Positions 1 to 64,000 of a DNA stretch of 64,000 nt are shown piece after piece. Below the pieces are notes generated by a model. It was not told the origin of the DNA and searched no databases. It worked only from the letters and a program-made list of their open reading frames with translations. The position numbers and the translations under genes are program-made. Positions within the stretch are counted from its first letter, which is position 1. Each line of letters opens with the position of its first letter. This stretch comes from an uncultured Flavobacteriales bacterium (lineage in GTDB: Bacteria > Bacteroidota > Bacteroidia > Flavobacteriales > BACL11): the NCBI GenBank assembly GCA_905181635.1, contig CAJIYM010000003.1, positions 248,001 to 312,000 on the forward strand, in the 5' to 3' direction.

Positions 1-526
1 CCTTAAATGTCTCTTCTGATCCAATTGGAATTTGCAAAGGCAATGCGTGAGAACCTAACATCTCCTTTACTTGACGACAAACATTTAAAAAGTCAGCACC
101 TTGACGGTCCATTTTATTTACAAAACCAATTCTTGGTACATTATAGTTATCAGCTAATCTCCAATTTGTTTCTGATTGCGGTTCAACACCATCAACAGCA
201 GAAAATAAGAAAACCAAGCCATCTAAAACTCTTAATGACCTATTAACTTCTACTGTAAAATCTACGTGACCAGGAGTATCAATAATATTCACATGATAAT
301 CAGTACCTCTATACCCCCAAGTTAAAGTTGTTGCTGCAGAAGTAATTGTAATTCCTCTTTCTTGTTCTTGCTCCATCCAATCCATTGTAGCAGCACCATC
401 ATGTACTTCTCCAATTTTATGGGAAACTCCTCCGTAATAAAGAATTCTTTCTGTAGTAGTAGTTTTTCCAGCATCAATGTGAGCTGCAATACCAATATTT
501 CTTGTGTAATTTAAATCTCTAGCCAT
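1..526 (-). CDS. fusA: Elongation factor G, N-terminal part (cut by window edge)
   Basis: Translational GTPase that drives ribosome translocation. The minus strand from the ATG at 526-524 reads [20 protein letters not shown], then KTTTTERI (P-loop), the switch I region with RGITI, the G3 motif DTPGHVDF and the G4 motif NKMD, all in EF-G order. About 175 codons are present and the rest lies beyond base 1. It starts 6 bases after the rpsG stop, which is the classical str operon order rpsL-rpsG-fusA. The ORF-track entry 7..246 on the plus strand is a shadow of this gene. Identity is close to certain; only the length is unknown. Confidence 0.97.
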
Positions 527-532
527 TTCTAA

Positions 533-1003
533 TTAAAATCTAAAGTGTGAAAACGCTTTATTTGCTTCTGCCATTCTATGTACATCTTGCTTTTTCTTGT
601 AAGCAGTACCTTCTTCCTTAAAAGCAGCCATCAATTCTGCTGACAACTTAGCATCCATAGTTTTTTCATTTCTTTTTCTTGCAGCAGTAATCATCCACTT
701 CATTCCTAAAGAAACTCTTCTATCCTCCCTTACAGGATGAGGAATTTGGAAAGTTGCCCCACCAATTCTTCTTGACCTTACTTCAACATGAGGCATTACA
801 TTCTCTAGTGCTTTTTTAAACACCACTAATGCTTCTTCCTCTTCAATTTTAGCCGCAATACTATCTAAAGCGGTATAAAATACTTTAAATGCAGTATTCT
901 TTTTACCGTCTAACATTAGATTATTTACAAACCTTGTTACAGTTACACTACCGAACTTTGGGTCTGCTAATAAAATTCTTTTCTTGGCTTTTTTCTTTCT
1001 CAT
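533..1003 (-). CDS. rpsG: 30S ribosomal protein S7
   Basis: Primary 16S rRNA-binding protein that nucleates assembly of the 30S head near the decoding and exit sites. The 156-aa product has the usual bacterial S7 length, a basic N-terminus (MRKKKAKKR), the conserved FVNNLMLDGKK region and the RRIGGATFQIP segment. It lies between rpsL, 13 bases upstream, and fusA, 6 bases downstream, so the three are probably one transcript. No Shine-Dalgarno-like sequence is evident, as is common in Bacteroidota. Confidence 0.98.
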   Translation of the reverse strand: MRKKKAKKRILLADPKFGSVTVTRFVNNLMLDGKKNTAFKVFYTALDSIAAKIEEEEALVVFKKALENVMPHVEVRSRRIGGATFQIPHPVREDRRVSLGMKWMITAARKRNEKTMDAKLSAELMAAFKEEGTAYKKKQDVHRMAEANKAFSHFRF

Positions 1004-1016
1004 TACTTATTATGTA

Positions 1017-1391
1017 TTATTTCTTAGGTTTCTTAGCCCCATATTTTGAACGCCTCTGAGTTCTCTCACTTACTCCTGAAGTATCTAAAGCACCCCTAAC
1101 AATGTGATACCTTACCCCAGGCAAATCTTTTACTCTTCCACCTCTAACTAACACTACAGAGTATTCCTGAAGATTATGTCCTTCCCCTCCAATGTAAGCG
1201 TTTACTTCATTACCATTTGTCAATCTCACCCTTGCAACTTTTCTAAGCGCAGAGTTAGGCTTTTTAGGTGTTGTCGTATAAACCCTAGTACATACTCCCC
1301 TTCTTTGAGGGCAGCTTTTTAAGGCTAACGATTTACTTTTTTTCTGTATATTAGTCCTTCCTTTTCTTACTAATTGTTGTATTGTTGGCAT
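1017..1391 (-). CDS. rpsL: 30S ribosomal protein S12
   Basis: Decoding-centre protein of the 30S subunit. The 124-aa product carries the hallmark [21 protein letters not shown] and the [20 protein letters not shown] segment. Both lysines that are classical streptomycin-resistance positions appear as the wild-type K (in PKKPNS and in RVKDLPG). It is the first gene of the str operon here; a TATATTTG box 26-33 bases upstream of the start codon is a plausible promoter. Confidence 0.98.
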
Positions 1392-1416
1392 ATTATATCT
1401 TTACTAAAATGGGCGG

Positions 1417-1424
1417 CAAATATA
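1417..1424 (-). promoter_or_regulatory. Candidate -7 promoter box for the str operon
   Basis: The minus strand reads TATATTTG, matching the Bacteroidota -7 consensus TAnnTTTG, 26 bases before the rpsL ATG. The -33 TTG element is not clear at the usual spacing. Confidence 0.5.
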
Positions 1425-1545
1425 GTAATTTATTGATCAAAACTGAAATCACATTCATTTATTTTTACCTATTTATAAATCCTGATTTTATTCTAACAAA
1501 CAGGGGTTAATATTTTTCCTTATTAAGACAAATTTTATACCCAAC

Positions 1546-1577
1546 AAAAAAGGCACTAAACAAATAGCGCCTTTTTT
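1546..1577 (-). terminator. Rho-independent terminator after the SprB cluster
   Basis: On the minus strand an A-rich arm and GGC, a one-base mismatch, then CTA pair with TAG...GCC across a 6-base loop, followed by a run of T. It sits 21 bases after the stop of the 1598-6007 gene and separates the SprB cluster from rpsL. Confidence 0.75.
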
Positions 1578-1597
1578 CTTTTTTTGGGTTTGTATTA

Positions 1598-4500
1598 TTA
1601 TTTTATAATCAATTTAAAGATTACTTTTTCTTTCTGTTCCACTTCAATTTCTATAAAGTAAATACCACTTGCTTTATTTTCTCTTTTTAGGATATGTTTA
1701 TCTGTATCTATAACATTATACTCCTCTATTAATTTACCAAACACATCTACTAACTTAATACTTGCCTGTTTTACCTGTTTCCCAAAATCAACTGTCGTCT
1801 CTTCTCTAAATGGATTAGGATAAATACTTAAAGCTATCCCAGAAGATAATTGACCAGCACCTGTTGATATATTATCAAAAATGTTTGACTCTACAGTACA
1901 TCCGTTCCCATCAGTTACAACAACATAATAAACACCATAATTAGCAACAATATATGTTACACTAGTACCTATTGAAACAAATGGATTAGACTGTTCTCTC
2001 CAAGAGTATGAGAATGGTGCTGTACCTCCTAATGGAATCCCTGAAGTTAACACATATGAACTCTCCGTAATATTCACACTTAATGCTTCTGGCTCTGTTA
2101 CACTATAAGTAAACTCACGCTCACAACCATTACCATCTGTAACTGTTAGTGTATCAACACCTACAGTTAAATTACTCGCTAATGCAGATGTTTGACCTGA
2201 ATTCCAAGTATAACTATAAGGAGGTATTGTTCCAGAAGATGAAGCCAATATACTACCCGTACTTTCCCCAAAACAATCTACGTGCTCTATTGTAACAGTA
2301 TTCGTTATTGCTGAATACTCTACAACCTCTAAAGTATCACTTACACTACAGCCAAGCGTATTATTATAATTAGCTAATAAAACATAAATACCTGCCACTA
2401 AACTATCTACCTGAACACCTGATCCAATAACAACTCCTGAATTATTTATATTCTCCCAACTGTAACTGTAACCCGGATTCAAGTTAGGATTTAAAATAGT
2501 TAACACCCCTGTTGAAGAAGCATTACAAATAGTATCCGTTAAAATAGATATAGAAGCTACAGTGTAAGTGTCATAATCAACTACCTGCTGATTTACACCC
2601 CCAGCAATAACAGAGGAAGGACAATTATTAATATCTGTTAAAGCAACTGTATAATCCCCTGAGCAAACATTTGATATATAATTATTTGCTGTAATAGAAT
2701 GAGAGGTAATAAATCCTGTCTGATTATCTGTAAGTAAAGCAGTATATAAGGCAACTCCTCCTGACAAACTATCAATCAATATAGTACCATCACAAGCACC
2801 TAAGCAGCTTTCTGAAGTACTCACGGAAATATTAAAGGTTAGGCTAGAAGGCTCAGATAAAACAATACTTCTGTTTACCATACAGTTATTTGTATCTCTA
2901 ATGGTTACTGAATAAACTCCTGAATATAAATTATTAATTGTAGCTGTAGTAGCAGAAGAACCTCCAAACCATTGATAAGCATAAGGTGCATGGCCTCCAG
3001 AAGCGGTTACCTGTGCACCACCATCATTATAACCAAAACAACTTACTTCATTACTATCCAAACCACCACTAGAATATTGATGTAAAGAGGCAACACTTGC
3101 ATCCATACTCTCTAAATAAACACGTAAGGTATCAGTACTTGCACTAGCGATACATCCCTTCGTATCTGTAACAGTAATGGTATAAGAACTATCAGATGAA
3201 TTATAATTATCTGCCAATAAAGCACTAGCAGTAGTAGTTGTTTGTGGTAAATTTAAATTGTCATCCCAAACATAAGTATAGCCTGGAGTCCCTCCATAGG
3301 CAAAAGCAGATAAACTAGCGGTATTAACACCAACACAATAAGGTAATATTGTTTGAGTATCGTCTATCTCAATCATTAATTCTGTAGGCTCATGAGTAAA
3401 TACTGTATCACTTGCACTACACCCTTTTGCATCTGTAACTACAACTATATGTAAACCTGGAGTTAGTGTATTAATCGTATCACCTACCCACTGTCCATTA
3501 TCCCAATCAAAAACATAAGGCAATGTACCTCCTACTGCTGTTGCTGCTGCTAAACCATCATTAGCACCATAACAATCTATCTGATCCAACTCAAATGCCT
3601 CCATACTCAAAGGCTCTGGCTCTGAAATATAAATACTATCAACAACCTCACAACCTAAAATATCTCTAGTAGTTACAAAATAACTACCCTGTAATAGACC
3701 TACTGCTATATCTAAATTAACACCAACAGTCTGCTGACCTTGACTCCAAAAATAAGTGTACACACTAGAAAATCCTCCAACTGAACTAATAGTAGCAATA
3801 CCATCAGCATCGCCATAACAACTAACGTTCTGAATATTAGTTAAATCAGATTCTATCAAAGGGTTCTCAGAAATATAAATACTATCAACAACCTCACAAC
3901 CCCAATCATCTGATAAAGTAACTGAATGATAACCAGAAGTTAAACCATCAGCAATAGATGAAGTCTCTCCATTATCCCATAAATAAGCATAATTAACCTG
4001 ACCACCAGTAGCATATAAAATAGCCTTACCTACACTATCACTATAACAAGCTATACCCTCAACAAGAACCAAACTATCTATACTTAAAGCATTAGAAGGC
4101 TCTGGAACATTAAAAGTATAATCAACAAAACATCCCCTAACATCATAAATATGTAATACATAAATACCTGCAAATAAATCAAATAAAGTATCGCGCTGAA
4201 AGATGTAACTAGATGAAGATTGTACAGTATCCCCCTGAGAATCTAACCAATAATAAGCATAAGGACCCCAACCACCTCCAGCATCTCCAACCAACATACC
4301 CGTATTATCCCCCTTACAAGGAATACCAAATATCTGAGCAGAAGCCTGCAAGGCAACCTGAGGCTCAATAATATTAACACTAGTAAATGTGTCACAACCA
4401 TTTGCATCCTCAACAGATAAATAATAACTACCTGCAATCAAACCAATAGCAGTATCGTTATCACTAAAACTAACAGGATTACCACTCTCATACCAAGAAT

Positions 4501-6007
4501 AAATATAACCAGGTGTACCTCCAGCAGAAGAACCAACAACAAAGCCAGAACTACCACCATAACAAACAGCAACTTTAGAGGAAGCTAAAGCCTGTAAAGG
4601 ATAAGAAGGGGAGGAAACTATTACCGTATCTCGCATCATACAATCATTATCATCTACCACTGAAATAATATAGGTGCCACCGGAAAGATTTTCAAATAAA
4701 CTATCTAAAGGGTAAGCATTAAGACTAAGAGTTCCATTTAGAAAATATGAATAATGATCATTGAGACCACCTTCAGCCAAAATACTAATTTGTCCATCAG
4801 AACCATTGTAACAATTTACACCAATAGGGAAAGAATTAACTAAAACAGGGTTTTGTATTTGCCCAACAACAATTGTATCCTGAGAATTACTTATTCCAGC
4901 AGCAACATTAACAATATATGTTCCTGGAAATAAATCTGTAAAAGTATAACTACTTACAGATAGATTAAGTGCAGATAGAACTAAAGAACCATTCATATCA
5001 AGTAATTCTGCATTCCATAATGGCAGAAGAGTATCTGGACTACAAGTTATAGTTGCATCATCACCTAAACATGAAGCCTGAGTAGTCGTTAAATCTAAAT
5101 TAAAACAAGCTGAAACAGTTATCACAACTGAATCAGAAAGAATACCAGAAGCACAAGAACCTACAATTGAAGCAAAATATGTAGTTGATGATGATATGTT
5201 AACAGGTAATGTTGGGCCTGTACCTAAAATATTTCCATTCGCATCAGTCCAAGTATTTGATCCAGCAACAACAGGAACATAAGCAATTGTATTAATGGTA
5301 TATGAATTAGCTGGTGTATTTGGTAAAAACTCCCAACCTTCATTAGTTGCTGTCCATTGTAAACCAAAATTTCTTGGAGCAGCAAGTGTAGGGTCAGTAA
5401 CAATATCCCAATTAGCTGATGTAGCATCTACTAAACCATGAACTCCATTACCACCATTCCAACCAGTACATAAAGGCTTGTCTTGAAGAAACATTTCAAT
5501 CTTATCAGACCCTTCATACAAAACAACTTGCGCTGTATATAAATCCGAGGTACAAGAAAACATTGGCACAGCACACCAAGTTACAACAAATTTTCTATTT
5601 GGCGCAATCCCAATCATACCGTAATAAACTGCTCCTCCAATTCCTGTATTTATGTCTTGCCAAGGTGCCATTATTGCATTCTCAGGCAATCCACCAGGAT
5701 TAGGTATTGCTTGACCAATATTCCAGGGGGAATAAGCACTAGCTTGAGTACCATCAAAAGTAATATAACTATTTCCAGAAACCACTAAAGAAGTGTACGG
5801 AATACCATAAAAATTAAAGGTGAAACCAATCGGAACTAGTACATCGTGCTGATCATCAACTGACATTGAACTCTGATTAGCACTTAAAGCATATAAAGTA
5901 TCTTGATAGCTACCACACACTGAAGTGTCATTAGAAATAATAATCTGTGCGTTAACTGAATTATAACCAATTAATAATATCACCAAAAAAAATAGCCCTC
6001 TTTTCAT
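1598..6007 (-). CDS. Giant SprB-repeat secreted protein, type A T9SS tail (copy 1)
   Basis: Predicted 1469-aa cell-surface or secreted protein. Residues 1-20 are a signal peptide ending VNAQ. Residues about 20-300 form a head with a nidogen-like look (VLVPIGFTFNFYG, MAPWQDIN). Then come about 12 SprB-type modules of 75-95 residues, each opening with a Cys-x-Gly-x-x-x-Gly pattern (NVSCYGDADG, QIDCYGANDG, EVSCFGYNDG) and closing with a D-x-x-G-C motif, so paired cysteines per module are likely. The C-terminus has a type A T9SS sorting domain (IYPNPF, VDVFGK, ASGIYFIEIE). SprB repeats are known from flavobacterial gliding adhesins, but the function of this protein is unknown. Residues about 470-1457 are essentially identical to residues 636-1623 of the 9960-14864 product, while the head and last dozen residues differ. 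Last gene of a three-gene same-strand cluster. Confidence 0.88.
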   Translation of the reverse strand: MKRGLFFLVILLIGYNSVNAQIIISNDTSVCGSYQDTLYALSANQSSMSVDDQHDVLVPIGFTFNFYGIPYTSLVVSGNSYITFDGTQASAYSPWNIGQAIPNPGGLPENAIMAPWQDINTGIGGAVYYGMIGIAPNRKFVVTWCAVPMFSCTSDLYTAQVVLYEGSDKIEMFLQDKPLCTGWNGGNGVHGLVDATSANWDIVTDPTLAAPRNFGLQWTATNEGWEFLPNTPANSYTINTIAYVPVVAGSNTWTDANGNILGTGPTLPVNISSSTTYFASIVGSCASGILSDSVVITVSACFNLDLTTTQASCLGDDATITCSPDTLLPLWNAELLDMNGSLVLSALNLSVSSYTFTDLFPGTYIVNVAAGISNSQDTIVVGQIQNPVLVNSFPIGVNCYNGSDGQISILAEGGLNDHYSYFLNGTLSLNAYPLDSLFENLSGGTYIISVVDDNDCMMRDTVIVSSPSYPLQALASSKVAVCYGGSSGFVVGSSAGGTPGYIYSWYESGNPVSFSDNDTAIGLIAGSYYLSVEDANGCDTFTSVNIIEPQVALQASAQIFGIPCKGDNTGMLVGDAGGGWGPYAYYWLDSQGDTVQSSSSYIFQRDTLFDLFAGIYVLHIYDVRGCFVDYTFNVPEPSNALSIDSLVLVEGIACYSDSVGKAILYATGGQVNYAYLWDNGETSSIADGLTSGYHSVTLSDDWGCEVVDSIYISENPLIESDLTNIQNVSCYGDADGIATISSVGGFSSVYTYFWSQGQQTVGVNLDIAVGLLQGSYFVTTRDILGCEVVDSIYISEPEPLSMEAFELDQIDCYGANDGLAAATAVGGTLPYVFDWDNGQWVGDTINTLTPGLHIVVVTDAKGCSASDTVFTHEPTELMIEIDDTQTILPYCVGVNTASLSAFAYGGTPGYTYVWDDNLNLPQTTTTASALLADNYNSSDSSYTITVTDTKGCIASASTDTLRVYLESMDASVASLHQYSSGGLDSNEVSCFGYNDGGAQVTASGGHAPYAYQWFGGSSATTATINNLYSGVYSVTIRDTNNCMVNRSIVLSEPSSLTFNISVSTSESCLGACDGTILIDSLSGGVALYTALLTDNQTGFITSHSITANNYISNVCSGDYTVALTDINNCPSSVIAGGVNQQVVDYDTYTVASISILTDTICNASSTGVLTILNPNLNPGYSYSWENINNSGVVIGSGVQVDSLVAGIYVLLANYNNTLGCSVSDTLEVVEYSAITNTVTIEHVDCFGESTGSILASSSGTIPPYSYTWNSGQTSALASNLTVGVDTLTVTDGNGCEREFTYSVTEPEALSVNITESSYVLTSGIPLGGTAPFSYSWREQSNPFVSIGTSVTYIVANYGVYYVVVTDGNGCTVESNIFDNISTGAGQLSSGIALSIYPNPFREETTVDFGKQVKQASIKLVDVFGKLIEEYNVIDTDKHILKRENKASGIYFIEIEVEQKEKVIFKLIIK
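3624..3655. repeat. 32-bp exact internal repeat, unit 1
   Basis: The 32 bases at 3624-3655 recur at 3870-3901. Both encode the linker CEVVDSIYISE between consecutive SprB modules. The same pair occurs in the second copy of the long repeat at +8359. Confidence 0.8.
3870..3901. repeat. 32-bp exact internal repeat, unit 2
   Basis: Second unit of the repeat at 3624-3655; identical codons for the module-joining linker, unlike other linkers in the protein, which suggests recent local copying between adjacent modules. Confidence 0.8.
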
Positions 6008-6030
6008 AATTTAATATTTTATTTTATAAT

Positions 6031-6038
6031 CAAAATTA
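6031..6038 (-). promoter_or_regulatory. Candidate -7 box for the 1598-6007 gene
   Basis: Minus strand TAATTTTG, matching TAnnTTTG, 23 bases before the start codon. It suggests that the gene may have its own promoter besides any read-through from the upstream SprB genes. Confidence 0.45.
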
Positions 6039-6100
6039 GGTAATATCGTTAGAAACCACAATACGTTATAAAGCGTAATTTTGTTTTATCTTAATTTCTT

Positions 6101-9100
6101 TTACCTTAATAATGTTACTGAACCTTTCTTATCATAATAATAACCGTCAACACCCTTTCCTTCAAAAACATAAAAGTAAACACCCTCTGGTAAATCTTTC
6201 CCATCAATACCTTTACCCTTCCAAGATTTATCGGACCCAACCCATGTATATACTAATTGACCCCATCTATTAAAGATTTGAACATCTACTATTCCCATGG
6301 CATATTCAAAGAACAAAAACTCATCATTAATTCCATCTTGATTAGGGGTAAATACATTTTTAACTTCGGGTACACCTTGAACTTCAATAATGAATTCGAC
6401 AGAATCTTGGCAACCTGTAACTTCATTAGTTAGCATTACAAAAACATTATTAATCCCTAACTCATCTTCATCAAACTCATGATCAAAGACTTCATTATCT
6501 ATTTGATTTACTCCATTAAAATATTCTGCTAAACCATTCTGCCAAATCCATTCAAAGCCATAAGATTCTAAAGAAATAGTTGAATCAATGAAGCTAATTT
6601 TTTTGGGACCATGAAATGGACCAGCATAATTAATAGTAGTAACCTGTGCAATAAATTCAATTGGCTCAGTATAAACAACAGTTGTAGCAACATCATTACA
6701 ACCATTTGCATCATTTACACTAACAGTATAACTAAATCCTGCTGACAAATTATCTGATATAGTATCTCCAATAATTGTATTTATAGATCCTGTTGAAGAC
6801 ATACTTAGCCAAGAAATATCATATCCAAATACATTATTATTTTCAACTCCACCATCTATTGTTACTTCCGCCCACCCGTCAGCAGCAGCAAAACAAGAAA
6901 CTTGGTAGCTAGAAGATGGGTTTGATTCTGTAACAAAAATACTAAGTAAAGTTGGCTCAGTAATTTCAATTATGCCACTTCCTTCACAATTATTTGCATC
7001 AGTTGATGTAACGGTATATATACCAGCACTTAATATTGTAGGAGTATGTTGCTCATTACTTACAATATTATTTAAAGCATCAGTCCAAACAAAAGAAACA
7101 CCTGACCCTGTAGCAATAGCTGAAGCATCAGAAGCGCCATTACAACTCACATCAAAATCACCATAATATAATGAATCTACTTCAACTAAAGCTACTGGAG
7201 CATTAGGTTGTAAGATTACAATAGTATCAGTATAAGTACAACCTTGAAGATCAGTAACTATAACCGTATAATTTCCAGAAGATAAACCAGTTGCATTTTG
7301 AGTTGTTTGAGCGTTACTCCACAAATAATTAATTGTTCCCGAACCATTAACGGGATTTACAATTGCTTCACCATCACTCAAACCAAAACAACTAACATGA
7401 GTTGGAGTAATATCACTAATTATAGATGCATTTTCTGTTACTTCGTAAGATTGCGTAAAAATACAACCCTGCGCATCAATAATTTCAACCGCATAAGTTG
7501 CTGCAGTAAGATTGGATAAAATATATAATCCATTAGTATTATCTATTAATCCATTTGGATAAACGCTAGTTGTATCCCAACGCAAATCATATGGAGATGT
7601 TCCACCAGAAATATTCAAACCTATTTCACCATCATTTAAAGAATAACAGCTGACGTTTGTAATATTTTCTCCATCTATAATTGGAGTTGATCCTGGCAGA
7701 ATGGTAAATGAAAAGTTGTTATCACATCCATAATATGGAATTCCAAAAGAACTGCTATCAGCATAATGAGTAACTAACCAATAATCTCCAGGAGAAAAAG
7801 CGCCAAAGTAAGTGCCAGCTCCATTACTAATATCTGATCCAGAAGGATTTCCAGCGTTATCATTTTCCCAAGTATAAGTAAATAAAGGATTAGGATCTAG
7901 CACCTGCCCTGTACCATTATTTGTGTTGTAACAAGTTGAAGCATTTAATTCTAAAATTGGGTCAGGTATTGCTAATGAAGCATTTATATCTCTTTCAAAA
8001 CCTGGAGTACCAGCACCAAAAGTTACTGCACCCTCACAATTATTATCATCTGTAATATAAATTGAATGCGTACCTGTTGCTAAATTAAAGATCAATGAAT
8101 CATTTATTATTAAAACTTGATTTACTAAAGGAATAGGGAATGTATTGGCTTCCAAAATATCATAATAATATTCTCCTGTACCGCCATTAACATGAACCCA
8201 AAATTGTCCATTTTCAGCACCTAAACAAGTTGCATCAACTGTATTATAAATATCGTATTGTAATTGAGTTGGTTGATTCAAATATGAACCAATTGTTATT
8301 TCACAACCATTGTCATCTTCAATAACCACCGCATAACTTCCAAAATACAATGAACTGATAATATTACCTGTTCCCGTATAAGAATTTGGACCATTCCAAC
8401 TATACGAATAAGGAGGTAAACCTCCTACAACATTAGTAGCAGTTAAAGCTCCATCATATAAACCAAAACAAGATACTGAATCTCCTGTTATAATCACTGA
8501 ATCTGGATTCATACTGTTTGTAATAGAATCTAAATCAAAACTATCCTGAGCAATACAATTTCTTTCATCCATGACTGTAATCGTATACTGATCTGCTTGA
8601 AGATTATATGCACAAGCAGTAGTTTGCAATAATACGTCATTCCAAGCATAGGCATAATCTGGAGTTCCTCCACTAGCAATTGCACATAATTCACCTGAAA
8701 AAGTATTAGAACAATATGCATATATAGCTAAACTATCAATTATATCAACTACTAACTCAGTAGGCTCAGTAATTAATACAGTGTCAGATGCTGTACACCC
8801 ATTTGCATCTGTAACATAAACGGTATGTATTCCAGGACTCAAACTATCAATATTCTGACCAGTAGGTCCGTTAATACTATCCCACACGAAAGTATATCCT
8901 AATGTCCCTTGAGTAGCAGATGCAAAAGCTGTACCATCATTAAAACCATAACATTGCACTGGCTGAGTTGGTAATTGACCTGGAATTGGAGCTCCGTTAC
9001 CAATTGCATTAGCAAATAATTCATCGGGTTGAGTAATAGTAAATGTAATCGTTTTTCTACATCCAATTGCATCCTCAATCAAAACATCATGTCCTCCATA

Positions 9101-9859
9101 ACAGACGTTAAAAGCAGTATCAGGACCACTTCCATAATAAACCTGTCCGATATCCCAGCTATAAATATGAGGTAAAATACCACCTGCTGATGAAAATTGA
9201 ACATTTGCATCACAGGATCCAAAACAAGAAACTTGATTCAATATATCAGCAACTCCTGTAATAGGAGGATGAGAATTTATAATTTCAATAGAAGATTGAA
9301 ACGTACATCCATTTGTATCAGTAACAGTAACTACATGATTTGCTGCCCATAAATTAATCACTAATTGCGTATTTTGGCCATTATCCCAAGAATAAGTGTA
9401 TGGAAATGTCCCTCCAATAGCATTCTCCGCATATGCAATACCTGAAGAGTCTCCATAACAATCAACATTTGAATACAAGGTAATTAATGTACTCAACGAG
9501 TCTTGAGGCTGACTAACTGTATAAAAGGTATCCTGAAAACAAGTTGGGTTTACCAAATCTGTAATTGTAACATTATAAACACCTGTAGGCAAATTTGTAA
9601 TATCTTGAACTATGTCAGTAGTATTCCAAGCATAAGCATAAAGACCTGTACTGTCTAATAATACTAAATCTATTGCCCCACTTGTTCCTGAATAGCAACG
9701 AACATCAGTTACAATTGCGCTATCAATAATTTGACAATCCTGAGACTTCGCTGTAATTGAAAATACTAGTCCTATAAACATAAAGAGTAACGATTTGATT
9801 CTATCGGTACTTTTGGATAATTTATTTCTCATATTTTTACTGATATATTTATTCTTCAT
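6101..9859 (-). CDS. SprB-repeat protein with type B (gliding-motility-associated) T9SS C-terminal domain
   Basis: Predicted 1252-aa surface protein. A signal peptide with a long basic n-region ends about residue 40 (SITAKSQ); the Met at residue 10 (MRNKLSKS) is an equally good start. About 12 SprB modules follow (DVRCYSG, NVDCYGDSSG, QVSCFGSCD, HVSCFGLSDG, QVSCFAAADG), then a PKD-like segment. The C-terminus is the CHU_C / gliding-motility-associated domain: FTPNQDGINDEF, VQIFNRWGQLVY, LPEGVYFYVFEG and a final GSVTLLR. Type B domains are usually handled with a PorP/SprF-like partner, none of which is in the window. Its module sequences differ from those of both flanking proteins, so it did not take part in the 3-kb repeat event even though it lies between the two copies. 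Confidence 0.88.
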   Translation of the reverse strand: MKNKYISKNMRNKLSKSTDRIKSLLFMFIGLVFSITAKSQDCQIIDSAIVTDVRCYSGTSGAIDLVLLDSTGLYAYAWNTTDIVQDITNLPTGVYNVTITDLVNPTCFQDTFYTVSQPQDSLSTLITLYSNVDCYGDSSGIAYAENAIGGTFPYTYSWDNGQNTQLVINLWAANHVVTVTDTNGCTFQSSIEIINSHPPITGVADILNQVSCFGSCDANVQFSSAGGILPHIYSWDIGQVYYGSGPDTAFNVCYGGHDVLIEDAIGCRKTITFTITQPDELFANAIGNGAPIPGQLPTQPVQCYGFNDGTAFASATQGTLGYTFVWDSINGPTGQNIDSLSPGIHTVYVTDANGCTASDTVLITEPTELVVDIIDSLAIYAYCSNTFSGELCAIASGGTPDYAYAWNDVLLQTTACAYNLQADQYTITVMDERNCIAQDSFDLDSITNSMNPDSVIITGDSVSCFGLYDGALTATNVVGGLPPYSYSWNGPNSYTGTGNIISSLYFGSYAVVIEDDNGCEITIGSYLNQPTQLQYDIYNTVDATCLGAENGQFWVHVNGGTGEYYYDILEANTFPIPLVNQVLIINDSLIFNLATGTHSIYITDDNNCEGAVTFGAGTPGFERDINASLAIPDPILELNASTCYNTNNGTGQVLDPNPLFTYTWENDNAGNPSGSDISNGAGTYFGAFSPGDYWLVTHYADSSSFGIPYYGCDNNFSFTILPGSTPIIDGENITNVSCYSLNDGEIGLNISGGTSPYDLRWDTTSVYPNGLIDNTNGLYILSNLTAATYAVEIIDAQGCIFTQSYEVTENASIISDITPTHVSCFGLSDGEAIVNPVNGSGTINYLWSNAQTTQNATGLSSGNYTVIVTDLQGCTYTDTIVILQPNAPVALVEVDSLYYGDFDVSCNGASDASAIATGSGVSFVWTDALNNIVSNEQHTPTILSAGIYTVTSTDANNCEGSGIIEITEPTLLSIFVTESNPSSSYQVSCFAAADGWAEVTIDGGVENNNVFGYDISWLSMSSTGSINTIIGDTISDNLSAGFSYTVSVNDANGCNDVATTVVYTEPIEFIAQVTTINYAGPFHGPKKISFIDSTISLESYGFEWIWQNGLAEYFNGVNQIDNEVFDHEFDEDELGINNVFVMLTNEVTGCQDSVEFIIEVQGVPEVKNVFTPNQDGINDEFLFFEYAMGIVDVQIFNRWGQLVYTWVGSDKSWKGKGIDGKDLPEGVYFYVFEGKGVDGYYYDKKGSVTLLR

Positions 9860-9888
9860 TTTTCAATTTTAACTTTTTAACAATTTTG

Positions 9889-9896
9889 CAAATATA
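9889..9896 (-). promoter_or_regulatory. Candidate -7 box for the 6101-9859 gene
   Basis: Minus strand TATATTTG 29 bases before the start codon of the middle SprB gene, in a 100-bp gap that shows no terminator hairpin. Confidence 0.5.
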
Positions 9897-9959
9897 CGCT
9901 TATATTAATAAGTACTTATTTAGCGGGTAATATTTAGCAACAATCAATTTTTAATAAAC

Positions 9960-12900
9960 TTATTCTATTATTATTTTATAAAACAATTTAATTCCCTCCA
10001 CTTCAATTTCTATAAAGTAGATACCACTTGCTTTATTTTCTCTTTTTAGGATATGTTTATCTGTATCTATAACATTATACTCCTCTATTAATTTACCAAA
10101 CACATCTACTAACTTAATACTTGCCTGTTTTACCTGTTTCCCAAAATCAACTGTCGTCTCTTCTCTAAATGGATTAGGATAAATACTTAAAGCTATCCCA
10201 GAAGATAATTGACCAGCACCTGTTGATATATTATCAAAAATGTTTGACTCTACAGTACATCCGTTCCCATCAGTTACAACAACATAATAAACACCATAAT
10301 TAGCAACAATATATGTTACACTAGTACCTATTGAAACAAATGGATTAGACTGTTCTCTCCAAGAGTATGAGAATGGTGCTGTACCTCCTAATGGAATCCC
10401 TGAAGTTAACACATATGAACTCTCCGTAATATTCACACTTAATGCTTCTGGCTCTGTTACACTATAAGTAAACTCACGCTCACAACCATTACCATCTGTA
10501 ACTGTTAGTGTATCAACACCTACAGTTAAATTACTCGCTAATGCAGATGTTTGACCTGAATTCCAAGTATAACTATAAGGAGGTATTGTTCCAGAAGATG
10601 AAGCCAATATACTACCCGTACTTTCCCCAAAACAATCTACGTGCTCTATTGTAACAGTATTCGTTATTGCTGAATACTCTACAACCTCTAAAGTATCACT
10701 TACACTACAGCCAAGCGTATTATTATAATTAGCTAATAAAACATAAATACCTGCCACTAAACTATCTACCTGAACACCTGATCCAATAACAACTCCTGAA
10801 TTATTTATATTCTCCCAACTGTAACTGTAACCCGGATTCAAGTTAGGATTTAAAATAGTTAACACCCCTGTTGAAGAAGCATTACAAATAGTATCCGTTA
10901 AAATAGATATAGAAGCTACAGTGTAAGTGTCATAATCAACTACCTGCTGATTTACACCCCCAGCAATAACAGAGGAAGGACAATTATTAATATCTGTTAA
11001 AGCAACTGTATAATCCCCTGAGCAAACATTTGATATATAATTATTTGCTGTAATAGAATGAGAGGTAATAAATCCTGTCTGATTATCTGTAAGTAAAGCA
11101 GTATATAAGGCAACTCCTCCTGACAAACTATCAATCAATATAGTACCATCACAAGCACCTAAGCAGCTTTCTGAAGTACTCACGGAAATATTAAAGGTTA
11201 GGCTAGAAGGCTCAGATAAAACAATACTTCTGTTTACCATACAGTTATTTGTATCTCTAATGGTTACTGAATAAACTCCTGAATATAAATTATTAATTGT
11301 AGCTGTAGTAGCAGAAGAACCTCCAAACCATTGATAAGCATAAGGTGCATGGCCTCCAGAAGCGGTTACCTGTGCACCACCATCATTATAACCAAAACAA
11401 CTTACTTCATTACTATCCAAACCACCACTAGAATATTGATGTAAAGAGGCAACACTTGCATCCATACTCTCTAAATAAACACGTAAGGTATCAGTACTTG
11501 CACTAGCGATACATCCCTTCGTATCTGTAACAGTAATGGTATAAGAACTATCAGATGAATTATAATTATCTGCCAATAAAGCACTAGCAGTAGTAGTTGT
11601 TTGTGGTAAATTTAAATTGTCATCCCAAACATAAGTATAGCCTGGAGTCCCTCCATAGGCAAAAGCAGATAAACTAGCGGTATTAACACCAACACAATAA
11701 GGTAATATTGTTTGAGTATCGTCTATCTCAATCATTAATTCTGTAGGCTCATGAGTAAATACTGTATCACTTGCACTACACCCTTTTGCATCTGTAACTA
11801 CAACTATATGTAAACCTGGAGTTAGTGTATTAATCGTATCACCTACCCACTGTCCATTATCCCAATCAAAAACATAAGGCAATGTACCTCCTACTGCTGT
11901 TGCTGCTGCTAAACCATCATTAGCACCATAACAATCTATCTGATCCAACTCAAATGCCTCCATACTCAAAGGCTCTGGCTCTGAAATATAAATACTATCA
12001 ACAACCTCACAACCTAAAATATCTCTAGTAGTTACAAAATAACTACCCTGTAATAGACCTACTGCTATATCTAAATTAACACCAACAGTCTGCTGACCTT
12101 GACTCCAAAAATAAGTGTACACACTAGAAAATCCTCCAACTGAACTAATAGTAGCAATACCATCAGCATCGCCATAACAACTAACGTTCTGAATATTAGT
12201 TAAATCAGATTCTATCAAAGGGTTCTCAGAAATATAAATACTATCAACAACCTCACAACCCCAATCATCTGATAAAGTAACTGAATGATAACCAGAAGTT
12301 AAACCATCAGCAATAGATGAAGTCTCTCCATTATCCCATAAATAAGCATAATTAACCTGACCACCAGTAGCATATAAAATAGCCTTACCTACACTATCAC
12401 TATAACAAGCTATACCCTCAACAAGAACCAAACTATCTATACTTAAAGCATTAGAAGGCTCTGGAACATTAAAAGTATAATCAACAAAACATCCCCTAAC
12501 ATCATAAATATGTAATACATAAATACCTGCAAATAAATCAAATAAAGTATCGCGCTGAAAGATGTAACTAGATGAAGATTGTACAGTATCCCCCTGAGAA
12601 TCTAACCAATAATAAGCATAAGGACCCCAACCACCTCCAGCATCTCCAACCAACATACCCGTATTATCCCCCTTACAAGGAATACCAAATATCTGAGCAG
12701 AAGCCTGCAAGGCAACCTGAGGCTCAATAATATTAACACTAGTAAATGTGTCACAACCATTTGCATCCTCAACAGATAAATAATAACTACCTGCAATCAA
12801 ACCAATAGCAGTATCGTTATCACTAAAACTAACAGGATTACCACTCTCATACCAAGAATAAATATAACCAGGTGTACCTCCAGCAGAAGAACCAACAACA

Positions 12901-14864
12901 AAGCCAGAACTACCACCATAACAAACAGCAACTTCTGAAGAAGCTAAAGCCTGTAAAGGAAATCCAGGAGCCGAAATAGTTACTGGAACTTCCAACAAAC
13001 ACCCTGAAGAGTTGTCAACAACAGTAATAATGTGAGATCCAGCGCTTACATTACTAAAAAAAGTATCTAATGGATGAGCACTAGTATTTAAAACACCGTC
13101 TAAATAAAAATCATAAAGCAATACATTAGTATAATCCTCAACGGAAACTTGTACTGAGCCATCTGTATCGTCCCAACAATTTATATTAGTATTTGAAATT
13201 GAAAAATAAATTGGTGAAATGGTATCGGAAGATAATGAATTCTCAGCGCATGTAGACTCTGAAGTTAAATAAAAGTATTTAATACCTCCAACAAGAGATG
13301 AGGCAGGAACTACATCTGATTCATAAGGGTAACTAACATCAGATAAAATAGTGTAAGGGCCTCCAATATTTTCAGATCCATAAATATGATAGACTGTTGA
13401 TGAACTAGCACCAACACTTGAATTCCAATTAAAAGTAACATCTCCATTAGGAGATTCCCAAGCACATTCAAAATCAGGAGCAGGTAAAGAATCAGCTGCG
13501 GAAACTTCAATAGTAATAGTTGCAATTGTAATTGCATTAGCAGGACAAAAATCATCAAAAGCTTTAATTGCAAAAGTATATATGTTAGAAGTAATCCCGC
13601 AACCGGCATCAGTGGCAACATGGCTACAAGCCGTTTGCCATTCAAAAACCCCCTCTACAAGTTGAAGCCCGGTTATTGGAGGTGCTAAACCAGAAGTATT
13701 AACAAAAGTAGCACAAGGAGGATTATCACAAAGAGTATTCGTAATATAATCATCAGATACTTGTCCTCCTGAAATTTCAAGAGTAATATCTTGCGATAAT
13801 CCATTAGCATATAAATCATTATCACTAGCAGTAATGTTAAATGTAACTAGGTCTCCTGCTGAAACACTTTGAAAAAATACAGAGGGTGGAGAAGTGTTCA
13901 AAATAGGAGGAAGATTAATGGTTCCATTAGGCAAAATAGGGCAGGCAATTAGAACAGACTGAATTTCCCTGTAAATTGAAGCAACTTTTTGACCACACTT
14001 GAATGCATCTACCCTAATTACTGAAGAAAAATTACCAGCTATATTTGATGCGTAATTAATCTCTCCCGTTTGCGCATTAAGTGTAACTCCTCCTGGTAAA
14101 GGATTATTAAAAGTGTAAGGTGCAACAAAAGGAATAGACAAAGGATTTAAGCCAGGATTATAAGCTGTTCCAAAACCAATGTCATCTAAAGGTTCATCCC
14201 AGGAATATGACAAACTATCTAATTCAAAATCAGAAGCGTTTGGTGTGTAAGAAAAAGAATAACCAATACATATAATTGTTTTAGGACTTTCATTAAATTT
14301 TGGAGAGTTATCATAACATGGGTCAGCAGGCAAAATATTTCCATTAGCATCTGTAAAAGGAAACATAGAAGCTCTTAGAGTAAATCCCTCACTTGGATTA
14401 GCTGGAGTAAGTATAACTAAATTAGATATTGCTCCATTTCTACAACAAGAATCCCATGTAAAAAACCAGCCCGTAGCGGGAGGAGTTCCTGGTAAAGCAA
14501 TAGGTTGTGATTCATAAAGGTATTCTTCAACTGCACCAACAGGATTTGTATTACAATCCAAACAGGCATTACCGCTATTAACGGCGTCCCCTGGAGGTGA
14601 AATATCAGTGCTAGACACATAATCAAGACTAATGTTGGATATTGGATTTACCCCACCATCCCAAACATCTATTGTCTGTGAAAAAGTAGAAAGTGTAGTA
14701 CCATCACAGTCACGATAAACTTTCATTCTAAAAATATACTTACCAACATCTGGGTTATTAGGATCTTTAATACATTCCCATGTAATTTCACCTCCCATAA
14801 TGTGAGTTGCATGAGTATTAACAAAAGCAAATAACACAACTATTAATAGTATAATTTTTTTCAT
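9960..14864 (-). CDS. Giant SprB-repeat secreted protein, type A T9SS tail (copy 2, different head)
   Basis: Predicted 1634-aa surface protein. A signal peptide ends around residue 19, followed at once by HIMGGEITW and KVYRDC, an N-terminal signature common in large secreted Bacteroidota proteins. The head (to about residue 560) includes a cadherin-like stretch (NLPPILNTSPPS, ITASDNDLY) and a fibronectin-III-like stretch (ADSLPAPDFECAWESPNGD). One divergent SprB module (NINCWDDTDG) precedes the shared block of about 988 residues (636-1623) that is identical to copy 1, including most of the type A sorting domain. The final residues (YKIIIE) differ from copy 1 (FKLIIK). It is the first gene of the cluster. 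Function unknown; adhesion or matrix formation is an inference from SprB. Confidence 0.88.
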   Translation of the reverse strand: MKKIILLIVVLFAFVNTHATHIMGGEITWECIKDPNNPDVGKYIFRMKVYRDCDGTTLSTFSQTIDVWDGGVNPISNISLDYVSSTDISPPGDAVNSGNACLDCNTNPVGAVEEYLYESQPIALPGTPPATGWFFTWDSCCRNGAISNLVILTPANPSEGFTLRASMFPFTDANGNILPADPCYDNSPKFNESPKTIICIGYSFSYTPNASDFELDSLSYSWDEPLDDIGFGTAYNPGLNPLSIPFVAPYTFNNPLPGGVTLNAQTGEINYASNIAGNFSSVIRVDAFKCGQKVASIYREIQSVLIACPILPNGTINLPPILNTSPPSVFFQSVSAGDLVTFNITASDNDLYANGLSQDITLEISGGQVSDDYITNTLCDNPPCATFVNTSGLAPPITGLQLVEGVFEWQTACSHVATDAGCGITSNIYTFAIKAFDDFCPANAITIATITIEVSAADSLPAPDFECAWESPNGDVTFNWNSSVGASSSTVYHIYGSENIGGPYTILSDVSYPYESDVVPASSLVGGIKYFYLTSESTCAENSLSSDTISPIYFSISNTNINCWDDTDGSVQVSVEDYTNVLLYDFYLDGVLNTSAHPLDTFFSNVSAGSHIITVVDNSSGCLLEVPVTISAPGFPLQALASSEVAVCYGGSSGFVVGSSAGGTPGYIYSWYESGNPVSFSDNDTAIGLIAGSYYLSVEDANGCDTFTSVNIIEPQVALQASAQIFGIPCKGDNTGMLVGDAGGGWGPYAYYWLDSQGDTVQSSSSYIFQRDTLFDLFAGIYVLHIYDVRGCFVDYTFNVPEPSNALSIDSLVLVEGIACYSDSVGKAILYATGGQVNYAYLWDNGETSSIADGLTSGYHSVTLSDDWGCEVVDSIYISENPLIESDLTNIQNVSCYGDADGIATISSVGGFSSVYTYFWSQGQQTVGVNLDIAVGLLQGSYFVTTRDILGCEVVDSIYISEPEPLSMEAFELDQIDCYGANDGLAAATAVGGTLPYVFDWDNGQWVGDTINTLTPGLHIVVVTDAKGCSASDTVFTHEPTELMIEIDDTQTILPYCVGVNTASLSAFAYGGTPGYTYVWDDNLNLPQTTTTASALLADNYNSSDSSYTITVTDTKGCIASASTDTLRVYLESMDASVASLHQYSSGGLDSNEVSCFGYNDGGAQVTASGGHAPYAYQWFGGSSATTATINNLYSGVYSVTIRDTNNCMVNRSIVLSEPSSLTFNISVSTSESCLGACDGTILIDSLSGGVALYTALLTDNQTGFITSHSITANNYISNVCSGDYTVALTDINNCPSSVIAGGVNQQVVDYDTYTVASISILTDTICNASSTGVLTILNPNLNPGYSYSWENINNSGVVIGSGVQVDSLVAGIYVLLANYNNTLGCSVSDTLEVVEYSAITNTVTIEHVDCFGESTGSILASSSGTIPPYSYTWNSGQTSALASNLTVGVDTLTVTDGNGCEREFTYSVTEPEALSVNITESSYVLTSGIPLGGTAPFSYSWREQSNPFVSIGTSVTYIVANYGVYYVVVTDGNGCTVESNIFDNISTGAGQLSSGIALSIYPNPFREETTVDFGKQVKQASIKLVDVFGKLIEEYNVIDTDKHILKRENKASGIYFIEIEVEGIKLFYKIIIE
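9997..12960. repeat. Long direct repeat, copy 2 (pairs with 1638-4601)
   Basis: Second copy of the near-identical 2.96-kb block, same orientation. No transposase, terminal inverted repeats or target duplication are visible at its edges, so it is not an insertion sequence. Confidence 0.93.
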
Positions 14865-14881
14865 ATCATTCGTATTTTCTA

Positions 14882-14897
14882 CAAAAATACAAAATTA
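14882..14897 (-). promoter_or_regulatory. Two overlapping-range -7 boxes upstream of the SprB cluster
   Basis: The minus strand carries TATTTTTG (14882-14889) and TAATTTTG (14890-14897), both fitting TAnnTTTG, 17-33 bases before the start of the first SprB gene. Confidence 0.45.
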
Positions 14898-15050
14898 TCA
14901 GCTTAAATCGATAGTATTTTTCTGCAATCTTAGGTACTCAAACAGCAAAAAAGGAAATGCAATAGCTAAACCAATTTATATCAATAAAATTAATAATCTA
15001 TTTATCACAAAAAAAATACAAACAAGCGGCATTCAATTTAGATATAAACG

Positions 15051-15058
15051 TACTTTTG
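15051..15058 (+). promoter_or_regulatory. Candidate -7 box for the UvrD-like helicase
   Basis: TACTTTTG, 17 bases upstream of the ATG at 15076. The rest of the 211-bp divergent gap (14865-15075) shows no other recognisable element. Confidence 0.5.
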
Positions 15059-15075
15059 AAATTCGAAAAAATATT

Positions 15076-17355
15076 ATGGAAGACTATTTACAAAAATTAA
15101 ACCCAGAACAAAAATTAGCTACACAACACCTTAAAGGTCCCTTAATGGTAATTGCCGGTGCAGGATCAGGCAAAACAAGAGTCCTTACTTATCGCATTGT
15201 TCACTTGCTAAAAACTGGAGTTAATCCACACAATATTTTATCATTAACCTTTACAAATAAAGCATCCAAAGAGATGCGAAACAGAATAGAAAATATTGTA
15301 GGACAAAACAATGCAAAGAGTCTATGGATGGGTACATTTCACTCAGTATTTTCAAAAATATTACGCTTTGAAGCTGATAAATTAAACTACCCTTCCAATT
15401 TTACAATTTATGACACTGATGATTCCAAAAGTTTAGTGAGAAGTATCATAAAAGAACTAAATTTAGATAAAGATATTTATAAGGTTGGCGTTATCCGAAA
15501 TAGAATTTCTTCTTTAAAAAACAACTTCATTACTCCTGTTGGATACGCAAATAAAGCAGAATTATTACAAACTGATAAAATTGCAAAGCGAACAGAATTC
15601 GGAAGGATTTATCAAAAATATGTTCAAAGATGTGAAAAAGCTTCAGCTATGGACTTTGATGATTTATTATTAAAAACATATCAACTACTAGACAATCATC
15701 CAGATGCTTTATTAAAGTACCAGCAGAAATTCAAATTCATATTAATTGACGAGTATCAGGACACCAATCACATTCAATATCTGATCATTAAAAAACTAGC
15801 TGCCCTTAACGAAAACATATGTATTGTTGGTGATGATGCACAAAGTATTTATGCATTTAGAGGCGCTAATATTCAAAATATTCTCAACTTTAAACTAGAC
15901 TACCCTGACTTCAAAACCTATAAGCTAGAACAGAACTATCGATCTACTTCCACTATTGTTGAGGCGGCTAATAGCATAATAAAAAATAATGAAAAACAAC
16001 TTGAGAAAAATATCTGGACCAACAACAGTAAAGGCCATAAAATAATTGTTTGCAAAACAGGCTCAGACAATGACGAAGGAAGATTGATTGCAAACACAAT
16101 TGGCGATATTGAAATGCGCGAACAAGCCCAGCATAAAGAATTTGCAATTTTATACAGAACAAATGCTCAGTCAAGGTCTTTTGAAGAATCATTACGAAAA
16201 AGAAACATAGCTTACAAAATTTATGGTGGACTTTCGTTTTACCAAAGAAAAGAAATAAAAGATTTACTTGCTTATTATCGTTTAGCAATTAACCCAAATG
16301 ATGAGGAGGCTTTTAAGAGAATTATAAATTACCCAGCAAGAGGTGTTGGCGCAACAACCATCCAAAAACTTAATGTTTTTGCTAACGAACATGATAAAAG
16401 TATTTGGGAGGTTATCAATAATTTAGATGAGATAGAAATTAATATAAATAAAGGAACGCAAATTAAGCTTAAAGAATTTGCGCTCATGATTAACAGCTTC
16501 ATTATAAATACTAGAAAAAAAGAAGCTTATCTTGTTGCGGAAGAAATTGCAAAACAAAGTGGATTATTTAACGATTTGTACACTGATAAAACTCCTGAAG
16601 GTGTCAGTAGGTTTGAGAATATTCAGGAGTTGTTAAATGGAATAAAGGATTTTAGTGAAACTGCTGAAAAAGGAGTTAATAAATTACCTGATTTCATGGA
16701 AGATGTTGCCTTATTGACAGATCAAGACAAAGAAACTGAGGAAGATTTTAATAAAGTAACTTTAATGACCGTTCATGCGGCAAAAGGATTAGAATTTCCA
16801 TATGTATTTGTTGTAGGGTTGGAAGAAAATCTTTTCCCTAGTATGATGAGCGGTGAAAGTCAAGAGAATTTAGAAGAAGAAAGGCGTCTTTTCTATGTTG
16901 CAATAACAAGAGCTGAGAAAAGATTATTTTTATCTTTTGCCTCATCTCGATTTAAATGGGGACAGTATATTGATTGCGAACCAAGTCGATTTATTAATGA
17001 ACTAGACGAAAGCTTTCTAGAAAAACATGAAATTACACCAAAAAATAAAAATGAGTCTAGTCCTTATAAAATTCATGCTAAAACTAAGTTTAAGAAACAA
17101 GAAAACTCTAATGTTACAAAGAAATTCATAGCGCCTAAAAACTTAACAAATATCAATAGAGCAAAAAACATTAGAATAAATGAAAGTGATCTTAGCAAAA
17201 TACAATCTGGAATGAAAGTGAAACATTCCCGATTTGGAGAAGGCGAAGTATTGACTGTTTCAGGAGAAGGAGCTGACAAAAAAGCAGGGGTATTTTTCAG
17301 TGGAATTGGACTAAAGCAACTATTACTTAAGTTTGCTAAACTGGAGATATTATAA
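15076..17355 (+). CDS. pcrA: UvrD/PcrA-type superfamily 1 DNA helicase
   Basis: 3'-5' ATP-dependent DNA helicase for nucleotide excision repair, mismatch repair or clearing RecA and replication blocks. The 759-aa product has Walker A AGAGSGKT (about residues 27-34), motif Ia LTFTNKA, the DEYQDTN Walker B box (about 225), QNYRST (motif IV region), TVHAAKGLEF (motif V) and YVAITRAEKRL (motif VI). The last 60 residues (GMKVKHSRFGEGEV) form the PcrA/UvrD-type Tudor-like tail that binds RNA polymerase in better-studied homologues. It stands alone, divergent from the SprB cluster and convergent with ribF. UvrD versus PcrA naming is not separable here. Confidence 0.95.
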   Translation: MEDYLQKLNPEQKLATQHLKGPLMVIAGAGSGKTRVLTYRIVHLLKTGVNPHNILSLTFTNKASKEMRNRIENIVGQNNAKSLWMGTFHSVFSKILRFEADKLNYPSNFTIYDTDDSKSLVRSIIKELNLDKDIYKVGVIRNRISSLKNNFITPVGYANKAELLQTDKIAKRTEFGRIYQKYVQRCEKASAMDFDDLLLKTYQLLDNHPDALLKYQQKFKFILIDEYQDTNHIQYLIIKKLAALNENICIVGDDAQSIYAFRGANIQNILNFKLDYPDFKTYKLEQNYRSTSTIVEAANSIIKNNEKQLEKNIWTNNSKGHKIIVCKTGSDNDEGRLIANTIGDIEMREQAQHKEFAILYRTNAQSRSFEESLRKRNIAYKIYGGLSFYQRKEIKDLLAYYRLAINPNDEEAFKRIINYPARGVGATTIQKLNVFANEHDKSIWEVINNLDEIEININKGTQIKLKEFALMINSFIINTRKKEAYLVAEEIAKQSGLFNDLYTDKTPEGVSRFENIQELLNGIKDFSETAEKGVNKLPDFMEDVALLTDQDKETEEDFNKVTLMTVHAAKGLEFPYVFVVGLEENLFPSMMSGESQENLEEERRLFYVAITRAEKRLFLSFASSRFKWGQYIDCEPSRFINELDESFLEKHEITPKNKNESSPYKIHAKTKFKKQENSNVTKKFIAPKNLTNINRAKNIRINESDLSKIQSGMKVKHSRFGEGEVLTVSGEGADKKAGVFFSGIGLKQLLLKFAKLEIL

Positions 17356-17391
17356 TGCCTAAATAAAGAAGCTTAATCGGAATTTCATAAT

Positions 17392-18348
17392 TTAATCAAA
17401 GACATTATTCTTTTCATTTATGACATCCAAATATATTTTACAATTATTTTCATCAATCTTTAGCTGACCTTGCAAATCTTCTAAAGAGTCAAACTGTTTT
17501 TCATCTCTAATTCTCTTTAAAAACTCAACTTTTATATCAGAATCATAAACATCATCTGAAAAATCAAAAATATGTACTTCTAAAGAATGCTTACTATTGT
17601 TGAGGGTTGGTTTATTACCAATATTTAACATACCAAAATACTGCTTATTTTTCAAAAATACTTTCACAATATACACACCATCACAAGGGATTAATTTCCA
17701 CTTATTTTCAATCAGAATGTTAGCAGTTGGATAAGCTATTGTTCGGCCAATTTCATTACCCTTAACTACAATACCATTTATTAAATAATTATATCCCAAG
17801 TAAGCATTTGCTTTCTCTACTGATCCATTAGATAACAACTTTCTTATTTTTGTAGAACTGACAGTAACTTCTGACTCATCTTGTGGTGGAATTTGTTCCA
17901 GTTTAAAATTATATAATTCTGAAAGTTCTTTCAATTCATTGTAAGACCCCTCTCTATTCCTTCCAAAATGATGATCATATCCTACAACCATATGTTTCAT
18001 TTTCAATTTATTTACGAGTAAATCTCTAATAAAATTAACTGATTTTGTTCTTGAAAAATCTTTTGTAAACTCATGAATAATAAAATGCTGTATTCCTGAT
18101 TTTTCTAATTCTTTTATTTTCTCATCAATCGTGTTTAACAATTTGAGCTTTTGATCCTCAGGCTGTAAAACATGCCTAGGGTGTGGATAAAAAGTAAGCA
18201 AAACGCTTTCTCCAACTTCATTTTTAGCAATTTCATTCATACGTTTCAAGACATATTTATGTCCTTTGTGCACACCATCAAAAGTGCCTAAAGTTAATAC
18301 TGACTTAATATCTGATGGAAACTGGTCTATTGAATGATAAACTTTCAC
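17392..18348 (-). CDS. ribF: Bifunctional riboflavin kinase / FAD synthetase
   Basis: Makes FMN and then FAD from riboflavin. The 318-aa product has the N-terminal nucleotidyltransferase motif TLGTFDGVHKGHK (about residues 19-31), FYPHPR, and the C-terminal flavokinase motif with GRTIAYPTANI and FGMLNIGNKPT. Length is normal for the family. The start codon is GTG. It is divergent from atpD, with a TAATTTTG box 35 bases upstream. Confidence 0.95.
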   Translation of the reverse strand: MKVYHSIDQFPSDIKSVLTLGTFDGVHKGHKYVLKRMNEIAKNEVGESVLLTFYPHPRHVLQPEDQKLKLLNTIDEKIKELEKSGIQHFIIHEFTKDFSRTKSVNFIRDLLVNKLKMKHMVVGYDHHFGRNREGSYNELKELSELYNFKLEQIPPQDESEVTVSSTKIRKLLSNGSVEKANAYLGYNYLINGIVVKGNEIGRTIAYPTANILIENKWKLIPCDGVYIVKVFLKNKQYFGMLNIGNKPTLNNSKHSLEVHIFDFSDDVYDSDIKVEFLKRIRDEKQFDSLEDLQGQLKIDENNCKIYLDVINEKNNVFD

Positions 18349-18383
18349 TTATTTTTTAATTTTAGGTATGTTGAAAAAGTGTT

Positions 18384-18391
18384 CAAAATTA
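18384..18391 (-). promoter_or_regulatory. Candidate -7 box for ribF
   Basis: Minus strand TAATTTTG, 35 bases before the GTG start of ribF. Confidence 0.4.
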
Positions 18392-18440
18392 ACAATTAAT
18401 TTAAACCCATTAATATTAGCACAATACAATTTAAAAATAG

Positions 18441-20003
<1,563 letters not shown>

Positions 20004-20010
20004 TTAAAGA

Positions 20011-20247
20011 ATGATATTAGAAATAATAACACCAGAAAAAAAAGTTTTTAACGGAGAAGTCTCTTCAGTGAAATTCCCTGGAGAATCAGGTGAATTTGAA
20101 GTACTCAATAATCACGCTTCTATTATTTCAACTTTAACAAGTGGAAATATAAGAGTAATTACTATTGAAGAAAAAACTGAAAATTTCACAGTAAATGGTG
20201 GTGTAATTGAAATGAAACAAAACAAAATTATTGTTTTAGCTGATTAA
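20011..20247 (+). CDS. atpC: ATP synthase F1 subunit epsilon, short form
   Basis: Central-stalk subunit coupling gamma rotation to catalysis. At 78 aa it contains only the N-terminal beta-sandwich (ITPEKKVFNGEV, FPGESGEFEVLNNHA) and lacks the C-terminal two-helix domain of the roughly 135-aa enterobacterial subunit, so the helix-based inhibition of ATP hydrolysis should be absent. Short epsilon subunits are common in Bacteroidota. Confidence 0.95.
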   Translation: MILEIITPEKKVFNGEVSSVKFPGESGEFEVLNNHASIISTLTSGNIRVITIEEKTENFTVNGGVIEMKQNKIIVLAD

Positions 20248-20270
20248 TTTAAAAGCATTAAATTTAGAAA

Positions 20271-20299
20271 GAGGATTACATTGTAGTCCTCTTTTTTTT
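20271..20299 (+). terminator. Terminator after atpDC
   Basis: GAGGATTAC pairs with GTAGTCCTC around a 3-base loop (one G-T wobble), followed by eight T. It directly abuts the promoter box of the next gene. Confidence 0.85.
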
Positions 20300-20303
20300 A
20301 TGC

Positions 20304-20311
20304 TACTTTTG
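20304..20311 (+). promoter_or_regulatory. -7 box giving a near-leaderless transcript
   Basis: TACTTTTG ends 4 bases before the ATG of the YiiX-like gene; if it is used, transcription would start at or beside the start codon. Confidence 0.5.
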
Positions 20312-20315
20312 AGAA

Positions 20316-20969
20316 ATGAAAAATCACTTTTTTATAACACTTTTTTGCAGTATTCTTCTAAGTTCATGTTTACAAAAAAAAATTGAATTGCAGGAGGGTG
20401 ATTTATTATTTCAAGATTTAGACTCCTCCCCTCTTTGTGATGCGATTGAATTAGTAACACCAGGATACAAAGATGCTAATTTCTCACATATAGGCTTAGT
20501 AGTTTTAGATAATGATACTCTTAAAATTTTAGAAGCTATTCCACCAAAAGTTGTTTTAACAGACATGAAATCGTTCTTTAGTCGTTCTTATGATACAGAA
20601 GGAAAATCTAAAATAATAGCAGGAAGATTAAAAGATGAATTTCAATATACAATTAAAAATGCAATTATTTATGCTAAAAGCAAAGTAGGAATAGAGTATG
20701 ATGAAGCATTTATAATGAATAACAACTTATATTATTGTTCAGAATTAATCTTTGAAGCATTTGAAAAAGATTCTATTTTCAAACTAAAACCAATGACATT
20801 TTTACATCCAGAGACAAATGACACATTAATTGTCTGGAAAAATTACTATTCAAAACTAGGCCTTACAATTCCACAAAACGAACCAGGAATTAACCCTGGA
20901 ACTATGTCCTTATCAAACAAAATTGAAATAATATATTCATATGGAATTCCAGATGGCATGAAAAATTAA
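20316..20969 (+). CDS. YiiX/YebB-like permuted papain-fold lipoprotein
   Basis: Predicted 217-aa lipoprotein with lipobox LLSSC (about residues 14-18), so probably membrane-anchored in the envelope. The body fits the YiiX branch of NlpC/P60-like circularly permuted cysteine proteases: an N-terminal LQEGDLLFQD strand, a His in FSHIGLVV, and a Cys in NLYYCSELIFEAF. Members act as amidases or peptidases on unknown substrates. It follows the atpDC terminator and has its own promoter box, so it is a separate unit. The substrate cannot be inferred. Confidence 0.8.
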   Translation: MKNHFFITLFCSILLSSCLQKKIELQEGDLLFQDLDSSPLCDAIELVTPGYKDANFSHIGLVVLDNDTLKILEAIPPKVVLTDMKSFFSRSYDTEGKSKIIAGRLKDEFQYTIKNAIIYAKSKVGIEYDEAFIMNNNLYYCSELIFEAFEKDSIFKLKPMTFLHPETNDTLIVWKNYYSKLGLTIPQNEPGINPGTMSLSNKIEIIYSYGIPDGMKN

Positions 20970-20999
20970 CAAGCCCTATTTCCTATTTGTAAATAATTA

Positions 21000-21007
21000 T
21001 ATCTTTG
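21000..21007 (+). promoter_or_regulatory. Candidate -7 box for the TonB-dependent receptor
   Basis: TATCTTTG, 44 bases before the ATG. No riboswitch-like fold was evident in the short leader. Confidence 0.55.
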
Positions 21008-21051
21008 CAAAAGAGCATATAAACAATCATCTACAATTACATACAACTAAA

Positions 21052-22938
21052 ATGAAAATAATAATAATCATATCATTTATAATAGGTTTTGCAATGACAA
21101 CAAATGCACAAAATTCATTCAAGAAAACTCTGAATGAAGTTATTGTATCTTCAAACAGAGCACAAACTGAAGGAAGCATTACTAATATTCAAATAATTAG
21201 CCAGCAAGAAATTGAAAATGCACCTGTACAAACTATTGAAGATTTATTGGAATATGCAATGAATGTAGATGTAAGGCAAAGAGGAGGACAGGGAGTTCAA
21301 GCGGATATTAGCATGAGGGGAGGTTCCTTTGAGCAAGTACTTGTCATGTTAAATGGCATTAAACTAAATGACCCTCAAACAGGACATCATAGCATGGATT
21401 TACCGGTAAATTTAGAGCAAATTGAAAGGATTGAAATAATTACTGGAGGAGCAAGTAGAGTTTTTGGGAATTACGCATACACAGGAGCTATAAATATTAT
21501 TACAAAATCTGATATGGCTAATTCTATAAGCATTAGTACTGGCGAAAATGAATTTAAAAGCGGAAGTATTAATTACCATACTTCTACTAGAAATCTAAAA
21601 CACAATATTTCAGTAAACCAGAAAGAAAGTAATGGATATATTTTAGGGATGGATTACAAAATAAAAAACTACTATTACCAAGCAAAAGCAAATATTGATG
21701 GAATAAATGCACTCTTTAATGCAGGTTACACTAACAAAGAGTTTGGAGCATTCAGTTTTTATACACCAAAATACCCTGATCAATTTGAAAAAACACAAAC
21801 TACTTTCGCCTCATTACAACTTAGAAAAGAAGGAAAGATAACTTTAGATAATAAAATTTCATGGAGAAAACATAATGATGAGTTTATCTTGTTTAGAGAA
21901 AATCCATCTTGGTATCACAACTTTCATGAAACAAATGTATTTAGTATTGATATGAATGTGATACAGAAAACAAAAACAGGAACCAATGTAATAGGTATGG
22001 AAATAAGAACTGACAATATTATCTCTAATGTTTTAGGAAATGATCTTGAAAGTCCAATTGAAATTGATATTGATAACTTTTATTATAAAGGAGCAAGTAG
22101 AACAACAACAAATCTTTTTATAGAAAAAAATATTGACTTAAATGATTTAGCAATATCTGCAGGAATTATGATGAATATTGATTCTGAATATGGAAATGAA
22201 TATTTTCCTGGATTTGACATATTATATAATGTTAGTAGTAATATTAAATTATTCACTTCATACAACAAATCAATGAGGACTCCTAATTATACAGAATTAT
22301 ACTACAAATCCCCTACTGATACAGGTAATATTAATCTTAGGCCTGAATATTCTATCAATAAAGAAATCGGTCTAAAGTGGAATGGCCGTTCACATAAGAC
22401 TACATTTACTTACTACAAAAGAGAAGGGAGAAATATGATCGATTGGGTGTTAATAAACGGAGATAGTATCTGGAGAACTCAGAACCTTAATCAACTTACA
22501 ACGATAGGATATGAATTAAACTCTAAAATTGATATCAATAAGATGTTTAATACTAATCTGCCAATTTCAAGTTTAAGTATTAACTATGCAATAAATGAAT
22601 CTGACAAAAATTCAGATGGCTTTCAATCTAGATATGTTCTAGATCATTTAAAATCAAATTTCTCATTAACTGCAAGTCAAAATCTTAACAATAAATTAAG
22701 AATTGACTGGAGGGCATCCCATCAGGACAGAGAAGGAGGGTTCACTGATTTTCATAGCAAAGAAGAAGTTGAATATCTTCCTTTTTGGTTAATTTCAACT
22801 AGATTATCATACAAAGTATTTAACAACAGCACAATGTTCTTGGAAGTAAATAATCTGTTTGATAATGAATATCTTGATTTTGGCAATATACCTCAGCCAG
22901 GAAGATGGATGAGAGCTGGAGTCAAAATTACAATATAG
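21052..22938 (+). CDS. TonB-dependent outer-membrane receptor (BtuB-like)
   Basis: Outer-membrane gated channel for a scarce nutrient. A signal peptide (to TTNAQ, about residue 20) precedes a TonB-box-like LNEVIVSS, the plug domain (VLVMLNGIKLNDPQTGHHSMDLP, GGASRVFGNYAYTGAINIIT) and a 22-strand-type barrel ending VKITI. The 628-aa length is typical of small-substrate receptors (cobalamin or siderophore) rather than SusC. It has no SusD partner and no carboxypeptidase-like N-terminal domain. The plug resembles BtuB, but no cobalamin riboswitch precedes it, so the substrate is open. Its stop is directly adjacent to the convergent MazG-like stop. Confidence 0.9.
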   Translation: MKIIIIISFIIGFAMTTNAQNSFKKTLNEVIVSSNRAQTEGSITNIQIISQQEIENAPVQTIEDLLEYAMNVDVRQRGGQGVQADISMRGGSFEQVLVMLNGIKLNDPQTGHHSMDLPVNLEQIERIEIITGGASRVFGNYAYTGAINIITKSDMANSISISTGENEFKSGSINYHTSTRNLKHNISVNQKESNGYILGMDYKIKNYYYQAKANIDGINALFNAGYTNKEFGAFSFYTPKYPDQFEKTQTTFASLQLRKEGKITLDNKISWRKHNDEFILFRENPSWYHNFHETNVFSIDMNVIQKTKTGTNVIGMEIRTDNIISNVLGNDLESPIEIDIDNFYYKGASRTTTNLFIEKNIDLNDLAISAGIMMNIDSEYGNEYFPGFDILYNVSSNIKLFTSYNKSMRTPNYTELYYKSPTDTGNINLRPEYSINKEIGLKWNGRSHKTTFTYYKREGRNMIDWVLINGDSIWRTQNLNQLTTIGYELNSKIDINKMFNTNLPISSLSINYAINESDKNSDGFQSRYVLDHLKSNFSLTASQNLNNKLRIDWRASHQDREGGFTDFHSKEEVEYLPFWLISTRLSYKVFNNSTMFLEVNNLFDNEYLDFGNIPQPGRWMRAGVKITI

Positions 22939-23265
22939 TTAAAGGTTTAGCTTCTTATTACCATGGTGTCTATCAGCATCTCTCTTTGTTTTAAGCTGCA
23001 TCTTTTTGTCAAATGCTTTTTGTAAATCAGTATCCGTTTGATTTGCCAAACAGAGTAATACAAATAATACATCAGAGAGTTCCTCACCTAAATCCTTCTG
23101 ATCAGTTTCTTTGAAGGATTGCTCCCCATATTTTCGAGAAATTATACGCGCTACCTCTCCCACTTCTTCTGTTAGGACTGCCATATTAGTAAGCTCATTA
23201 AAATAACGAACTCCATATTTTTTTATCCAAACATCAACTTGCTCTTGTAATTCTGTAATATGCAT
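22939..23265 (-). CDS. MazG-like nucleotide pyrophosphohydrolase
   Basis: All-alpha NTP pyrophosphatase of the MazG/iMazG type, a house-cleaning enzyme for non-canonical or excess NTPs. The 108-aa protein has the metal-binding pattern EEVGEVAR and DLGEELSDVLFVLL (ExxE...ExxD). It overlaps the dtd stop by one base and is third in the rsgA-dtd-MazG unit. Confidence 0.85.
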   Translation of the reverse strand: MHITELQEQVDVWIKKYGVRYFNELTNMAVLTEEVGEVARIISRKYGEQSFKETDQKDLGEELSDVLFVLLCLANQTDTDLQKAFDKKMQLKTKRDADRHHGNKKLNL

Positions 23266-23717
23266 TATTCTTTGTTTTTTGTATCAATTAGTATAGTTAC
23301 AGGACCATCATTAATAAGACTAACTTTCATATCAGCACCAAATTCTCCTGATTCCACTTGCCTGCCAATTGCTGCAGATAAGTCCTTTATTAATTGTTCA
23401 TATAAAGGAATTGATTTTTCTGGTTTTGCTGCTTTTAGATATGAGGGTCGGTTTCCTTTTTTAGTTTTAGCATGTAAAGTAAATTGACTCACAACAATTA
23501 CTTCACCACCTGAATCAATAATAGACTTGTTCATCGCTCCTTTTTCATCTGAAAAAATTCTAAGTGTTGCAATTTTACTTGCTAACCAAAAAGCATCTTC
23601 TTTAGTATCTTCAATTTCAATCCCTAACAAAACTAAAAGTCCTTGATTAATTTTTGTAATTTCTGTTTCTACAACAACAACTGATGCATTTTCTACTCTT
23701 TGGATTACGGCACGCAT
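23265..23717 (-). CDS. dtd: D-aminoacyl-tRNA deacylase
   Basis: Removes D-amino acids mischarged on tRNA. The 150-aa product matches family length and shows MRAVIQRVENASV at the N-terminus, the catalytic SQFTL motif and the C-terminal GPVTILIDT cross-subunit Gly-x-Pro loop (NDGPVT). It starts 3 bases after the rsgA stop region and overlaps the MazG-like gene by one base, so they are co-transcribed. Confidence 0.96.
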   Translation of the reverse strand: MRAVIQRVENASVVVVETEITKINQGLLVLLGIEIEDTKEDAFWLASKIATLRIFSDEKGAMNKSIIDSGGEVIVVSQFTLHAKTKKGNRPSYLKAAKPEKSIPLYEQLIKDLSAAIGRQVESGEFGADMKVSLINDGPVTILIDTKNKE

Positions 23718-23720
23718 AAG

Positions 23721-24647
23721 TTAATAATCATTTGTTCTAAAATTCTCTTCTTCTTCTACAAGCATATTTAAGTAATTTTTATATCTACTTGCAGCAATAT
23801 CTCCGTTTTCTAGAGCAGACTTCACAGCACATTGAGGTTCATTTTTATGAATACAATTATGGTATTTACATTTTAATTTTAATGCAAAAAATTCAGGGAA
23901 ATAATTAGCTATTTCAGCTGCTTCTAATTCAACAAGACCAAACCCTCTGATTCCCGGGGTATCAATAATAGATGCCCCAAAATCAAGCTCATGTAACTCA
24001 GAAAATGTGGTTGTATGCTGCCCCTGCATGTGTGTGTCAGAAACTTCCTTAGTGTTAATATGCAAATCAGGTTGCAAATAATTCACTAGTGTAGATTTAC
24101 CTACTCCAGAATGCCCTGAAATCATATTCAACTTTCCTTTCATTACTTCTTTTATTTCAGATAAATCATCATTAATAACAGAAGTAGCGAAACAAGTATA
24201 GCCAATATTTTCATACACTTTCTTTATTTTATCATGTTGAATTTTCAATTCATCACTTAGCAAATCCACTTTATTAAATAAAAGTATTACTTCAGTTCCA
24301 TAAGCATTTGCGGCCACTAAAAAACGATCAATAAATCCAGTAGTAGTAACTGGACTATTTAAGGTTATCATAAGAAGCGCTTGATCAATATTAGCAGCAA
24401 TAATATGAGTTTGCTTACTTAGGTTTACTGATTTCCTAAGGATATGATTTTTTCTGTCATATAACTTAATAATCATCCATAGTTCCGATTCTTTAATAAC
24501 CTCAACTTTATCCCCAACTACAATTGGGTTAGTACTTTTAATTCCTTGAATACGAAATTTACCCTTAAGACGACATTGCACTACTTCTCCTGAATCCGTT
24601 TTAACGTTATAGCGTTTACCAGTTGTTTTTATAACCACTCCAATCAT
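23721..24647 (-). CDS. rsgA: Ribosome small-subunit-dependent GTPase A
   Basis: Circularly permuted GTPase that checks late 30S maturation. The 308-aa product has an N-terminal OB fold, then motifs in permuted order: FNKVD (G4), GHSGVGKSTLVN (G1), DTPG (G3), followed by the zinc knuckle CKYHNCIH...C. First gene of a three-gene minus-strand unit. A TATATTTG box ends 5 bases before its ATG, so the transcript should be nearly leaderless. Confidence 0.97.
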   Translation of the reverse strand: MIGVVIKTTGKRYNVKTDSGEVVQCRLKGKFRIQGIKSTNPIVVGDKVEVIKESELWMIIKLYDRKNHILRKSVNLSKQTHIIAANIDQALLMITLNSPVTTTGFIDRFLVAANAYGTEVILLFNKVDLLSDELKIQHDKIKKVYENIGYTCFATSVINDDLSEIKEVMKGKLNMISGHSGVGKSTLVNYLQPDLHINTKEVSDTHMQGQHTTTFSELHELDFGASIIDTPGIRGFGLVELEAAEIANYFPEFFALKLKCKYHNCIHKNEPQCAVKSALENGDIAASRYKNYLNMLVEEEENFRTNDY

Positions 24648-24652
24648 TGTGG

Positions 24653-24660
24653 CAAATATA
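24653..24660 (-). promoter_or_regulatory. -7 box of rsgA, near-leaderless
   Basis: Minus strand TATATTTG followed by 5 bases and the ATG. Confidence 0.55.
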
Positions 24661-24675
24661 CAATTAGATTTTTCT

Positions 24676-24683
24676 TATGTTTG
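24676..24683 (+). promoter_or_regulatory. Candidate -7 box for the 24706-27947 pair
   Basis: TATGTTTG 22 bases before the ATG at 24706, divergent from the rsgA promoter. Confidence 0.5.
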
Positions 24684-24705
24684 CCTATAATAAAAACTAT
24701 TAATT

Positions 24706-25680
24706 ATGAGAAAAGCACTAGCTTTATTGTTCTCTCTCCCTCTTTTAGGAATTGCACAAAATACAGTTTGTTTTAATATTGAAGCTAATCCTAATCCTAA
24801 TGATTTAGCTCTTTCTCCTTTTACAAAATATGTGGATGTGTTAGGTTGTTTTAATATTTATGCGGAAAATACTATTTCAGATGCTAAAGTAAAGCATGCC
24901 GCAGCTGTTGCAGCTGAGCTTTTGGATAATGATGAAGATGGAATTGTTGACGACCCTTTAATTGCAGCTCAACTGACTAATAAAAATGCATTAATGCCGT
25001 TATTTTTTCAAGATGGAAATTCAGCAATGAATACCTTTGAATATAATTATAATGGGGATGGCGTAAGTGCAGTGCTATTCGATGATGAAATAGACCCTTC
25101 ACAAACAGGGCATTGGGGAAGTGATGCTACAGTTGAAGAAATTATGCATACAATCAATCACGTTGGACATACCAACGTTTATTCAAGTGCTTTTAGCTTG
25201 GGACCTAATTCATCTCTAATGTCAACAGCTATGGATGCCGCCAGAGGAGGTCAATTTATGACAATTCCAAACCCTTATCCTGCATCTGCTTGGTATCATT
25301 ATGATGATCAAACTTGTGATTATGAATGCATGGTGATTGAATACATGTATTGGGCTTTAGTAAGTAATATGGGAATCTTGGATAGCCCTCAAACTGCTTC
25401 TGGCATTGCAAATGAATGGGAAGCGTACAGCGCTAATCTTTTACAATCCATGGATGTATTAATGTTTAGTTTAATTACAGATGCACAATACAAATTACCT
25501 CAACTAGCTCCTGATGGAAATTACTGCCCGATTCCTTCTGCTATTAGTGAAATAAATAAAAAAAGGAAACTTATAAAAATGATAGATGTGTTTGGTAGAA
25601 ATACAATAGCTACATATAATAATCCCCTCTTCTATATTTATGACAATGGAAGTGTAGAAAAGAAAATTATTATTGAATGA
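24706..25680 (+). CDS. Secreted EF-hand-like protein with EExxH motif, T9SS-type tail, unknown function
   Basis: Predicted 324-aa exported protein: signal peptide to about residue 18 (LLGIAQ), then a calcium-loop-like DNDEDGIVDD (about 82-91), a conserved-looking EEIMHTINHVGH (about 146-157), AMDAARGGQF, and CDYECMVIEYMYWAL (about 205-219). From memory this combination (EE-x-x-H, the ARGG block, CDYxCxxxEYxYWAL, PDGNY) belongs to an uncharacterised family found mainly in marine eukaryotes and some bacteria; that is recall, not a search. The last 30 residues form a shortened type A T9SS tail (VDVFGR ... KKIIIE). The stop overlaps the start of the CotH gene (ATGA). The EExxH could be a metal site, but no classic HExxH is present. 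Function unknown. Confidence 0.7.
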   Translation: MRKALALLFSLPLLGIAQNTVCFNIEANPNPNDLALSPFTKYVDVLGCFNIYAENTISDAKVKHAAAVAAELLDNDEDGIVDDPLIAAQLTNKNALMPLFFQDGNSAMNTFEYNYNGDGVSAVLFDDEIDPSQTGHWGSDATVEEIMHTINHVGHTNVYSSAFSLGPNSSLMSTAMDAARGGQFMTIPNPYPASAWYHYDDQTCDYECMVIEYMYWALVSNMGILDSPQTASGIANEWEAYSANLLQSMDVLMFSLITDAQYKLPQLAPDGNYCPIPSAISEINKKRKLIKMIDVFGRNTIATYNNPLFYIYDNGSVEKKIIIE

Positions 25681-27947
25681 AAAAACTGACACTAATATTT
25701 ACATGCCTTCCTTTTCTATTGCTTTCACAAAATATTAATCATTGGGAAACCGTAGTTTTTGAAGATAATTCTTGGAAATATCTGGAAGGCAATTTTGAGC
25801 CAGATACTAACTGGAGAAAATTAGCTTTTAATGATTCTAGTTGGCTACAAGGTATTGGAGGTGTAGGGTATGGTGATGGAGATGACAATACTATTATCAA
25901 TCCAGTAATATCACTTTATTTACGAAATATTTTTAATATCAATGATACTTCCGAAATTTCTGAAGCAGTTCTGCATATTGATTATGATGATGCCTTTGTT
26001 GCTTATTTGAATAATGTTGAGATTGCAAGGTCAAATATTGGAAGTATTGGTGATCACCCATTATATACTCAAGGATCATCTTCGCTTCATGAAGCCCAAA
26101 TGTATCAAGGAGGTAATCCTGATCAATTTATTATCAATACACAACTATTAAATAATATCTTACTACAAGGCAATAATGTGTTGTCCGTACAAGTACATAA
26201 TGATAATATTTCTTCTTCAGATTTAACAGCACGTATATTTCTATCATTAGGCGTTAATACTTCAACTACTAATTATTTACCTACTCCTTCCTGGTTTCAA
26301 CCTCCTCTTATTTTTACAACATCAAATCTTCCTATTGTTGTAATCAATACTAATAATCAAAACATCATGGATGACCCAAGAATTGTCTGTGATATGGGGA
26401 TTATTGACAATGGGTTTGGAACTATTAACTCAATAAATGATCCATTTAATGATTACAATGGCAAAATTAGCATAGAATACCGAGGAAGCAGTTCACAATC
26501 CTTCCCTAAAAAACCTTATGCATTAGAAACTCAAGATTCAATGGGAAACAATAATAATATTTCACTTTTGGGTATGCCCATAGAAAATGACTGGATATTA
26601 TACGCTCCTTATTCAGATAAAGCCTTAATGCGTAATTTTCTAACTTTTGATTTAGGAAGGAAAATGGGTCATTATACGCCAAGAACTGTTTATTGTGAAC
26701 TAGTCATAAATGGGGATTATAAAGGTGTGTATATATTAATGGAAAAAATAAAAAGAGATAAGGATAGAGTTGATATTGCTAAATTAGATGCTGATGATTT
26801 GTTAGGAGATAGTTTAACTGGAGGATATATAATCAAAGTAGATAAGTATACAGGAACAGGTGGTTTAGACTGGCTCTCAGACTTTCCTAATATTGGTGGA
26901 GGGATGTTATATATTCAGTATCATTATCCTGAAGCTAATGCATTACAACCTCAGCAGTTAAATTACATTGAACAATATGTAGATAGTTTTGAATATGCTT
27001 TAAATGGACCTAATTTTACTGACACTTCTATTGGATATGCTAAATATATAGATGTAAATTCTTTTATTGACTTTTATATAATAAATGAACTTTCAAAAAA
27101 TATTGATGGATACAGGTTAAGTACATATATGCATAAAGATAAAGAAAGTAAAGGAGGTAAACTAACTATGGGTCCATTTTGGGATTTTAATTTAGCATTT
27201 GGAAATGCTGACTATTGCGATGGAGGAGGTATATCAGGATGGGAAGTAGATGGTGGCTGTGGAGATAATAATCCTTTTTGGTTTGAACGACTATTGGATG
27301 ATACATTATATCAGAATAAACTTAAATGTAGATGGGAATATTTACGAGAAAAGAGTTTTAATCAAGACTCGATTTTTAACTTTATTGATAGCGTAGCCAT
27401 ATATTTAGATGATGCACAGCAAAGAAATTTTCAACAGTGGGCAACATTAGGGACTTATGTTTGGCCTAATTATTATGTTGGGAGTACTTATCAGGACGAA
27501 CTTAATTTTTTAAAAACATGGATTGGGAATAGGTTATCATGGATAGATAATAATTTGGAAGGAAATTGTTACGAAATTTTAGGATGTACCGATCCATATG
27601 CATGTAATTATAATCCACAAGTAAATACTAATGATGGAAGTTGTAATTATGATTCAGCATCATATGATACACTTTTTTCAAATATCAGTGTAAGTTGGAA
27701 TGGTTTAAATTTATTGTCATCAGGAGATTATTCCTACCCCTTAATTAATTCATCTGGATGTGATAGTATTGCAAATATTAACTTTACCATTATTATTTCA
27801 GACATATTAAATATATCTGACATTCATAATAGGTATTTGATTAAAATAACAGATATTTTAGGTAGAGAAATAAATGGTGTTAAGAACCAAACCCTTTTCT
27901 ACATCTACAATGATGGAAGTGTAGAAAAGAAAATTATTATAGAGTAA
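25677..27947 (+). CDS. CotH-type secreted protein kinase with T9SS tail
   Basis: Predicted 756-aa exported protein. After the signal peptide, residues about 20-190 look like a galactose-binding-type beta sandwich (LYLRNIFNI, HIDYDDAFVAYLNN). The CotH core follows: ISIEYRGSSSQSFPKKPY, SDKALMRNFL, VYILMEKIKRDKDRVDI and the metal-binding GPFWDFNLAFGN. CotH proteins are atypical kinases, known from spore-coat and secreted systems. A Cys-rich ILGCTDPYACNYNP motif comes next, then a T9SS tail whose final codons nearly match those of the upstream gene. It overlaps that gene by 4 bases, so the two are co-translated; the upstream protein is a candidate substrate (inference). Confidence 0.85.
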   Translation: MKKLTLIFTCLPFLLLSQNINHWETVVFEDNSWKYLEGNFEPDTNWRKLAFNDSSWLQGIGGVGYGDGDDNTIINPVISLYLRNIFNINDTSEISEAVLHIDYDDAFVAYLNNVEIARSNIGSIGDHPLYTQGSSSLHEAQMYQGGNPDQFIINTQLLNNILLQGNNVLSVQVHNDNISSSDLTARIFLSLGVNTSTTNYLPTPSWFQPPLIFTTSNLPIVVINTNNQNIMDDPRIVCDMGIIDNGFGTINSINDPFNDYNGKISIEYRGSSSQSFPKKPYALETQDSMGNNNNISLLGMPIENDWILYAPYSDKALMRNFLTFDLGRKMGHYTPRTVYCELVINGDYKGVYILMEKIKRDKDRVDIAKLDADDLLGDSLTGGYIIKVDKYTGTGGLDWLSDFPNIGGGMLYIQYHYPEANALQPQQLNYIEQYVDSFEYALNGPNFTDTSIGYAKYIDVNSFIDFYIINELSKNIDGYRLSTYMHKDKESKGGKLTMGPFWDFNLAFGNADYCDGGGISGWEVDGGCGDNNPFWFERLLDDTLYQNKLKCRWEYLREKSFNQDSIFNFIDSVAIYLDDAQQRNFQQWATLGTYVWPNYYVGSTYQDELNFLKTWIGNRLSWIDNNLEGNCYEILGCTDPYACNYNPQVNTNDGSCNYDSASYDTLFSNISVSWNGLNLLSSGDYSYPLINSSGCDSIANINFTIIISDILNISDIHNRYLIKITDILGREINGVKNQTLFYIYNDGSVEKKIIIE

Positions 27948-27974
27948 TTCTTTTCTCTTTTTTATCTTTACGCC

Positions 27975-28676
27975 ATGTCAATCAACATTAATACAGTCAA
28001 TAAATTTTACGGAAAACAACAAGCTCTGAATGATGTTTCCTTTTCGCTGAATAAAGGTGAAATAGTCGGATTCCTTGGCCCTAATGGAGCTGGGAAATCT
28101 ACCTTAATGAAAATTATAACTTGCTATTTAGAACAAGACAGTGGTAAAGTTCAAGTTTGTGATTTGGACACTTTAGAACAAAACTTAAAAGTAAAAGCAA
28201 AAATTGGTTACTTACCAGAAAACAATCCGCTTTATACTCACATGTACATTAAAGAATACCTAACTTTTGTTGGTAGAATTTATAAAGTTGAAAATCTTAA
28301 TACTCGGATTACTGAAATTATTCAGCAAACAGGTTTAACCGCTGAACAAAACAAAAAAATAGATGAACTTTCAAAAGGATTTAAACAAAGAGTTGGTTTG
28401 GCTGCAGCCCTAATTCACAATCCTGAAATTTTAATTCTTGATGAACCTACAACAGGCTTGGATCCTAATCAATTGTTAGAAATAAGAAATCTGATAAAAG
28501 AAATAGGAAAGGATAAAACTGTACTACTTTCCACACATATAATGCAAGAAGTAGAAAAAATGTGTAATCGAGTAATCATTATCAATAAAGGTAAAATTAT
28601 AGATGATAAATTAATTTCCAATTTTCAGAAAAATAATATTGACCTAGAAGAACATTTTAGGAAATTAACTAGTTAG
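27975..28676 (+). CDS. gldA: GldA-like ABC transporter ATP-binding protein
   Basis: ATPase of an ABC exporter; GldA works with GldFG and is associated with gliding in flavobacteria. The 233-aa protein has Walker A GPNGAGKST, the Q-loop region, signature LSKGFKQRVG (SKG in place of SGG, as in GldA), Walker B ILILDEPTTGLDP and the H-loop STH. It is shorter than GldA proteins as I remember them (about 300 aa), lacking the C-terminal accessory domain and ending after EEHFRKLTS. No GldF or GldG lies nearby. A TATCTTTA sequence (one mismatch to the -7 box) ends 4 bases before the ATG. Confidence 0.8.
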   Translation: MSININTVNKFYGKQQALNDVSFSLNKGEIVGFLGPNGAGKSTLMKIITCYLEQDSGKVQVCDLDTLEQNLKVKAKIGYLPENNPLYTHMYIKEYLTFVGRIYKVENLNTRITEIIQQTGLTAEQNKKIDELSKGFKQRVGLAAALIHNPEILILDEPTTGLDPNQLLEIRNLIKEIGKDKTVLLSTHIMQEVEKMCNRVIIINKGKIIDDKLISNFQKNNIDLEEHFRKLTS

Positions 28677-28729
28677 AAAAATACCCAATAAATAAAAAAT
28701 AAAAATAACAGCAATTTTATAAAATTTTA

Positions 28730-28737
28730 TAAATTTG
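28730..28737 (+). promoter_or_regulatory. -7 box for the metK leader
   Basis: TAAATTTG placed so that transcription would start just before the SAM-II-like element at 28746. Confidence 0.55.
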
Positions 28738-28742
28738 CAAAG

Positions 28743-28825
28743 TAAAGTGGATAGATTTGGCCTATTGCAACCACTGAAAAAAATGCTAAAACAGTATTTC
28801 CTTTAGCGCTTATTCGCCAAATCTT
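28743..28825 (+). ncRNA. SAM-II (SAM-alpha) riboswitch plus possible expression platform
   Basis: The leader of metK carries the SAM-II consensus blocks in order: AGTGG (P1 5' arm), GATTTGGC, TATTGCAA, CCACT (P1 3' arm), A-rich L3, then GCTAAA (28785-28790). SAM-II forms an H-type pseudoknot binding S-adenosylmethionine, and metK makes SAM, so feedback repression fits. Two perfect downstream complements exist: GATTTGGC (28754-28761) with GCCAAATC (28816-28823), and GCTAAA with TTTAGC (28802-28807). These could form the ligand-free alternative fold. No U-tract terminator precedes the ATG at 28858, so control may be translational or by another route. Blocks are seen; the class call is from remembered consensus; the switching model is inference. 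Confidence 0.8.
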
Positions 28826-28857
28826 CCTTAATAAAAATTAAACTTAAAATTAAGAAG

Positions 28858-30117
28858 ATGTCATATTATTTCACATCAGAGTCCGTCTCAGAAGGACACC
28901 CAGACAAAGTAGCAGACCAAATTTCGGATGCATTATTAGATAATTTTTTAGCCCAAGATCCCCACTCAAAAGTAGCATGTGAAACACTAGTAACTACAGG
29001 ACTAACAGTACTAAGTGGAGAGGTAAAAACAGAAGGCTATGTTGATGTGCAAAAAGTAGCGCGCGAGGTAATTCGTAAGATTGGATATATAAAATCAGAA
29101 TACCAATTTGATGCTGATAGTTGTGGTGTTATTTCAGCAATACACGAACAATCTGCTGATATTAGACAAGGAGTAGTTGAGGGAGAAGGTCTGAATAAAG
29201 AGCAAGGTGCAGGTGACCAAGGAATGATGTTTGGATATGCAACAAATGAAACTGAAAATTTGATGCCATTGGCTTTAGATATTTCTCACAAAATATTGAT
29301 TGAATTAGCAGCGATTCGTAAAGCAGGAAAAGAAATGACTTACCTGCGCCCAGACTCCAAGTCCCAAGTTACTTTAGAGTACAATGATAACCATACCCCA
29401 AAAAGAATTACAGATATTGTTGTTTCTACGCAACATGATGATTTTGCAGATGAAAAACCAATGCAACAACAAATTGAATCTGATGTAAGAAACTTATTGA
29501 TCCCAAAAATTAAAGCACAGTTATCTATTGAAAATTCGGCTTTATTTGGAGAAGAAAAATACCATGTAAACCCTACTGGAAAGTTTGTAATTGGAGGCCC
29601 TCACGGAGATACAGGATTAACTGGAAGAAAAATTATTGTAGATACCTATGGTGGGAAAGGAGCACATGGTGGTGGTGCTTTTTCAGGAAAAGACCCAAGT
29701 AAAGTTGACCGTTCGGCAGCTTATGCTACTCGTCATATTGCAAAAAACCTAGTAGCAGCTGGTGTAGCTGAGCGTATATTGGTACAAGTAAGTTATGCTA
29801 TTGGTGTAGCTGAGCCAATGGGAATTTTTGTGGACACATATGGAACTTCAAAATTAAATTTGAAAGATGGTGAGATTGCTGAAATAGTAAAAGAAATGCC
29901 TTGCTTCAACTTGAAACCAGCTTCAATTATCAGCCGTTTAAAGTTAAAAAATCCTATTTATTCAGAAACTGCAGCTTATGGACACATGGGAAGAAAATCT
30001 GAAACTAAAATCGTTAAATTTTTAGTTGGAAAAGAAGAAAAAGAATTTGAAGTAGAAACTTTTACTTGGGAGAAATTAGATTGCCAAGAAGAAGTGAAAT
30101 CTGCTTTTGGATTATAA
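28858..30117 (+). CDS. metK: S-adenosylmethionine synthetase
   Basis: Makes SAM from methionine and ATP. The 419-aa protein has [16 protein letters not shown], the ATP-binding [12 protein letters not shown] and the P-loop-like [14 protein letters not shown] with [17 protein letters not shown]. It is preceded by a SAM-II-like riboswitch and followed by a bidirectional terminator. Confidence 0.99.
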
Positions 30118-30135
30118 TATAAAAAAATTATAAAC

Positions 30136-30165
30136 AAAAAGCCAAGCATTTGCTTGGCTTTTTTA
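30136..30165. terminator. Bidirectional terminator between metK and lpdA
   Basis: GCCAAGCA and TGCTTGGC form an 8-bp perfect stem (loop TT), with A-tract and T-tract on either side, so it serves both convergent genes. Confidence 0.9.
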
Positions 30166-30196
30166 TATCAAAATTACTCGTCATCAGCAGTAATCT

Positions 30197-31582
30197 CTAA
30201 ATATGTATTACCTCATCATAAGCATCAGCAACTGCTTCCATAACGGCTTCACTCATTGTTGGGTGAGGGTGAATCGCTTTCAATACTTCATGCCCTGTAG
30301 TTTCTAATTTACGAGCAACTACTGCTTCAGCAATCAATTCTGTAACATTATATCCTATCATATGGCAACCTAACCATTCTCCATATTTAGCATCAAAAAT
30401 AACTTTTACAAAACCATCTTTATGTCCTGCTGCAGATGCTTTTCCAGATGCTGTAAAAGGAAATTTCCCTACTTTAATTTCATATCCTGCTTCTTTAGCA
30501 GCTGATTCAGTCATTCCTACTGATGCAATTTCTGGACTAGCATAAGTACATCCAGGAATATTACCGTAATCAATTGGCTCAGGATTCTGACCAGCAATTT
30601 TCTCTACACAAGTAATTCCTTCAGCAGAGGCAACATGAGCAAGTGAATTATTTGGCAATACATCACCAATTGCATGATATCCACTTATATTAGTATTATA
30701 GTAATCATCTACAATAATTTTACCTTTTTCTGTTTTAATTCCTACTTCTTCTAATCCTATATTCTCAATATTAGCGACAATACCAACAGCTGAAAGAACC
30801 ACATCACATTCTATAGTTTCTTCTCCTTTTTTAGTTTTTATAAGGACTTTACAATCAGAACCATTAGTATCAACTTTCTCAACTGAAGAGTTAGTCATTA
30901 CTTTAATTCCTGACTTTTTGAATGATCTTTGTAGCTGCTTAGAAATATCAACATCTTCAATAGGTACAATATTTGGCATAAACTCAACAACAGTAACATC
31001 AGTACCCATTGCATTATAAAAATAAGCAAACTCCACACCAATTGCTCCTGAACCAACGATCACCATTTTTTTAGGTGCCTTTTTCAAAACAAGCGCATCT
31101 CTATACCCAATAATTTTTTTTCCATCTTGAGGTAAATTTGGGAGCTGTCTACTTCTAGCTCCTGTTGCTACAATAATATTTTTTGCTGAATAATCAGTTG
31201 ATTTTCCATCAACAGTAACAGCTACTTTATTTCCTGGCTTTACTTTTCCAAAACCATAAATTACTTCAACTTTATTCTTTTTAAGTAAATATGCTATTCC
31301 ATTACTCATTCCATCAGCAACATCTCTACTTCTTTTAATAATTGCAGGGAAGTCAGTATGCGCCTCTTTTACAGTAATTCCGTAATCTTCAGCATGATTA
31401 ATGTATTCAAACACTTGAGCTGACTTTAATAATGCTTTAGTTGGAATACATCCCCAGTTTAAGCAAATTCCACCTAAACTTTCTTTTTCAATAACTGCTA
31501 CTTTTAATCCTAATTGTGACGCACGGATAGCTGAAACATATCCTCCAGGCCCACTTCCTAATACAATAACATCATAGTTCAT
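30197..31582 (-). CDS. lpdA: Dihydrolipoyl dehydrogenase
   Basis: E3 flavoenzyme of the 2-oxoacid dehydrogenase complexes; reoxidises dihydrolipoamide with NAD. The 461-aa product shows the FAD motif GSGPGGY, the redox disulfide GGICLNWGCIPTKALL (C-x4-C), the NAD motif GSGAIGVEFAYF and the C-terminal catalytic AIHPHPTMSE. It depends on lipoate, and lipA lies further on in the window but is not linked. Monocistronic, convergent with metK. Confidence 0.98.
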   Translation of the reverse strand: MNYDVIVLGSGPGGYVSAIRASQLGLKVAVIEKESLGGICLNWGCIPTKALLKSAQVFEYINHAEDYGITVKEAHTDFPAIIKRSRDVADGMSNGIAYLLKKNKVEVIYGFGKVKPGNKVAVTVDGKSTDYSAKNIIVATGARSRQLPNLPQDGKKIIGYRDALVLKKAPKKMVIVGSGAIGVEFAYFYNAMGTDVTVVEFMPNIVPIEDVDISKQLQRSFKKSGIKVMTNSSVEKVDTNGSDCKVLIKTKKGEETIECDVVLSAVGIVANIENIGLEEVGIKTEKGKIIVDDYYNTNISGYHAIGDVLPNNSLAHVASAEGITCVEKIAGQNPEPIDYGNIPGCTYASPEIASVGMTESAAKEAGYEIKVGKFPFTASGKASAAGHKDGFVKVIFDAKYGEWLGCHMIGYNVTELIAEAVVARKLETTGHEVLKAIHPHPTMSEAVMEAVADAYDEVIHI

Positions 31583-31797
31583 TTTACTATTTTTTTAAAT
31601 TCATATTTAAGAATACAATATTAGATAAAACATCTTAAACTGAGATATCGTTCATACATCTTTTTTCAAGGCTTTAAGACTTTCCAAAATAACATTCACA
31701 AACACTAGTAATTTTAACAACTATCTCTCTTTCGTTTAGTTCAAATTTATTAATCAGTATCTGCATCAATCGAAAGTGGTGTAAAACTTAAATTTTG

Positions 31798-31805
31798 TAA
31801 GTTTG
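31798..31805 (+). promoter_or_regulatory. Candidate -7 box for the ten-gene M61-aroA run
   Basis: TAAGTTTG 17 bases before the ATG at 31823. The remaining 240-bp gap to lpdA (31583-31822) is stop-rich and shows no gene; a minus-strand TAAATTTG at 31742-31749 could serve lpdA but would leave a 160-base leader. Confidence 0.45.
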
Positions 31806-31822
31806 TAAATAAATTCTTTAAG

Positions 31823-33529
31823 ATGATAAATTACTATATTTCTTATTCAAATCCACACAGACATTTTGTGGATTTTGAATTTACTGCCAAAACAAATGGT
31901 GCAAATAAGATGCAGTTTCAACTTCCTTCTTGGCGTCCTGGAAGATACGAACTTGCTGATTTTTCGCAAAACATCCAAAAATGGGCTGCCTTTGACGAAA
32001 ATAACAACTCACTTGCCTTTCAAAAAATCACAAAAGATTTATGGGAAGTTATTTCTGAAGATGCAATGGAAGTTACGATTACCTATAACTTTTATTCTAA
32101 TCAATTAGATGCAGGATCCTGTTATTTAGATGAACATCAATTGTATATAAACCCTGTACACTGTATGTTTTATATTGTTGGTAGGAAAGAAGAAAGCTAT
32201 ACTTTAAATCTAGAAATACCTAGCACTTATAAAATTGCTTCCTCTATGAAGCAAGAAGAAAATACTTTAACAGTAAAAGGTTATGATTTGTTAGCAGAAT
32301 CGCCAATTATTTGTTCAGATAGTTTACAGCATGGAACTTATGAAGTTGATGAAATCACATTTCACATATGGTTTCAAGGAAAATGCAATCCTGATTGGGA
32401 GAAACTTAACAAAGATTTTACAGCTTTTACAAAAAGTCAAATAAAACACTTTGGCGAATTTCCTGTTGATGAATATCATTACTTTTTTCAAATCACTCCT
32501 TACAGAAGTTATCATGGTGTGGAACATACCAAAAATACTGTTTTACTTTTAGGGCCTGGTAACGAAATAATGGACAAAAGATATGAAGATTTATTGGGAG
32601 TTTGTTCGCATGAGTTATATCATACTTGGAATATAAAGGCTATCAGGCCAGTAGAAATGTATCCATACGACTACACTAAGGAAAATTACTTTCGAACCGG
32701 ATTTGTTGCCGAAGGTGTCACTACCTACATGGGAGATATGATGCTTTATAATTCTGGAGTATTTAATTGGGAAGAGTTTATTAAAACTCAGAATCAGAAT
32801 TTAGAAAGGCACTTAACTAACTACGGAAGATATAATTTATCTGTTGCCGATAGTGGTTTTGATAATTGGTTAGATGGTTACAAATTAGGCTCTCCTAATA
32901 GGAAAACATCTATTTACCCTGATGCGGCTCTTTGTATGCTGATGGTTGATCTAGAGATTATAAGAAATACAGATGGAAGGAATAGTTTACATTCTGTAAT
33001 GAAAGAGTTGTATGAAGAGTTTGCTCAAAAAGATAAAGGATATACTGAAGATGATTTTAGAAATATCTGTGTAGCATTTGGAGGATTAAAAGTTGCTGAG
33101 ATTTTTGAAAATCATATTTATGGAACTGAGGATTACATCCCAACTTTAAAAACTGCTTTAGCAGTTGTAGGTATTGAATTAAAAGAAAAGAAAAACCCTA
33201 ACCTTTCTGCACAATATTTTGGTTTAGTTGCTGTAAAAGAGGATGGTAAAGTAATTATAAAGAAAGTAGAGCCAAACTCTGTAACAGATAAAAATAAAAT
33301 AGCTCCTGAAGATGAAATTACAAAAATAAATGGAGAGAATATAGAAGGAAAGCTTTCAGATATTTTAAAAGACTGTAAAGATGAAGTTACATTTACAATA
33401 AAAAAGAAGTTCTCAGAAAAAGCAATACCTTTAGCTATTGGAAATTATTATCAATTGTTAGAACTAATTAGAGAAGAAGATGCAACAGCTGAGCAATTAA
33501 CTTTAAGAAAAGTTTGGAGCAATAATTAA
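31823..33529 (+). CDS. M61-family (glycyl aminopeptidase-like) metallopeptidase with PDZ domain
   Basis: Zinc peptidase of clan MA. The 568-aa protein has the M61 N-terminal beta domain (FQLPSWRPGRYELADF), the catalytic HELYHTW (about residues 262-268), the downstream third-ligand Glu in GFVAEGVTTYMGD, and a C-terminal PDZ-like domain (FGLVAVKEDGKVIIKKVEP, DEITKINGENI). No signal peptide is visible, so it appears cytoplasmic. First gene of a run in which every junction down to aroA overlaps or is only a few bases. Confidence 0.92.
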   Translation: MINYYISYSNPHRHFVDFEFTAKTNGANKMQFQLPSWRPGRYELADFSQNIQKWAAFDENNNSLAFQKITKDLWEVISEDAMEVTITYNFYSNQLDAGSCYLDEHQLYINPVHCMFYIVGRKEESYTLNLEIPSTYKIASSMKQEENTLTVKGYDLLAESPIICSDSLQHGTYEVDEITFHIWFQGKCNPDWEKLNKDFTAFTKSQIKHFGEFPVDEYHYFFQITPYRSYHGVEHTKNTVLLLGPGNEIMDKRYEDLLGVCSHELYHTWNIKAIRPVEMYPYDYTKENYFRTGFVAEGVTTYMGDMMLYNSGVFNWEEFIKTQNQNLERHLTNYGRYNLSVADSGFDNWLDGYKLGSPNRKTSIYPDAALCMLMVDLEIIRNTDGRNSLHSVMKELYEEFAQKDKGYTEDDFRNICVAFGGLKVAEIFENHIYGTEDYIPTLKTALAVVGIELKEKKNPNLSAQYFGLVAVKEDGKVIIKKVEPNSVTDKNKIAPEDEITKINGENIEGKLSDILKDCKDEVTFTIKKKFSEKAIPLAIGNYYQLLELIREEDATAEQLTLRKVWSNN

Positions 33530-33530
33530 A

Positions 33531-33719
33531 ATGAAAAAAATAAAAATACATAAAGGAAGAAAATATAGTATATGTTCATGTGGACTAAGTAATACACTGC
33601 CTTTATGTGATAATGCTCATAGGAAATATAATGAGGAAAATAAAACAAATTATAAATCAGTTAAGATAATATCTGAAGAAACAACTAAAATAAATATTAA
33701 TTCATCAACATGGAAATAA
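33531..33719 (+). CDS. CDGSH-type iron-sulfur domain protein
   Basis: Small 62-aa protein with CSCGLSNTLPLCDNAHR, fitting the mitoNEET pattern C-x-C-x2-S-x3-P-x-C-D-x-x-H that binds a 2Fe-2S cluster with three Cys and one His. The usual CDGSH reads CDNAH here. One base after the M61 gene and overlapping the next by 10 bases. Role (redox or cluster transfer) unknown. Confidence 0.9.
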   Translation: MKKIKIHKGRKYSICSCGLSNTLPLCDNAHRKYNEENKTNYKSVKIISEETTKININSSTWK

Positions 33720-34759
33720 AAAAAATACTATCAACTTTACTAAGCATACTATTTTGTGCAGTTTCATTTGCTCAGAATGTCCCACAAGGAATCAACTATC
33801 AAGCCCTTGCAAGAGATGCTAATGGCGATATATTGATGAATCAAACTTTAACGATTCAGTTTTCTGTTATATCAGATATTGCAGATACAACAAATACAGG
33901 TATCAGTTGGCAAGAAACCCACACAGTATCTACTAATGATTATGGTTTATATACAGCCATTATAGGACAGGGAACAGCAACATCTGTTGGTAGTTCAGTA
34001 GCATTTGATTCTATTAATTGGGGAGCCTCCAATCATTTATTAAAAGTAGAGGTAAATTATGGAGGGGGTCTTGTAGATATGGGAACCACAGCATTTATGA
34101 GTGTTCCTTATGCACTTTATTCAGGAGGAGGAGTATCTCGAATAGTTGCAGGAGTTGGAGTATTTATTAGTCCAGACGTAGGTACTGGAGAAGTAACAAT
34201 AAATACATATGGTGGTGGTGTATTTGGTGGTGCTGCCACAAGTAAAACATTTTATATTACATTTGCTACAAATCAAGATTTTAAGGTAAATCAACAGCCT
34301 TTATATGACGATGGTATTGTTAGATTTGGATGGGATGCTCCCGGAAATGATATAGAATTTTATCTTATACCTGGTTCAGAACCAAGTGGTATTAATCCAG
34401 CAACTGGTGTCCCATGGGGAAATATACCATCTCTAGGGTCGGGATTTCCTGCAAGTCAATTACAAGCAAATGTTTGGAATAATGATTCGTTTTTACCTTC
34501 AGTTAGCACTTTTATTTCTCCTGGGGTGACTTATGACTTAATGCCTACTGGTGTATTTGCTTTGGAGCGCGGTTCAGGGACAATTAGCCCTTATTATGAT
34601 CAGGCAAATCCTTATATTGCCCCAAATTTCTCAGGATTTAATTCCATCAATTCATATATTGGAAATCCTCCACCATTCCCTACTTATAATTTTATATATC
34701 ATAATTTAGGGTCATCTAGCAATACAACATTACAAATCACCAGAATATCAAATGACTAA
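33710..34759 (+). CDS. Secreted tail-fibre/collar-like protein of Bacteroidota
   Basis: Predicted 349-aa exported protein (signal peptide to SFAQ, about residue 21). Residues 23-150 match a widespread Bacteroidota N-terminal domain: PQGINYQALARDANG, WQETHTVSTNDYGLYTAIIGQG, INWG, MGTTAFMSVPYALYSGG. The rest (from about 165) is a unique beta-rich region ending in ITRISND with no T9SS tail. It overlaps the CDGSH gene by 10 bases and hpt by 8, an odd place for an exported protein. Function unknown. Confidence 0.75.
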   Translation: MEIKKILSTLLSILFCAVSFAQNVPQGINYQALARDANGDILMNQTLTIQFSVISDIADTTNTGISWQETHTVSTNDYGLYTAIIGQGTATSVGSSVAFDSINWGASNHLLKVEVNYGGGLVDMGTTAFMSVPYALYSGGGVSRIVAGVGVFISPDVGTGEVTINTYGGGVFGGAATSKTFYITFATNQDFKVNQQPLYDDGIVRFGWDAPGNDIEFYLIPGSEPSGINPATGVPWGNIPSLGSGFPASQLQANVWNNDSFLPSVSTFISPGVTYDLMPTGVFALERGSGTISPYYDQANPYIAPNFSGFNSINSYIGNPPPFPTYNFIYHNLGSSSNTTLQITRISND

Positions 34760-35291
34760 GGAGATAGATATAAAAGATAAAATATTTGAGATATTTATAT
34801 CAGAAGATGAAATTTCATCTATAGTTCATTCAATGGCTAATCAGATTAACAATAGTGGAGTTAAAGATCCTCTTTTTATTGCCGTATTAAATGGATCTTT
34901 CATTTTTGCAGCAGATATCATGAGAAAAATTAATATCCCAAACTGTGAAATATCTTTTATCAAGCTTTCCTCCTATTTAGGAACTGAAACTGCAGGTAAA
35001 GTAAATGAATTAATTGGATTAGGTAAAAATATTAGAAACAGAAATGTTGTAATTTTAGAAGACATCATTGATACAGGAATTACATTAGAAAAAATAATGT
35101 CATTACTTGAAAAAGAAGAAGTAGCAGATATAAAAGTAGCTACATTATTATTTAAGCCCGAGGCTTATAAAAAAGATATTGAGATTGACTTTATAGGAAA
35201 ATCAATCCCAAATGATTTTGTTGTAGGATATGGCCTAGATTATGACGAAATTGGTCGTAATTTGCCACATATTTATAAACTAAAAGAATAG
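34752..35291 (+). CDS. hpt: Hypoxanthine phosphoribosyltransferase
   Basis: Purine salvage enzyme making IMP or GMP from hypoxanthine or guanine and PRPP. The 179-aa protein has the PRPP motif VVILEDIIDTGITL and the SSYLGTETAGK loop region. It starts inside the end of the upstream gene (8-base overlap) and is 3 bases from adk, giving a purine nucleotide pair. Confidence 0.96.
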   Translation: MTKEIDIKDKIFEIFISEDEISSIVHSMANQINNSGVKDPLFIAVLNGSFIFAADIMRKINIPNCEISFIKLSSYLGTETAGKVNELIGLGKNIRNRNVVILEDIIDTGITLEKIMSLLEKEEVADIKVATLLFKPEAYKKDIEIDFIGKSIPNDFVVGYGLDYDEIGRNLPHIYKLKE

Positions 35292-35294
35292 AAC

Positions 35295-35867
35295 ATGTTA
35301 AACCTAGTATTATTTGGTCCTCCTGGGGCTGGAAAAGGAACACAATCCAACCTGTTAATTGATAAATATAATTTAGTACACCTATCGACAGGGGATATTT
35401 TAAGAGGAGAGATTACAGCAGGAACATCCTTAGGCCTAGAGGCAAAATTGATTATGGATAGAGGTGATTTAGTTTCAGATGAAATAGTTATCGGTATGAT
35501 ATCTTCCAAATTAGATAATAACCCAAATTCAAACGGATTTATTTTTGATGGCTTTCCAAGAACAGCAGCACAAGCTAATGCTTTAGATAATCTCTTGTCT
35601 GATAAAGGAACATCAATATCTGCAATGCTTTCATTAAAAGTAGAAGATGCAGAACTTATAAAAAGATTACTCGCAAGAGGAAAAGATTCAGGAAGAGCAG
35701 ATGACAAAAACGAAAGTATAATTGCCAATAGAATTAATGAATACAATAATAAAACAGCTCCATTAAAAGATTTCTATGCTAATCAAGAAAAACTTTCAGA
35801 AATTGAAGGCTTAGGAAGTGTAGAAGATATTGCTCATAAATTAAACTCTGTTATTGACAATCTTTAA
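35295..35867 (+). CDS. adk: Adenylate kinase
   Basis: Interconverts AMP, ADP and ATP. The 190-aa short form has FGPPGAGKGTQ (P-loop), STGDILRGEI (AMP site), IFDGFPRTAAQA, and a short LID (RGKDSGRADDKNES) rather than the long zinc-type LID. It lies directly upstream of obg without spacing. Confidence 0.98.
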   Translation: MLNLVLFGPPGAGKGTQSNLLIDKYNLVHLSTGDILRGEITAGTSLGLEAKLIMDRGDLVSDEIVIGMISSKLDNNPNSNGFIFDGFPRTAAQANALDNLLSDKGTSISAMLSLKVEDAELIKRLLARGKDSGRADDKNESIIANRINEYNNKTAPLKDFYANQEKLSEIEGLGSVEDIAHKLNSVIDNL

Positions 35868-36866
35868 ATGAGAGTTAAAAATTCAAACTTTGTTGATTAT
35901 GTAAAAATCTTCTGCCGGTCAGGTAGAGGCGGTGCCGGTTCATCTCATTTTTTGAGAGATAAAACTACTGCTAAAGGTGGCCCTGACGGAGGTGATGGAG
36001 GGCATGGTGGAAGCATAATCATTAGAGGAAATAAACAAATGTGGACCCTACTCCACTTACGCTACAAAAAACACATTTTTGGGGAACATGGAGGAATAGG
36101 AACTGGAAATCATAGTTTTGGGAAAGATGGGAAAAGTAGCTATATTGATGTTCCTCTAGGAACAATTGGAAAAGATGCTGAAACAGGAGAAGTCCTATTT
36201 GAAATCACTGAAGAAGCAGAAGAGCATGTTATAGTTAAAGGAGGTATGGGAGGTAGAGGAAACTCTCACTTTAAATCCCCTACTAATCAATCACCAAGAT
36301 ACGCACAACCAGGAGGAGATGTGGTTGAAGGTTGGTTTGTATTAGAATTAAAAGTATTAGCAGATATTGGTTTAGTAGGCTTTCCAAATGCTGGAAAATC
36401 AACTTTACTTTCAGTAGTTTCAGCTGCAAAGCCACAAATAGCTAATTATCCCTTTACAACTTTAGTGCCAAATTTAGGAATTGTTTCCTACAGAGGGGAT
36501 AAGTCATTTATTATGGCAGATATTCCAGGAATAATTGAAGGCGCTTCAGAAGGGAAAGGATTAGGATTACGATTCTTGCGTCATATTGAAAGAAACTCCA
36601 CATTACTATTTATGGTTCCTGCAGATTCGGATGATATTGCAAAGGAATACAAAATACTTTTAGGGGAATTACAAAAATATAATCCTGAATTATTGGATAA
36701 AGATAGGATACTTGCAATTAGTAAATCAGACATGTTGGATGAAGAATTGATAGCCGAAATAAAAGAAGAATTACCAACTGACCTTCCTGCTCTATTCATT
36801 TCTTCAGTAGCACAGCAAGGAATAACTGAACTCAAAGATTTAATCTGGAAAAAACTAAATGACTAA
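35868..36866 (+). CDS. obg: Obg-family GTPase (CgtA)
   Basis: Ribosome-associated GTPase for 50S assembly and stress control. The 332-aa product has the glycine-rich Obg fold ([25 protein letters not shown]), then G1 [13 protein letters not shown]3 DIPGI and G4-like SKSD. It lacks the C-terminal OCT extension seen in some Gram-positive homologues. It directly abuts adk and overlaps the PAP2 gene by one base. Confidence 0.98.
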
Positions 36867-37543
36867 TGGAAAATCTGCAGAAAATAGATGAATATTTTTT
36901 CAGATTAATTAATTCTTCAGGATGGGAACAAATGGATGGATTAATGATTCTCATTTCTTCAAAATGGTTCTGGATTCCGCTTTATCTTTTCATACTATAC
37001 AAGCTCTACAGTAAATTTTCTGTTAGCTTTATTAAAATATTACTATCCTTAGGCTTGCTAATTTTTCTAGCAGATTTTGGCTCAGTTCATTTGTTTAAAG
37101 AAATTTTTCAAAGAGCAAGACCTTGTTATGCCTTAGAAGGAATAAGAATAGTAGATGGATGTGGAGGTCCGTTTGGTTTTATTAGTTCGCATGCGGCGAA
37201 CTCTTTTTCTCTTGTATTTTTTATTGCATTACTTTTTAGAAATTATTGGGGGTTTGTACATTTATTCTCTTGGGCAGTACTAGTTGGCTTTAGCAGAGTG
37301 TATTTAGGTGTTCATTATCCTTTTGATATTTTGGGTGGTATGTTTTGGGGACTATTTGTAAGTTTGCTAGTATATTATATTTATAAAATGAAAATAAAAG
37401 ATTTTGATTGGCTTTGGTTTGGTTGGCTCGTATTAGTTGTAATCTGGAATTTTGTTTGGCCTCAAGTACCACCTATTGCAGATGTACTTGTAGCTATAAT
37501 TTTATCGCTTGCTGTAATTAAAATTAAAAAAAGAAATACATGA
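36866..37543 (+). CDS. PAP2-family membrane phosphatase
   Basis: Integral membrane lipid or undecaprenyl-pyrophosphate-type phosphatase. The 225-aa protein has several transmembrane segments and the three PAP2 motifs: KEIFQRARP (KX6RP), SSHAANSFS (PSGH variant with Ser at the first position) and SRVYLGVHYPFD (SRX5HX3D). It overlaps obg by one base and pafA by four. Substrate (undecaprenyl pyrophosphate versus lipid A phosphate) cannot be told. Confidence 0.92.
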   Translation: MENLQKIDEYFFRLINSSGWEQMDGLMILISSKWFWIPLYLFILYKLYSKFSVSFIKILLSLGLLIFLADFGSVHLFKEIFQRARPCYALEGIRIVDGCGGPFGFISSHAANSFSLVFFIALLFRNYWGFVHLFSWAVLVGFSRVYLGVHYPFDILGGMFWGLFVSLLVYYIYKMKIKDFDWLWFGWLVLVVIWNFVWPQVPPIADVLVAIILSLAVIKIKKRNT

Positions 37544-39156
37544 AAAAAATACTACTAATATCCTTAGTACTTATAACAGGGTTTCAATCTTTTTCACAGA
37601 AAGGAAAAAAAGGGATTTCTATTTCTTTAGAAATTAATACAAAAAATGATTTACAAAAACCAAAACTGGTTGTTGGGATAGTAGTCGATCAAATGCGTTA
37701 TGATTACATCTACAGATTTTGGGATGATTTTGGAAACGATGGTTTTAAAAGACTTATAAATGAAGGTCATTTTTTTAGGAATGCACAGTTCGGATATGTA
37801 CCAACTTATACTGGACCAGGACATGCGAGTATCTATACAGGAACAACACCCTCCGTACATGGAATTATAGCAAATGATTGGTATGACAAGAACTCTGAAG
37901 AATATATTTATTGTGCTGGAGATGGTGATATGCATACTGTTTGTGATTGTGATCAAAAAAATACAGATGTAGTATCTGCTGATGGAAAAATGTCACCACA
38001 TCACATGCTTACAACAACTTTCAGTGACGAATTAAAGCTTTTTAATAATGAAAGTAAAGTATTTGGAATCTCGCTAAAAGATAGAGGGGCAATTTTACCA
38101 GCAGGACATTCTGCTAATGGAGCTTTTTGGCTAAGTAGTGATGGAAAGTGGATTACTTCTTCTTTTTATATGGATCAACTTCCTGATTATATTAAAACAA
38201 TAAATGATAACAATCCTTCAGAAACTTACCTTAAAGGAGAGTGGGCTGTAAAAGGAGAGTTTTCTCATAATCTTGACGCTTTATTACTAACGGGTGCAAA
38301 ATCGATAAAAAAGACGCCATTTGGGAATAGTATCTTAAAAGATCTAGCAATTGATATTATAAATAAAGAAGAATTAGGACAAGGAAAAAATACAGATATA
38401 ATTACTATTAGTTTTTCTTCTACTGATTATATTGGTCATAAGTACGGGCCACATGCTGCAGAAATTAAGGACACTTATATCCGTTTAGATAATGATATCG
38501 CAGATATTTTGAATAATCTAGACAAAGAAATTGGAGCGGAAAATGTAGTGCTTTTCATTACTGCTGATCATGGAGTTGTTTCTGAGCCACAAGAACTTTT
38601 AGAAAGAAATATTCCTGCTGGATATTTTGATGGATCTGTTATGAAAACAGAATTATCAACTTATCTAATTACTAATTATGGTGAAGGAGAGTGGATAAAA
38701 AACTATTCTAACAACCAATTATTTTTAAATCAAAAATTAATTTCAGAACGAAGCATAGATCTTCAAGAAATTGAGAGAAAATGTGCTAATTTTTTCTTAA
38801 AATATGAATGGGTTAAAAACACATATACAGCAACTCAAATAAATGAAAACGAATATAACAATTCATTTCATTCCTTAATTCAAAGAGGTTATAATCAGAA
38901 AAGATCGGGTGATGTAATTGTCAGTTTACAAACTGGTTGGCTATCGTCTTATTGGGAAAAAGGAGGTACAACTCACGGATCATCTTATAGTTATGACACT
39001 CATGTACCACTAATTTTCTGGGGAGGAAAAATACCTCAAGGACAAACGGACAGAAAAGTTAATATCCGTGATATTGCACCAACAATTTCTACAATTTTAG
39101 GAACGGCATATCCAAATGGCTGTACCGGAAATCCTTTACCAGAAGTAACTGAGTGA
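37540..39156 (+). CDS. PafA-type alkaline phosphatase
   Basis: Exported phosphomonoesterase of the alkaline phosphatase superfamily. The 538-aa protein has a signal peptide (to QSFSQ), VVGIVVDQMRYDY (metal Asp), the nucleophile Thr region YTGPGHASIYTG, FSSTDYIGHKYGPH and TADHGV metal ligands. Length and motifs fit the phosphate-insensitive PafA enzymes of flavobacteria. Four-base ATGA overlap with the PAP2 gene and overlap with aroB. Confidence 0.92.
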   Translation: MKKILLISLVLITGFQSFSQKGKKGISISLEINTKNDLQKPKLVVGIVVDQMRYDYIYRFWDDFGNDGFKRLINEGHFFRNAQFGYVPTYTGPGHASIYTGTTPSVHGIIANDWYDKNSEEYIYCAGDGDMHTVCDCDQKNTDVVSADGKMSPHHMLTTTFSDELKLFNNESKVFGISLKDRGAILPAGHSANGAFWLSSDGKWITSSFYMDQLPDYIKTINDNNPSETYLKGEWAVKGEFSHNLDALLLTGAKSIKKTPFGNSILKDLAIDIINKEELGQGKNTDIITISFSSTDYIGHKYGPHAAEIKDTYIRLDNDIADILNNLDKEIGAENVVLFITADHGVVSEPQELLERNIPAGYFDGSVMKTELSTYLITNYGEGEWIKNYSNNQLFLNQKLISERSIDLQEIERKCANFFLKYEWVKNTYTATQINENEYNNSFHSLIQRGYNQKRSGDVIVSLQTGWLSSYWEKGGTTHGSSYSYDTHVPLIFWGGKIPQGQTDRKVNIRDIAPTISTILGTAYPNGCTGNPLPEVTE

Positions 39157-40142
39157 AAGAAATAAAAGCAATAGATTATTCGATTTGGATTGGAGAAAAT
39201 TCTCTTTCAAAACTTGATATTTCTACTTACTCCAAAGTTGCTATTTTGGTAGATGAAAATACCAAGAGAGATTGTTTATTCAAACTTCCACAAATAGAAA
39301 ACGCTCTTATTATTGAAATTAAATCAGGGGAGGAATACAAGAATATTAGCACATGTAATTTCATTTGGGAACAACTCACCATAAATAATTTCGACCGAAA
39401 TGCACTGCTTATCAACCTAGGAGGTGGAGTCATTGGTGATATGGGAGGATTTTGTGCTGCTAATTATAAAAGAGGTTTAGAGTTCATTCACATCCCTACT
39501 ACTTTACTTTCTATGGTGGATGCTTCTGTGGGAGGTAAATTAGGTATTAACTTCAAAGGGTTTAAAAACCAAATTGGACTTTTTAATAATCCGAATTCAG
39601 TATTAATTTATCCTAAATTTTTAGAAACACTTGAGGAAAGCGAGTTGAAGTCAGGTTTTGCAGAAGTGGTAAAACACGCCTTGATTTCAGATAACTCTCT
39701 TTGGTTAAAACTTAAGAATACGCCTTTTGCTGATTTGGATTGGAAAGATATTATTGATACCTCTGTTCACATAAAAAATAAGATTGTTTTAGCAGATCCT
39801 TTTGAAAAAGGAGAACGAAAGAAACTCAATTTTGGGCATACTTTTGGTCATGCAATTGAAAGTTATTATTTGGAAAATGGAACACCTATTTCTCATGGGG
39901 AAGCAATATTTATGGGAATGATATTAGAAACTGAAATTTCTGATTTATCAGAAATTAATAAAAATGAAATTAAGAATTATCTCCTTAGTAATTTTGCTTT
40001 ACCGTATACTCCAAAAAAAACATATCTTCATAAATTCCTATTAAACGATAAGAAAAACCAAAATGAAAAAATTAATTTCACGTTATTAAGTGGAATAGGA
40101 AATTGTTCAATTGATAATCTTTTCTCTATAAATGAATTATAA
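39153..40142 (+). CDS. aroB: 3-dehydroquinate synthase
   Basis: Second step of the shikimate pathway (DAHP to dehydroquinate, NAD- and metal-dependent). The 329-aa protein, slightly short for the family, has GGGVIGDMGGFCAANYKRG, PTTLLSMVDASVGGK, the KHALI metal ligand region and FGHTFGHAIE. The start is GTG overlapping the pafA TGA. It overlaps aroA by 11 bases. Confidence 0.97.
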   Translation: MKEIKAIDYSIWIGENSLSKLDISTYSKVAILVDENTKRDCLFKLPQIENALIIEIKSGEEYKNISTCNFIWEQLTINNFDRNALLINLGGGVIGDMGGFCAANYKRGLEFIHIPTTLLSMVDASVGGKLGINFKGFKNQIGLFNNPNSVLIYPKFLETLEESELKSGFAEVVKHALISDNSLWLKLKNTPFADLDWKDIIDTSVHIKNKIVLADPFEKGERKKLNFGHTFGHAIESYYLENGTPISHGEAIFMGMILETEISDLSEINKNEIKNYLLSNFALPYTPKKTYLHKFLLNDKKNQNEKINFTLLSGIGNCSIDNLFSINEL

Positions 40143-41304
40143 AATTTCACATCCTACAAAAGTGGTGGAGTGTGAGATTGATCTACCTGCTTCAAAAAGT
40201 ATTTCAAATCGATTATTAATCATTCAAGCACTTTGCAATCAAGAATTTGTAATTTCAAATCTGTCAACCTCTGAAGATACCAAAGCTTTACAGAAAGCTT
40301 TAACAGCTAATGAAACTACAATTAATGTTGGTGCTGCAGGAACTTCTTTTCGATTCTTAGCGGCTTATCTTTCTACTTTGGTTGGTAATAGATTTATCTT
40401 GACTGGGAGTAATAGAATGAAAGAAAGACCCATTAAAGAATTAGTAGATACTTTACTAGATTTAGGAATTGAGATAAAATATTTGGAAAAAATGGGTTTC
40501 CCTCCTTTGTCCATTTTAGGCACTGAAATAACAGAGAATAAAGTAAGTATTGATGGGCAAATAAGTTCTCAATTTATTTCTGCAATTTTGTTAATTGCTC
40601 CAACTTTAAAAAATGGAATAAAACTTAAAATTCCTGGTGAAATAGTTTCTAAACCCTACATAATAATGACTTTAAAACTTATGCAAGAATTTGGAATTAT
40701 TCATACTTGGCAAAAAAATACAATTGAAATAATACCTCAGAAATATAGTGCAAAAGACTTCAATATAGAAGCTGATTGGTCGGCAGCATCTTTTTGGTAT
40801 GAAATTGCTGCACTTTCTAATGGCTGTAATATTAAACTCATGGGATTAACTGAGAATTCTATTCAGGGAGATAAAAAAGTGATTGAGCTATTTGAAAATT
40901 TAGGGGTACAAACTAAATTTAAAAATGGAAGTATTATACTCACTAAGAAAGAAGAAAATATCATTTCAAAAGAAATAAACTTAATCAGTACACCAGACTT
41001 ATACCAACCTTTAAAATGCACTCACTTGTCCAAGAATTTAACAACTAAATTTTTAGGACTACAAACTTTAAAAAACAAAGAAACAGACAGAATAAAAGCA
41101 GTAGAAAAAGAATTGTTAAAATTAAATACAACTAAAAAAATAACGACCTACAAGGACCACAGAATGGCAATGAGTTTTGCTCCTCTATGTTTAAAATATG
41201 ACACATTACAGATAAATGATGTGGATGTTGTAGGCAAATCATATCCTAACTTTTGGAATGACTTAAAAAAAGGAGGTTTTATAATAACGCCATTAACTCA
41301 CTAA
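40132..41304 (+). CDS. aroA: 3-phosphoshikimate 1-carboxyvinyltransferase (EPSP synthase)
   Basis: Sixth step of the shikimate pathway. The 390-aa protein is at the short end of the family. It shows PASKSISNRLLI, GAAGTSFRFLAAY, DWSAASFWYEIAAL, KETDRIKAVEKEL and YKDHRMAMSFAP. Last gene of the ten-gene run; its 3' end overlaps the convergent HAD gene by 26 bases. Confidence 0.97.
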   Translation: MNYKISHPTKVVECEIDLPASKSISNRLLIIQALCNQEFVISNLSTSEDTKALQKALTANETTINVGAAGTSFRFLAAYLSTLVGNRFILTGSNRMKERPIKELVDTLLDLGIEIKYLEKMGFPPLSILGTEITENKVSIDGQISSQFISAILLIAPTLKNGIKLKIPGEIVSKPYIIMTLKLMQEFGIIHTWQKNTIEIIPQKYSAKDFNIEADWSAASFWYEIAALSNGCNIKLMGLTENSIQGDKKVIELFENLGVQTKFKNGSIILTKKEENIISKEINLISTPDLYQPLKCTHLSKNLTTKFLGLQTLKNKETDRIKAVEKELLKLNTTKKITTYKDHRMAMSFAPLCLKYDTLQINDVDVVGKSYPNFWNDLKKGGFIITPLTH

Positions 41305-41968
41305 GACAAAATATCTCATGAACTACTGCATGATCGTGAGATAACTTATTTGGGTTAAAATAAACTCCTTGCATACCAATTTTTTCAGCACCTAATATAT
41401 CAACAGGGAAGTCATCTCCAATCATAATACTTTGATCCAAATTTGCCTTTGCTTGATCTAATGCAAACTCAAATATTTTAGCATTTGGCTTCTTTACTCC
41501 TACTTGTTCGGAAGTTACAATCACATCAAAATATTGTGTTAAATCAGAATGTGCTAATTTAATATGTTGCACTTCTTCAAATCCATTAGTAATTATATGG
41601 AGTGAGTACTTTTTTTTCAAATATAATAGCACTTCATGGGTATAAGGGAAAAGAAAAGTTTTAGTTGGACATTGCTGAATGTAAGCCAAGCCAAATTGTT
41701 CTGCTAGTTCTGAATCATCAATATCGTATTCGGCTAAAGCTAGTTGAAATCTTTTTCCTCTTAACTCACCTTTCTTAATCTTGTCTTTTCGATATAAATC
41801 CCATAATTTTTCATTATGTATTTTATATTTTTTTATAAAGTTATCTGAGTTATCTATTCCTTTTTCAATTAGTTTAAAGTCCTTAATTAATTTCAACAGT
41901 GTTGTATGAGAATTTTTTTCAAAATCCCATAATGTTCGGTCTAAATCAAAAAAAATATGTTTTATCAT
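41279..41968 (-). CDS. HAD-family phosphatase, YjjG-like
   Basis: Haloacid dehalogenase-fold nucleotidase or phosphatase, 229 aa, resembling YjjG (non-canonical pyrimidine nucleotidase). Motif I FFDLDRTLWDF, motif II IITNGFEEVQ, motif III Lys in VGVKKPN, motif IV MIGDDFPVDILGA. Its ATG overlaps the TAA of a 39-codon frame (TAATG), and its 3' end overlaps aroA by 26 bases in opposite orientation. Confidence 0.88.
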   Translation of the reverse strand: MIKHIFFDLDRTLWDFEKNSHTTLLKLIKDFKLIEKGIDNSDNFIKKYKIHNEKLWDLYRKDKIKKGELRGKRFQLALAEYDIDDSELAEQFGLAYIQQCPTKTFLFPYTHEVLLYLKKKYSLHIITNGFEEVQHIKLAHSDLTQYFDVIVTSEQVGVKKPNAKIFEFALDQAKANLDQSIMIGDDFPVDILGAEKIGMQGVYFNPNKLSHDHAVVHEIFCLSELMALL

Positions 41969-42087
41969 TAATATAATTTTCTTATGAAATGCATATTATG
42001 TTTCTTAATATTCTCTTCTCTTCGCTCACTAATAAAATGATTAAATACTGAATTCTGATTTCCCAAATTAATTATTTCTATTTTCAA
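41968..42087 (-). pseudogene. 39-codon frame resembling the N-terminus of uracil phosphoribosyltransferase
   Basis: Not in the ORF track. From a TTG at 42087 the minus strand encodes 39 residues: KIEIINLGNQ at the start, then NSVFNHFISE, and a tail with MHFIRKLY. I recognise this as like the first 40 residues of Bacteroidota UPRT (upp; N-S-V-x-N-x-F-x-A-E-x-R-D ... M-R-F-R-R-N-x-E-R). The catalytic remainder is missing; the HAD gene starts immediately, sharing bases in TAATG. The frame overlaps the end of the deacetylase gene by 20 bases. Either a decayed upp remnant or a retained coupling peptide. The similarity is from memory and there is no ATG, so confidence is moderate. Confidence 0.5.
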
Positions 42088-43396
42088 TATATATTATTTT
42101 AAGCATCTCCTCATACACATTTCGCCAACCTTTCCATACCCCCATATCACTAAAAGTATCGTTATGCCAAATGCTTATTAACATTCCATCTACTTGTTTT
42201 ACTTCATTTATAATTTCACCTAATTGCTGCAATACATCTTCAGGACTTAACTGCATATTAAACTTTAATGTATCATCAACTATTGCAAAGGGATAAATTT
42301 TAATAGGCAAAACCTGCTCCACATCTAAGTTGTAGAATGTAAATGAACTAGCGATACCTGCCCTAAATCCTAAAGTAGAGGCGTAACCCATTGTATAATC
42401 ATTATTAATACCAACCTCTAATAAACGTTTATATGTTTGAGGTAATGACAGTTGTAAAAAATGTTGACGACTAAAAGTAACCTCTCTCCTTTGAATATTC
42501 TCAAGTCGTTTTATCTCAACTGCTAATTGGTTTTCTTTAATACTTGAACCAAAAGAAGGATGAATACCCACTGGAGCCAAATCAGCTAAACGTTTTACTA
42601 AAGCTTGAAATTTACTATTTGTATGAGAGATGTTTTTATCATTCAATCCATAATCCCCAAGTAGTACAAAATAACGTAAATCAAGACCATATTTCTTCTG
42701 TAAATTAAATTGAAAGGAATAAGTATCAAAAGGGTCTTTTCTTTTCTTTAAGCTAACTGCAACTGCCATTTTTAAAGAATCAATATCGAACCGCAATATT
42801 GCCTTTAATAGAAAAGCAACTGAACGTACAAAACCTTTACCTTTATACATATATGCATTGTCAATATCAATAGTTGAAATGTACTTAAATACTGGATATT
42901 TTATTTGAAAATCAGGGAACTTATTCTTAATAACACTTATTAATTGCTTAGCCCAGATATTTACAACTGGCTTTTGTAAAAAATTATTTTTAAAGGCTAA
43001 ACTCTCCTCTGCTTTAAATCTATTATAATTATCTTTTAGGTGAGGTAGATATTCCTCATATCTGGTTACTAAATAGAAACTTGCAGCAAAAATATCATAT
43101 GCAAAAGCATTTTCTCTTGAATTTTGAAAAAAAACTGGACAACTTTCGTGCTCCCCTACTTGGATTAACACTTCATTTATTCCTCGTTCATTTAATAAAG
43201 AATGAGCCTCTACAAATATTTCATTCTCACAAATTGGTAATAGTGAATAATTTAATTTTGCAGTTTGAGCAGTTAAGTAAGCTTGCTTATCTTCAGTTAA
43301 AAGATATTCTATTTGGTAAATCTCATGAAAGATTAGCGAAAAGACATACTGATGCCTGGCTGAAATCTTAGGAATATATACTAACAAGCTTTGCAT
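42068..43396 (-). CDS. Polysaccharide deacetylase family protein
   Basis: 442-aa protein of the NodB-like carbohydrate esterase fold found widely in Bacteroidota. Evidence: a central TIDIDNAYMY (the Asp pair region), HPSFGSS (metal His), and near the C-terminus ISIWHNDTFSD. The N-terminal 140 residues form a separate lineage-specific domain. No signal peptide is visible. A TATATTTG box ends 4 bases before the ATG, so the mRNA is probably leaderless. Substrate unknown; capsule or O-antigen sugars are possible. Confidence 0.78.
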   Translation of the reverse strand: MQSLLVYIPKISARHQYVFSLIFHEIYQIEYLLTEDKQAYLTAQTAKLNYSLLPICENEIFVEAHSLLNERGINEVLIQVGEHESCPVFFQNSRENAFAYDIFAASFYLVTRYEEYLPHLKDNYNRFKAEESLAFKNNFLQKPVVNIWAKQLISVIKNKFPDFQIKYPVFKYISTIDIDNAYMYKGKGFVRSVAFLLKAILRFDIDSLKMAVAVSLKKRKDPFDTYSFQFNLQKKYGLDLRYFVLLGDYGLNDKNISHTNSKFQALVKRLADLAPVGIHPSFGSSIKENQLAVEIKRLENIQRREVTFSRQHFLQLSLPQTYKRLLEVGINNDYTMGYASTLGFRAGIASSFTFYNLDVEQVLPIKIYPFAIVDDTLKFNMQLSPEDVLQQLGEIINEVKQVDGMLISIWHNDTFSDMGVWKGWRNVYEEMLKIIYIENRNN

Positions 43397-43400
43397 TATG

Positions 43401-43408
43401 CAAATATA
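43401..43408 (-). promoter_or_regulatory. -7 box of the deacetylase gene, near-leaderless
   Basis: Minus strand TATATTTG, 4 bases before the ATG and directly behind the rpsT terminator T-tract. Confidence 0.5.
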
Positions 43409-43410
43409 AA

Positions 43411-43441
43411 AAAAAGGGCTTATCGTAATGATAAACCCTTT
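43411..43441 (-). terminator. Terminator of tRNA-Glu / rpsT
   Basis: AAGGG, one mismatch, then TTATC pairs with GATAA...CCCTT over a 5-base loop, followed on the minus strand by a long T-run. Confidence 0.85.
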
Positions 43442-43461
43442 CTAGATAATTAAATTATTAC

Positions 43462-43716
43462 TTATGCTAATGCATTTACATGCTTAGATAATTTTGACTT
43501 TAAATTAGAAGATTTATTCTTGTGAATAATATTTCTTTTTGTCAATTTATCCAACATACCTGAAACTTTAGGAAATAAAGCAGCTGCTTCTTTTTTATCT
43601 GTTAAAGCACGCAAAGCCCTTACTGCATTTCTTACAGTTTTATGCTGATACTTATTTAACAATCTTTTTGTTTCTGATTGTCTTATTCTTTTTATTGCTG
43701 ACTTATGATTTGCCAT
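43462..43716 (-). CDS. rpsT: 30S ribosomal protein S20
   Basis: 16S rRNA-binding protein of the 30S body, 84 aa, starting [15 protein letters not shown]. The ORF track extends to 43776, but those 20 extra codons run through the tRNA-Glu gene; the true ATG is at 43716-43714. The body has the basic three-helix S20 pattern. It lies 15 bases after the tRNA on the same strand and is followed by a strong terminator. Confidence 0.97.
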
Positions 43717-43731
43717 AGTTTTAAATTTTAG

Positions 43732-43803
43732 TAGCCCGACGGAGAATCGAACTCCGGTTACATGGATGAAAACCATGCGTCCTAACCACTAGACGACCGG
43801 GCC
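43732..43803 (-). tRNA. tRNA-Glu (anticodon UUC)
   Basis: 72-nt cloverleaf on the minus strand: acceptor GGCCCGG with TCGGGCT (G-U pairs at both ends), D-arm containing AGTGGTTAGGA, anticodon stem CATGG/CCATG with loop TTTTCAT giving anticodon TTC, and T-arm CGGAG TTCGATT CTCCG. The CCA end is not encoded. Confidence 0.95.
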
Positions 43804-43827
43804 ATAATGTTCTCAAAATTGAGGGTG

Positions 43828-43835
43828 CAAATTTA
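43828..43835 (-). promoter_or_regulatory. Candidate -7 box for tRNA-Glu / rpsT
   Basis: Minus strand TAAATTTG 24 bases before the tRNA 5' end. Confidence 0.45.
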
Positions 43836-43861
43836 TATTTTTTTTAATACCACACGAAAAA

Positions 43862-44536
43862 TTAATCATTATTTGTTTCAAAAGAAAATTTATAACCCAT
43901 TCTTTTAGCAGTTTTTAGTTTTTGATTGCTATTCATATCTAGTATTTGGTGAATAGAAACTACTTTAACATCGTTGAAGTTTGGCGCTTGTAAATCAAAG
44001 TTTAAAGCATAAAGCATTGTTTCGTTAATAATTTTATCAATTTGAACTGTATTTATTTGTTGATTTTTAAAGTCATTAAACAATAAACCTAATTGTTCAT
44101 CACCCTCTACAAAAAAATGTTTATCCTTATTAACAAATACACGAGCTATTAAATAACCCGCATCGTTCATACGATTATATTTAAAGGAATCAGAAAGGAA
44201 ATTATAGATATTAATCACCCCACAAAAAGATCTTAATGTATCTTCTTTAACATATTTTGTTTTATGAATTGAATGTGAGTTTTGGAAATCAAAAATATTT
44301 GAATGCATGTGAAAAAGTAAAGTGTCTCCTGAGAACTTTAATTTTGATTCAAAATCACCAGCTGAAGAATAAATAACCTGTACATCTTTATCAGTTAATT
44401 CATTATTAATAATCTCTGATTTAGCTTTTAAATACTGCTGAAATTCAGTGAAAACAGATTTCGTTTTTCGAAAAACCTCTTGCTTTGTGCTAGATTTAGT
44501 CTTTAATAGTTTAACAATTTTTTCTTTATTATTCAT
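43862..44536 (-). CDS. Conserved-looking hypothetical protein downstream of proS
   Basis: 224-aa protein without signal peptide or membrane segment. The N-terminus is Lys/Thr-rich and probably helical (KIVKLLKTKSSTKQEVFRKTK); the middle is alpha/beta (SKLKFSGDTLLFHMHSNIF, INIYNFLSDSFKYNRMND). It starts 3 bases after the proS stop, so it is co-transcribed with proS. I do not recognise a family. Confidence 0.75.
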   Translation of the reverse strand: MNNKEKIVKLLKTKSSTKQEVFRKTKSVFTEFQQYLKAKSEIINNELTDKDVQVIYSSAGDFESKLKFSGDTLLFHMHSNIFDFQNSHSIHKTKYVKEDTLRSFCGVINIYNFLSDSFKYNRMNDAGYLIARVFVNKDKHFFVEGDEQLGLLFNDFKNQQINTVQIDKIINETMLYALNFDLQAPNFNDVKVVSIHQILDMNSNQKLKTAKRMGYKFSFETNND

Positions 44537-44539
44537 ATT

Positions 44540-46012
44540 TCAATATGCTTTTGCAAATAATACTCTATGAGCTGATCGGTTTCCTGTAAAAATACAAAAC
44601 CCATCTTCCTGTTTGACGTCCAAAGGGATACATCTTATTGTTGCTTTAGTTTCTTGTTTAATTAATTCTTCAGTTTCAGAAGTACCATCCCAATGCGCAT
44701 ATACAAAACCACCTTTTTCTATTAACTTCATAAACTCCTCTTTGGAGTCGGCTTTATAGGTTTTTTCTTCACGGTAAGTTAATGCTTTTTTATATAAATT
44801 ATCTTGAATATTCTCTAAAAGATGTTCAACCTTATTTTCAATATCTATTATCTGGTAAGTTTCTTTTTCCAAAGTATCTCTACGAGCCACTTCAATAGTA
44901 CCGTTTTCTAAATCACGAGCCCCTAATGCTAAACGCAATGGCACTCCTTTCAATTCGTATTCTGCAAATTTCCAACCTGGCTTATGTGTATCTCTATTAT
45001 CAAATTTAACTGATATACCTTTTTCCTCTAAAGCTTTCTTCACTCTATTCGCAACCTCTGACACAGCATTTAATTGTTCTTCTCCTTTGTAAATGGGTAC
45101 AATAACTACTTGAAATGGCGCTAATCTAGGAGGTAATACTAATCCATTGTCATCAGAATGCGTCATAATTAAAGCCCCCATCAAACGAGTTGAAACGCCC
45201 CATGATGAAGCCCAAACATATTCTTTCTTCCCTTCCTTAGTTGCAAACTTCACATCAAAAGCTTTTGCAAAATTCTGGCCTAAAAAATGAGATGTACCTG
45301 CTTGTAAAGCTTTTCCATCCTGCATAAGCGCCTCAATACAGTAGGTTTCTTCAGCACCTGCAAAACGCTCATTGGCTGATTTTAAGCCTTGAACAACTGG
45401 CATTGCCATAAAGTTTTTAGCAAAATCAGCATAAATACCAATCATCTGCTCAGTTTCTTCTACAGCTTCTTTTTTAGTAGCATGAGCGGTATGTCCTTCT
45501 TGCCATAAAAACTCGGTAGTACGTAAAAACAATCTTGTACGCATTTCCCATCTAACTACATTTGCCCATTGGTTTATCAAAATTGGCAAATCACGATATG
45601 ATTGTATCCACTTTCGGTAAGTATCCCAAATAATGGTTTCAGATGTAGGGCGAACAATTAATTCTTCTTCTAATTTAGCTGTAGGATCAACTATTAACCC
45701 ACTACCATCCTCAGCATTTTTTAAACGATAATGCGTAACGACAGCACATTCTTTTGCAAATCCCTCAACATGATCAGCCTCTTTACTTAAATATGATTTT
45801 GGGATAAAAAGAGGGAAATAAGCATTCACATGACCTGTTGCTTTAAACATCCTATCAAGCTCTGCTTGCATTTTTTCCCAAATTGCAAATCCATAAGGTT
45901 TGATTACCATACAACCTCTTACCCCTGAATTCTCTGCTAAATCAGCACCTTGTACAATTTCATTGTACCATTGTGAATAATCCTCTTTACGTGATGTTAG
46001 TTTTTTTGCCAT
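44540..46012 (-). CDS. proS: Prolyl-tRNA synthetase (archaeal/eukaryotic-like form)
   Basis: Charges tRNA-Pro. The 490-aa product is the short class II form without the bacterial INS editing domain: [15 protein letters not shown], motif 2 [37 protein letters not shown], and motif 3 with [19 protein letters not shown]. The C-terminal zinc-like domain ends in ANAY-like FAKAY. This type is usual in Bacteroidota. A divergent TAGTTTTG box lies 58 bases upstream. Confidence 0.97.
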
Positions 46013-46028
46013 TTTGCTTTAAAAAATG

Positions 46029-46036
46029 TAATTTTG
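46029..46036 (+). promoter_or_regulatory. Possible -7 box for the 46128-48566 pair
   Basis: TAATTTTG about 90 bases upstream of the preferred ATG at 46128. Weak support, since this AT-rich gap could contain it by chance. Confidence 0.3.
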
Positions 46037-46069
46037 TAATGTTATTTTCGTTAACTTATAAAAGTTGTA

Positions 46070-46077
46070 CAAAACTA
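46070..46077 (-). promoter_or_regulatory. Candidate -7 box for proS
   Basis: Minus strand TAGTTTTG, 57 bases before the proS start. Confidence 0.4.
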
Positions 46078-46127
46078 ACAAATTAAACTAGCATAAGTTT
46101 ATGCCTGTCAAACAAAAACATACTACT

Positions 46128-47105
46128 ATGAGACCTTTACTTTCTACCTCTATCGTTTTACTTTTTTTATCTTCTTGCATTACAACCACCCATATGAATT
46201 ATAGCGACCCTAATTATTTGGCTAGTACTGAATTCAGTAGTTATGATGATATTGTAACAGAACCTCTAGCTGAAATTGAACAAACACAATATACAGACAC
46301 AATAACTAATGATTATTATAGCGAACATGATGTGGCTGATGATTATTATGATTATAGTTTTTCCTCAAGAATAAGAAGATTTCATAGACCAATGTATTAT
46401 AGTAATTATTATGGTGGACTTTATACTGATTATTACTGGTATAACAATGATCCTTTCTATTGCGGAACAAGCATCTATTACGGATACAATTGGAATTCTC
46501 CTTATTACTCATACTATTCTCCTTATTACTATAACAATTACAATAGTTATTACGCTTATGGACACAACAATTACCACCATAATACACCAACTTATACTAA
46601 TTACAATACTAACAACAACCACACAACAGGACATAGAGGCTCATTATCCTCACATTTAAGCGGAAGAGGGGTAAAAACAAATGCTATTATCCCGAATACT
46701 AATATTAACATATCAACCTTAAGCATTAGGAATGGGAATACTTTAAAAAATAATACCCGCAATACAATTAGTAATACCGCAATAAAAACAAAACCTTACA
46801 GAGGAAATACGACAATTAATACAGGTAATAGCAGAGGTAATACAAGTACAAAAACAAATACCAACAGAGCTAATACTACTCCCAAAACAAACAACACTTA
46901 TAGAGGGAATACATCAAATAAGACTACTACTAAAAAAGGAAATCGCACATATACTGCTCCAAAATCAAACACAAATAACAAAAGTTATTCAACTCCAAAA
47001 TCTAACTCCAGTAATAGAAGTTATAATTCAGGAAGTAGTAAGTCTAACAGTGGAAGTAGATCCTCAGGAAATTCAAATAGAAGAAGTACAAAACCAAGAA
47101 AATAA
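46128..47105 (+). CDS. Tyr/Asn/Ser/Thr-rich low-complexity lipoprotein
   Basis: Predicted lipoprotein. The ORF track starts at 46101, but the ATG at 46128 gives a better signal peptide (MRPLLSTSIVLLFLSSC, lipobox LSSC). After an acidic stretch there is a very Tyr-rich zone (YYSNYYGGLYTDYY, SPYYSYYSPYYYNNY), then a long Asn/Thr/Ser/Lys/Arg-rich tail of imperfect short repeats (GNTSTKTNTN, TYTAPKSNTNNK) ending in basic residues. No catalytic domain is visible; an extended, cationic surface protein is likely. It is 3 bases upstream of the FadL-like gene. Similar genes between proS and a FadL-like gene are familiar from flavobacteria, sometimes labelled vitellogenin-like, but the role is unknown. 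Confidence 0.75.
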   Translation: MRPLLSTSIVLLFLSSCITTTHMNYSDPNYLASTEFSSYDDIVTEPLAEIEQTQYTDTITNDYYSEHDVADDYYDYSFSSRIRRFHRPMYYSNYYGGLYTDYYWYNNDPFYCGTSIYYGYNWNSPYYSYYSPYYYNNYNSYYAYGHNNYHHNTPTYTNYNTNNNHTTGHRGSLSSHLSGRGVKTNAIIPNTNINISTLSIRNGNTLKNNTRNTISNTAIKTKPYRGNTTINTGNSRGNTSTKTNTNRANTTPKTNNTYRGNTSNKTTTKKGNRTYTAPKSNTNNKSYSTPKSNSSNRSYNSGSSKSNSGSRSSGNSNRRSTKPRK

Positions 47106-47108
47106 CAA

Positions 47109-48566
47109 ATGAAAAAAGGATTATTAGCAATATCAATTATTGCACTAAGCAGTATTACTTTATTAGCTCAAAACGAGATTGATGCTTTACGTTTTTCTCA
47201 AGATGCACCATTAGGCACAGCTCGTTTTTCAGCTATGAGTGGTGCATTTGGCTCTTTGGGTGGAGAGTTTTCCGCACTAAGTCTAAACCCTGCAGGAATT
47301 GGAATGTATCAGTTTTCTGAATTTAGCTTTACCCCAAGTTTCAACTTAAATAGCAATACTTCTTACTACGGAAATAAAGTAACTGACTACGAATCAGGAT
47401 TAAAAATAGGCAATATAGGACTTGTATTTTCAAGTCCAAGAGAAAATTCAGAATGGAAAAGAATCAATTTTGCTATTGGCTGGAATCAATTAGCAAATTA
47501 TGATGGCAATATTAGAATTCAAGGTGAGAACAATACTTCCTCAATAGCTGATAATATCTTAGCGATTTCTCAAGGCAATTCTATTGATGAGTTAAATACA
47601 CTTTATTCTGCGCCTGCTTTCTGGACGAACTTAATTGATTTAGCAGACAATAGTTTAGACTCAATAACTGATTGGTATGCTCAAGATAACGGAAATTATA
47701 TTTCCCATGTTAACGGAAATTCTTCAAAAACTCAAATTAAAAATATTCATTCTATTGGAGGGAAAAATGAGTTTATTTTCTCTATCGGAGGCTCCTTTAA
47801 TGAACAATTATATTTAGGAGCTACAATAGGAATTCCTACTTTAGATTATTATGAACAATCAACTTATAGTGAAACAAATCTTGAAGATACAATTAATGGG
47901 TTGAAAGGATTTGATATACATGAGGAATTAAGCGTCTATGGAGCTGGTCTAAACTTAAAATTAGGTGCAATACTTAGAGTAAATGATAATTTAAAACTAG
48001 GTGCTGCCCTGCACACCCCAACGGCTTATAGTATTGAAGAAAATTTCAGCACAAGCTTAACAACACATTTTTCTGTAGAAAGCATTACAGAAAGTTCAAA
48101 TCCTAACTACTTTGAATACGATTTAATTACGCCATGGAAAGCAATTTTAAGCGCATCATCCTTGTTAAACAATAATATTCTATTAAGTGCCGACTATGAG
48201 TTAGTTGACTACTCTTTCTCAAGCATGCATTCTAGTCAATACACGTTTACTGACGAGAACAATGTTATTAAAGATCTATACACCCAAGCTACAAATATCC
48301 GTTTTGGTGCCGAGATAAATATAAAGCCTTTTGTAGTTAGAACTGGATACTCAAAATACGGAAGTGCATTTGCAAACAAAGATTACAGTAAAGAAAATTT
48401 CAGCTTTGGATTAGGAATAAATAATGGAGGATACTATTTGGATGCTTCTTATGTATTATCACAAGGAAATGGTGAACAGCTATTATATAGTGAAGATTAT
48501 ATTAGCCCTATTTCCACTGTAAATACAAATCATAACCTAATATTTACTATAGGATTCAGGTATTAA
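47109..48566 (+). CDS. FadL/OmpP1-like outer-membrane transport protein
   Basis: 485-aa outer-membrane beta-barrel, probably for hydrophobic compounds. A signal peptide (to LLAQ, about residue 20) is followed by a FadL-type N-terminal plug region: GTARFSAMSGAFGSLGGEFSALSLNPAGIGMYQFSEF. Repeated amphipathic strands lead to the C-terminal aromatic FTIGFRY. It is in a two-gene unit with the low-complexity lipoprotein. The substrate is not determinable; automatic pipelines often call such proteins hemin receptors without proof. Confidence 0.85.
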   Translation: MKKGLLAISIIALSSITLLAQNEIDALRFSQDAPLGTARFSAMSGAFGSLGGEFSALSLNPAGIGMYQFSEFSFTPSFNLNSNTSYYGNKVTDYESGLKIGNIGLVFSSPRENSEWKRINFAIGWNQLANYDGNIRIQGENNTSSIADNILAISQGNSIDELNTLYSAPAFWTNLIDLADNSLDSITDWYAQDNGNYISHVNGNSSKTQIKNIHSIGGKNEFIFSIGGSFNEQLYLGATIGIPTLDYYEQSTYSETNLEDTINGLKGFDIHEELSVYGAGLNLKLGAILRVNDNLKLGAALHTPTAYSIEENFSTSLTTHFSVESITESSNPNYFEYDLITPWKAILSASSLLNNNILLSADYELVDYSFSSMHSSQYTFTDENNVIKDLYTQATNIRFGAEINIKPFVVRTGYSKYGSAFANKDYSKENFSFGLGINNGGYYLDASYVLSQGNGEQLLYSEDYISPISTVNTNHNLIFTIGFRY

Positions 48567-48726
48567 TCAATAATTTTGATGTAACTGATTTGCCGTAGAG
48601 AGTAAAAATGTAATAGTTAAAGTGACTTGTAACTCTTAAAAATCAATAACAGGAATTTATAATTTGAATAAGGGAGTTTTAGAATCTAACAATTGAATAC
48701 AAAATTGCTCAACCGAATCAGAATTC

Positions 48727-50205
48727 CTAACCTTCTAAACTAATCATTGCTCGATTAAGTCCTGATTTAGCCTTTTGATGTATTCCTCTTTCATAGTCAA
48801 AGTTTGATATAGATAAACATTTTTCAAAGTAGATTATTGCTTTTTTAGTATCATTTTTCTTTTCATAAATCAATCCTATTTGTAAAGCAGACATAGGGGC
48901 ATAGTAGTTTGTAGATTTTTTCCCTAAATCAAATGATTTCTGATATTTAGCAATTACATGTTCATCCACATAATTCAGCTTTGATTGAATACGAGCTAGA
49001 CGATAATAATACTCATCAAAAAATAATGTAAATTCTGACAAATTAATTATACTGGTAAGTTCTAAAAGTGCTTTCTCATAATATCCGCCATCATAAAGTA
49101 ATCTTGCTCTTAATAATTTTGGAGAATTCAAATGGTTTTTCTCAGCCTCTTTTAAGGCAACTTTATCTTCATCAATAAATGATCTTCCTTCTAATTTTAT
49201 TTTTTTCAAATATCCCATTTCTTCAACACTCTTTTTTTGTAAAAAAGCAATCCAAGACAATTTTTGATAGGCAGATTTTATATAATTATTTCCTTTAAAA
49301 TTCTTAAGAAACCGAATAAAATACATCTCAGATTTTTCATAATCTAATGAGTACAAATAAGAGATGCCTTGTAAATAATCTAAATAATGAAAAGGATATC
49401 TCCCTTGATCAGCTGGACGGTTTTCCAACACCTTAATACATAAAGCATTCTTACCTAAAGCATGCGAAAGACGAGCTGCAGCAAAATTTAACAGATAATT
49501 ATCGGAATACTCACTTGATATTACATCCAATAATTGCTTATAAGCTATCTCATTATTGGTCATATTTAACTGCAAGAAAGTAGTTAAGAATAAAACTTCT
49601 GAATGATACATTTCCATTTCCTCATCGTGTAACAAAGACTTCAACTCTGATAGTCCAAGCTCAACACTTCCCACCATACCTACTAAGTTAATGACCCATT
49701 GATATTTTTCAGGAATAGCCCCAACTAAAGTATGCAATAATCCTAATCCCTTTATATTGAGTTTAAAATTAGGAAATCGCTCTTGATTTTGTTCCAAAAG
49801 AGAATAGGCTTTCTGAATCTCATAAGCAGAAGTTAAGTATTCATTAAATTTTAAACGAGCAAAAGCCCATTGTAAATGCACTTCAGCCTGAGCATATAAA
49901 TAATAAGGAGAACTATTATCCCCTGCTTTAATAAAATCAATTCTATGGGATTTCAATTCCTTTGCAGTTGAGAAAAAATCTTCTTCTTCCCCAATAAGAA
50001 TCGTTAAAAAGTCAATATAATTTTGATGCAAAACAAGGATAGCATTATCAGGGTTTTCTAATTGTTCTATTTGAAGCAATTTATTAGCAGCCTCAAATTC
50101 CAAATTGATAATATGAGTGTACGATAGCTGCATTCTTTCATTCATCTGAAATGATGCAAATAAAGGGTTAGTTAAAAAAAGAAATAGTAACGTTAAAATT
50201 CTCAT
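48727..50205 (-). CDS. Exported TPR-repeat protein (Iml2/DUF3808-like)
   Basis: 492-aa helical-repeat protein with a short signal peptide (MRILTLLFLFLTNPLFA). Helical pairs run through the length, for example YLYAQAEVHLQWAFARLKF, GKNALCIKVLENRP, GYYEKALLELTSI and the clear TPR IYEKKNDTKKAIIYFEKCLSI near the C-terminus. The arrangement recalls the Iml2/TTC39 (DUF3808) group. Probably periplasmic scaffold; partner unknown. The 160-bp convergent gap beyond its stop (48567-48726) shows no hairpin. Confidence 0.78.
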   Translation of the reverse strand: MRILTLLFLFLTNPLFASFQMNERMQLSYTHIINLEFEAANKLLQIEQLENPDNAILVLHQNYIDFLTILIGEEEDFFSTAKELKSHRIDFIKAGDNSSPYYLYAQAEVHLQWAFARLKFNEYLTSAYEIQKAYSLLEQNQERFPNFKLNIKGLGLLHTLVGAIPEKYQWVINLVGMVGSVELGLSELKSLLHDEEMEMYHSEVLFLTTFLQLNMTNNEIAYKQLLDVISSEYSDNYLLNFAAARLSHALGKNALCIKVLENRPADQGRYPFHYLDYLQGISYLYSLDYEKSEMYFIRFLKNFKGNNYIKSAYQKLSWIAFLQKKSVEEMGYLKKIKLEGRSFIDEDKVALKEAEKNHLNSPKLLRARLLYDGGYYEKALLELTSIINLSEFTLFFDEYYYRLARIQSKLNYVDEHVIAKYQKSFDLGKKSTNYYAPMSALQIGLIYEKKNDTKKAIIYFEKCLSISNFDYERGIHQKAKSGLNRAMISLEG

Positions 50206-50210
50206 TATAT

Positions 50211-50244
50211 AAAAAAAGGGACCTCAAAAATATGAAATCCCTTT
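50211..50244 (-). terminator. Terminator of the nif3 / zinc-ribbon unit
   Basis: AAAGGGA and TCCCTTT form a 7-bp stem with a 16-base loop, followed on the minus strand by TTTTTTT. The long loop lowers confidence. Confidence 0.6.
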
Positions 50245-50263
50245 AAATTAAGATCGTTTATTA

Positions 50264-51025
50264 TTAAGCTTCTTGCTCTTCAAATATATTTGAGTCAACC
50301 ATAATTCTACCACAATGCTCACAAACAATTACTTTTTTGTGCATTTGAATATCTAATTGTCTTTGTGGTGGGATTTGACTAAAGCAACCTCCACAAGCAT
50401 CACGCTCAACAGAAACAACTGCCAAACCATTTGACACTTTGCTTCTAATTCTCTTATAAGCATTTAATAATCTTTCTTCAATTACTTTTTCTGCTTTTGC
50501 AGAATCCTTCATTAAAGCAACTTCTTCTTTTTCTGTTTCTTTGATTATTTCATCAAGTTCACTTTGCTTAATTTTTAATTCTTCTTTCTTTTCAGAAATT
50601 TGAGCCTTACAAGCATTGATGATTTCAGTCTTATGCAAAACGTTAGCTTCATTTTGAGCTTTATTCTTCTCAGCAATCTGAATTTCTAAGTTTTGAAACT
50701 CTACTTCCTTTGTTAAGGAAGTAAATTCACGATTATTCTTAATGTTTTTTAATTGCTTTTCATACTTTTCAATAGCATCTGCAGCTAACTCAACAGTTTT
50801 TTTGTTAGCTGTAATATTACTATTAATAGTTATTAATTCCTCATTAAATTTCTCTAATCGAGTACTTAATCCTTCCATTAAATCTTCTAAATCTTCAATT
50901 TCCAAAGGCAATTCACCTCTGATAATTCTAATTTTATCTACTTCGGTATCAATTACTTGAAGTTGGTGTAAAGCTTTCAATTTATCTTCAACAGAAGCTG
51001 TGATTTTTTTAGTTGTTTTTGCCAT
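50264..51025 (-). CDS. Coiled-coil protein with C-terminal zinc ribbon (CdsZ/C4-type family)
   Basis: 253-aa protein: residues about 20-180 are a long antiparallel coiled coil (LEDLMEGLSTRLEKFNEEL, AEKNKAQNEANVLHK), then a four-Cys ribbon CGGCFSQIPPQ...CEHCG. The family is widely conserved and is nearly always next to nif3, as here (one-base overlap). Proposed nucleic-acid binding, role not settled. Confidence 0.9.
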   Translation of the reverse strand: MAKTTKKITASVEDKLKALHQLQVIDTEVDKIRIIRGELPLEIEDLEDLMEGLSTRLEKFNEELITINSNITANKKTVELAADAIEKYEKQLKNIKNNREFTSLTKEVEFQNLEIQIAEKNKAQNEANVLHKTEIINACKAQISEKKEELKIKQSELDEIIKETEKEEVALMKDSAKAEKVIEERLLNAYKRIRSKVSNGLAVVSVERDACGGCFSQIPPQRQLDIQMHKKVIVCEHCGRIMVDSNIFEEQEA

Positions 51026-51813
51026 TATATGTACTTTATCGGATTTGTATTCACTTTTGATAATCGGACGGCAAATTTAGTAAAATTTTTGACAAGCAAA
51101 TCATAAATCAAATCCTTTGTAAATTGCTCACTTTCATAGTGTCCAATATCTGCAATAACAATCTTATTTTCAGCATCAAAAAACTCATGATATTTAAAGT
51201 CAGCTGTTATAAAAACATCCGCCTTTGCCTCTATTGCATTTTCCAACAAAAAACTACCGCTACCTCCGCAAACAGCAACCCTTTTAATCTGTTTCTCAGA
51301 CAAAAGAGTATGCTTCACGCAATCTGTTTGCATATTCAATTTTAAATTTTTAAGAAATTCCTTCGCATCAATAGCTTCATTAAGCTCACCAATAATTCCT
51401 GAACCAACCAAATTTGAGTTTAAACCTTCTTTTGGTAATAAAACCTTGCAATTTTTTAACATTAATTTTTCTGCAATTTTAGCACTTACGCCATTATGCA
51501 CATTATCCAAGTTAGTATGAATAGCATATATTGCAATGTCATTCTTTATCGCTTTTATAACTGTACGCTCAATATAATTTGATCCATTTAACTTTTTAAG
51601 TCCACTAAAAATAATAGGGTGATGAGCAATTACTAGATTACATCCAGTTTCTATTGCCTCATCAATTATATCTTCTGTACAATCTAAAGTGACAAGAGCT
51701 GACTTAACTATTGCATCAGAATTTCCAATAATTAAACCACAATTATCATAGCTTTCTTGATATTCTAATGGCGCAAAAGATTCTAAAAAACTAGTTACTT
51801 CTTTTATTTTCAT
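51025..51813 (-). CDS. Nif3-like dinuclear metal-centre protein
   Basis: 262-aa member of the NIF3/YbgI family, a ring hexamer with a two-metal site; sometimes labelled GTP cyclohydrolase 1 type 2. Metal ligands are visible in VIAHHPIIFSGLK, AIHTNLDN and ADIGHYESEQF. It lacks the roughly 100-aa CutA-like insertion often present in Bacteroidota homologues, making it the compact YbgI-type form. A TATTTTTG box lies 4 bases before its ATG. Confidence 0.92.
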   Translation of the reverse strand: MKIKEVTSFLESFAPLEYQESYDNCGLIIGNSDAIVKSALVTLDCTEDIIDEAIETGCNLVIAHHPIIFSGLKKLNGSNYIERTVIKAIKNDIAIYAIHTNLDNVHNGVSAKIAEKLMLKNCKVLLPKEGLNSNLVGSGIIGELNEAIDAKEFLKNLKLNMQTDCVKHTLLSEKQIKRVAVCGGSGSFLLENAIEAKADVFITADFKYHEFFDAENKIVIADIGHYESEQFTKDLIYDLLVKNFTKFAVRLSKVNTNPIKYI

Positions 51814-51817
51814 TCTT

Positions 51818-51825
51818 CAAAAATA
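51818..51825 (-). promoter_or_regulatory. -7 box of nif3, near-leaderless
   Basis: Minus strand TATTTTTG followed by 4 bases and the ATG. Confidence 0.5.
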
Positions 51826-51873
51826 CAAAACCAAAGTCTATTCATCAATTTCTAATATCTTAAATCTAAATCT

Positions 51874-51881
51874 TATCTTTG
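51874..51881 (+). promoter_or_regulatory. -7 box of lpxK operon, near-leaderless
   Basis: TATCTTTG followed by 5 bases and the ATG of lpxK. Together with nif3 this is a divergent pair of near-leaderless starts in a 73-bp gap. Confidence 0.55.
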
Positions 51882-51886
51882 CTAAG

Positions 51887-52957
51887 ATGAAATGGACCAA
51901 TTTTAATATAAGAACTTTTAAATCTCTTACACATTTTCTATTACTGCCATTATCATTCATTTACTTAAGCATTACTAGTATCCGTAATTTATTATTTGAC
52001 TTTGGATTTTTTAAAGAAAAAACACATCAAATTCCTATAATTTGCATTGGTAATTTATCAGTTGGAGGATCAGGTAAAACACCGCACACCCAATACCTTT
52101 TTGATTTATTAAAGAACAAATATAAAGTTGCTGTACTAAGCAGAGGATATGGACGTAAAAATTCCAGTTTACAACTTGTTGAAATTACAAGTCGAGCTAT
52201 AGATGTAGGTGATGAACCTTTACAACTAAAGCAAAATAACCCAGAATGCTTAGTTTTAGTGGAAAAGAACAGAAACAAGGGAGTAATTCATATTCTAAGA
52301 CATTTTCCTAAAACAGAAATTATATTACTAGATGATGGGTATCAGCACAGATGGATAAAAGCAGGATTTAACATCATTGTTACCCCATTCTCATCTCCTT
52401 TTTACGACGACTTCCTTATGCCATTTGGTAAATTAAGAGAAAGCAAGAAAGCGGTCACAAGAGCAAATGCTGTAATTTTTAGTAAATCTCCTGAAAATAC
52501 CAATCCTACTTTAAAAAAAGGAATGCTAGAAAGGTTACATCTCTTTTCTCATCAAAAAGCTTATTTTTCAGTAATTAAATATCATCAATTCAAATCTATA
52601 AAAAATAATACTGAGCTTGAAGAAATAGACCCACATAGCATTACCTTAGTGAGTGGTATTTCAAATGCAAAACCACTGATAAAATACCTTAAAGAAAAAG
52701 GGCATAGTATTAGTCATTTAAAGTACTCTGATCATCACAATTACTGCATTAATGATATTAATAATATCTTAGCTAGATACAAAGCTGAAGAAAGCGCAAA
52801 AAAACTTATCTTAACCACCGAAAAAGATGCAACAAAACTAAAGCAGTTTTCACATTACTTTAAGGATGTTAATTTTTATTATATCCCTATTGAAATAAAA
52901 ATTGACCAGTCAGAAAAATTTAAAAACCAGATACTTAATTATGTTGAAAAAAATTAA
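51887..52957 (+). CDS. lpxK: Tetraacyldisaccharide 4'-kinase
   Basis: Phosphorylates the lipid A disaccharide at the inner membrane. The 356-aa protein has an N-terminal hydrophobic anchor (LLLPLSFIYLSITSI), Walker A-like GNLSVGGSGKTPHTQYL, LLDDGYQHR and the C-terminal TTEKDATKL motif. First gene of a five-gene run that also holds lpxH. The end overlaps the next gene by 17 bases. Confidence 0.96.
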   Translation: MKWTNFNIRTFKSLTHFLLLPLSFIYLSITSIRNLLFDFGFFKEKTHQIPIICIGNLSVGGSGKTPHTQYLFDLLKNKYKVAVLSRGYGRKNSSLQLVEITSRAIDVGDEPLQLKQNNPECLVLVEKNRNKGVIHILRHFPKTEIILLDDGYQHRWIKAGFNIIVTPFSSPFYDDFLMPFGKLRESKKAVTRANAVIFSKSPENTNPTLKKGMLERLHLFSHQKAYFSVIKYHQFKSIKNNTELEEIDPHSITLVSGISNAKPLIKYLKEKGHSISHLKYSDHHNYCINDINNILARYKAEESAKKLILTTEKDATKLKQFSHYFKDVNFYYIPIEIKIDQSEKFKNQILNYVEKN

Positions 52958-53750
52958 GAAATCAGCAGAATTCTTACAAAAAAAAACAGATTTCAATCCT
53001 CAAGTAGGCATAATACTAGGCACAGGACTTGGTGGTTTAGTAAATGAAATTGAGATTGAACACTCCATTTCTTATGAAGAAATTCCTAATTTTCCGGTCT
53101 CAACAGTTGAAGGTCATTCAGGCCGATTAATTTTCGGAAATCTTGGGGGAAAAAAAGTGGTTGCCATGCAAGGTCGCTTTCATTTTTACGAAGGATACTC
53201 TATGCATAGAGTTACTTTCCCTGTACGAGTAATGAAATTACTTGGAATCAAAAACCTTATTGTTTCAAATGCAAGTGGCGGAATAAACCCTAGCTATGAA
53301 GTGGGTGATTTAATGATATTAAGTGATCACATTAACTTAATTCCTAATCCATTAATTGGTCAAAATATTGCAGAGCTAGGACCAAGGTTCCCTGACATGA
53401 GTGAAACATATTGCCCAACCCTCATCAATAAAGCTGAAATAGTAGCAAAAACTAATAACATTAATGTTCAAAAAGGAATTTATATTGCTTTAACAGGACC
53501 TACTTTAGAAACTCCTGCCGAATATAAATACATGCGCATTATTGGAGGAGATACTGTTGGAATGTCAACTGCACCAGAAGTAATTGTAGCCAGACATATG
53601 GAAATCCCTTGTTTTGCTATATCAGTAATTACTGACCTTGGTGTACATGGAAAAATAAAAAAAGTAACTCATAAAGAAATACAAGGTGTTTCAGAAATAG
53701 CAGAACCAAAACTAACCCTAATAATTAAAGAACTCATAGCCTCAATATAA
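52941..53750 (+). CDS. punA: Purine nucleoside phosphorylase (trimeric type)
   Basis: Cleaves inosine and guanosine to base and ribose-1-phosphate. The ORF track starts at 52902, but the ATG at 52941 (MLKKIKKSAEFL) gives the normal 269-aa length. Motifs: LGTGLGGL, GHSGRLIFG, GRFHFYEGY, SNASGGINP and GPTLETPAEYKYMR. It overlaps lpxK by 17 bases and the next gene by one (TAATG). Confidence 0.95.
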   Translation: MLKKIKKSAEFLQKKTDFNPQVGIILGTGLGGLVNEIEIEHSISYEEIPNFPVSTVEGHSGRLIFGNLGGKKVVAMQGRFHFYEGYSMHRVTFPVRVMKLLGIKNLIVSNASGGINPSYEVGDLMILSDHINLIPNPLIGQNIAELGPRFPDMSETYCPTLINKAEIVAKTNNINVQKGIYIALTGPTLETPAEYKYMRIIGGDTVGMSTAPEVIVARHMEIPCFAISVITDLGVHGKIKKVTHKEIQGVSEIAEPKLTLIIKELIASI

Positions 53751-55087
53751 TGAAGAAAATTATCCTACTTTTAAGCATTTCTCTAGTTACTCTAATTAGT
53801 AATGCACAACAAACTGCAAACCTTTTATTCCATTGGCAGGACACAACACTAGTTGGCTCATGGGCATACGACAATACATATAACGAATGCTGGGGGACGG
53901 TTGTAAATAACAGAGAAATTGCAATTATTGGTTCAACTGCAGGAACACACTTCTTTGATGTAACTGACCCAGTAAATAGCACTGAAGTTGCTTTTGTATC
54001 AGGAGCCTATACCGGAGGAGGGGTAATCCATAGAGATTATCATGATTTTAATGGGTATCTATATGTAGTCTGTGATGAGGGAAGTTCATCCACATTACAG
54101 ATTATTGATGTCTCTAACTTACCAAATACTGTCAATACAGTATATGATTCTAATCAACTATTTACAAAATCTCATAATATCTTTATTGATACAGCAACCG
54201 CAAAATTATATGCTTGCGCTTCTAACTCCGCAATGGATATATATAGTCTAGCTAATCCTACAAATCCTACTTTCATTTACTCATACAATGATGTTGGTCA
54301 TGTCCATGATGCTTTTGTTAGAAATGATACTGCATTCTTAAATTGCGGAAGCCAAGGCTTAAGAGTAATGGATTTTTCAATGGTAAACACAATAGGTGAC
54401 CAACCCACACAATTAGCAACATTTACTTCTTATCCTGATGCTGGTTACAATCATTCAGGATGGCTAAATAATGATGGAACACTTTATATTATGCAAGATG
54501 AAAACCATGGCTATGATGTTAAAATACTAGATGTTGCTGATTTAAGTAATATTTCAGTTTTAGCTACTTTTAACTCTGGAGTTGACCCACAATCAATGGC
54601 ACATAATGGAATTATAAAAGGAGATTTAGCCTATATTCCTTATTACCATGATGGCTTAAGAGTTTTTGATATTTCTGACCCGAACAATCCAATTCAAACA
54701 TGGGAATACGACACTTATTCTCCTAATAGCCATGCATCCTATAAAGGAGCTTGGGGAGTTTATCCATATTTTCCTTCAGGTAATATTGTTGTTTCAGATA
54801 TGCAAACTGGACTTTATTTACTTGATTGTAAAAATACAACATCAATAATTGAAAATAAATTAACTCAAAATCTATTCCCTAACCCAGCAGCAACTCATTT
54901 TATTATTAAGAACTCAAAAGCAGAAAAATTTACTTTATACAATAGTATGGGAGCTAAAGTACTTGAGAAAGAAATTAACACAAATCAAAATACTATTTAC
55001 AGAGAAAACCTAAGTAATGGTTTGTACTTTTACACCCTTAATAAAAAAGGAGAAATAGTTGAATCAGGAAAAGTAATTTTTGAATAA
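53750..55087 (+). CDS. Choice-of-anchor-B family secreted protein with T9SS tail
   Basis: 445-aa exported protein: signal peptide (to SNAQ, about residue 19), a beta-propeller-like body built of LVIVD-type repeats (THFFDVTDPVNSTEVA, LQIIDVSNLPN, VRVFDISDPNNP-like LRVFDISDPNNP), and a type A T9SS sorting domain (LFPNPAATHFIIK, GLYFYTL, GKVIFE). Function unknown. Linked by TAATG overlaps to both the purine nucleoside phosphorylase gene and gatB, which is unexpected for secreted cargo. Confidence 0.87.
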   Translation: MKKIILLLSISLVTLISNAQQTANLLFHWQDTTLVGSWAYDNTYNECWGTVVNNREIAIIGSTAGTHFFDVTDPVNSTEVAFVSGAYTGGGVIHRDYHDFNGYLYVVCDEGSSSTLQIIDVSNLPNTVNTVYDSNQLFTKSHNIFIDTATAKLYACASNSAMDIYSLANPTNPTFIYSYNDVGHVHDAFVRNDTAFLNCGSQGLRVMDFSMVNTIGDQPTQLATFTSYPDAGYNHSGWLNNDGTLYIMQDENHGYDVKILDVADLSNISVLATFNSGVDPQSMAHNGIIKGDLAYIPYYHDGLRVFDISDPNNPIQTWEYDTYSPNSHASYKGAWGVYPYFPSGNIVVSDMQTGLYLLDCKNTTSIIENKLTQNLFPNPAATHFIIKNSKAEKFTLYNSMGAKVLEKEINTNQNTIYRENLSNGLYFYTLNKKGEIVESGKVIFE

Positions 55088-56535
55088 TGAGTTTAAGAAA
55101 TAAATATGAAGTTGTCATCGGGCTAGAAGTTCACGCTCAATTACTAACTAAAACAAAAGCCTATTCTTCAGATGAAAATATTTATGGTGAAGCTCCCAAT
55201 ACTAAAACATCTGTAATTTCATTAGGACACCCAGGCACACTACCCAAAAGTAATGAAAAAGTAATTGAATATGCTGTAAAAATGGGGATAGCTGTGGGAG
55301 CTGACATAAGAGAAAGAAATGAGTATGCCCGTAAAAATTATTTTTATGCTGATTTACCAAAAGGATATCAAATCACACAAGATACTACTCCTATATGCAA
55401 TGGTGGAGTTATACAAATTAAAGACGCTGTTGGAAATCCAAAAAAGATAAAAATAACAAGAATCCATATGGAGGAGGATGCTGGAAAATCAATTCATGAT
55501 TTAGATCCCTTCCATACTTTAATTGATTTAAACAGAGCTGGAGTACCGCTAATTGAAGTTGTTTCTGAACCAGATGTCCGTTCGTCTGATGAGGCATATC
55601 AATACATAAATGAAGTTAGAAAATTGGTACGCTATTTAGATATCTGTGATGGTAATATGGAAGAAGGTTCTTTAAGATGTGACGCCAATATTTCAGTAAT
55701 GCTGAAAGGAAGTAATGAATTCGGAACAAAAGTAGAAGTTAAAAATATGAACTCGACTAGAAATGTAAAACGAGCTATTGAGTTTGAAATAGATAGACAA
55801 ATAGCTTTAGTAGAAGCCGGTAAAAAAGTAAGCCATGAAACAAGAAGTTTTAATGCAGCTAACAATTCTACTATTTCAATGCGACATAAAGAAGAAGCAA
55901 ATGACTATCGCTACTTCCCTGAACCGGACTTGCAAGCAGTAATTATTACTCGAGAATATATTGAAAAAATAAGAAATAACTTACCTCCTCTTCCAAGTGA
56001 ACTTTTCAAAAAATTTACTACTGAATTTGGTTTATCAGATTATGATGCCAATATCCTTACAGATGAGAAAGGAATTGCACTATACTTCAATGAATTATGC
56101 TGCTTAACCAAAAACTATAAGTCAGCTGCTAATTTTGTAAATGGAAGTGTCAAATCTTACTTAAATGAAAAAGCAATTAGCATTACCGAATTCAGTATAA
56201 AGCCTAAAAGATTAGCCAGCCTCATTTCTATTGTTGATGAAGGGAAAGTAAGTAATACAGTAGCCACATCAAAAGTATTCACTACAATGCTTAAATGTAA
56301 TGATATGGCTGATAAAATAGCAACTGACAATAACTGGACACAAGAAAGTGATAGCGATGCTTTAAGAGATTATATAAAACTCGCAATCGCTAAATACCCA
56401 GAAAAAGCAAAAGAATATAAAGAAGGTAAAAAAGGATTAATTGGCCTATTCATGGGAGAAGTAATGAAACTTTCTAAAGGACAAGCTGACCCAAAATTAG
56501 CTAACCAATTACTAAGAAATCAACTAGAAAAATAA
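55087..56535 (+). CDS. gatB: Asp-tRNA(Asn)/Glu-tRNA(Gln) amidotransferase subunit B
   Basis: Kinase/tRNA-binding subunit of GatCAB, converting mischarged Glu-tRNA(Gln) to Gln-tRNA(Gln). The 482-aa protein has VIGLEVHAQLLTKTKAYS, GHPGTLP, the RKNYFYADLPKGYQITQ block, GNMEEGSLRCDANIS and a C-terminal YqeY-like helical domain (KGLIGLFMGEVMK). gatA and gatC are not in the window. Confidence 0.98.
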   Translation: MSLRNKYEVVIGLEVHAQLLTKTKAYSSDENIYGEAPNTKTSVISLGHPGTLPKSNEKVIEYAVKMGIAVGADIRERNEYARKNYFYADLPKGYQITQDTTPICNGGVIQIKDAVGNPKKIKITRIHMEEDAGKSIHDLDPFHTLIDLNRAGVPLIEVVSEPDVRSSDEAYQYINEVRKLVRYLDICDGNMEEGSLRCDANISVMLKGSNEFGTKVEVKNMNSTRNVKRAIEFEIDRQIALVEAGKKVSHETRSFNAANNSTISMRHKEEANDYRYFPEPDLQAVIITREYIEKIRNNLPPLPSELFKKFTTEFGLSDYDANILTDEKGIALYFNELCCLTKNYKSAANFVNGSVKSYLNEKAISITEFSIKPKRLASLISIVDEGKVSNTVATSKVFTTMLKCNDMADKIATDNNWTQESDSDALRDYIKLAIAKYPEKAKEYKEGKKGLIGLFMGEVMKLSKGQADPKLANQLLRNQLEK

Positions 56536-56537
56536 TT

Positions 56538-57281
56538 TTGATTAAAGACAAAATATATTTTGCTTCCGACTTCCATTTAGGAGCACCTAATATGGCGGAA
56601 AGCCATAAAAGAGAAAAAAAGATTGTACAGTGGCTTTCTGAAATTGAAAAAGACGCAAAAGCAATTTATTTAGTTGGAGATATTTTTGATTTCTGGTTTG
56701 AATACAATAAAGTTGCTCCTAAAGGATTTGTTCGTTTATTAGGTAAGATTGCAAACTTAACCGATAAAGGAATACAAGTACATCTATTTGCAGGCAACCA
56801 TGATTTATGGATGAAAGATTATCTAGAAAAGGAAATAGGTGCTATCATACATCACGGAAACATCATTATTCAGGAAGGAGACAAAAAGATACTTATAGGA
56901 CACGGAGATGGATTAGGAAGTGGAGACAATTTATATAAAATTCTTAAAAAAATATTTACTTCAAAAATCTGTAAATGGATATTTGCTCGTTTACATCCCA
57001 ACTTTGCATTTACTTTAGCACATACTTGGAGTAACAATAGTCGTAAAGGTGTTGGTGAAGCCAAGTTTATTAGTAAGGAGAAAGAAATTCTTTTTGGCTA
57101 CTGTCAAGAACAACAGAAAATTAATCCTGTTGATTATTATGTATTTGGTCACAGGCATTTACCCCTTGAAATTAAGATAGATAAAAAAGCTACTTACATT
57201 AACCTTGGGGAATGGATAAGCCAAAAAAATTATGGGGTCCTAGAAAAGGGAATAATAAAATTAGAAACCTACAGGCAATAA
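56538..57281 (+). CDS. lpxH: UDP-2,3-diacylglucosamine diphosphatase (LpxH-like)
   Basis: Calcineurin-like metallophosphoesterase hydrolysing UDP-diacylglucosamine in lipid A synthesis. The 247-aa protein has FASDFHLGAPN (D-x-H), GDIFDFWFEY, GNHDLWM, GHGDGLGSGDN and FGHRHLPL, in LpxH order. The only in-frame start near gatB is TTG at 56538, an unusual start. Presence in the same run as lpxK supports the lipid A role. Confidence 0.9.
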   Translation: MIKDKIYFASDFHLGAPNMAESHKREKKIVQWLSEIEKDAKAIYLVGDIFDFWFEYNKVAPKGFVRLLGKIANLTDKGIQVHLFAGNHDLWMKDYLEKEIGAIIHHGNIIIQEGDKKILIGHGDGLGSGDNLYKILKKIFTSKICKWIFARLHPNFAFTLAHTWSNNSRKGVGEAKFISKEKEILFGYCQEQQKINPVDYYVFGHRHLPLEIKIDKKATYINLGEWISQKNYGVLEKGIIKLETYRQ

Positions 57282-57312
57282 AAAAGCCATCAGATATGAT
57301 GGCTTTCTTTTT
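57281..57312. terminator. Bidirectional terminator between lpxH and the M43 protease
   Basis: AAAGCCATCA and TGATGGCTTT form a 10-bp perfect stem with a 4-base loop, flanked by A and T runs on either side. Confidence 0.88.
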
Positions 57313-57326
57313 ATATTTAGATTTGA

Positions 57327-59858
57327 TTATTTTAGTATTAATTTATCCGTTATAATTACATCTCCATCAGCAACAACCTGAACAAAATAAATTCCCGTTA
57401 CAAGATGAGATAAATCAATATTATCGATCATGTAATAGTTAGTTACAATCTCATCTTCAAATAAATGAATTATCTCCTCACCTAAGATATTTATCAACTT
57501 AACCTCAACCTCTTTATTAACTAAATTATTAAGTTCAATAAACAATTTACCATCTGAAGGATTAGGGAAAATTGAAAGTCTTGAAGCAATAGTACTATTA
57601 GAAAGCATTAAATTAGCAGCTTCTCCAATTTCAATATTATCTAGATAGAAATTATTTGCACTACCATTAGTTACATATTCAAATTTGAATCTGATATTGT
57701 CATTTTTTAATTGATTCTTTGTCATAACTGTATCATTCCACTCTGATGCAGTTGGTCTAAAATTAGTTGTATACAAACCTGCATTAGCCACTTGCACATT
57801 AGTTAATGAGCCTAGAGTTCTCCATATTTCTCCACAATCATTTGAGTAATATACATTAACCTCATTCATAGGGAAAGTATTTAATGAAGCTCCTGAATAA
57901 GAAAACTTAATTGCTGGATTTGTTAAAGCACTTAAATCATATGCTATAGAGATTAACTCATCAGTTCCTAAAGTCAAATTATTTTTATTTATCATTAATC
58001 CTGCTGATCCAGAAACGGCTACTCCATTTATCCATTCCCATGAAGAGTTCTCAATTGTATTAAAATCCCAATCAGCAGAAGGAACAGCTTTACTTATTTG
58101 CCAGTCATTAGATAGTTCAGAAACATCTTCAAAATCATAAGTATAAGCTCCAGCAGTGTTTGAAGATGAGGAAGGAGAAATAATAATTATGTTTTCTTTA
58201 ACAGTTGTGGAGGAGCAAGAATTAATGTAATAAGCCACATATGTTTTTTTCTCTATTTCACCTCTATAAAAAAGTGTATCCGCAAAATAACCATTAAAAA
58301 ATAAAGTGGAATCTGTTTGAATTGTATCTATGTAAGTTGCATTTAACATACTGTCTGTATTTAATTGATTTAGCAACCAATAAGAATCAATACTGTATCC
58401 TTCATTATCAATGTGAAGGGAAATACTTGAAGCGCCAAGTGCAACTAATTCACTTTCTGAACCTTGTATAATTAATGTTTCAATAATTGAGTCATAAGAA
58501 GTTGCATCTAGCAAATTTAGATCAGATAGATTGGAAGATCTAGCCTCAGTAGTTTCATTGTATTCAATAGTTAAAGATACATCATAACTTCCTGAAGAAC
58601 TATAAGTATGAGCAACCAAATCTGCATTTGAGTTATCTGTATTACCATCACCATAATCCCAAATCATTGAGCTAACTGTACCTGAAGGAAATTGTGTTTT
58701 ATTTCCTTTTAACACTATACTTTCTCCTAAACACATTAAGTATTTTCCTGAAGAACTAATAAAATCAGTATTTTGACTACAAATTGGTGTTATAAAGCCA
58801 TCTTCCACACCAGTTAGTATAATATTTTCATCTGACCACATGTACTCTCTATACCCAATACCTGAAACACCTGATTCTTCATCATATAACCCTTCCAAAG
58901 TTTCATTCATAACTTCGTTTTGCCCCATCGTAAACATAGTAACATTAGCATCAGAAGAATAATCCATATAATTAACAAACATTTCACCAGCAGGGCTTAG
59001 AGAATCTGCTACACATCCCCAGGGCACTAGTCCAGTGCTAGGATTAACTAGACCAACATGATAAGGGAAATCTGATATGTTTATTCCATAGTTAGGTTCT
59101 CTTGCAGGAGGAGTGTCTTTTACATTATCATCACCACAAGATGCATCCCCCCAAACATGCCTTAAACCTAACCAATGTCCACACTCATGGGTTAAAGTTC
59201 CCCCAGAGACCATTTGGCTAGCTAACAATACAACTCCGTCAGTAGACATACTTCCTGTAGAAGGAAATTGTGCATAACCTAGCAAAGTATTTCCATCAGC
59301 TTGTGGTTGAAACTTTTGTAGTGTCCAGATATTAAGGTATTGATACGAGTTCCAATAGCTCAATGCTTTAACTGCATCTCTAGGCTCCGGCTCATTAGTC
59401 AATTCTGAACGCACCCTAATAATACCAGAAGTTGGGTTTCCTTGAGGATCTATTTTAGCTAAACGAAATTCAACATTCAGGTCTCCTCTTACAGAAGCAA
59501 AAATATCTGGTGTTTTATTTAAAAAATTAGAAGCTTGACCATTTATATTAGCATTTAAAATATCTAAAGCACCTTGAATAGAAACATCAGAAATATTTTC
59601 ACCACCTAAATTATGTATAACATGTACTACAACTGGAATAATTTTTTTACCATTCTCTACTTTTAAGTTCTTCATTTTACCTAAGACTGATTCATAGTCA
59701 GACTCTAAATCAGCGTTAATCCCATCAAGATTCTGATAAAATATCGGGAATTTCTGTTTTTGCTCTTCAAAAGAACCGTCATAAGTACCACATTGTTGTG
59801 CATTTACAGAAGTGACTAATGACAAAGCAAAAATTAAGAGTAAAGATATATTTTTCAT
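57327..59858 (-). CDS. Secreted M43-family metalloprotease with PKD domain and T9SS tail
   Basis: 843-aa exported protease. Order: signal peptide (to VNAQ), propeptide, catalytic domain with VVHVIHN, zinc motif HECGHWLGLRH (HExxHxxGxxH, about residues 225-235), WGDASCGDD and Met-turn region FVNYMDYSSD, a PKD domain (WDYGDGNTDNSN ... VAHTYSSSGSYDVSLTI), a MAM/jellyroll-like module (YDFEDVSELSNDW) and a type A sorting domain (IFPNPSDGKLFIEL, TGIYFVQVV, DKLILK). Belongs with the pappalysin-type M43 group common in marine Bacteroidota; likely degrades extracellular protein. Own promoter box TATATTTG at 59890-59897. Confidence 0.92.
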   Translation of the reverse strand: MKNISLLLIFALSLVTSVNAQQCGTYDGSFEEQKQKFPIFYQNLDGINADLESDYESVLGKMKNLKVENGKKIIPVVVHVIHNLGGENISDVSIQGALDILNANINGQASNFLNKTPDIFASVRGDLNVEFRLAKIDPQGNPTSGIIRVRSELTNEPEPRDAVKALSYWNSYQYLNIWTLQKFQPQADGNTLLGYAQFPSTGSMSTDGVVLLASQMVSGGTLTHECGHWLGLRHVWGDASCGDDNVKDTPPAREPNYGINISDFPYHVGLVNPSTGLVPWGCVADSLSPAGEMFVNYMDYSSDANVTMFTMGQNEVMNETLEGLYDEESGVSGIGYREYMWSDENIILTGVEDGFITPICSQNTDFISSSGKYLMCLGESIVLKGNKTQFPSGTVSSMIWDYGDGNTDNSNADLVAHTYSSSGSYDVSLTIEYNETTEARSSNLSDLNLLDATSYDSIIETLIIQGSESELVALGASSISLHIDNEGYSIDSYWLLNQLNTDSMLNATYIDTIQTDSTLFFNGYFADTLFYRGEIEKKTYVAYYINSCSSTTVKENIIIISPSSSSNTAGAYTYDFEDVSELSNDWQISKAVPSADWDFNTIENSSWEWINGVAVSGSAGLMINKNNLTLGTDELISIAYDLSALTNPAIKFSYSGASLNTFPMNEVNVYYSNDCGEIWRTLGSLTNVQVANAGLYTTNFRPTASEWNDTVMTKNQLKNDNIRFKFEYVTNGSANNFYLDNIEIGEAANLMLSNSTIASRLSIFPNPSDGKLFIELNNLVNKEVEVKLINILGEEIIHLFEDEIVTNYYMIDNIDLSHLVTGIYFVQVVADGDVIITDKLILK

Positions 59859-59889
59859 AACGAATGAATTTGATTAAATTTTAAGGAAA

Positions 59890-59897
59890 CAAATATA
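59890..59897 (-). promoter_or_regulatory. Candidate -7 box for the M43 protease
   Basis: Minus strand TATATTTG, 31 bases before the start codon. Confidence 0.5.
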
Positions 59898-59955
59898 ATG
59901 ATTATCTACTATTATAGACAATATCTTACATAAAAATATAAAAAGGAATACGCTG

Positions 59956-60810
59956 TTAGCATATATGCTTTTCAGCATGATAAGAAGATCGAACTAAAGG
60001 ACTGCTCTCAACATGCTGAAAACCAAGAGAAAGACCAATATCCCTATACTTATCAAATTGAGCAGGAGTGATAAATTCGAGAACAGAAAGATGTTTTTTT
60101 GATGGCTGCAAATACTGACCAATAGTCATTATAGAAACACCCACTTCCCTTAAATCACGCATAGTTTCAACAACTTCCTCTTGAGTCTCGCCTAGTCCAA
60201 GCATAATTCCAGATTTAGTTCTAATACCACCTTCATTTAGGTACCTTAATACATCCAAACTTCTATCATATTTGGCCTGTATTCTTACCTTTTTTGTTAA
60301 TCTCCTCACTGTCTCCATATTGTGAGAAACCACTTCAGGTGCTACATCAATAATTGGTTGGATATCCTTTAGTTTGCCCTTAAAATCAGGAATTAAAGTT
60401 TCCATTGTTGTTTTAGGGTTTTCTTTTCTTATTTCATTTATAGTTTCCACCCAAATACTTGCACCACCATCTCTCAAATCATCTCGATCAACAGAAGTAA
60501 TAACAGCATGTTTCACTTTCATTAAATGAACAGAACGCGCTACTTTTTTTGGTTCTAGAATATCAACAGCTAATGGGCGTCCAGTCATTACATTACAAAA
60601 ACCACATGATCTTGTACAAATATTCCCAAGAATCATAAAAGTTGCCGTTCCAGCACCCCAACACTCCCCCATATTTGGGCAATTTCCACTTTCACAAATA
60701 GTATGTAAATCATGAGATTTAGTGATTCCCCTAACAGCCTTGTAAGCTTGACCAGTTGGTAGCTTAACCTTTAACCACTTAGGCTTTTTTATTTTTTCTT
60801 GAATCTCCAA
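59956..60810 (-). CDS. lipA: Lipoyl synthase
   Basis: Radical SAM enzyme inserting two sulfurs into octanoyl groups. Two iron-sulfur sites are visible: [12 protein letters not shown] (auxiliary) and CTRSCGFC (radical SAM), then [11 protein letters not shown] at the end. The ORF track starts at a TTG at 60843, but that lies inside the 40-aa lipoprotein frame; the TTG at 60810 ([14 protein letters not shown], 284 aa) follows that stop by 7 bases and matches the usual N-terminus better. Either way no ATG is available. Probably co-transcribed with the small lipoprotein. Confidence 0.95.
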
Positions 60811-60817
60811 AATAAAT

Positions 60818-60940
60818 TTAAGCTGGTAAAACTGATGTTTCAACTTCAGCTACACCTGGACATTGATCAGCATTAAGCGCACAAGATGAAATAAAACTAA
60901 CTAAGACAATTGCTATTGCAAAAAACACTACTTTTTTCAT
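60818..60940 (-). CDS. 40-aa predicted lipoprotein upstream of lipA
   Basis: Too short for the ORF track. The minus strand from ATG 60940 encodes [20 protein letters not shown], then [20 protein letters not shown] and TAA. It is a complete lipoprotein signal (basic n-region, hydrophobic core, lipobox ISSC) with a mature peptide of only about 21 residues containing one further Cys. The stop is 7 bases before the likely lipA start. A TATTTTTG box lies 16 bases upstream. I recognise no family; small envelope peptides of this shape are plausible but unstudied. Confidence 0.7.
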
Positions 60941-60956
60941 GTTAAATAATTTTCTA

Positions 60957-60964
60957 CAAAAATA
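60957..60964 (-). promoter_or_regulatory. Candidate -7 box for small lipoprotein / lipA
   Basis: Minus strand TATTTTTG, 16 bases before the ATG at 60940. Confidence 0.45.
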
Positions 60965-60984
60965 CATTTTTAAAACAGATTATC

Positions 60985-60992
60985 TATCTTTG
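60985..60992 (+). promoter_or_regulatory. -7 box of ung
   Basis: TATCTTTG, 10 bases before the ung ATG; a very short leader is expected. Confidence 0.5.
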
Positions 60993-61002
60993 AAATAATA
61001 AA

Positions 61003-61683
61003 ATGACAATTAAAAAATTACATCTAAATTCAAAATGGAAAGCTTTTTTGAAGCAGGAACTAAATTCAAATAACTTTCAAGATATTATAAGTACTTTAGT
61101 AATTGAAAGAAAAAAATACTCTATTTTTCCTAAAAATGATGAAATTTTTAATGCATTCAATTTCACATTGCCTAGCGATATTAAAGTTGTGATTTTAGGT
61201 CAAGATCCTTATCATGGAAAAAGACAAGCACATGGGCTTGCATTTTCAGTACCTAATGGCATAAAAATACCACCCTCTCTTAGGAATATATTTAAAGAAT
61301 TACAAAGAGACTTAAATTATCCTATCTCGTGCAATGGAAACCTAGATTCTTGGGCAAATCAAGGGGTACTAATGCTGAATTCTTCACTAACTGTCAGAGA
61401 GAAAATTGCTGGTTCTCACCAAAAAATAGGTTGGGGGCTATTTACAGATAGTGTAATTAAAAAAATATCAGATAAAAAGGAAGGAATCATTTTTTTACTT
61501 TGGGGTGCCTTTGCTCAAAAAAAGTCAGAATTAATTGATCCAAAGAAACATCATATTTTAATTACCTCTCATCCCTCCCCTTTTTCGGCATATAGAGGTT
61601 TTTTAGGATCTAATCACTTTTCAAAAACAAATAAAATACTTTTAAAAAACAATCAACAGCCTATAAATTGGGAATTATGTTAA
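61003..61683 (+). CDS. ung: Uracil-DNA glycosylase
   Basis: Removes uracil from DNA (family 1). The 226-aa protein has the catalytic GQDPYHGKRQAHGLAFSVP, LLNSSLTVRE, LLWGAFAQKK and the HPSPFSAYRGFLGSNHF leucine-loop motif. It overlaps the next gene by a few bases. Confidence 0.98.
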   Translation: MTIKKLHLNSKWKAFLKQELNSNNFQDIISTLVIERKKYSIFPKNDEIFNAFNFTLPSDIKVVILGQDPYHGKRQAHGLAFSVPNGIKIPPSLRNIFKELQRDLNYPISCNGNLDSWANQGVLMLNSSLTVREKIAGSHQKIGWGLFTDSVIKKISDKKEGIIFLLWGAFAQKKSELIDPKKHHILITSHPSPFSAYRGFLGSNHFSKTNKILLKNNQQPINWELC

Positions 61684-62267
61684 GAACCATTGCTGTTATC
61701 ATAATTAGTCTCTCAGGACTAAACGCAACAGCTCAAAATTCAATAATTGAGCGAGTTAACAATTATTTAAATAGTAAAAACGCTTTCGCTGATGAAGTAA
61801 TCTATGTGTCCATCAAAAAACAAAAGCTCTACCACATACTACTTGATAGAATTATTAAAGAATATACTATTTCAAGTTCAGTACACGGAGCAGGAAGTAT
61901 GGCAGGTAGTAACAAAACACCAACGGGGCTACACAGCATAAAGGAGAAATATGGTGAAAAAACACCATTAAATGGTATAATGATAGCAAGAGTATTTCAT
62001 GGCAATATAGCAACCATATATAATGATGAAACAAAAAGCAAAACTGATGACATCACAAGTAGAATATTATGGCTAGAGGGCTTGGAAAAAGGAAGTAATA
62101 AAGGCAAAGGAATTGATTCCTATAATAGATACATTTACATACACGGAACATCAGAAGAGGGAAGGTTAGGGAAACCTGCATCACATGGTTGTATAAGAAT
62201 GAAAAATAAAGAAGTGATTGATTTGTATAAGCTATTAGAAGTTGGTACTTTAGTCCTCATTTTATAA
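61677..62267 (+). CDS. L,D-transpeptidase (YkuD-fold) family protein
   Basis: Periplasmic peptidoglycan-modifying enzyme or relative. The ORF track uses a TTG at 61668; the ATG at 61677 (MLRTIAVIIISLSG) gives a better signal peptide ending TAQN and a 196-aa protein. The catalytic signature IYIHGTS...PASHGCIRMKN (HG then SHGCIR) is intact. Overlaps the end of ung. Confidence 0.9.
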   Translation: MLRTIAVIIISLSGLNATAQNSIIERVNNYLNSKNAFADEVIYVSIKKQKLYHILLDRIIKEYTISSSVHGAGSMAGSNKTPTGLHSIKEKYGEKTPLNGIMIARVFHGNIATIYNDETKSKTDDITSRILWLEGLEKGSNKGKGIDSYNRYIYIHGTSEEGRLGKPASHGCIRMKNKEVIDLYKLLEVGTLVLIL

Positions 62268-62282
62268 TTCAAAAAAATACTT

Positions 62283-63461
62283 ATGGAATATCTATTTTTA
62301 ATCGTATTAATTGCTGGTTTTGCGTTAATTTATTTTAAAAAAGAATCTACTAACGAAGATAATTTTGAGGAAGATAGAAAAAGAATTTTAGAATTAGAAA
62401 AATCGCTTGCGACCAAAGAAAATGAGGTGAAACAACAACAACAAAACATTGATATTGCTAATGCCAAAACTACTGCTTTTGAACAAATAAAAAATGAGAA
62501 TGCTATAATCAAAGAGAGAATTTCTAATATCGAGCAAGAAAGAAATAATCTTAAAAATGATAATATCTATCTCAAAAAAGAAGAAGAAAACAGAAATGAA
62601 ACGCTAAGAAAATCAATTGAATCAACTAATACCTTACAAGAAAGTTTAACCAAAGAAAAAGAAAGGCTTAATGACGACAGGGTAAAAGAAACAGAAATTA
62701 GACTAGAAAAAATGAAATGGACGTGGGGAGAGCATGAAAAAGAGGTTGAAAATCATCTACAACTTATTTGCCGCAACCATGTCATCAAATACATTAGTCA
62801 AGAGGATTTTCCACATTCAAGAAACAAGCCTGATAATTCTATAGAAATAATGGACCAACTTATTATTTTTGACGCCAAGAGCCCCGCGAATGATGACTTA
62901 AGTAATTTTCCTAAATATATAAAGCTTCAAACAGAAAGCCTGAAAAAATATGCAAAACATGATGATGTAAAAAAGGATTTATTTTTAGTTATTCCTTCTA
63001 ATACAGTGCAAGTCATTAATCAGTTTACCTACAACATTGGTGATTATAATGTATATATAATTACTAAAGATGCTTTAGAGCCAATCATCCTAAGTTTAAA
63101 AAAAATAGAGGAATACGAATTTGCTGACAAACTAAGTCCTGAAGAAAGAGATAATGTATGCAGGATTATTGGGAAATTTGCTCATACTACAAAAAGAAGG
63201 ATACAAATTGACCAATTCTTTGCAGGGGAATTTTTGGATACTCTCAATAAAGCAGGAACACAATTACCAAGAGAAATTTTGGAGAGTGTTATTCAGTTTG
63301 AAAATGCTGAAAAACTCAATCCTCCAATGGAAAAACGAAAAAAACAGATTTTAACAAACGATTTAAAAGTTAAATCAGAAGAAATTAAAAAAGAAATAGA
63401 ACTCAGAAATATCCCTGAGATTACCACTCAAATTGAGTTTAAAAAAGATCACAATGCATAA
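62283..63461 (+). CDS. RmuC-like membrane-anchored coiled-coil nuclease-type protein
   Basis: 392-aa protein: one N-terminal transmembrane helix (YLFLIVLIAGFALIYF), a charged coiled coil over about residues 25-150 (NEVKQQQQNID, RISNIEQERNNLKND), then an alpha/beta domain with KPDNSIEIMDQLIIFDAKSP, which fits a PD-(D/E)xK nuclease core (Asp, then D-x-K) as in RmuC, and a helical C-terminal region. RmuC is linked to limiting DNA rearrangements. Similarity here is in architecture and this motif, so it may be a diverged relative. It overlaps rlmB by 8 bases. Confidence 0.68.
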   Translation: MEYLFLIVLIAGFALIYFKKESTNEDNFEEDRKRILELEKSLATKENEVKQQQQNIDIANAKTTAFEQIKNENAIIKERISNIEQERNNLKNDNIYLKKEEENRNETLRKSIESTNTLQESLTKEKERLNDDRVKETEIRLEKMKWTWGEHEKEVENHLQLICRNHVIKYISQEDFPHSRNKPDNSIEIMDQLIIFDAKSPANDDLSNFPKYIKLQTESLKKYAKHDDVKKDLFLVIPSNTVQVINQFTYNIGDYNVYIITKDALEPIILSLKKIEEYEFADKLSPEERDNVCRIIGKFAHTTKRRIQIDQFFAGEFLDTLNKAGTQLPREILESVIQFENAEKLNPPMEKRKKQILTNDLKVKSEEIKKEIELRNIPEITTQIEFKKDHNA

Positions 63462-64000
63462 CACAGAAGAAAAAAATTACATCTTTGGTATACGTGCCAT
63501 AATTGAAGCGATAGAAGCAGGAAAAACAATTGATAAATTATTTATCCAAAAAGGATTACATAACGATTTGTTTGCAGAACTCTGGAAATTGGTACGCGAA
63601 AAGAGAATAAACTATAAGCATGTTCCTTTAGAAAAAATTAATCGATTGACTAGGAAAAATCATCAGGGAGTTTTCGCGTTCATATCTCCTATCGACTTTC
63701 ATAATATTGAGGATGTAATCCCTAAACTCTATGAAGAAGGAAAAAATCCATTAGTATTGGTGCTGGATAGAATTACGGATGTGAGAAATTTTGGAGCTAT
63801 TGCACGTACAGCAGAATGTGCAGGTGTGGATACTATATTAATTCCTGAACAAAATGCTGCTGCTATTAATGCTGACGCTATAAAAACTTCAGCTGGTGCC
63901 TTACACAAGGTTACTGTTTGCCGAACTTGGAATTTGAAGTTGGCCTTACAATTCATGAAAGAAAGTGGTGTACAATTAATTGGGTGTACTGAAAAGACAC
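63454..64000 (+). CDS. rlmB: 23S rRNA 2'-O-methyltransferase RlmB-like, N-terminal part (cut by window edge)
   Basis: SpoU/TrmH-family RNA methyltransferase, probably acting on G2251 of 23S rRNA. It is missing from the ORF track because it runs off the end. From ATG 63454 it reads MHNTEEKNYIFGIRAIIEAI (substrate-binding domain), KNHQGVFAF, then the SPOUT motif 1 LVLDRITDVRNFGAIARTAEC and SAGALHKV. About 182 codons are present. It overlaps the RmuC-like gene by 8 bases. Confidence 0.93.
   Translation, partial: MHNTEEKNYIFGIRAIIEAIEAGKTIDKLFIQKGLHNDLFAELWKLVREKRINYKHVPLEKINRLTRKNHQGVFAFISPIDFHNIEDVIPKLYEEGKNPLVLVLDRITDVRNFGAIARTAECAGVDTILIPEQNAAAINADAIKTSAGALHKVTVCRTWNLKLALQFMKESGVQLIGCTEKT

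Follow-up and report, generated by a model that had tools for sequence, protein, structure and literature searches.

The closest precedents for the genes described here are babA/babB of Helicobacter pylori and rgpA/kgp/hagA of Porphyromonas gingivalis. According to PMC3960876, which cites Pride and Blaser 2002, the 5′ parts of H. pylori babA/babB and homA/homB are alike between strains and the 3′ parts are alike within a strain, through RecA-dependent intragenomic conversion. The P. gingivalis genes rgpA, kgp and hagA encode substrates of type IX secretion (T9SS) with different N-termini and with adhesin repeats that are identical within and between genes and break draft assemblies (PMC5266723). 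Long-lasting concerted evolution in prokaryotes has been described for 26 genes, mostly in important pathways, with adhesins unmentioned (Wang and Chen 2018, PMC6053082).

We analysed a 64,000-nt stretch of DNA (the window) from the genome G000. Two of its genes, A and C, carry unlike N-terminal heads on a common C-terminal stalk that makes up two thirds of each ORF; gene B lies between them. The features of the window are as follows.

533..1003, minus strand: rpsG, conserved neighbour on the C side (rpsL-rpsG-fusA)
1598..6007, minus strand: gene C, 1,469 aa; nidogen-hinting head, SprB-repeat stalk, type-A T9SS sorting domain
1638..4601, minus strand: homogenised stalk, C copy; 4 differences from the A copy
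4196..4225, minus strand: loop island, C copy, VQSSSSYIFQ; D reads LDSRFSGTSTSE there, a difference also kept in G005
4602..6007, minus strand: C head; 97% amino acid identity to the G005 orthologue
6101..9859, minus strand: gene B, 1,252 aa; SprB repeats and CHU_C type-B sorting domain; outside the homogenised set
9960..14864, minus strand: gene A, 1,634 aa; HIMGGEITW head, FN3-like stretch (by eye), SprB-repeat stalk, type-A sorting domain
9997..12960, minus strand: homogenised stalk, A copy
12555..12584, minus strand: loop island, A copy
12961..14864, minus strand: A head; 96% amino acid identity to the G005 orthologue over the first 454 aa
15076..17355, plus strand: pcrA/uvrD helicase, conserved neighbour on the A side

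Base-by-base alignment of 1638-4601 with 9997-12960 is ungapped at an offset of 8,359 and contains 4 differences in 2,964 bases, bearing out the near-identical 2.96-kb direct repeat, different at its edges, that the initial annotation had described. The differences are confined to positions 1661, 4576, 4577 and 4580, leaving 1662-4575 (2,914 bp) perfectly identical. Just beyond both blocks, the similarity of A and C is at background level. Both of the stalk copies counted initially are real, but the count was incomplete: a search of G000 located a third copy at G000:C3:179605-182614, in a gene D about 70 kb away on the contig of the window. The head of D is a choice-of-anchor-L domain (NF038133, E=2e-53). 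Its stalk equals those of C and A except for a 28-bp island, including a 6-bp indel, inside window positions 4196-4225, one SNP at 4324 and the edge positions, which match A on one side and C on the opposite side.

Several further observations were made in the same genome. The gene immediately downstream of D (L021:6019-7602, minus strand) encodes a choice-of-anchor-L protein of 527 aa, which is 68% identical to the D head and has no long stalk. A second head-swap pair is formed by two adjacent secreted genes (L022:9533-13768 and 13772-17785, corresponding to G000:C3:201532-205767 and 205771-209784). Their N-termini differ and their last 1,430 bp are 91% identical, and well over 100 consecutive residues encoded there are practically the same; in G005 there is one copy only. 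Elsewhere in the window, a SAM-II riboswitch (RF01726, 66 bits) occupies 28741-28799 on the plus strand, 59 bp upstream of an ORF at 28858.

The SprB repeats of A, B and C belong to PF13573. The sorting domains of A, C and D are type A, matching PF18962 and TIGR04183 above cut-off, whereas the type-B (CHU_C) C-terminal domain is found in gene B alone, and A, C and D thus lack the type-B domain expected of an orthologue of the SprB gliding adhesin. The earlier name "SprB proteins" is therefore apt for the repeats of A and C and not for their sorting domains. G000 encodes the T9SS translocon gene sprA, with SprA_N over cut-off at G000:C4. On this domain content, A, C and D are predicted T9SS type-A substrates displayed at the surface, with a putative adhesive role. 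The heads of A and C have no family in common, in agreement with the initial view of them as unrelated. In Pfam and NCBIfam, the A head matched no named family, lending no support to the label "cadherin-like", and the C head gave sub-threshold hints only, including NIDO at E=0.12, so that "nidogen-like" stands as no more than a hint. AlphaFold models of the A and C heads are of low confidence (mean pLDDT 43 and 48).

The A-B-C locus adjoins pcrA in many genomes of the family. Comparison with these relatives, which the initial annotation had recommended as a search for other heads on the same stalk, revealed the same heads with separately homogenised stalks in each genome, D being the further head. 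G005 (CAJJAH010000001.1, Cryomorphaceae bacterium BACL11, FRAM18_bin189) shares the locus and also possesses gene D; across the coding stalk, identity among its A, C and D copies is 99.2-99.8%. Orthologous stalks of G000 and G005 differ at 12.6% of positions (dS 0.35), with about 181 synonymous differences between the genomes and 3-9 between copies within either. In G010 (99% complete, 2 contigs), A, B, C and D stand side by side; the stalks are 98.7-99.9% identical to each other and 68% identical to the G000 stalk. The C and D stalks of G008 are 99.0% identical, and A/C identity is 97.8-99.6% in AG913, AH716, AG453, WSC20 and bin220 (L008, L009, L012, L016 and L017). Further genera gave within-genome values of 98.2% (G045), 97.8-98.1% (G043) and 96.7% (G041). 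Inside one genome, A, C and D stalks are thus ~97-100% identical with a synonymous divergence of 0-0.02 (dS 0.004-0.022 in the comparison with G005, G010 and G008), whereas stalk dS between genomes ranges from 0.15 to >1 (~0.9-1.1 from G000 to G010 or G008), resembling the flanks. Where the stalks diverge between genomes, the heads show normal orthologue divergence. Genus g5 (G020 and G022) has two stalks only ~74% alike, indicating that homogenisation is not universal; gene A of G020 has a type-B-like end.

Paralogous stalks within a genome are closer than orthologous stalks between genomes, the hallmark of concerted evolution. In a maximum-likelihood tree of stalk DNA, the copies cluster by genome in all nine genomes, with 100% support in eight; the G000 cluster is set apart by 100%-supported G005 and outer branches, and its innermost split has 87% support. 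Although stalk dS between AG913 and AH716 is 0.15, neither genome shows any synonymous difference between its A and C stalks in ~560 sites, which argues that homogenisation outruns mutation on short time scales. The edge of the identical tract also varies: it lies within about the first 9 stalk codons in G000 and G005, at ~20-31 in G010 and G008, and at 60-145 in the AG group. Such variation indicates that there is no fixed cassette and fits conversion tracts limited by loss of homology rather than a mobile cassette. Orthologous heads and conserved pcrA and rpsL-rpsG-fusA flanks in several genera place the duplication before the divergence of the species compared. We therefore consider it very probable that gene conversion has kept the stalks of A, C and D evolving in concert over a long time, in at least six genera. 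Of the two origins proposed initially, gene conversion is strongly supported by within- versus between-genome divergence, the stalk tree and the loci of related genomes. Recent cassette copying is not supported: the comparative sequence evidence places the arrangement before several genera split, and what is recent is only the identity, which is continually renewed.

In the mechanism that we propose, A, C and D would be exported by the T9SS to the cell surface, their N-terminal heads being unrelated and their C-terminal stalk, made of SprB repeats and a type-A sorting domain, being held in common. The stalk copies would be overwritten with each other again and again by homologous recombination, mostly without crossover (gene conversion), and the outcome would be stalks that are near-identical inside a genome and diverge between species. 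The heads, which have no homology to each other, could not be converted and would keep their identities. RecA-type conversion is the putative mechanism, and a common stalk may bring some benefit. A diversity-generating mechanism was considered and rejected, since the copies differ in a single block and at the edges, not by adenine changes dispersed along the sequence. GC3 is the same in head and stalk in G000, and is 0.24-0.25 in the stalks of G010 (L054/L055) against 0.16-0.18 in its heads, a rise that GC-biased conversion or imported sequence could explain.

The near-perfect identity and sharp edges in G000 could also come from a stalk and sorting domain duplicated once, lately, onto different heads in this lineage. 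Other species and genera have these heads with shared stalks at the corresponding locus, homogenised separately in each; the edges vary from one genome to the next, and none of the neighbouring genes examined was recognised as belonging to a mobile element, making such a single event very improbable. Had the stalks instead been duplicated long ago and held identical by purifying selection, their synonymous sites would not be identical within genomes and diverged between them, and stalk dN/dS (0.26) would not exceed that of the heads (0.06-0.15); the synonymous sites refute this explanation. As for assembly error, short-read assemblers break or collapse at the stalk repeat, and the contigs L011 and G008:C6 look chimeric. 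In several fragmented genomes, contigs end just inside the stalk (L013, L018 and L019; C8 and C24 of G013; C35 and C84 of G004; C114 of G002), and in G004 those of A and C share the same terminal 141 bases, as expected of an exact repeat stopping a de Bruijn assembler. Small internal stalk differences may have been collapsed in some assemblies. Nevertheless, a collapsed consensus pasted twice, or a false join creating the locus, is scarcely credible: the same arrangement and within-genome identity recur in several independent assemblies, including the large-contig G005 and G010, and copy-specific differences are kept in register in two species. The D island and scattered differences retained in several genomes speak against general collapse. 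In the Fram Strait study, PacBio HiFi reads of ~9.6 kb and Illumina reads were assembled (PMC8254474), and the 417-kb contig of bin189 (G005) is in keeping with a long-read origin.

Crossovers between the direct repeats would delete B and a head, or swap heads, and could make the locus vary by phase or strain; a deletion of 8,359 bp and possible switching had been predicted from the window. Ten genomes from five genera retain A, B and C in this order (G000, G005, G010, G016, G018, G043, G045, G048, G050 and G051); the locus was assigned to G016, G018, G048, G050 and G051 from coordinates and ORF lengths, and the G043 locus is partial (A head cut off, C stalk running off the contig). Alternative configurations amount to one deletion-like and one exchange-like contig, both doubtful draft assemblies. 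L011:1854-6743 reads A head, stalk, C-type tail and then rpsL, without B and C, exactly the predicted deletion junction. N are frequent in this contig from the stalk on but nearly absent from the head, which rules it out as proof of deletion; it is probably a misassembly of two contigs merged at the stalk. In G008, L056:6310-10941 (G008:C6:14309-18940) carries a D head with a tail of the A type, and B and C come next; it is either a crossover product or a chimeric contig; as the A head still adjoins pcrA in this draft genome, it was rejected as proof of exchange. No recombinase or inverted-repeat switch was seen. Programmed or frequent switching is accordingly unlikely, and the predicted deletion finds no sound example. 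In G011 and G009, A adjoins rpsL with no B or C between. The A gene of G011 (L058:7584-11993) ends before the sorting domain, just upstream of rpsL, B and C being absent; this locus has possibly decayed.

Under concerted evolution of the stalks, heads and stalk have different fates. Between G000 and G005, dN/dS is 0.06 (A), 0.13 (C) and 0.15 (D) for the heads, 0.26 for the stalk, 0.21 for gene B and 0.07 for pcrA. The usual picture of a fixed stalk with a varying tip is thereby reversed across species: the tips are kept one by one, and the stalk protein changes faster, in all copies together. The C head (window 4602-6007) has a dS of 0.17 between these genomes, about half of the 0.36-0.40 in the A and D heads, perhaps owing to exchange between species.

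A loop of 10-12 residues specific to D departs from this regime, nearly all of its surroundings being homogenised in G000 and G005. The D sequence at stalk codons 126-137 is LDSRFSGTSTSE in G000, where both A and C have VQSSSSYIFQ, and LDSRFSGTTTTE in G005, where both have LQSSSSYISQ. The D loop is distinct in both genomes and must therefore predate the species split and have escaped conversion since; the D-specific difference is absent from G010 and G008. That selection acts on the loop is a reasonable guess, and a purely mechanical barrier to conversion may instead account for it. A broader scenario, which we put forward tentatively and hold to be improbable, combines a selected common stalk (for a shared surface partner, co-assembly, or a one-go change of the surface target of phages or grazers), in-step change by conversion, protection of the D loop for a D-specific role, and occasional crossovers exchanging heads between loci.

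These genes clearly illustrate how part of a gene can go on evolving in concert across genera, here in uncultured marine bacteria whose genomes are small. With heads conserved singly and stalks changing jointly, they provide a natural comparative test of why surface proteins share a stalk. Because stalk genes break or are mis-joined in drafts, the adhesin repertoires of marine Bacteroidota are probably mis-assembled and under-counted.

The SprB adhesin of Flavobacterium johnsoniae is far larger than A, C and D and ends in a type-B sorting domain. Our proteins resemble it in their SprB repeats (PF13573) and predicted T9SS export, and differ in carrying type-A sorting domains. With the H. pylori adhesin paralogues babA/babB they share separate 5′ and concerted 3′ parts; those, however, are porin-family outer-membrane proteins with homologous heads in one species, whereas here predicted T9SS substrates with unrelated heads occupy two or three loci in several genera. 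Like the products of rgpA/kgp/hagA, they are, by prediction, T9SS substrates with unlike N-termini before common repeats that break assemblies; the P. gingivalis genes have cleaved-adhesin-domain modules in shuffled order and protease heads in one species group, in contrast to the SprB repeats and one fixed block found here. As in the set of Wang and Chen, paralogues are closer within than between species over long times, but here homogenisation is limited to the C-terminal part, the proteins being otherwise unrelated. Among the titles and abstracts listed for SprB, type IX secretion and gene conversion in combination, there was no report of shared-stalk homogenisation. What is new here is the combination of unrelated heads, SprB-repeat stalks, two or three loci, persistence across several genera and a protected island.
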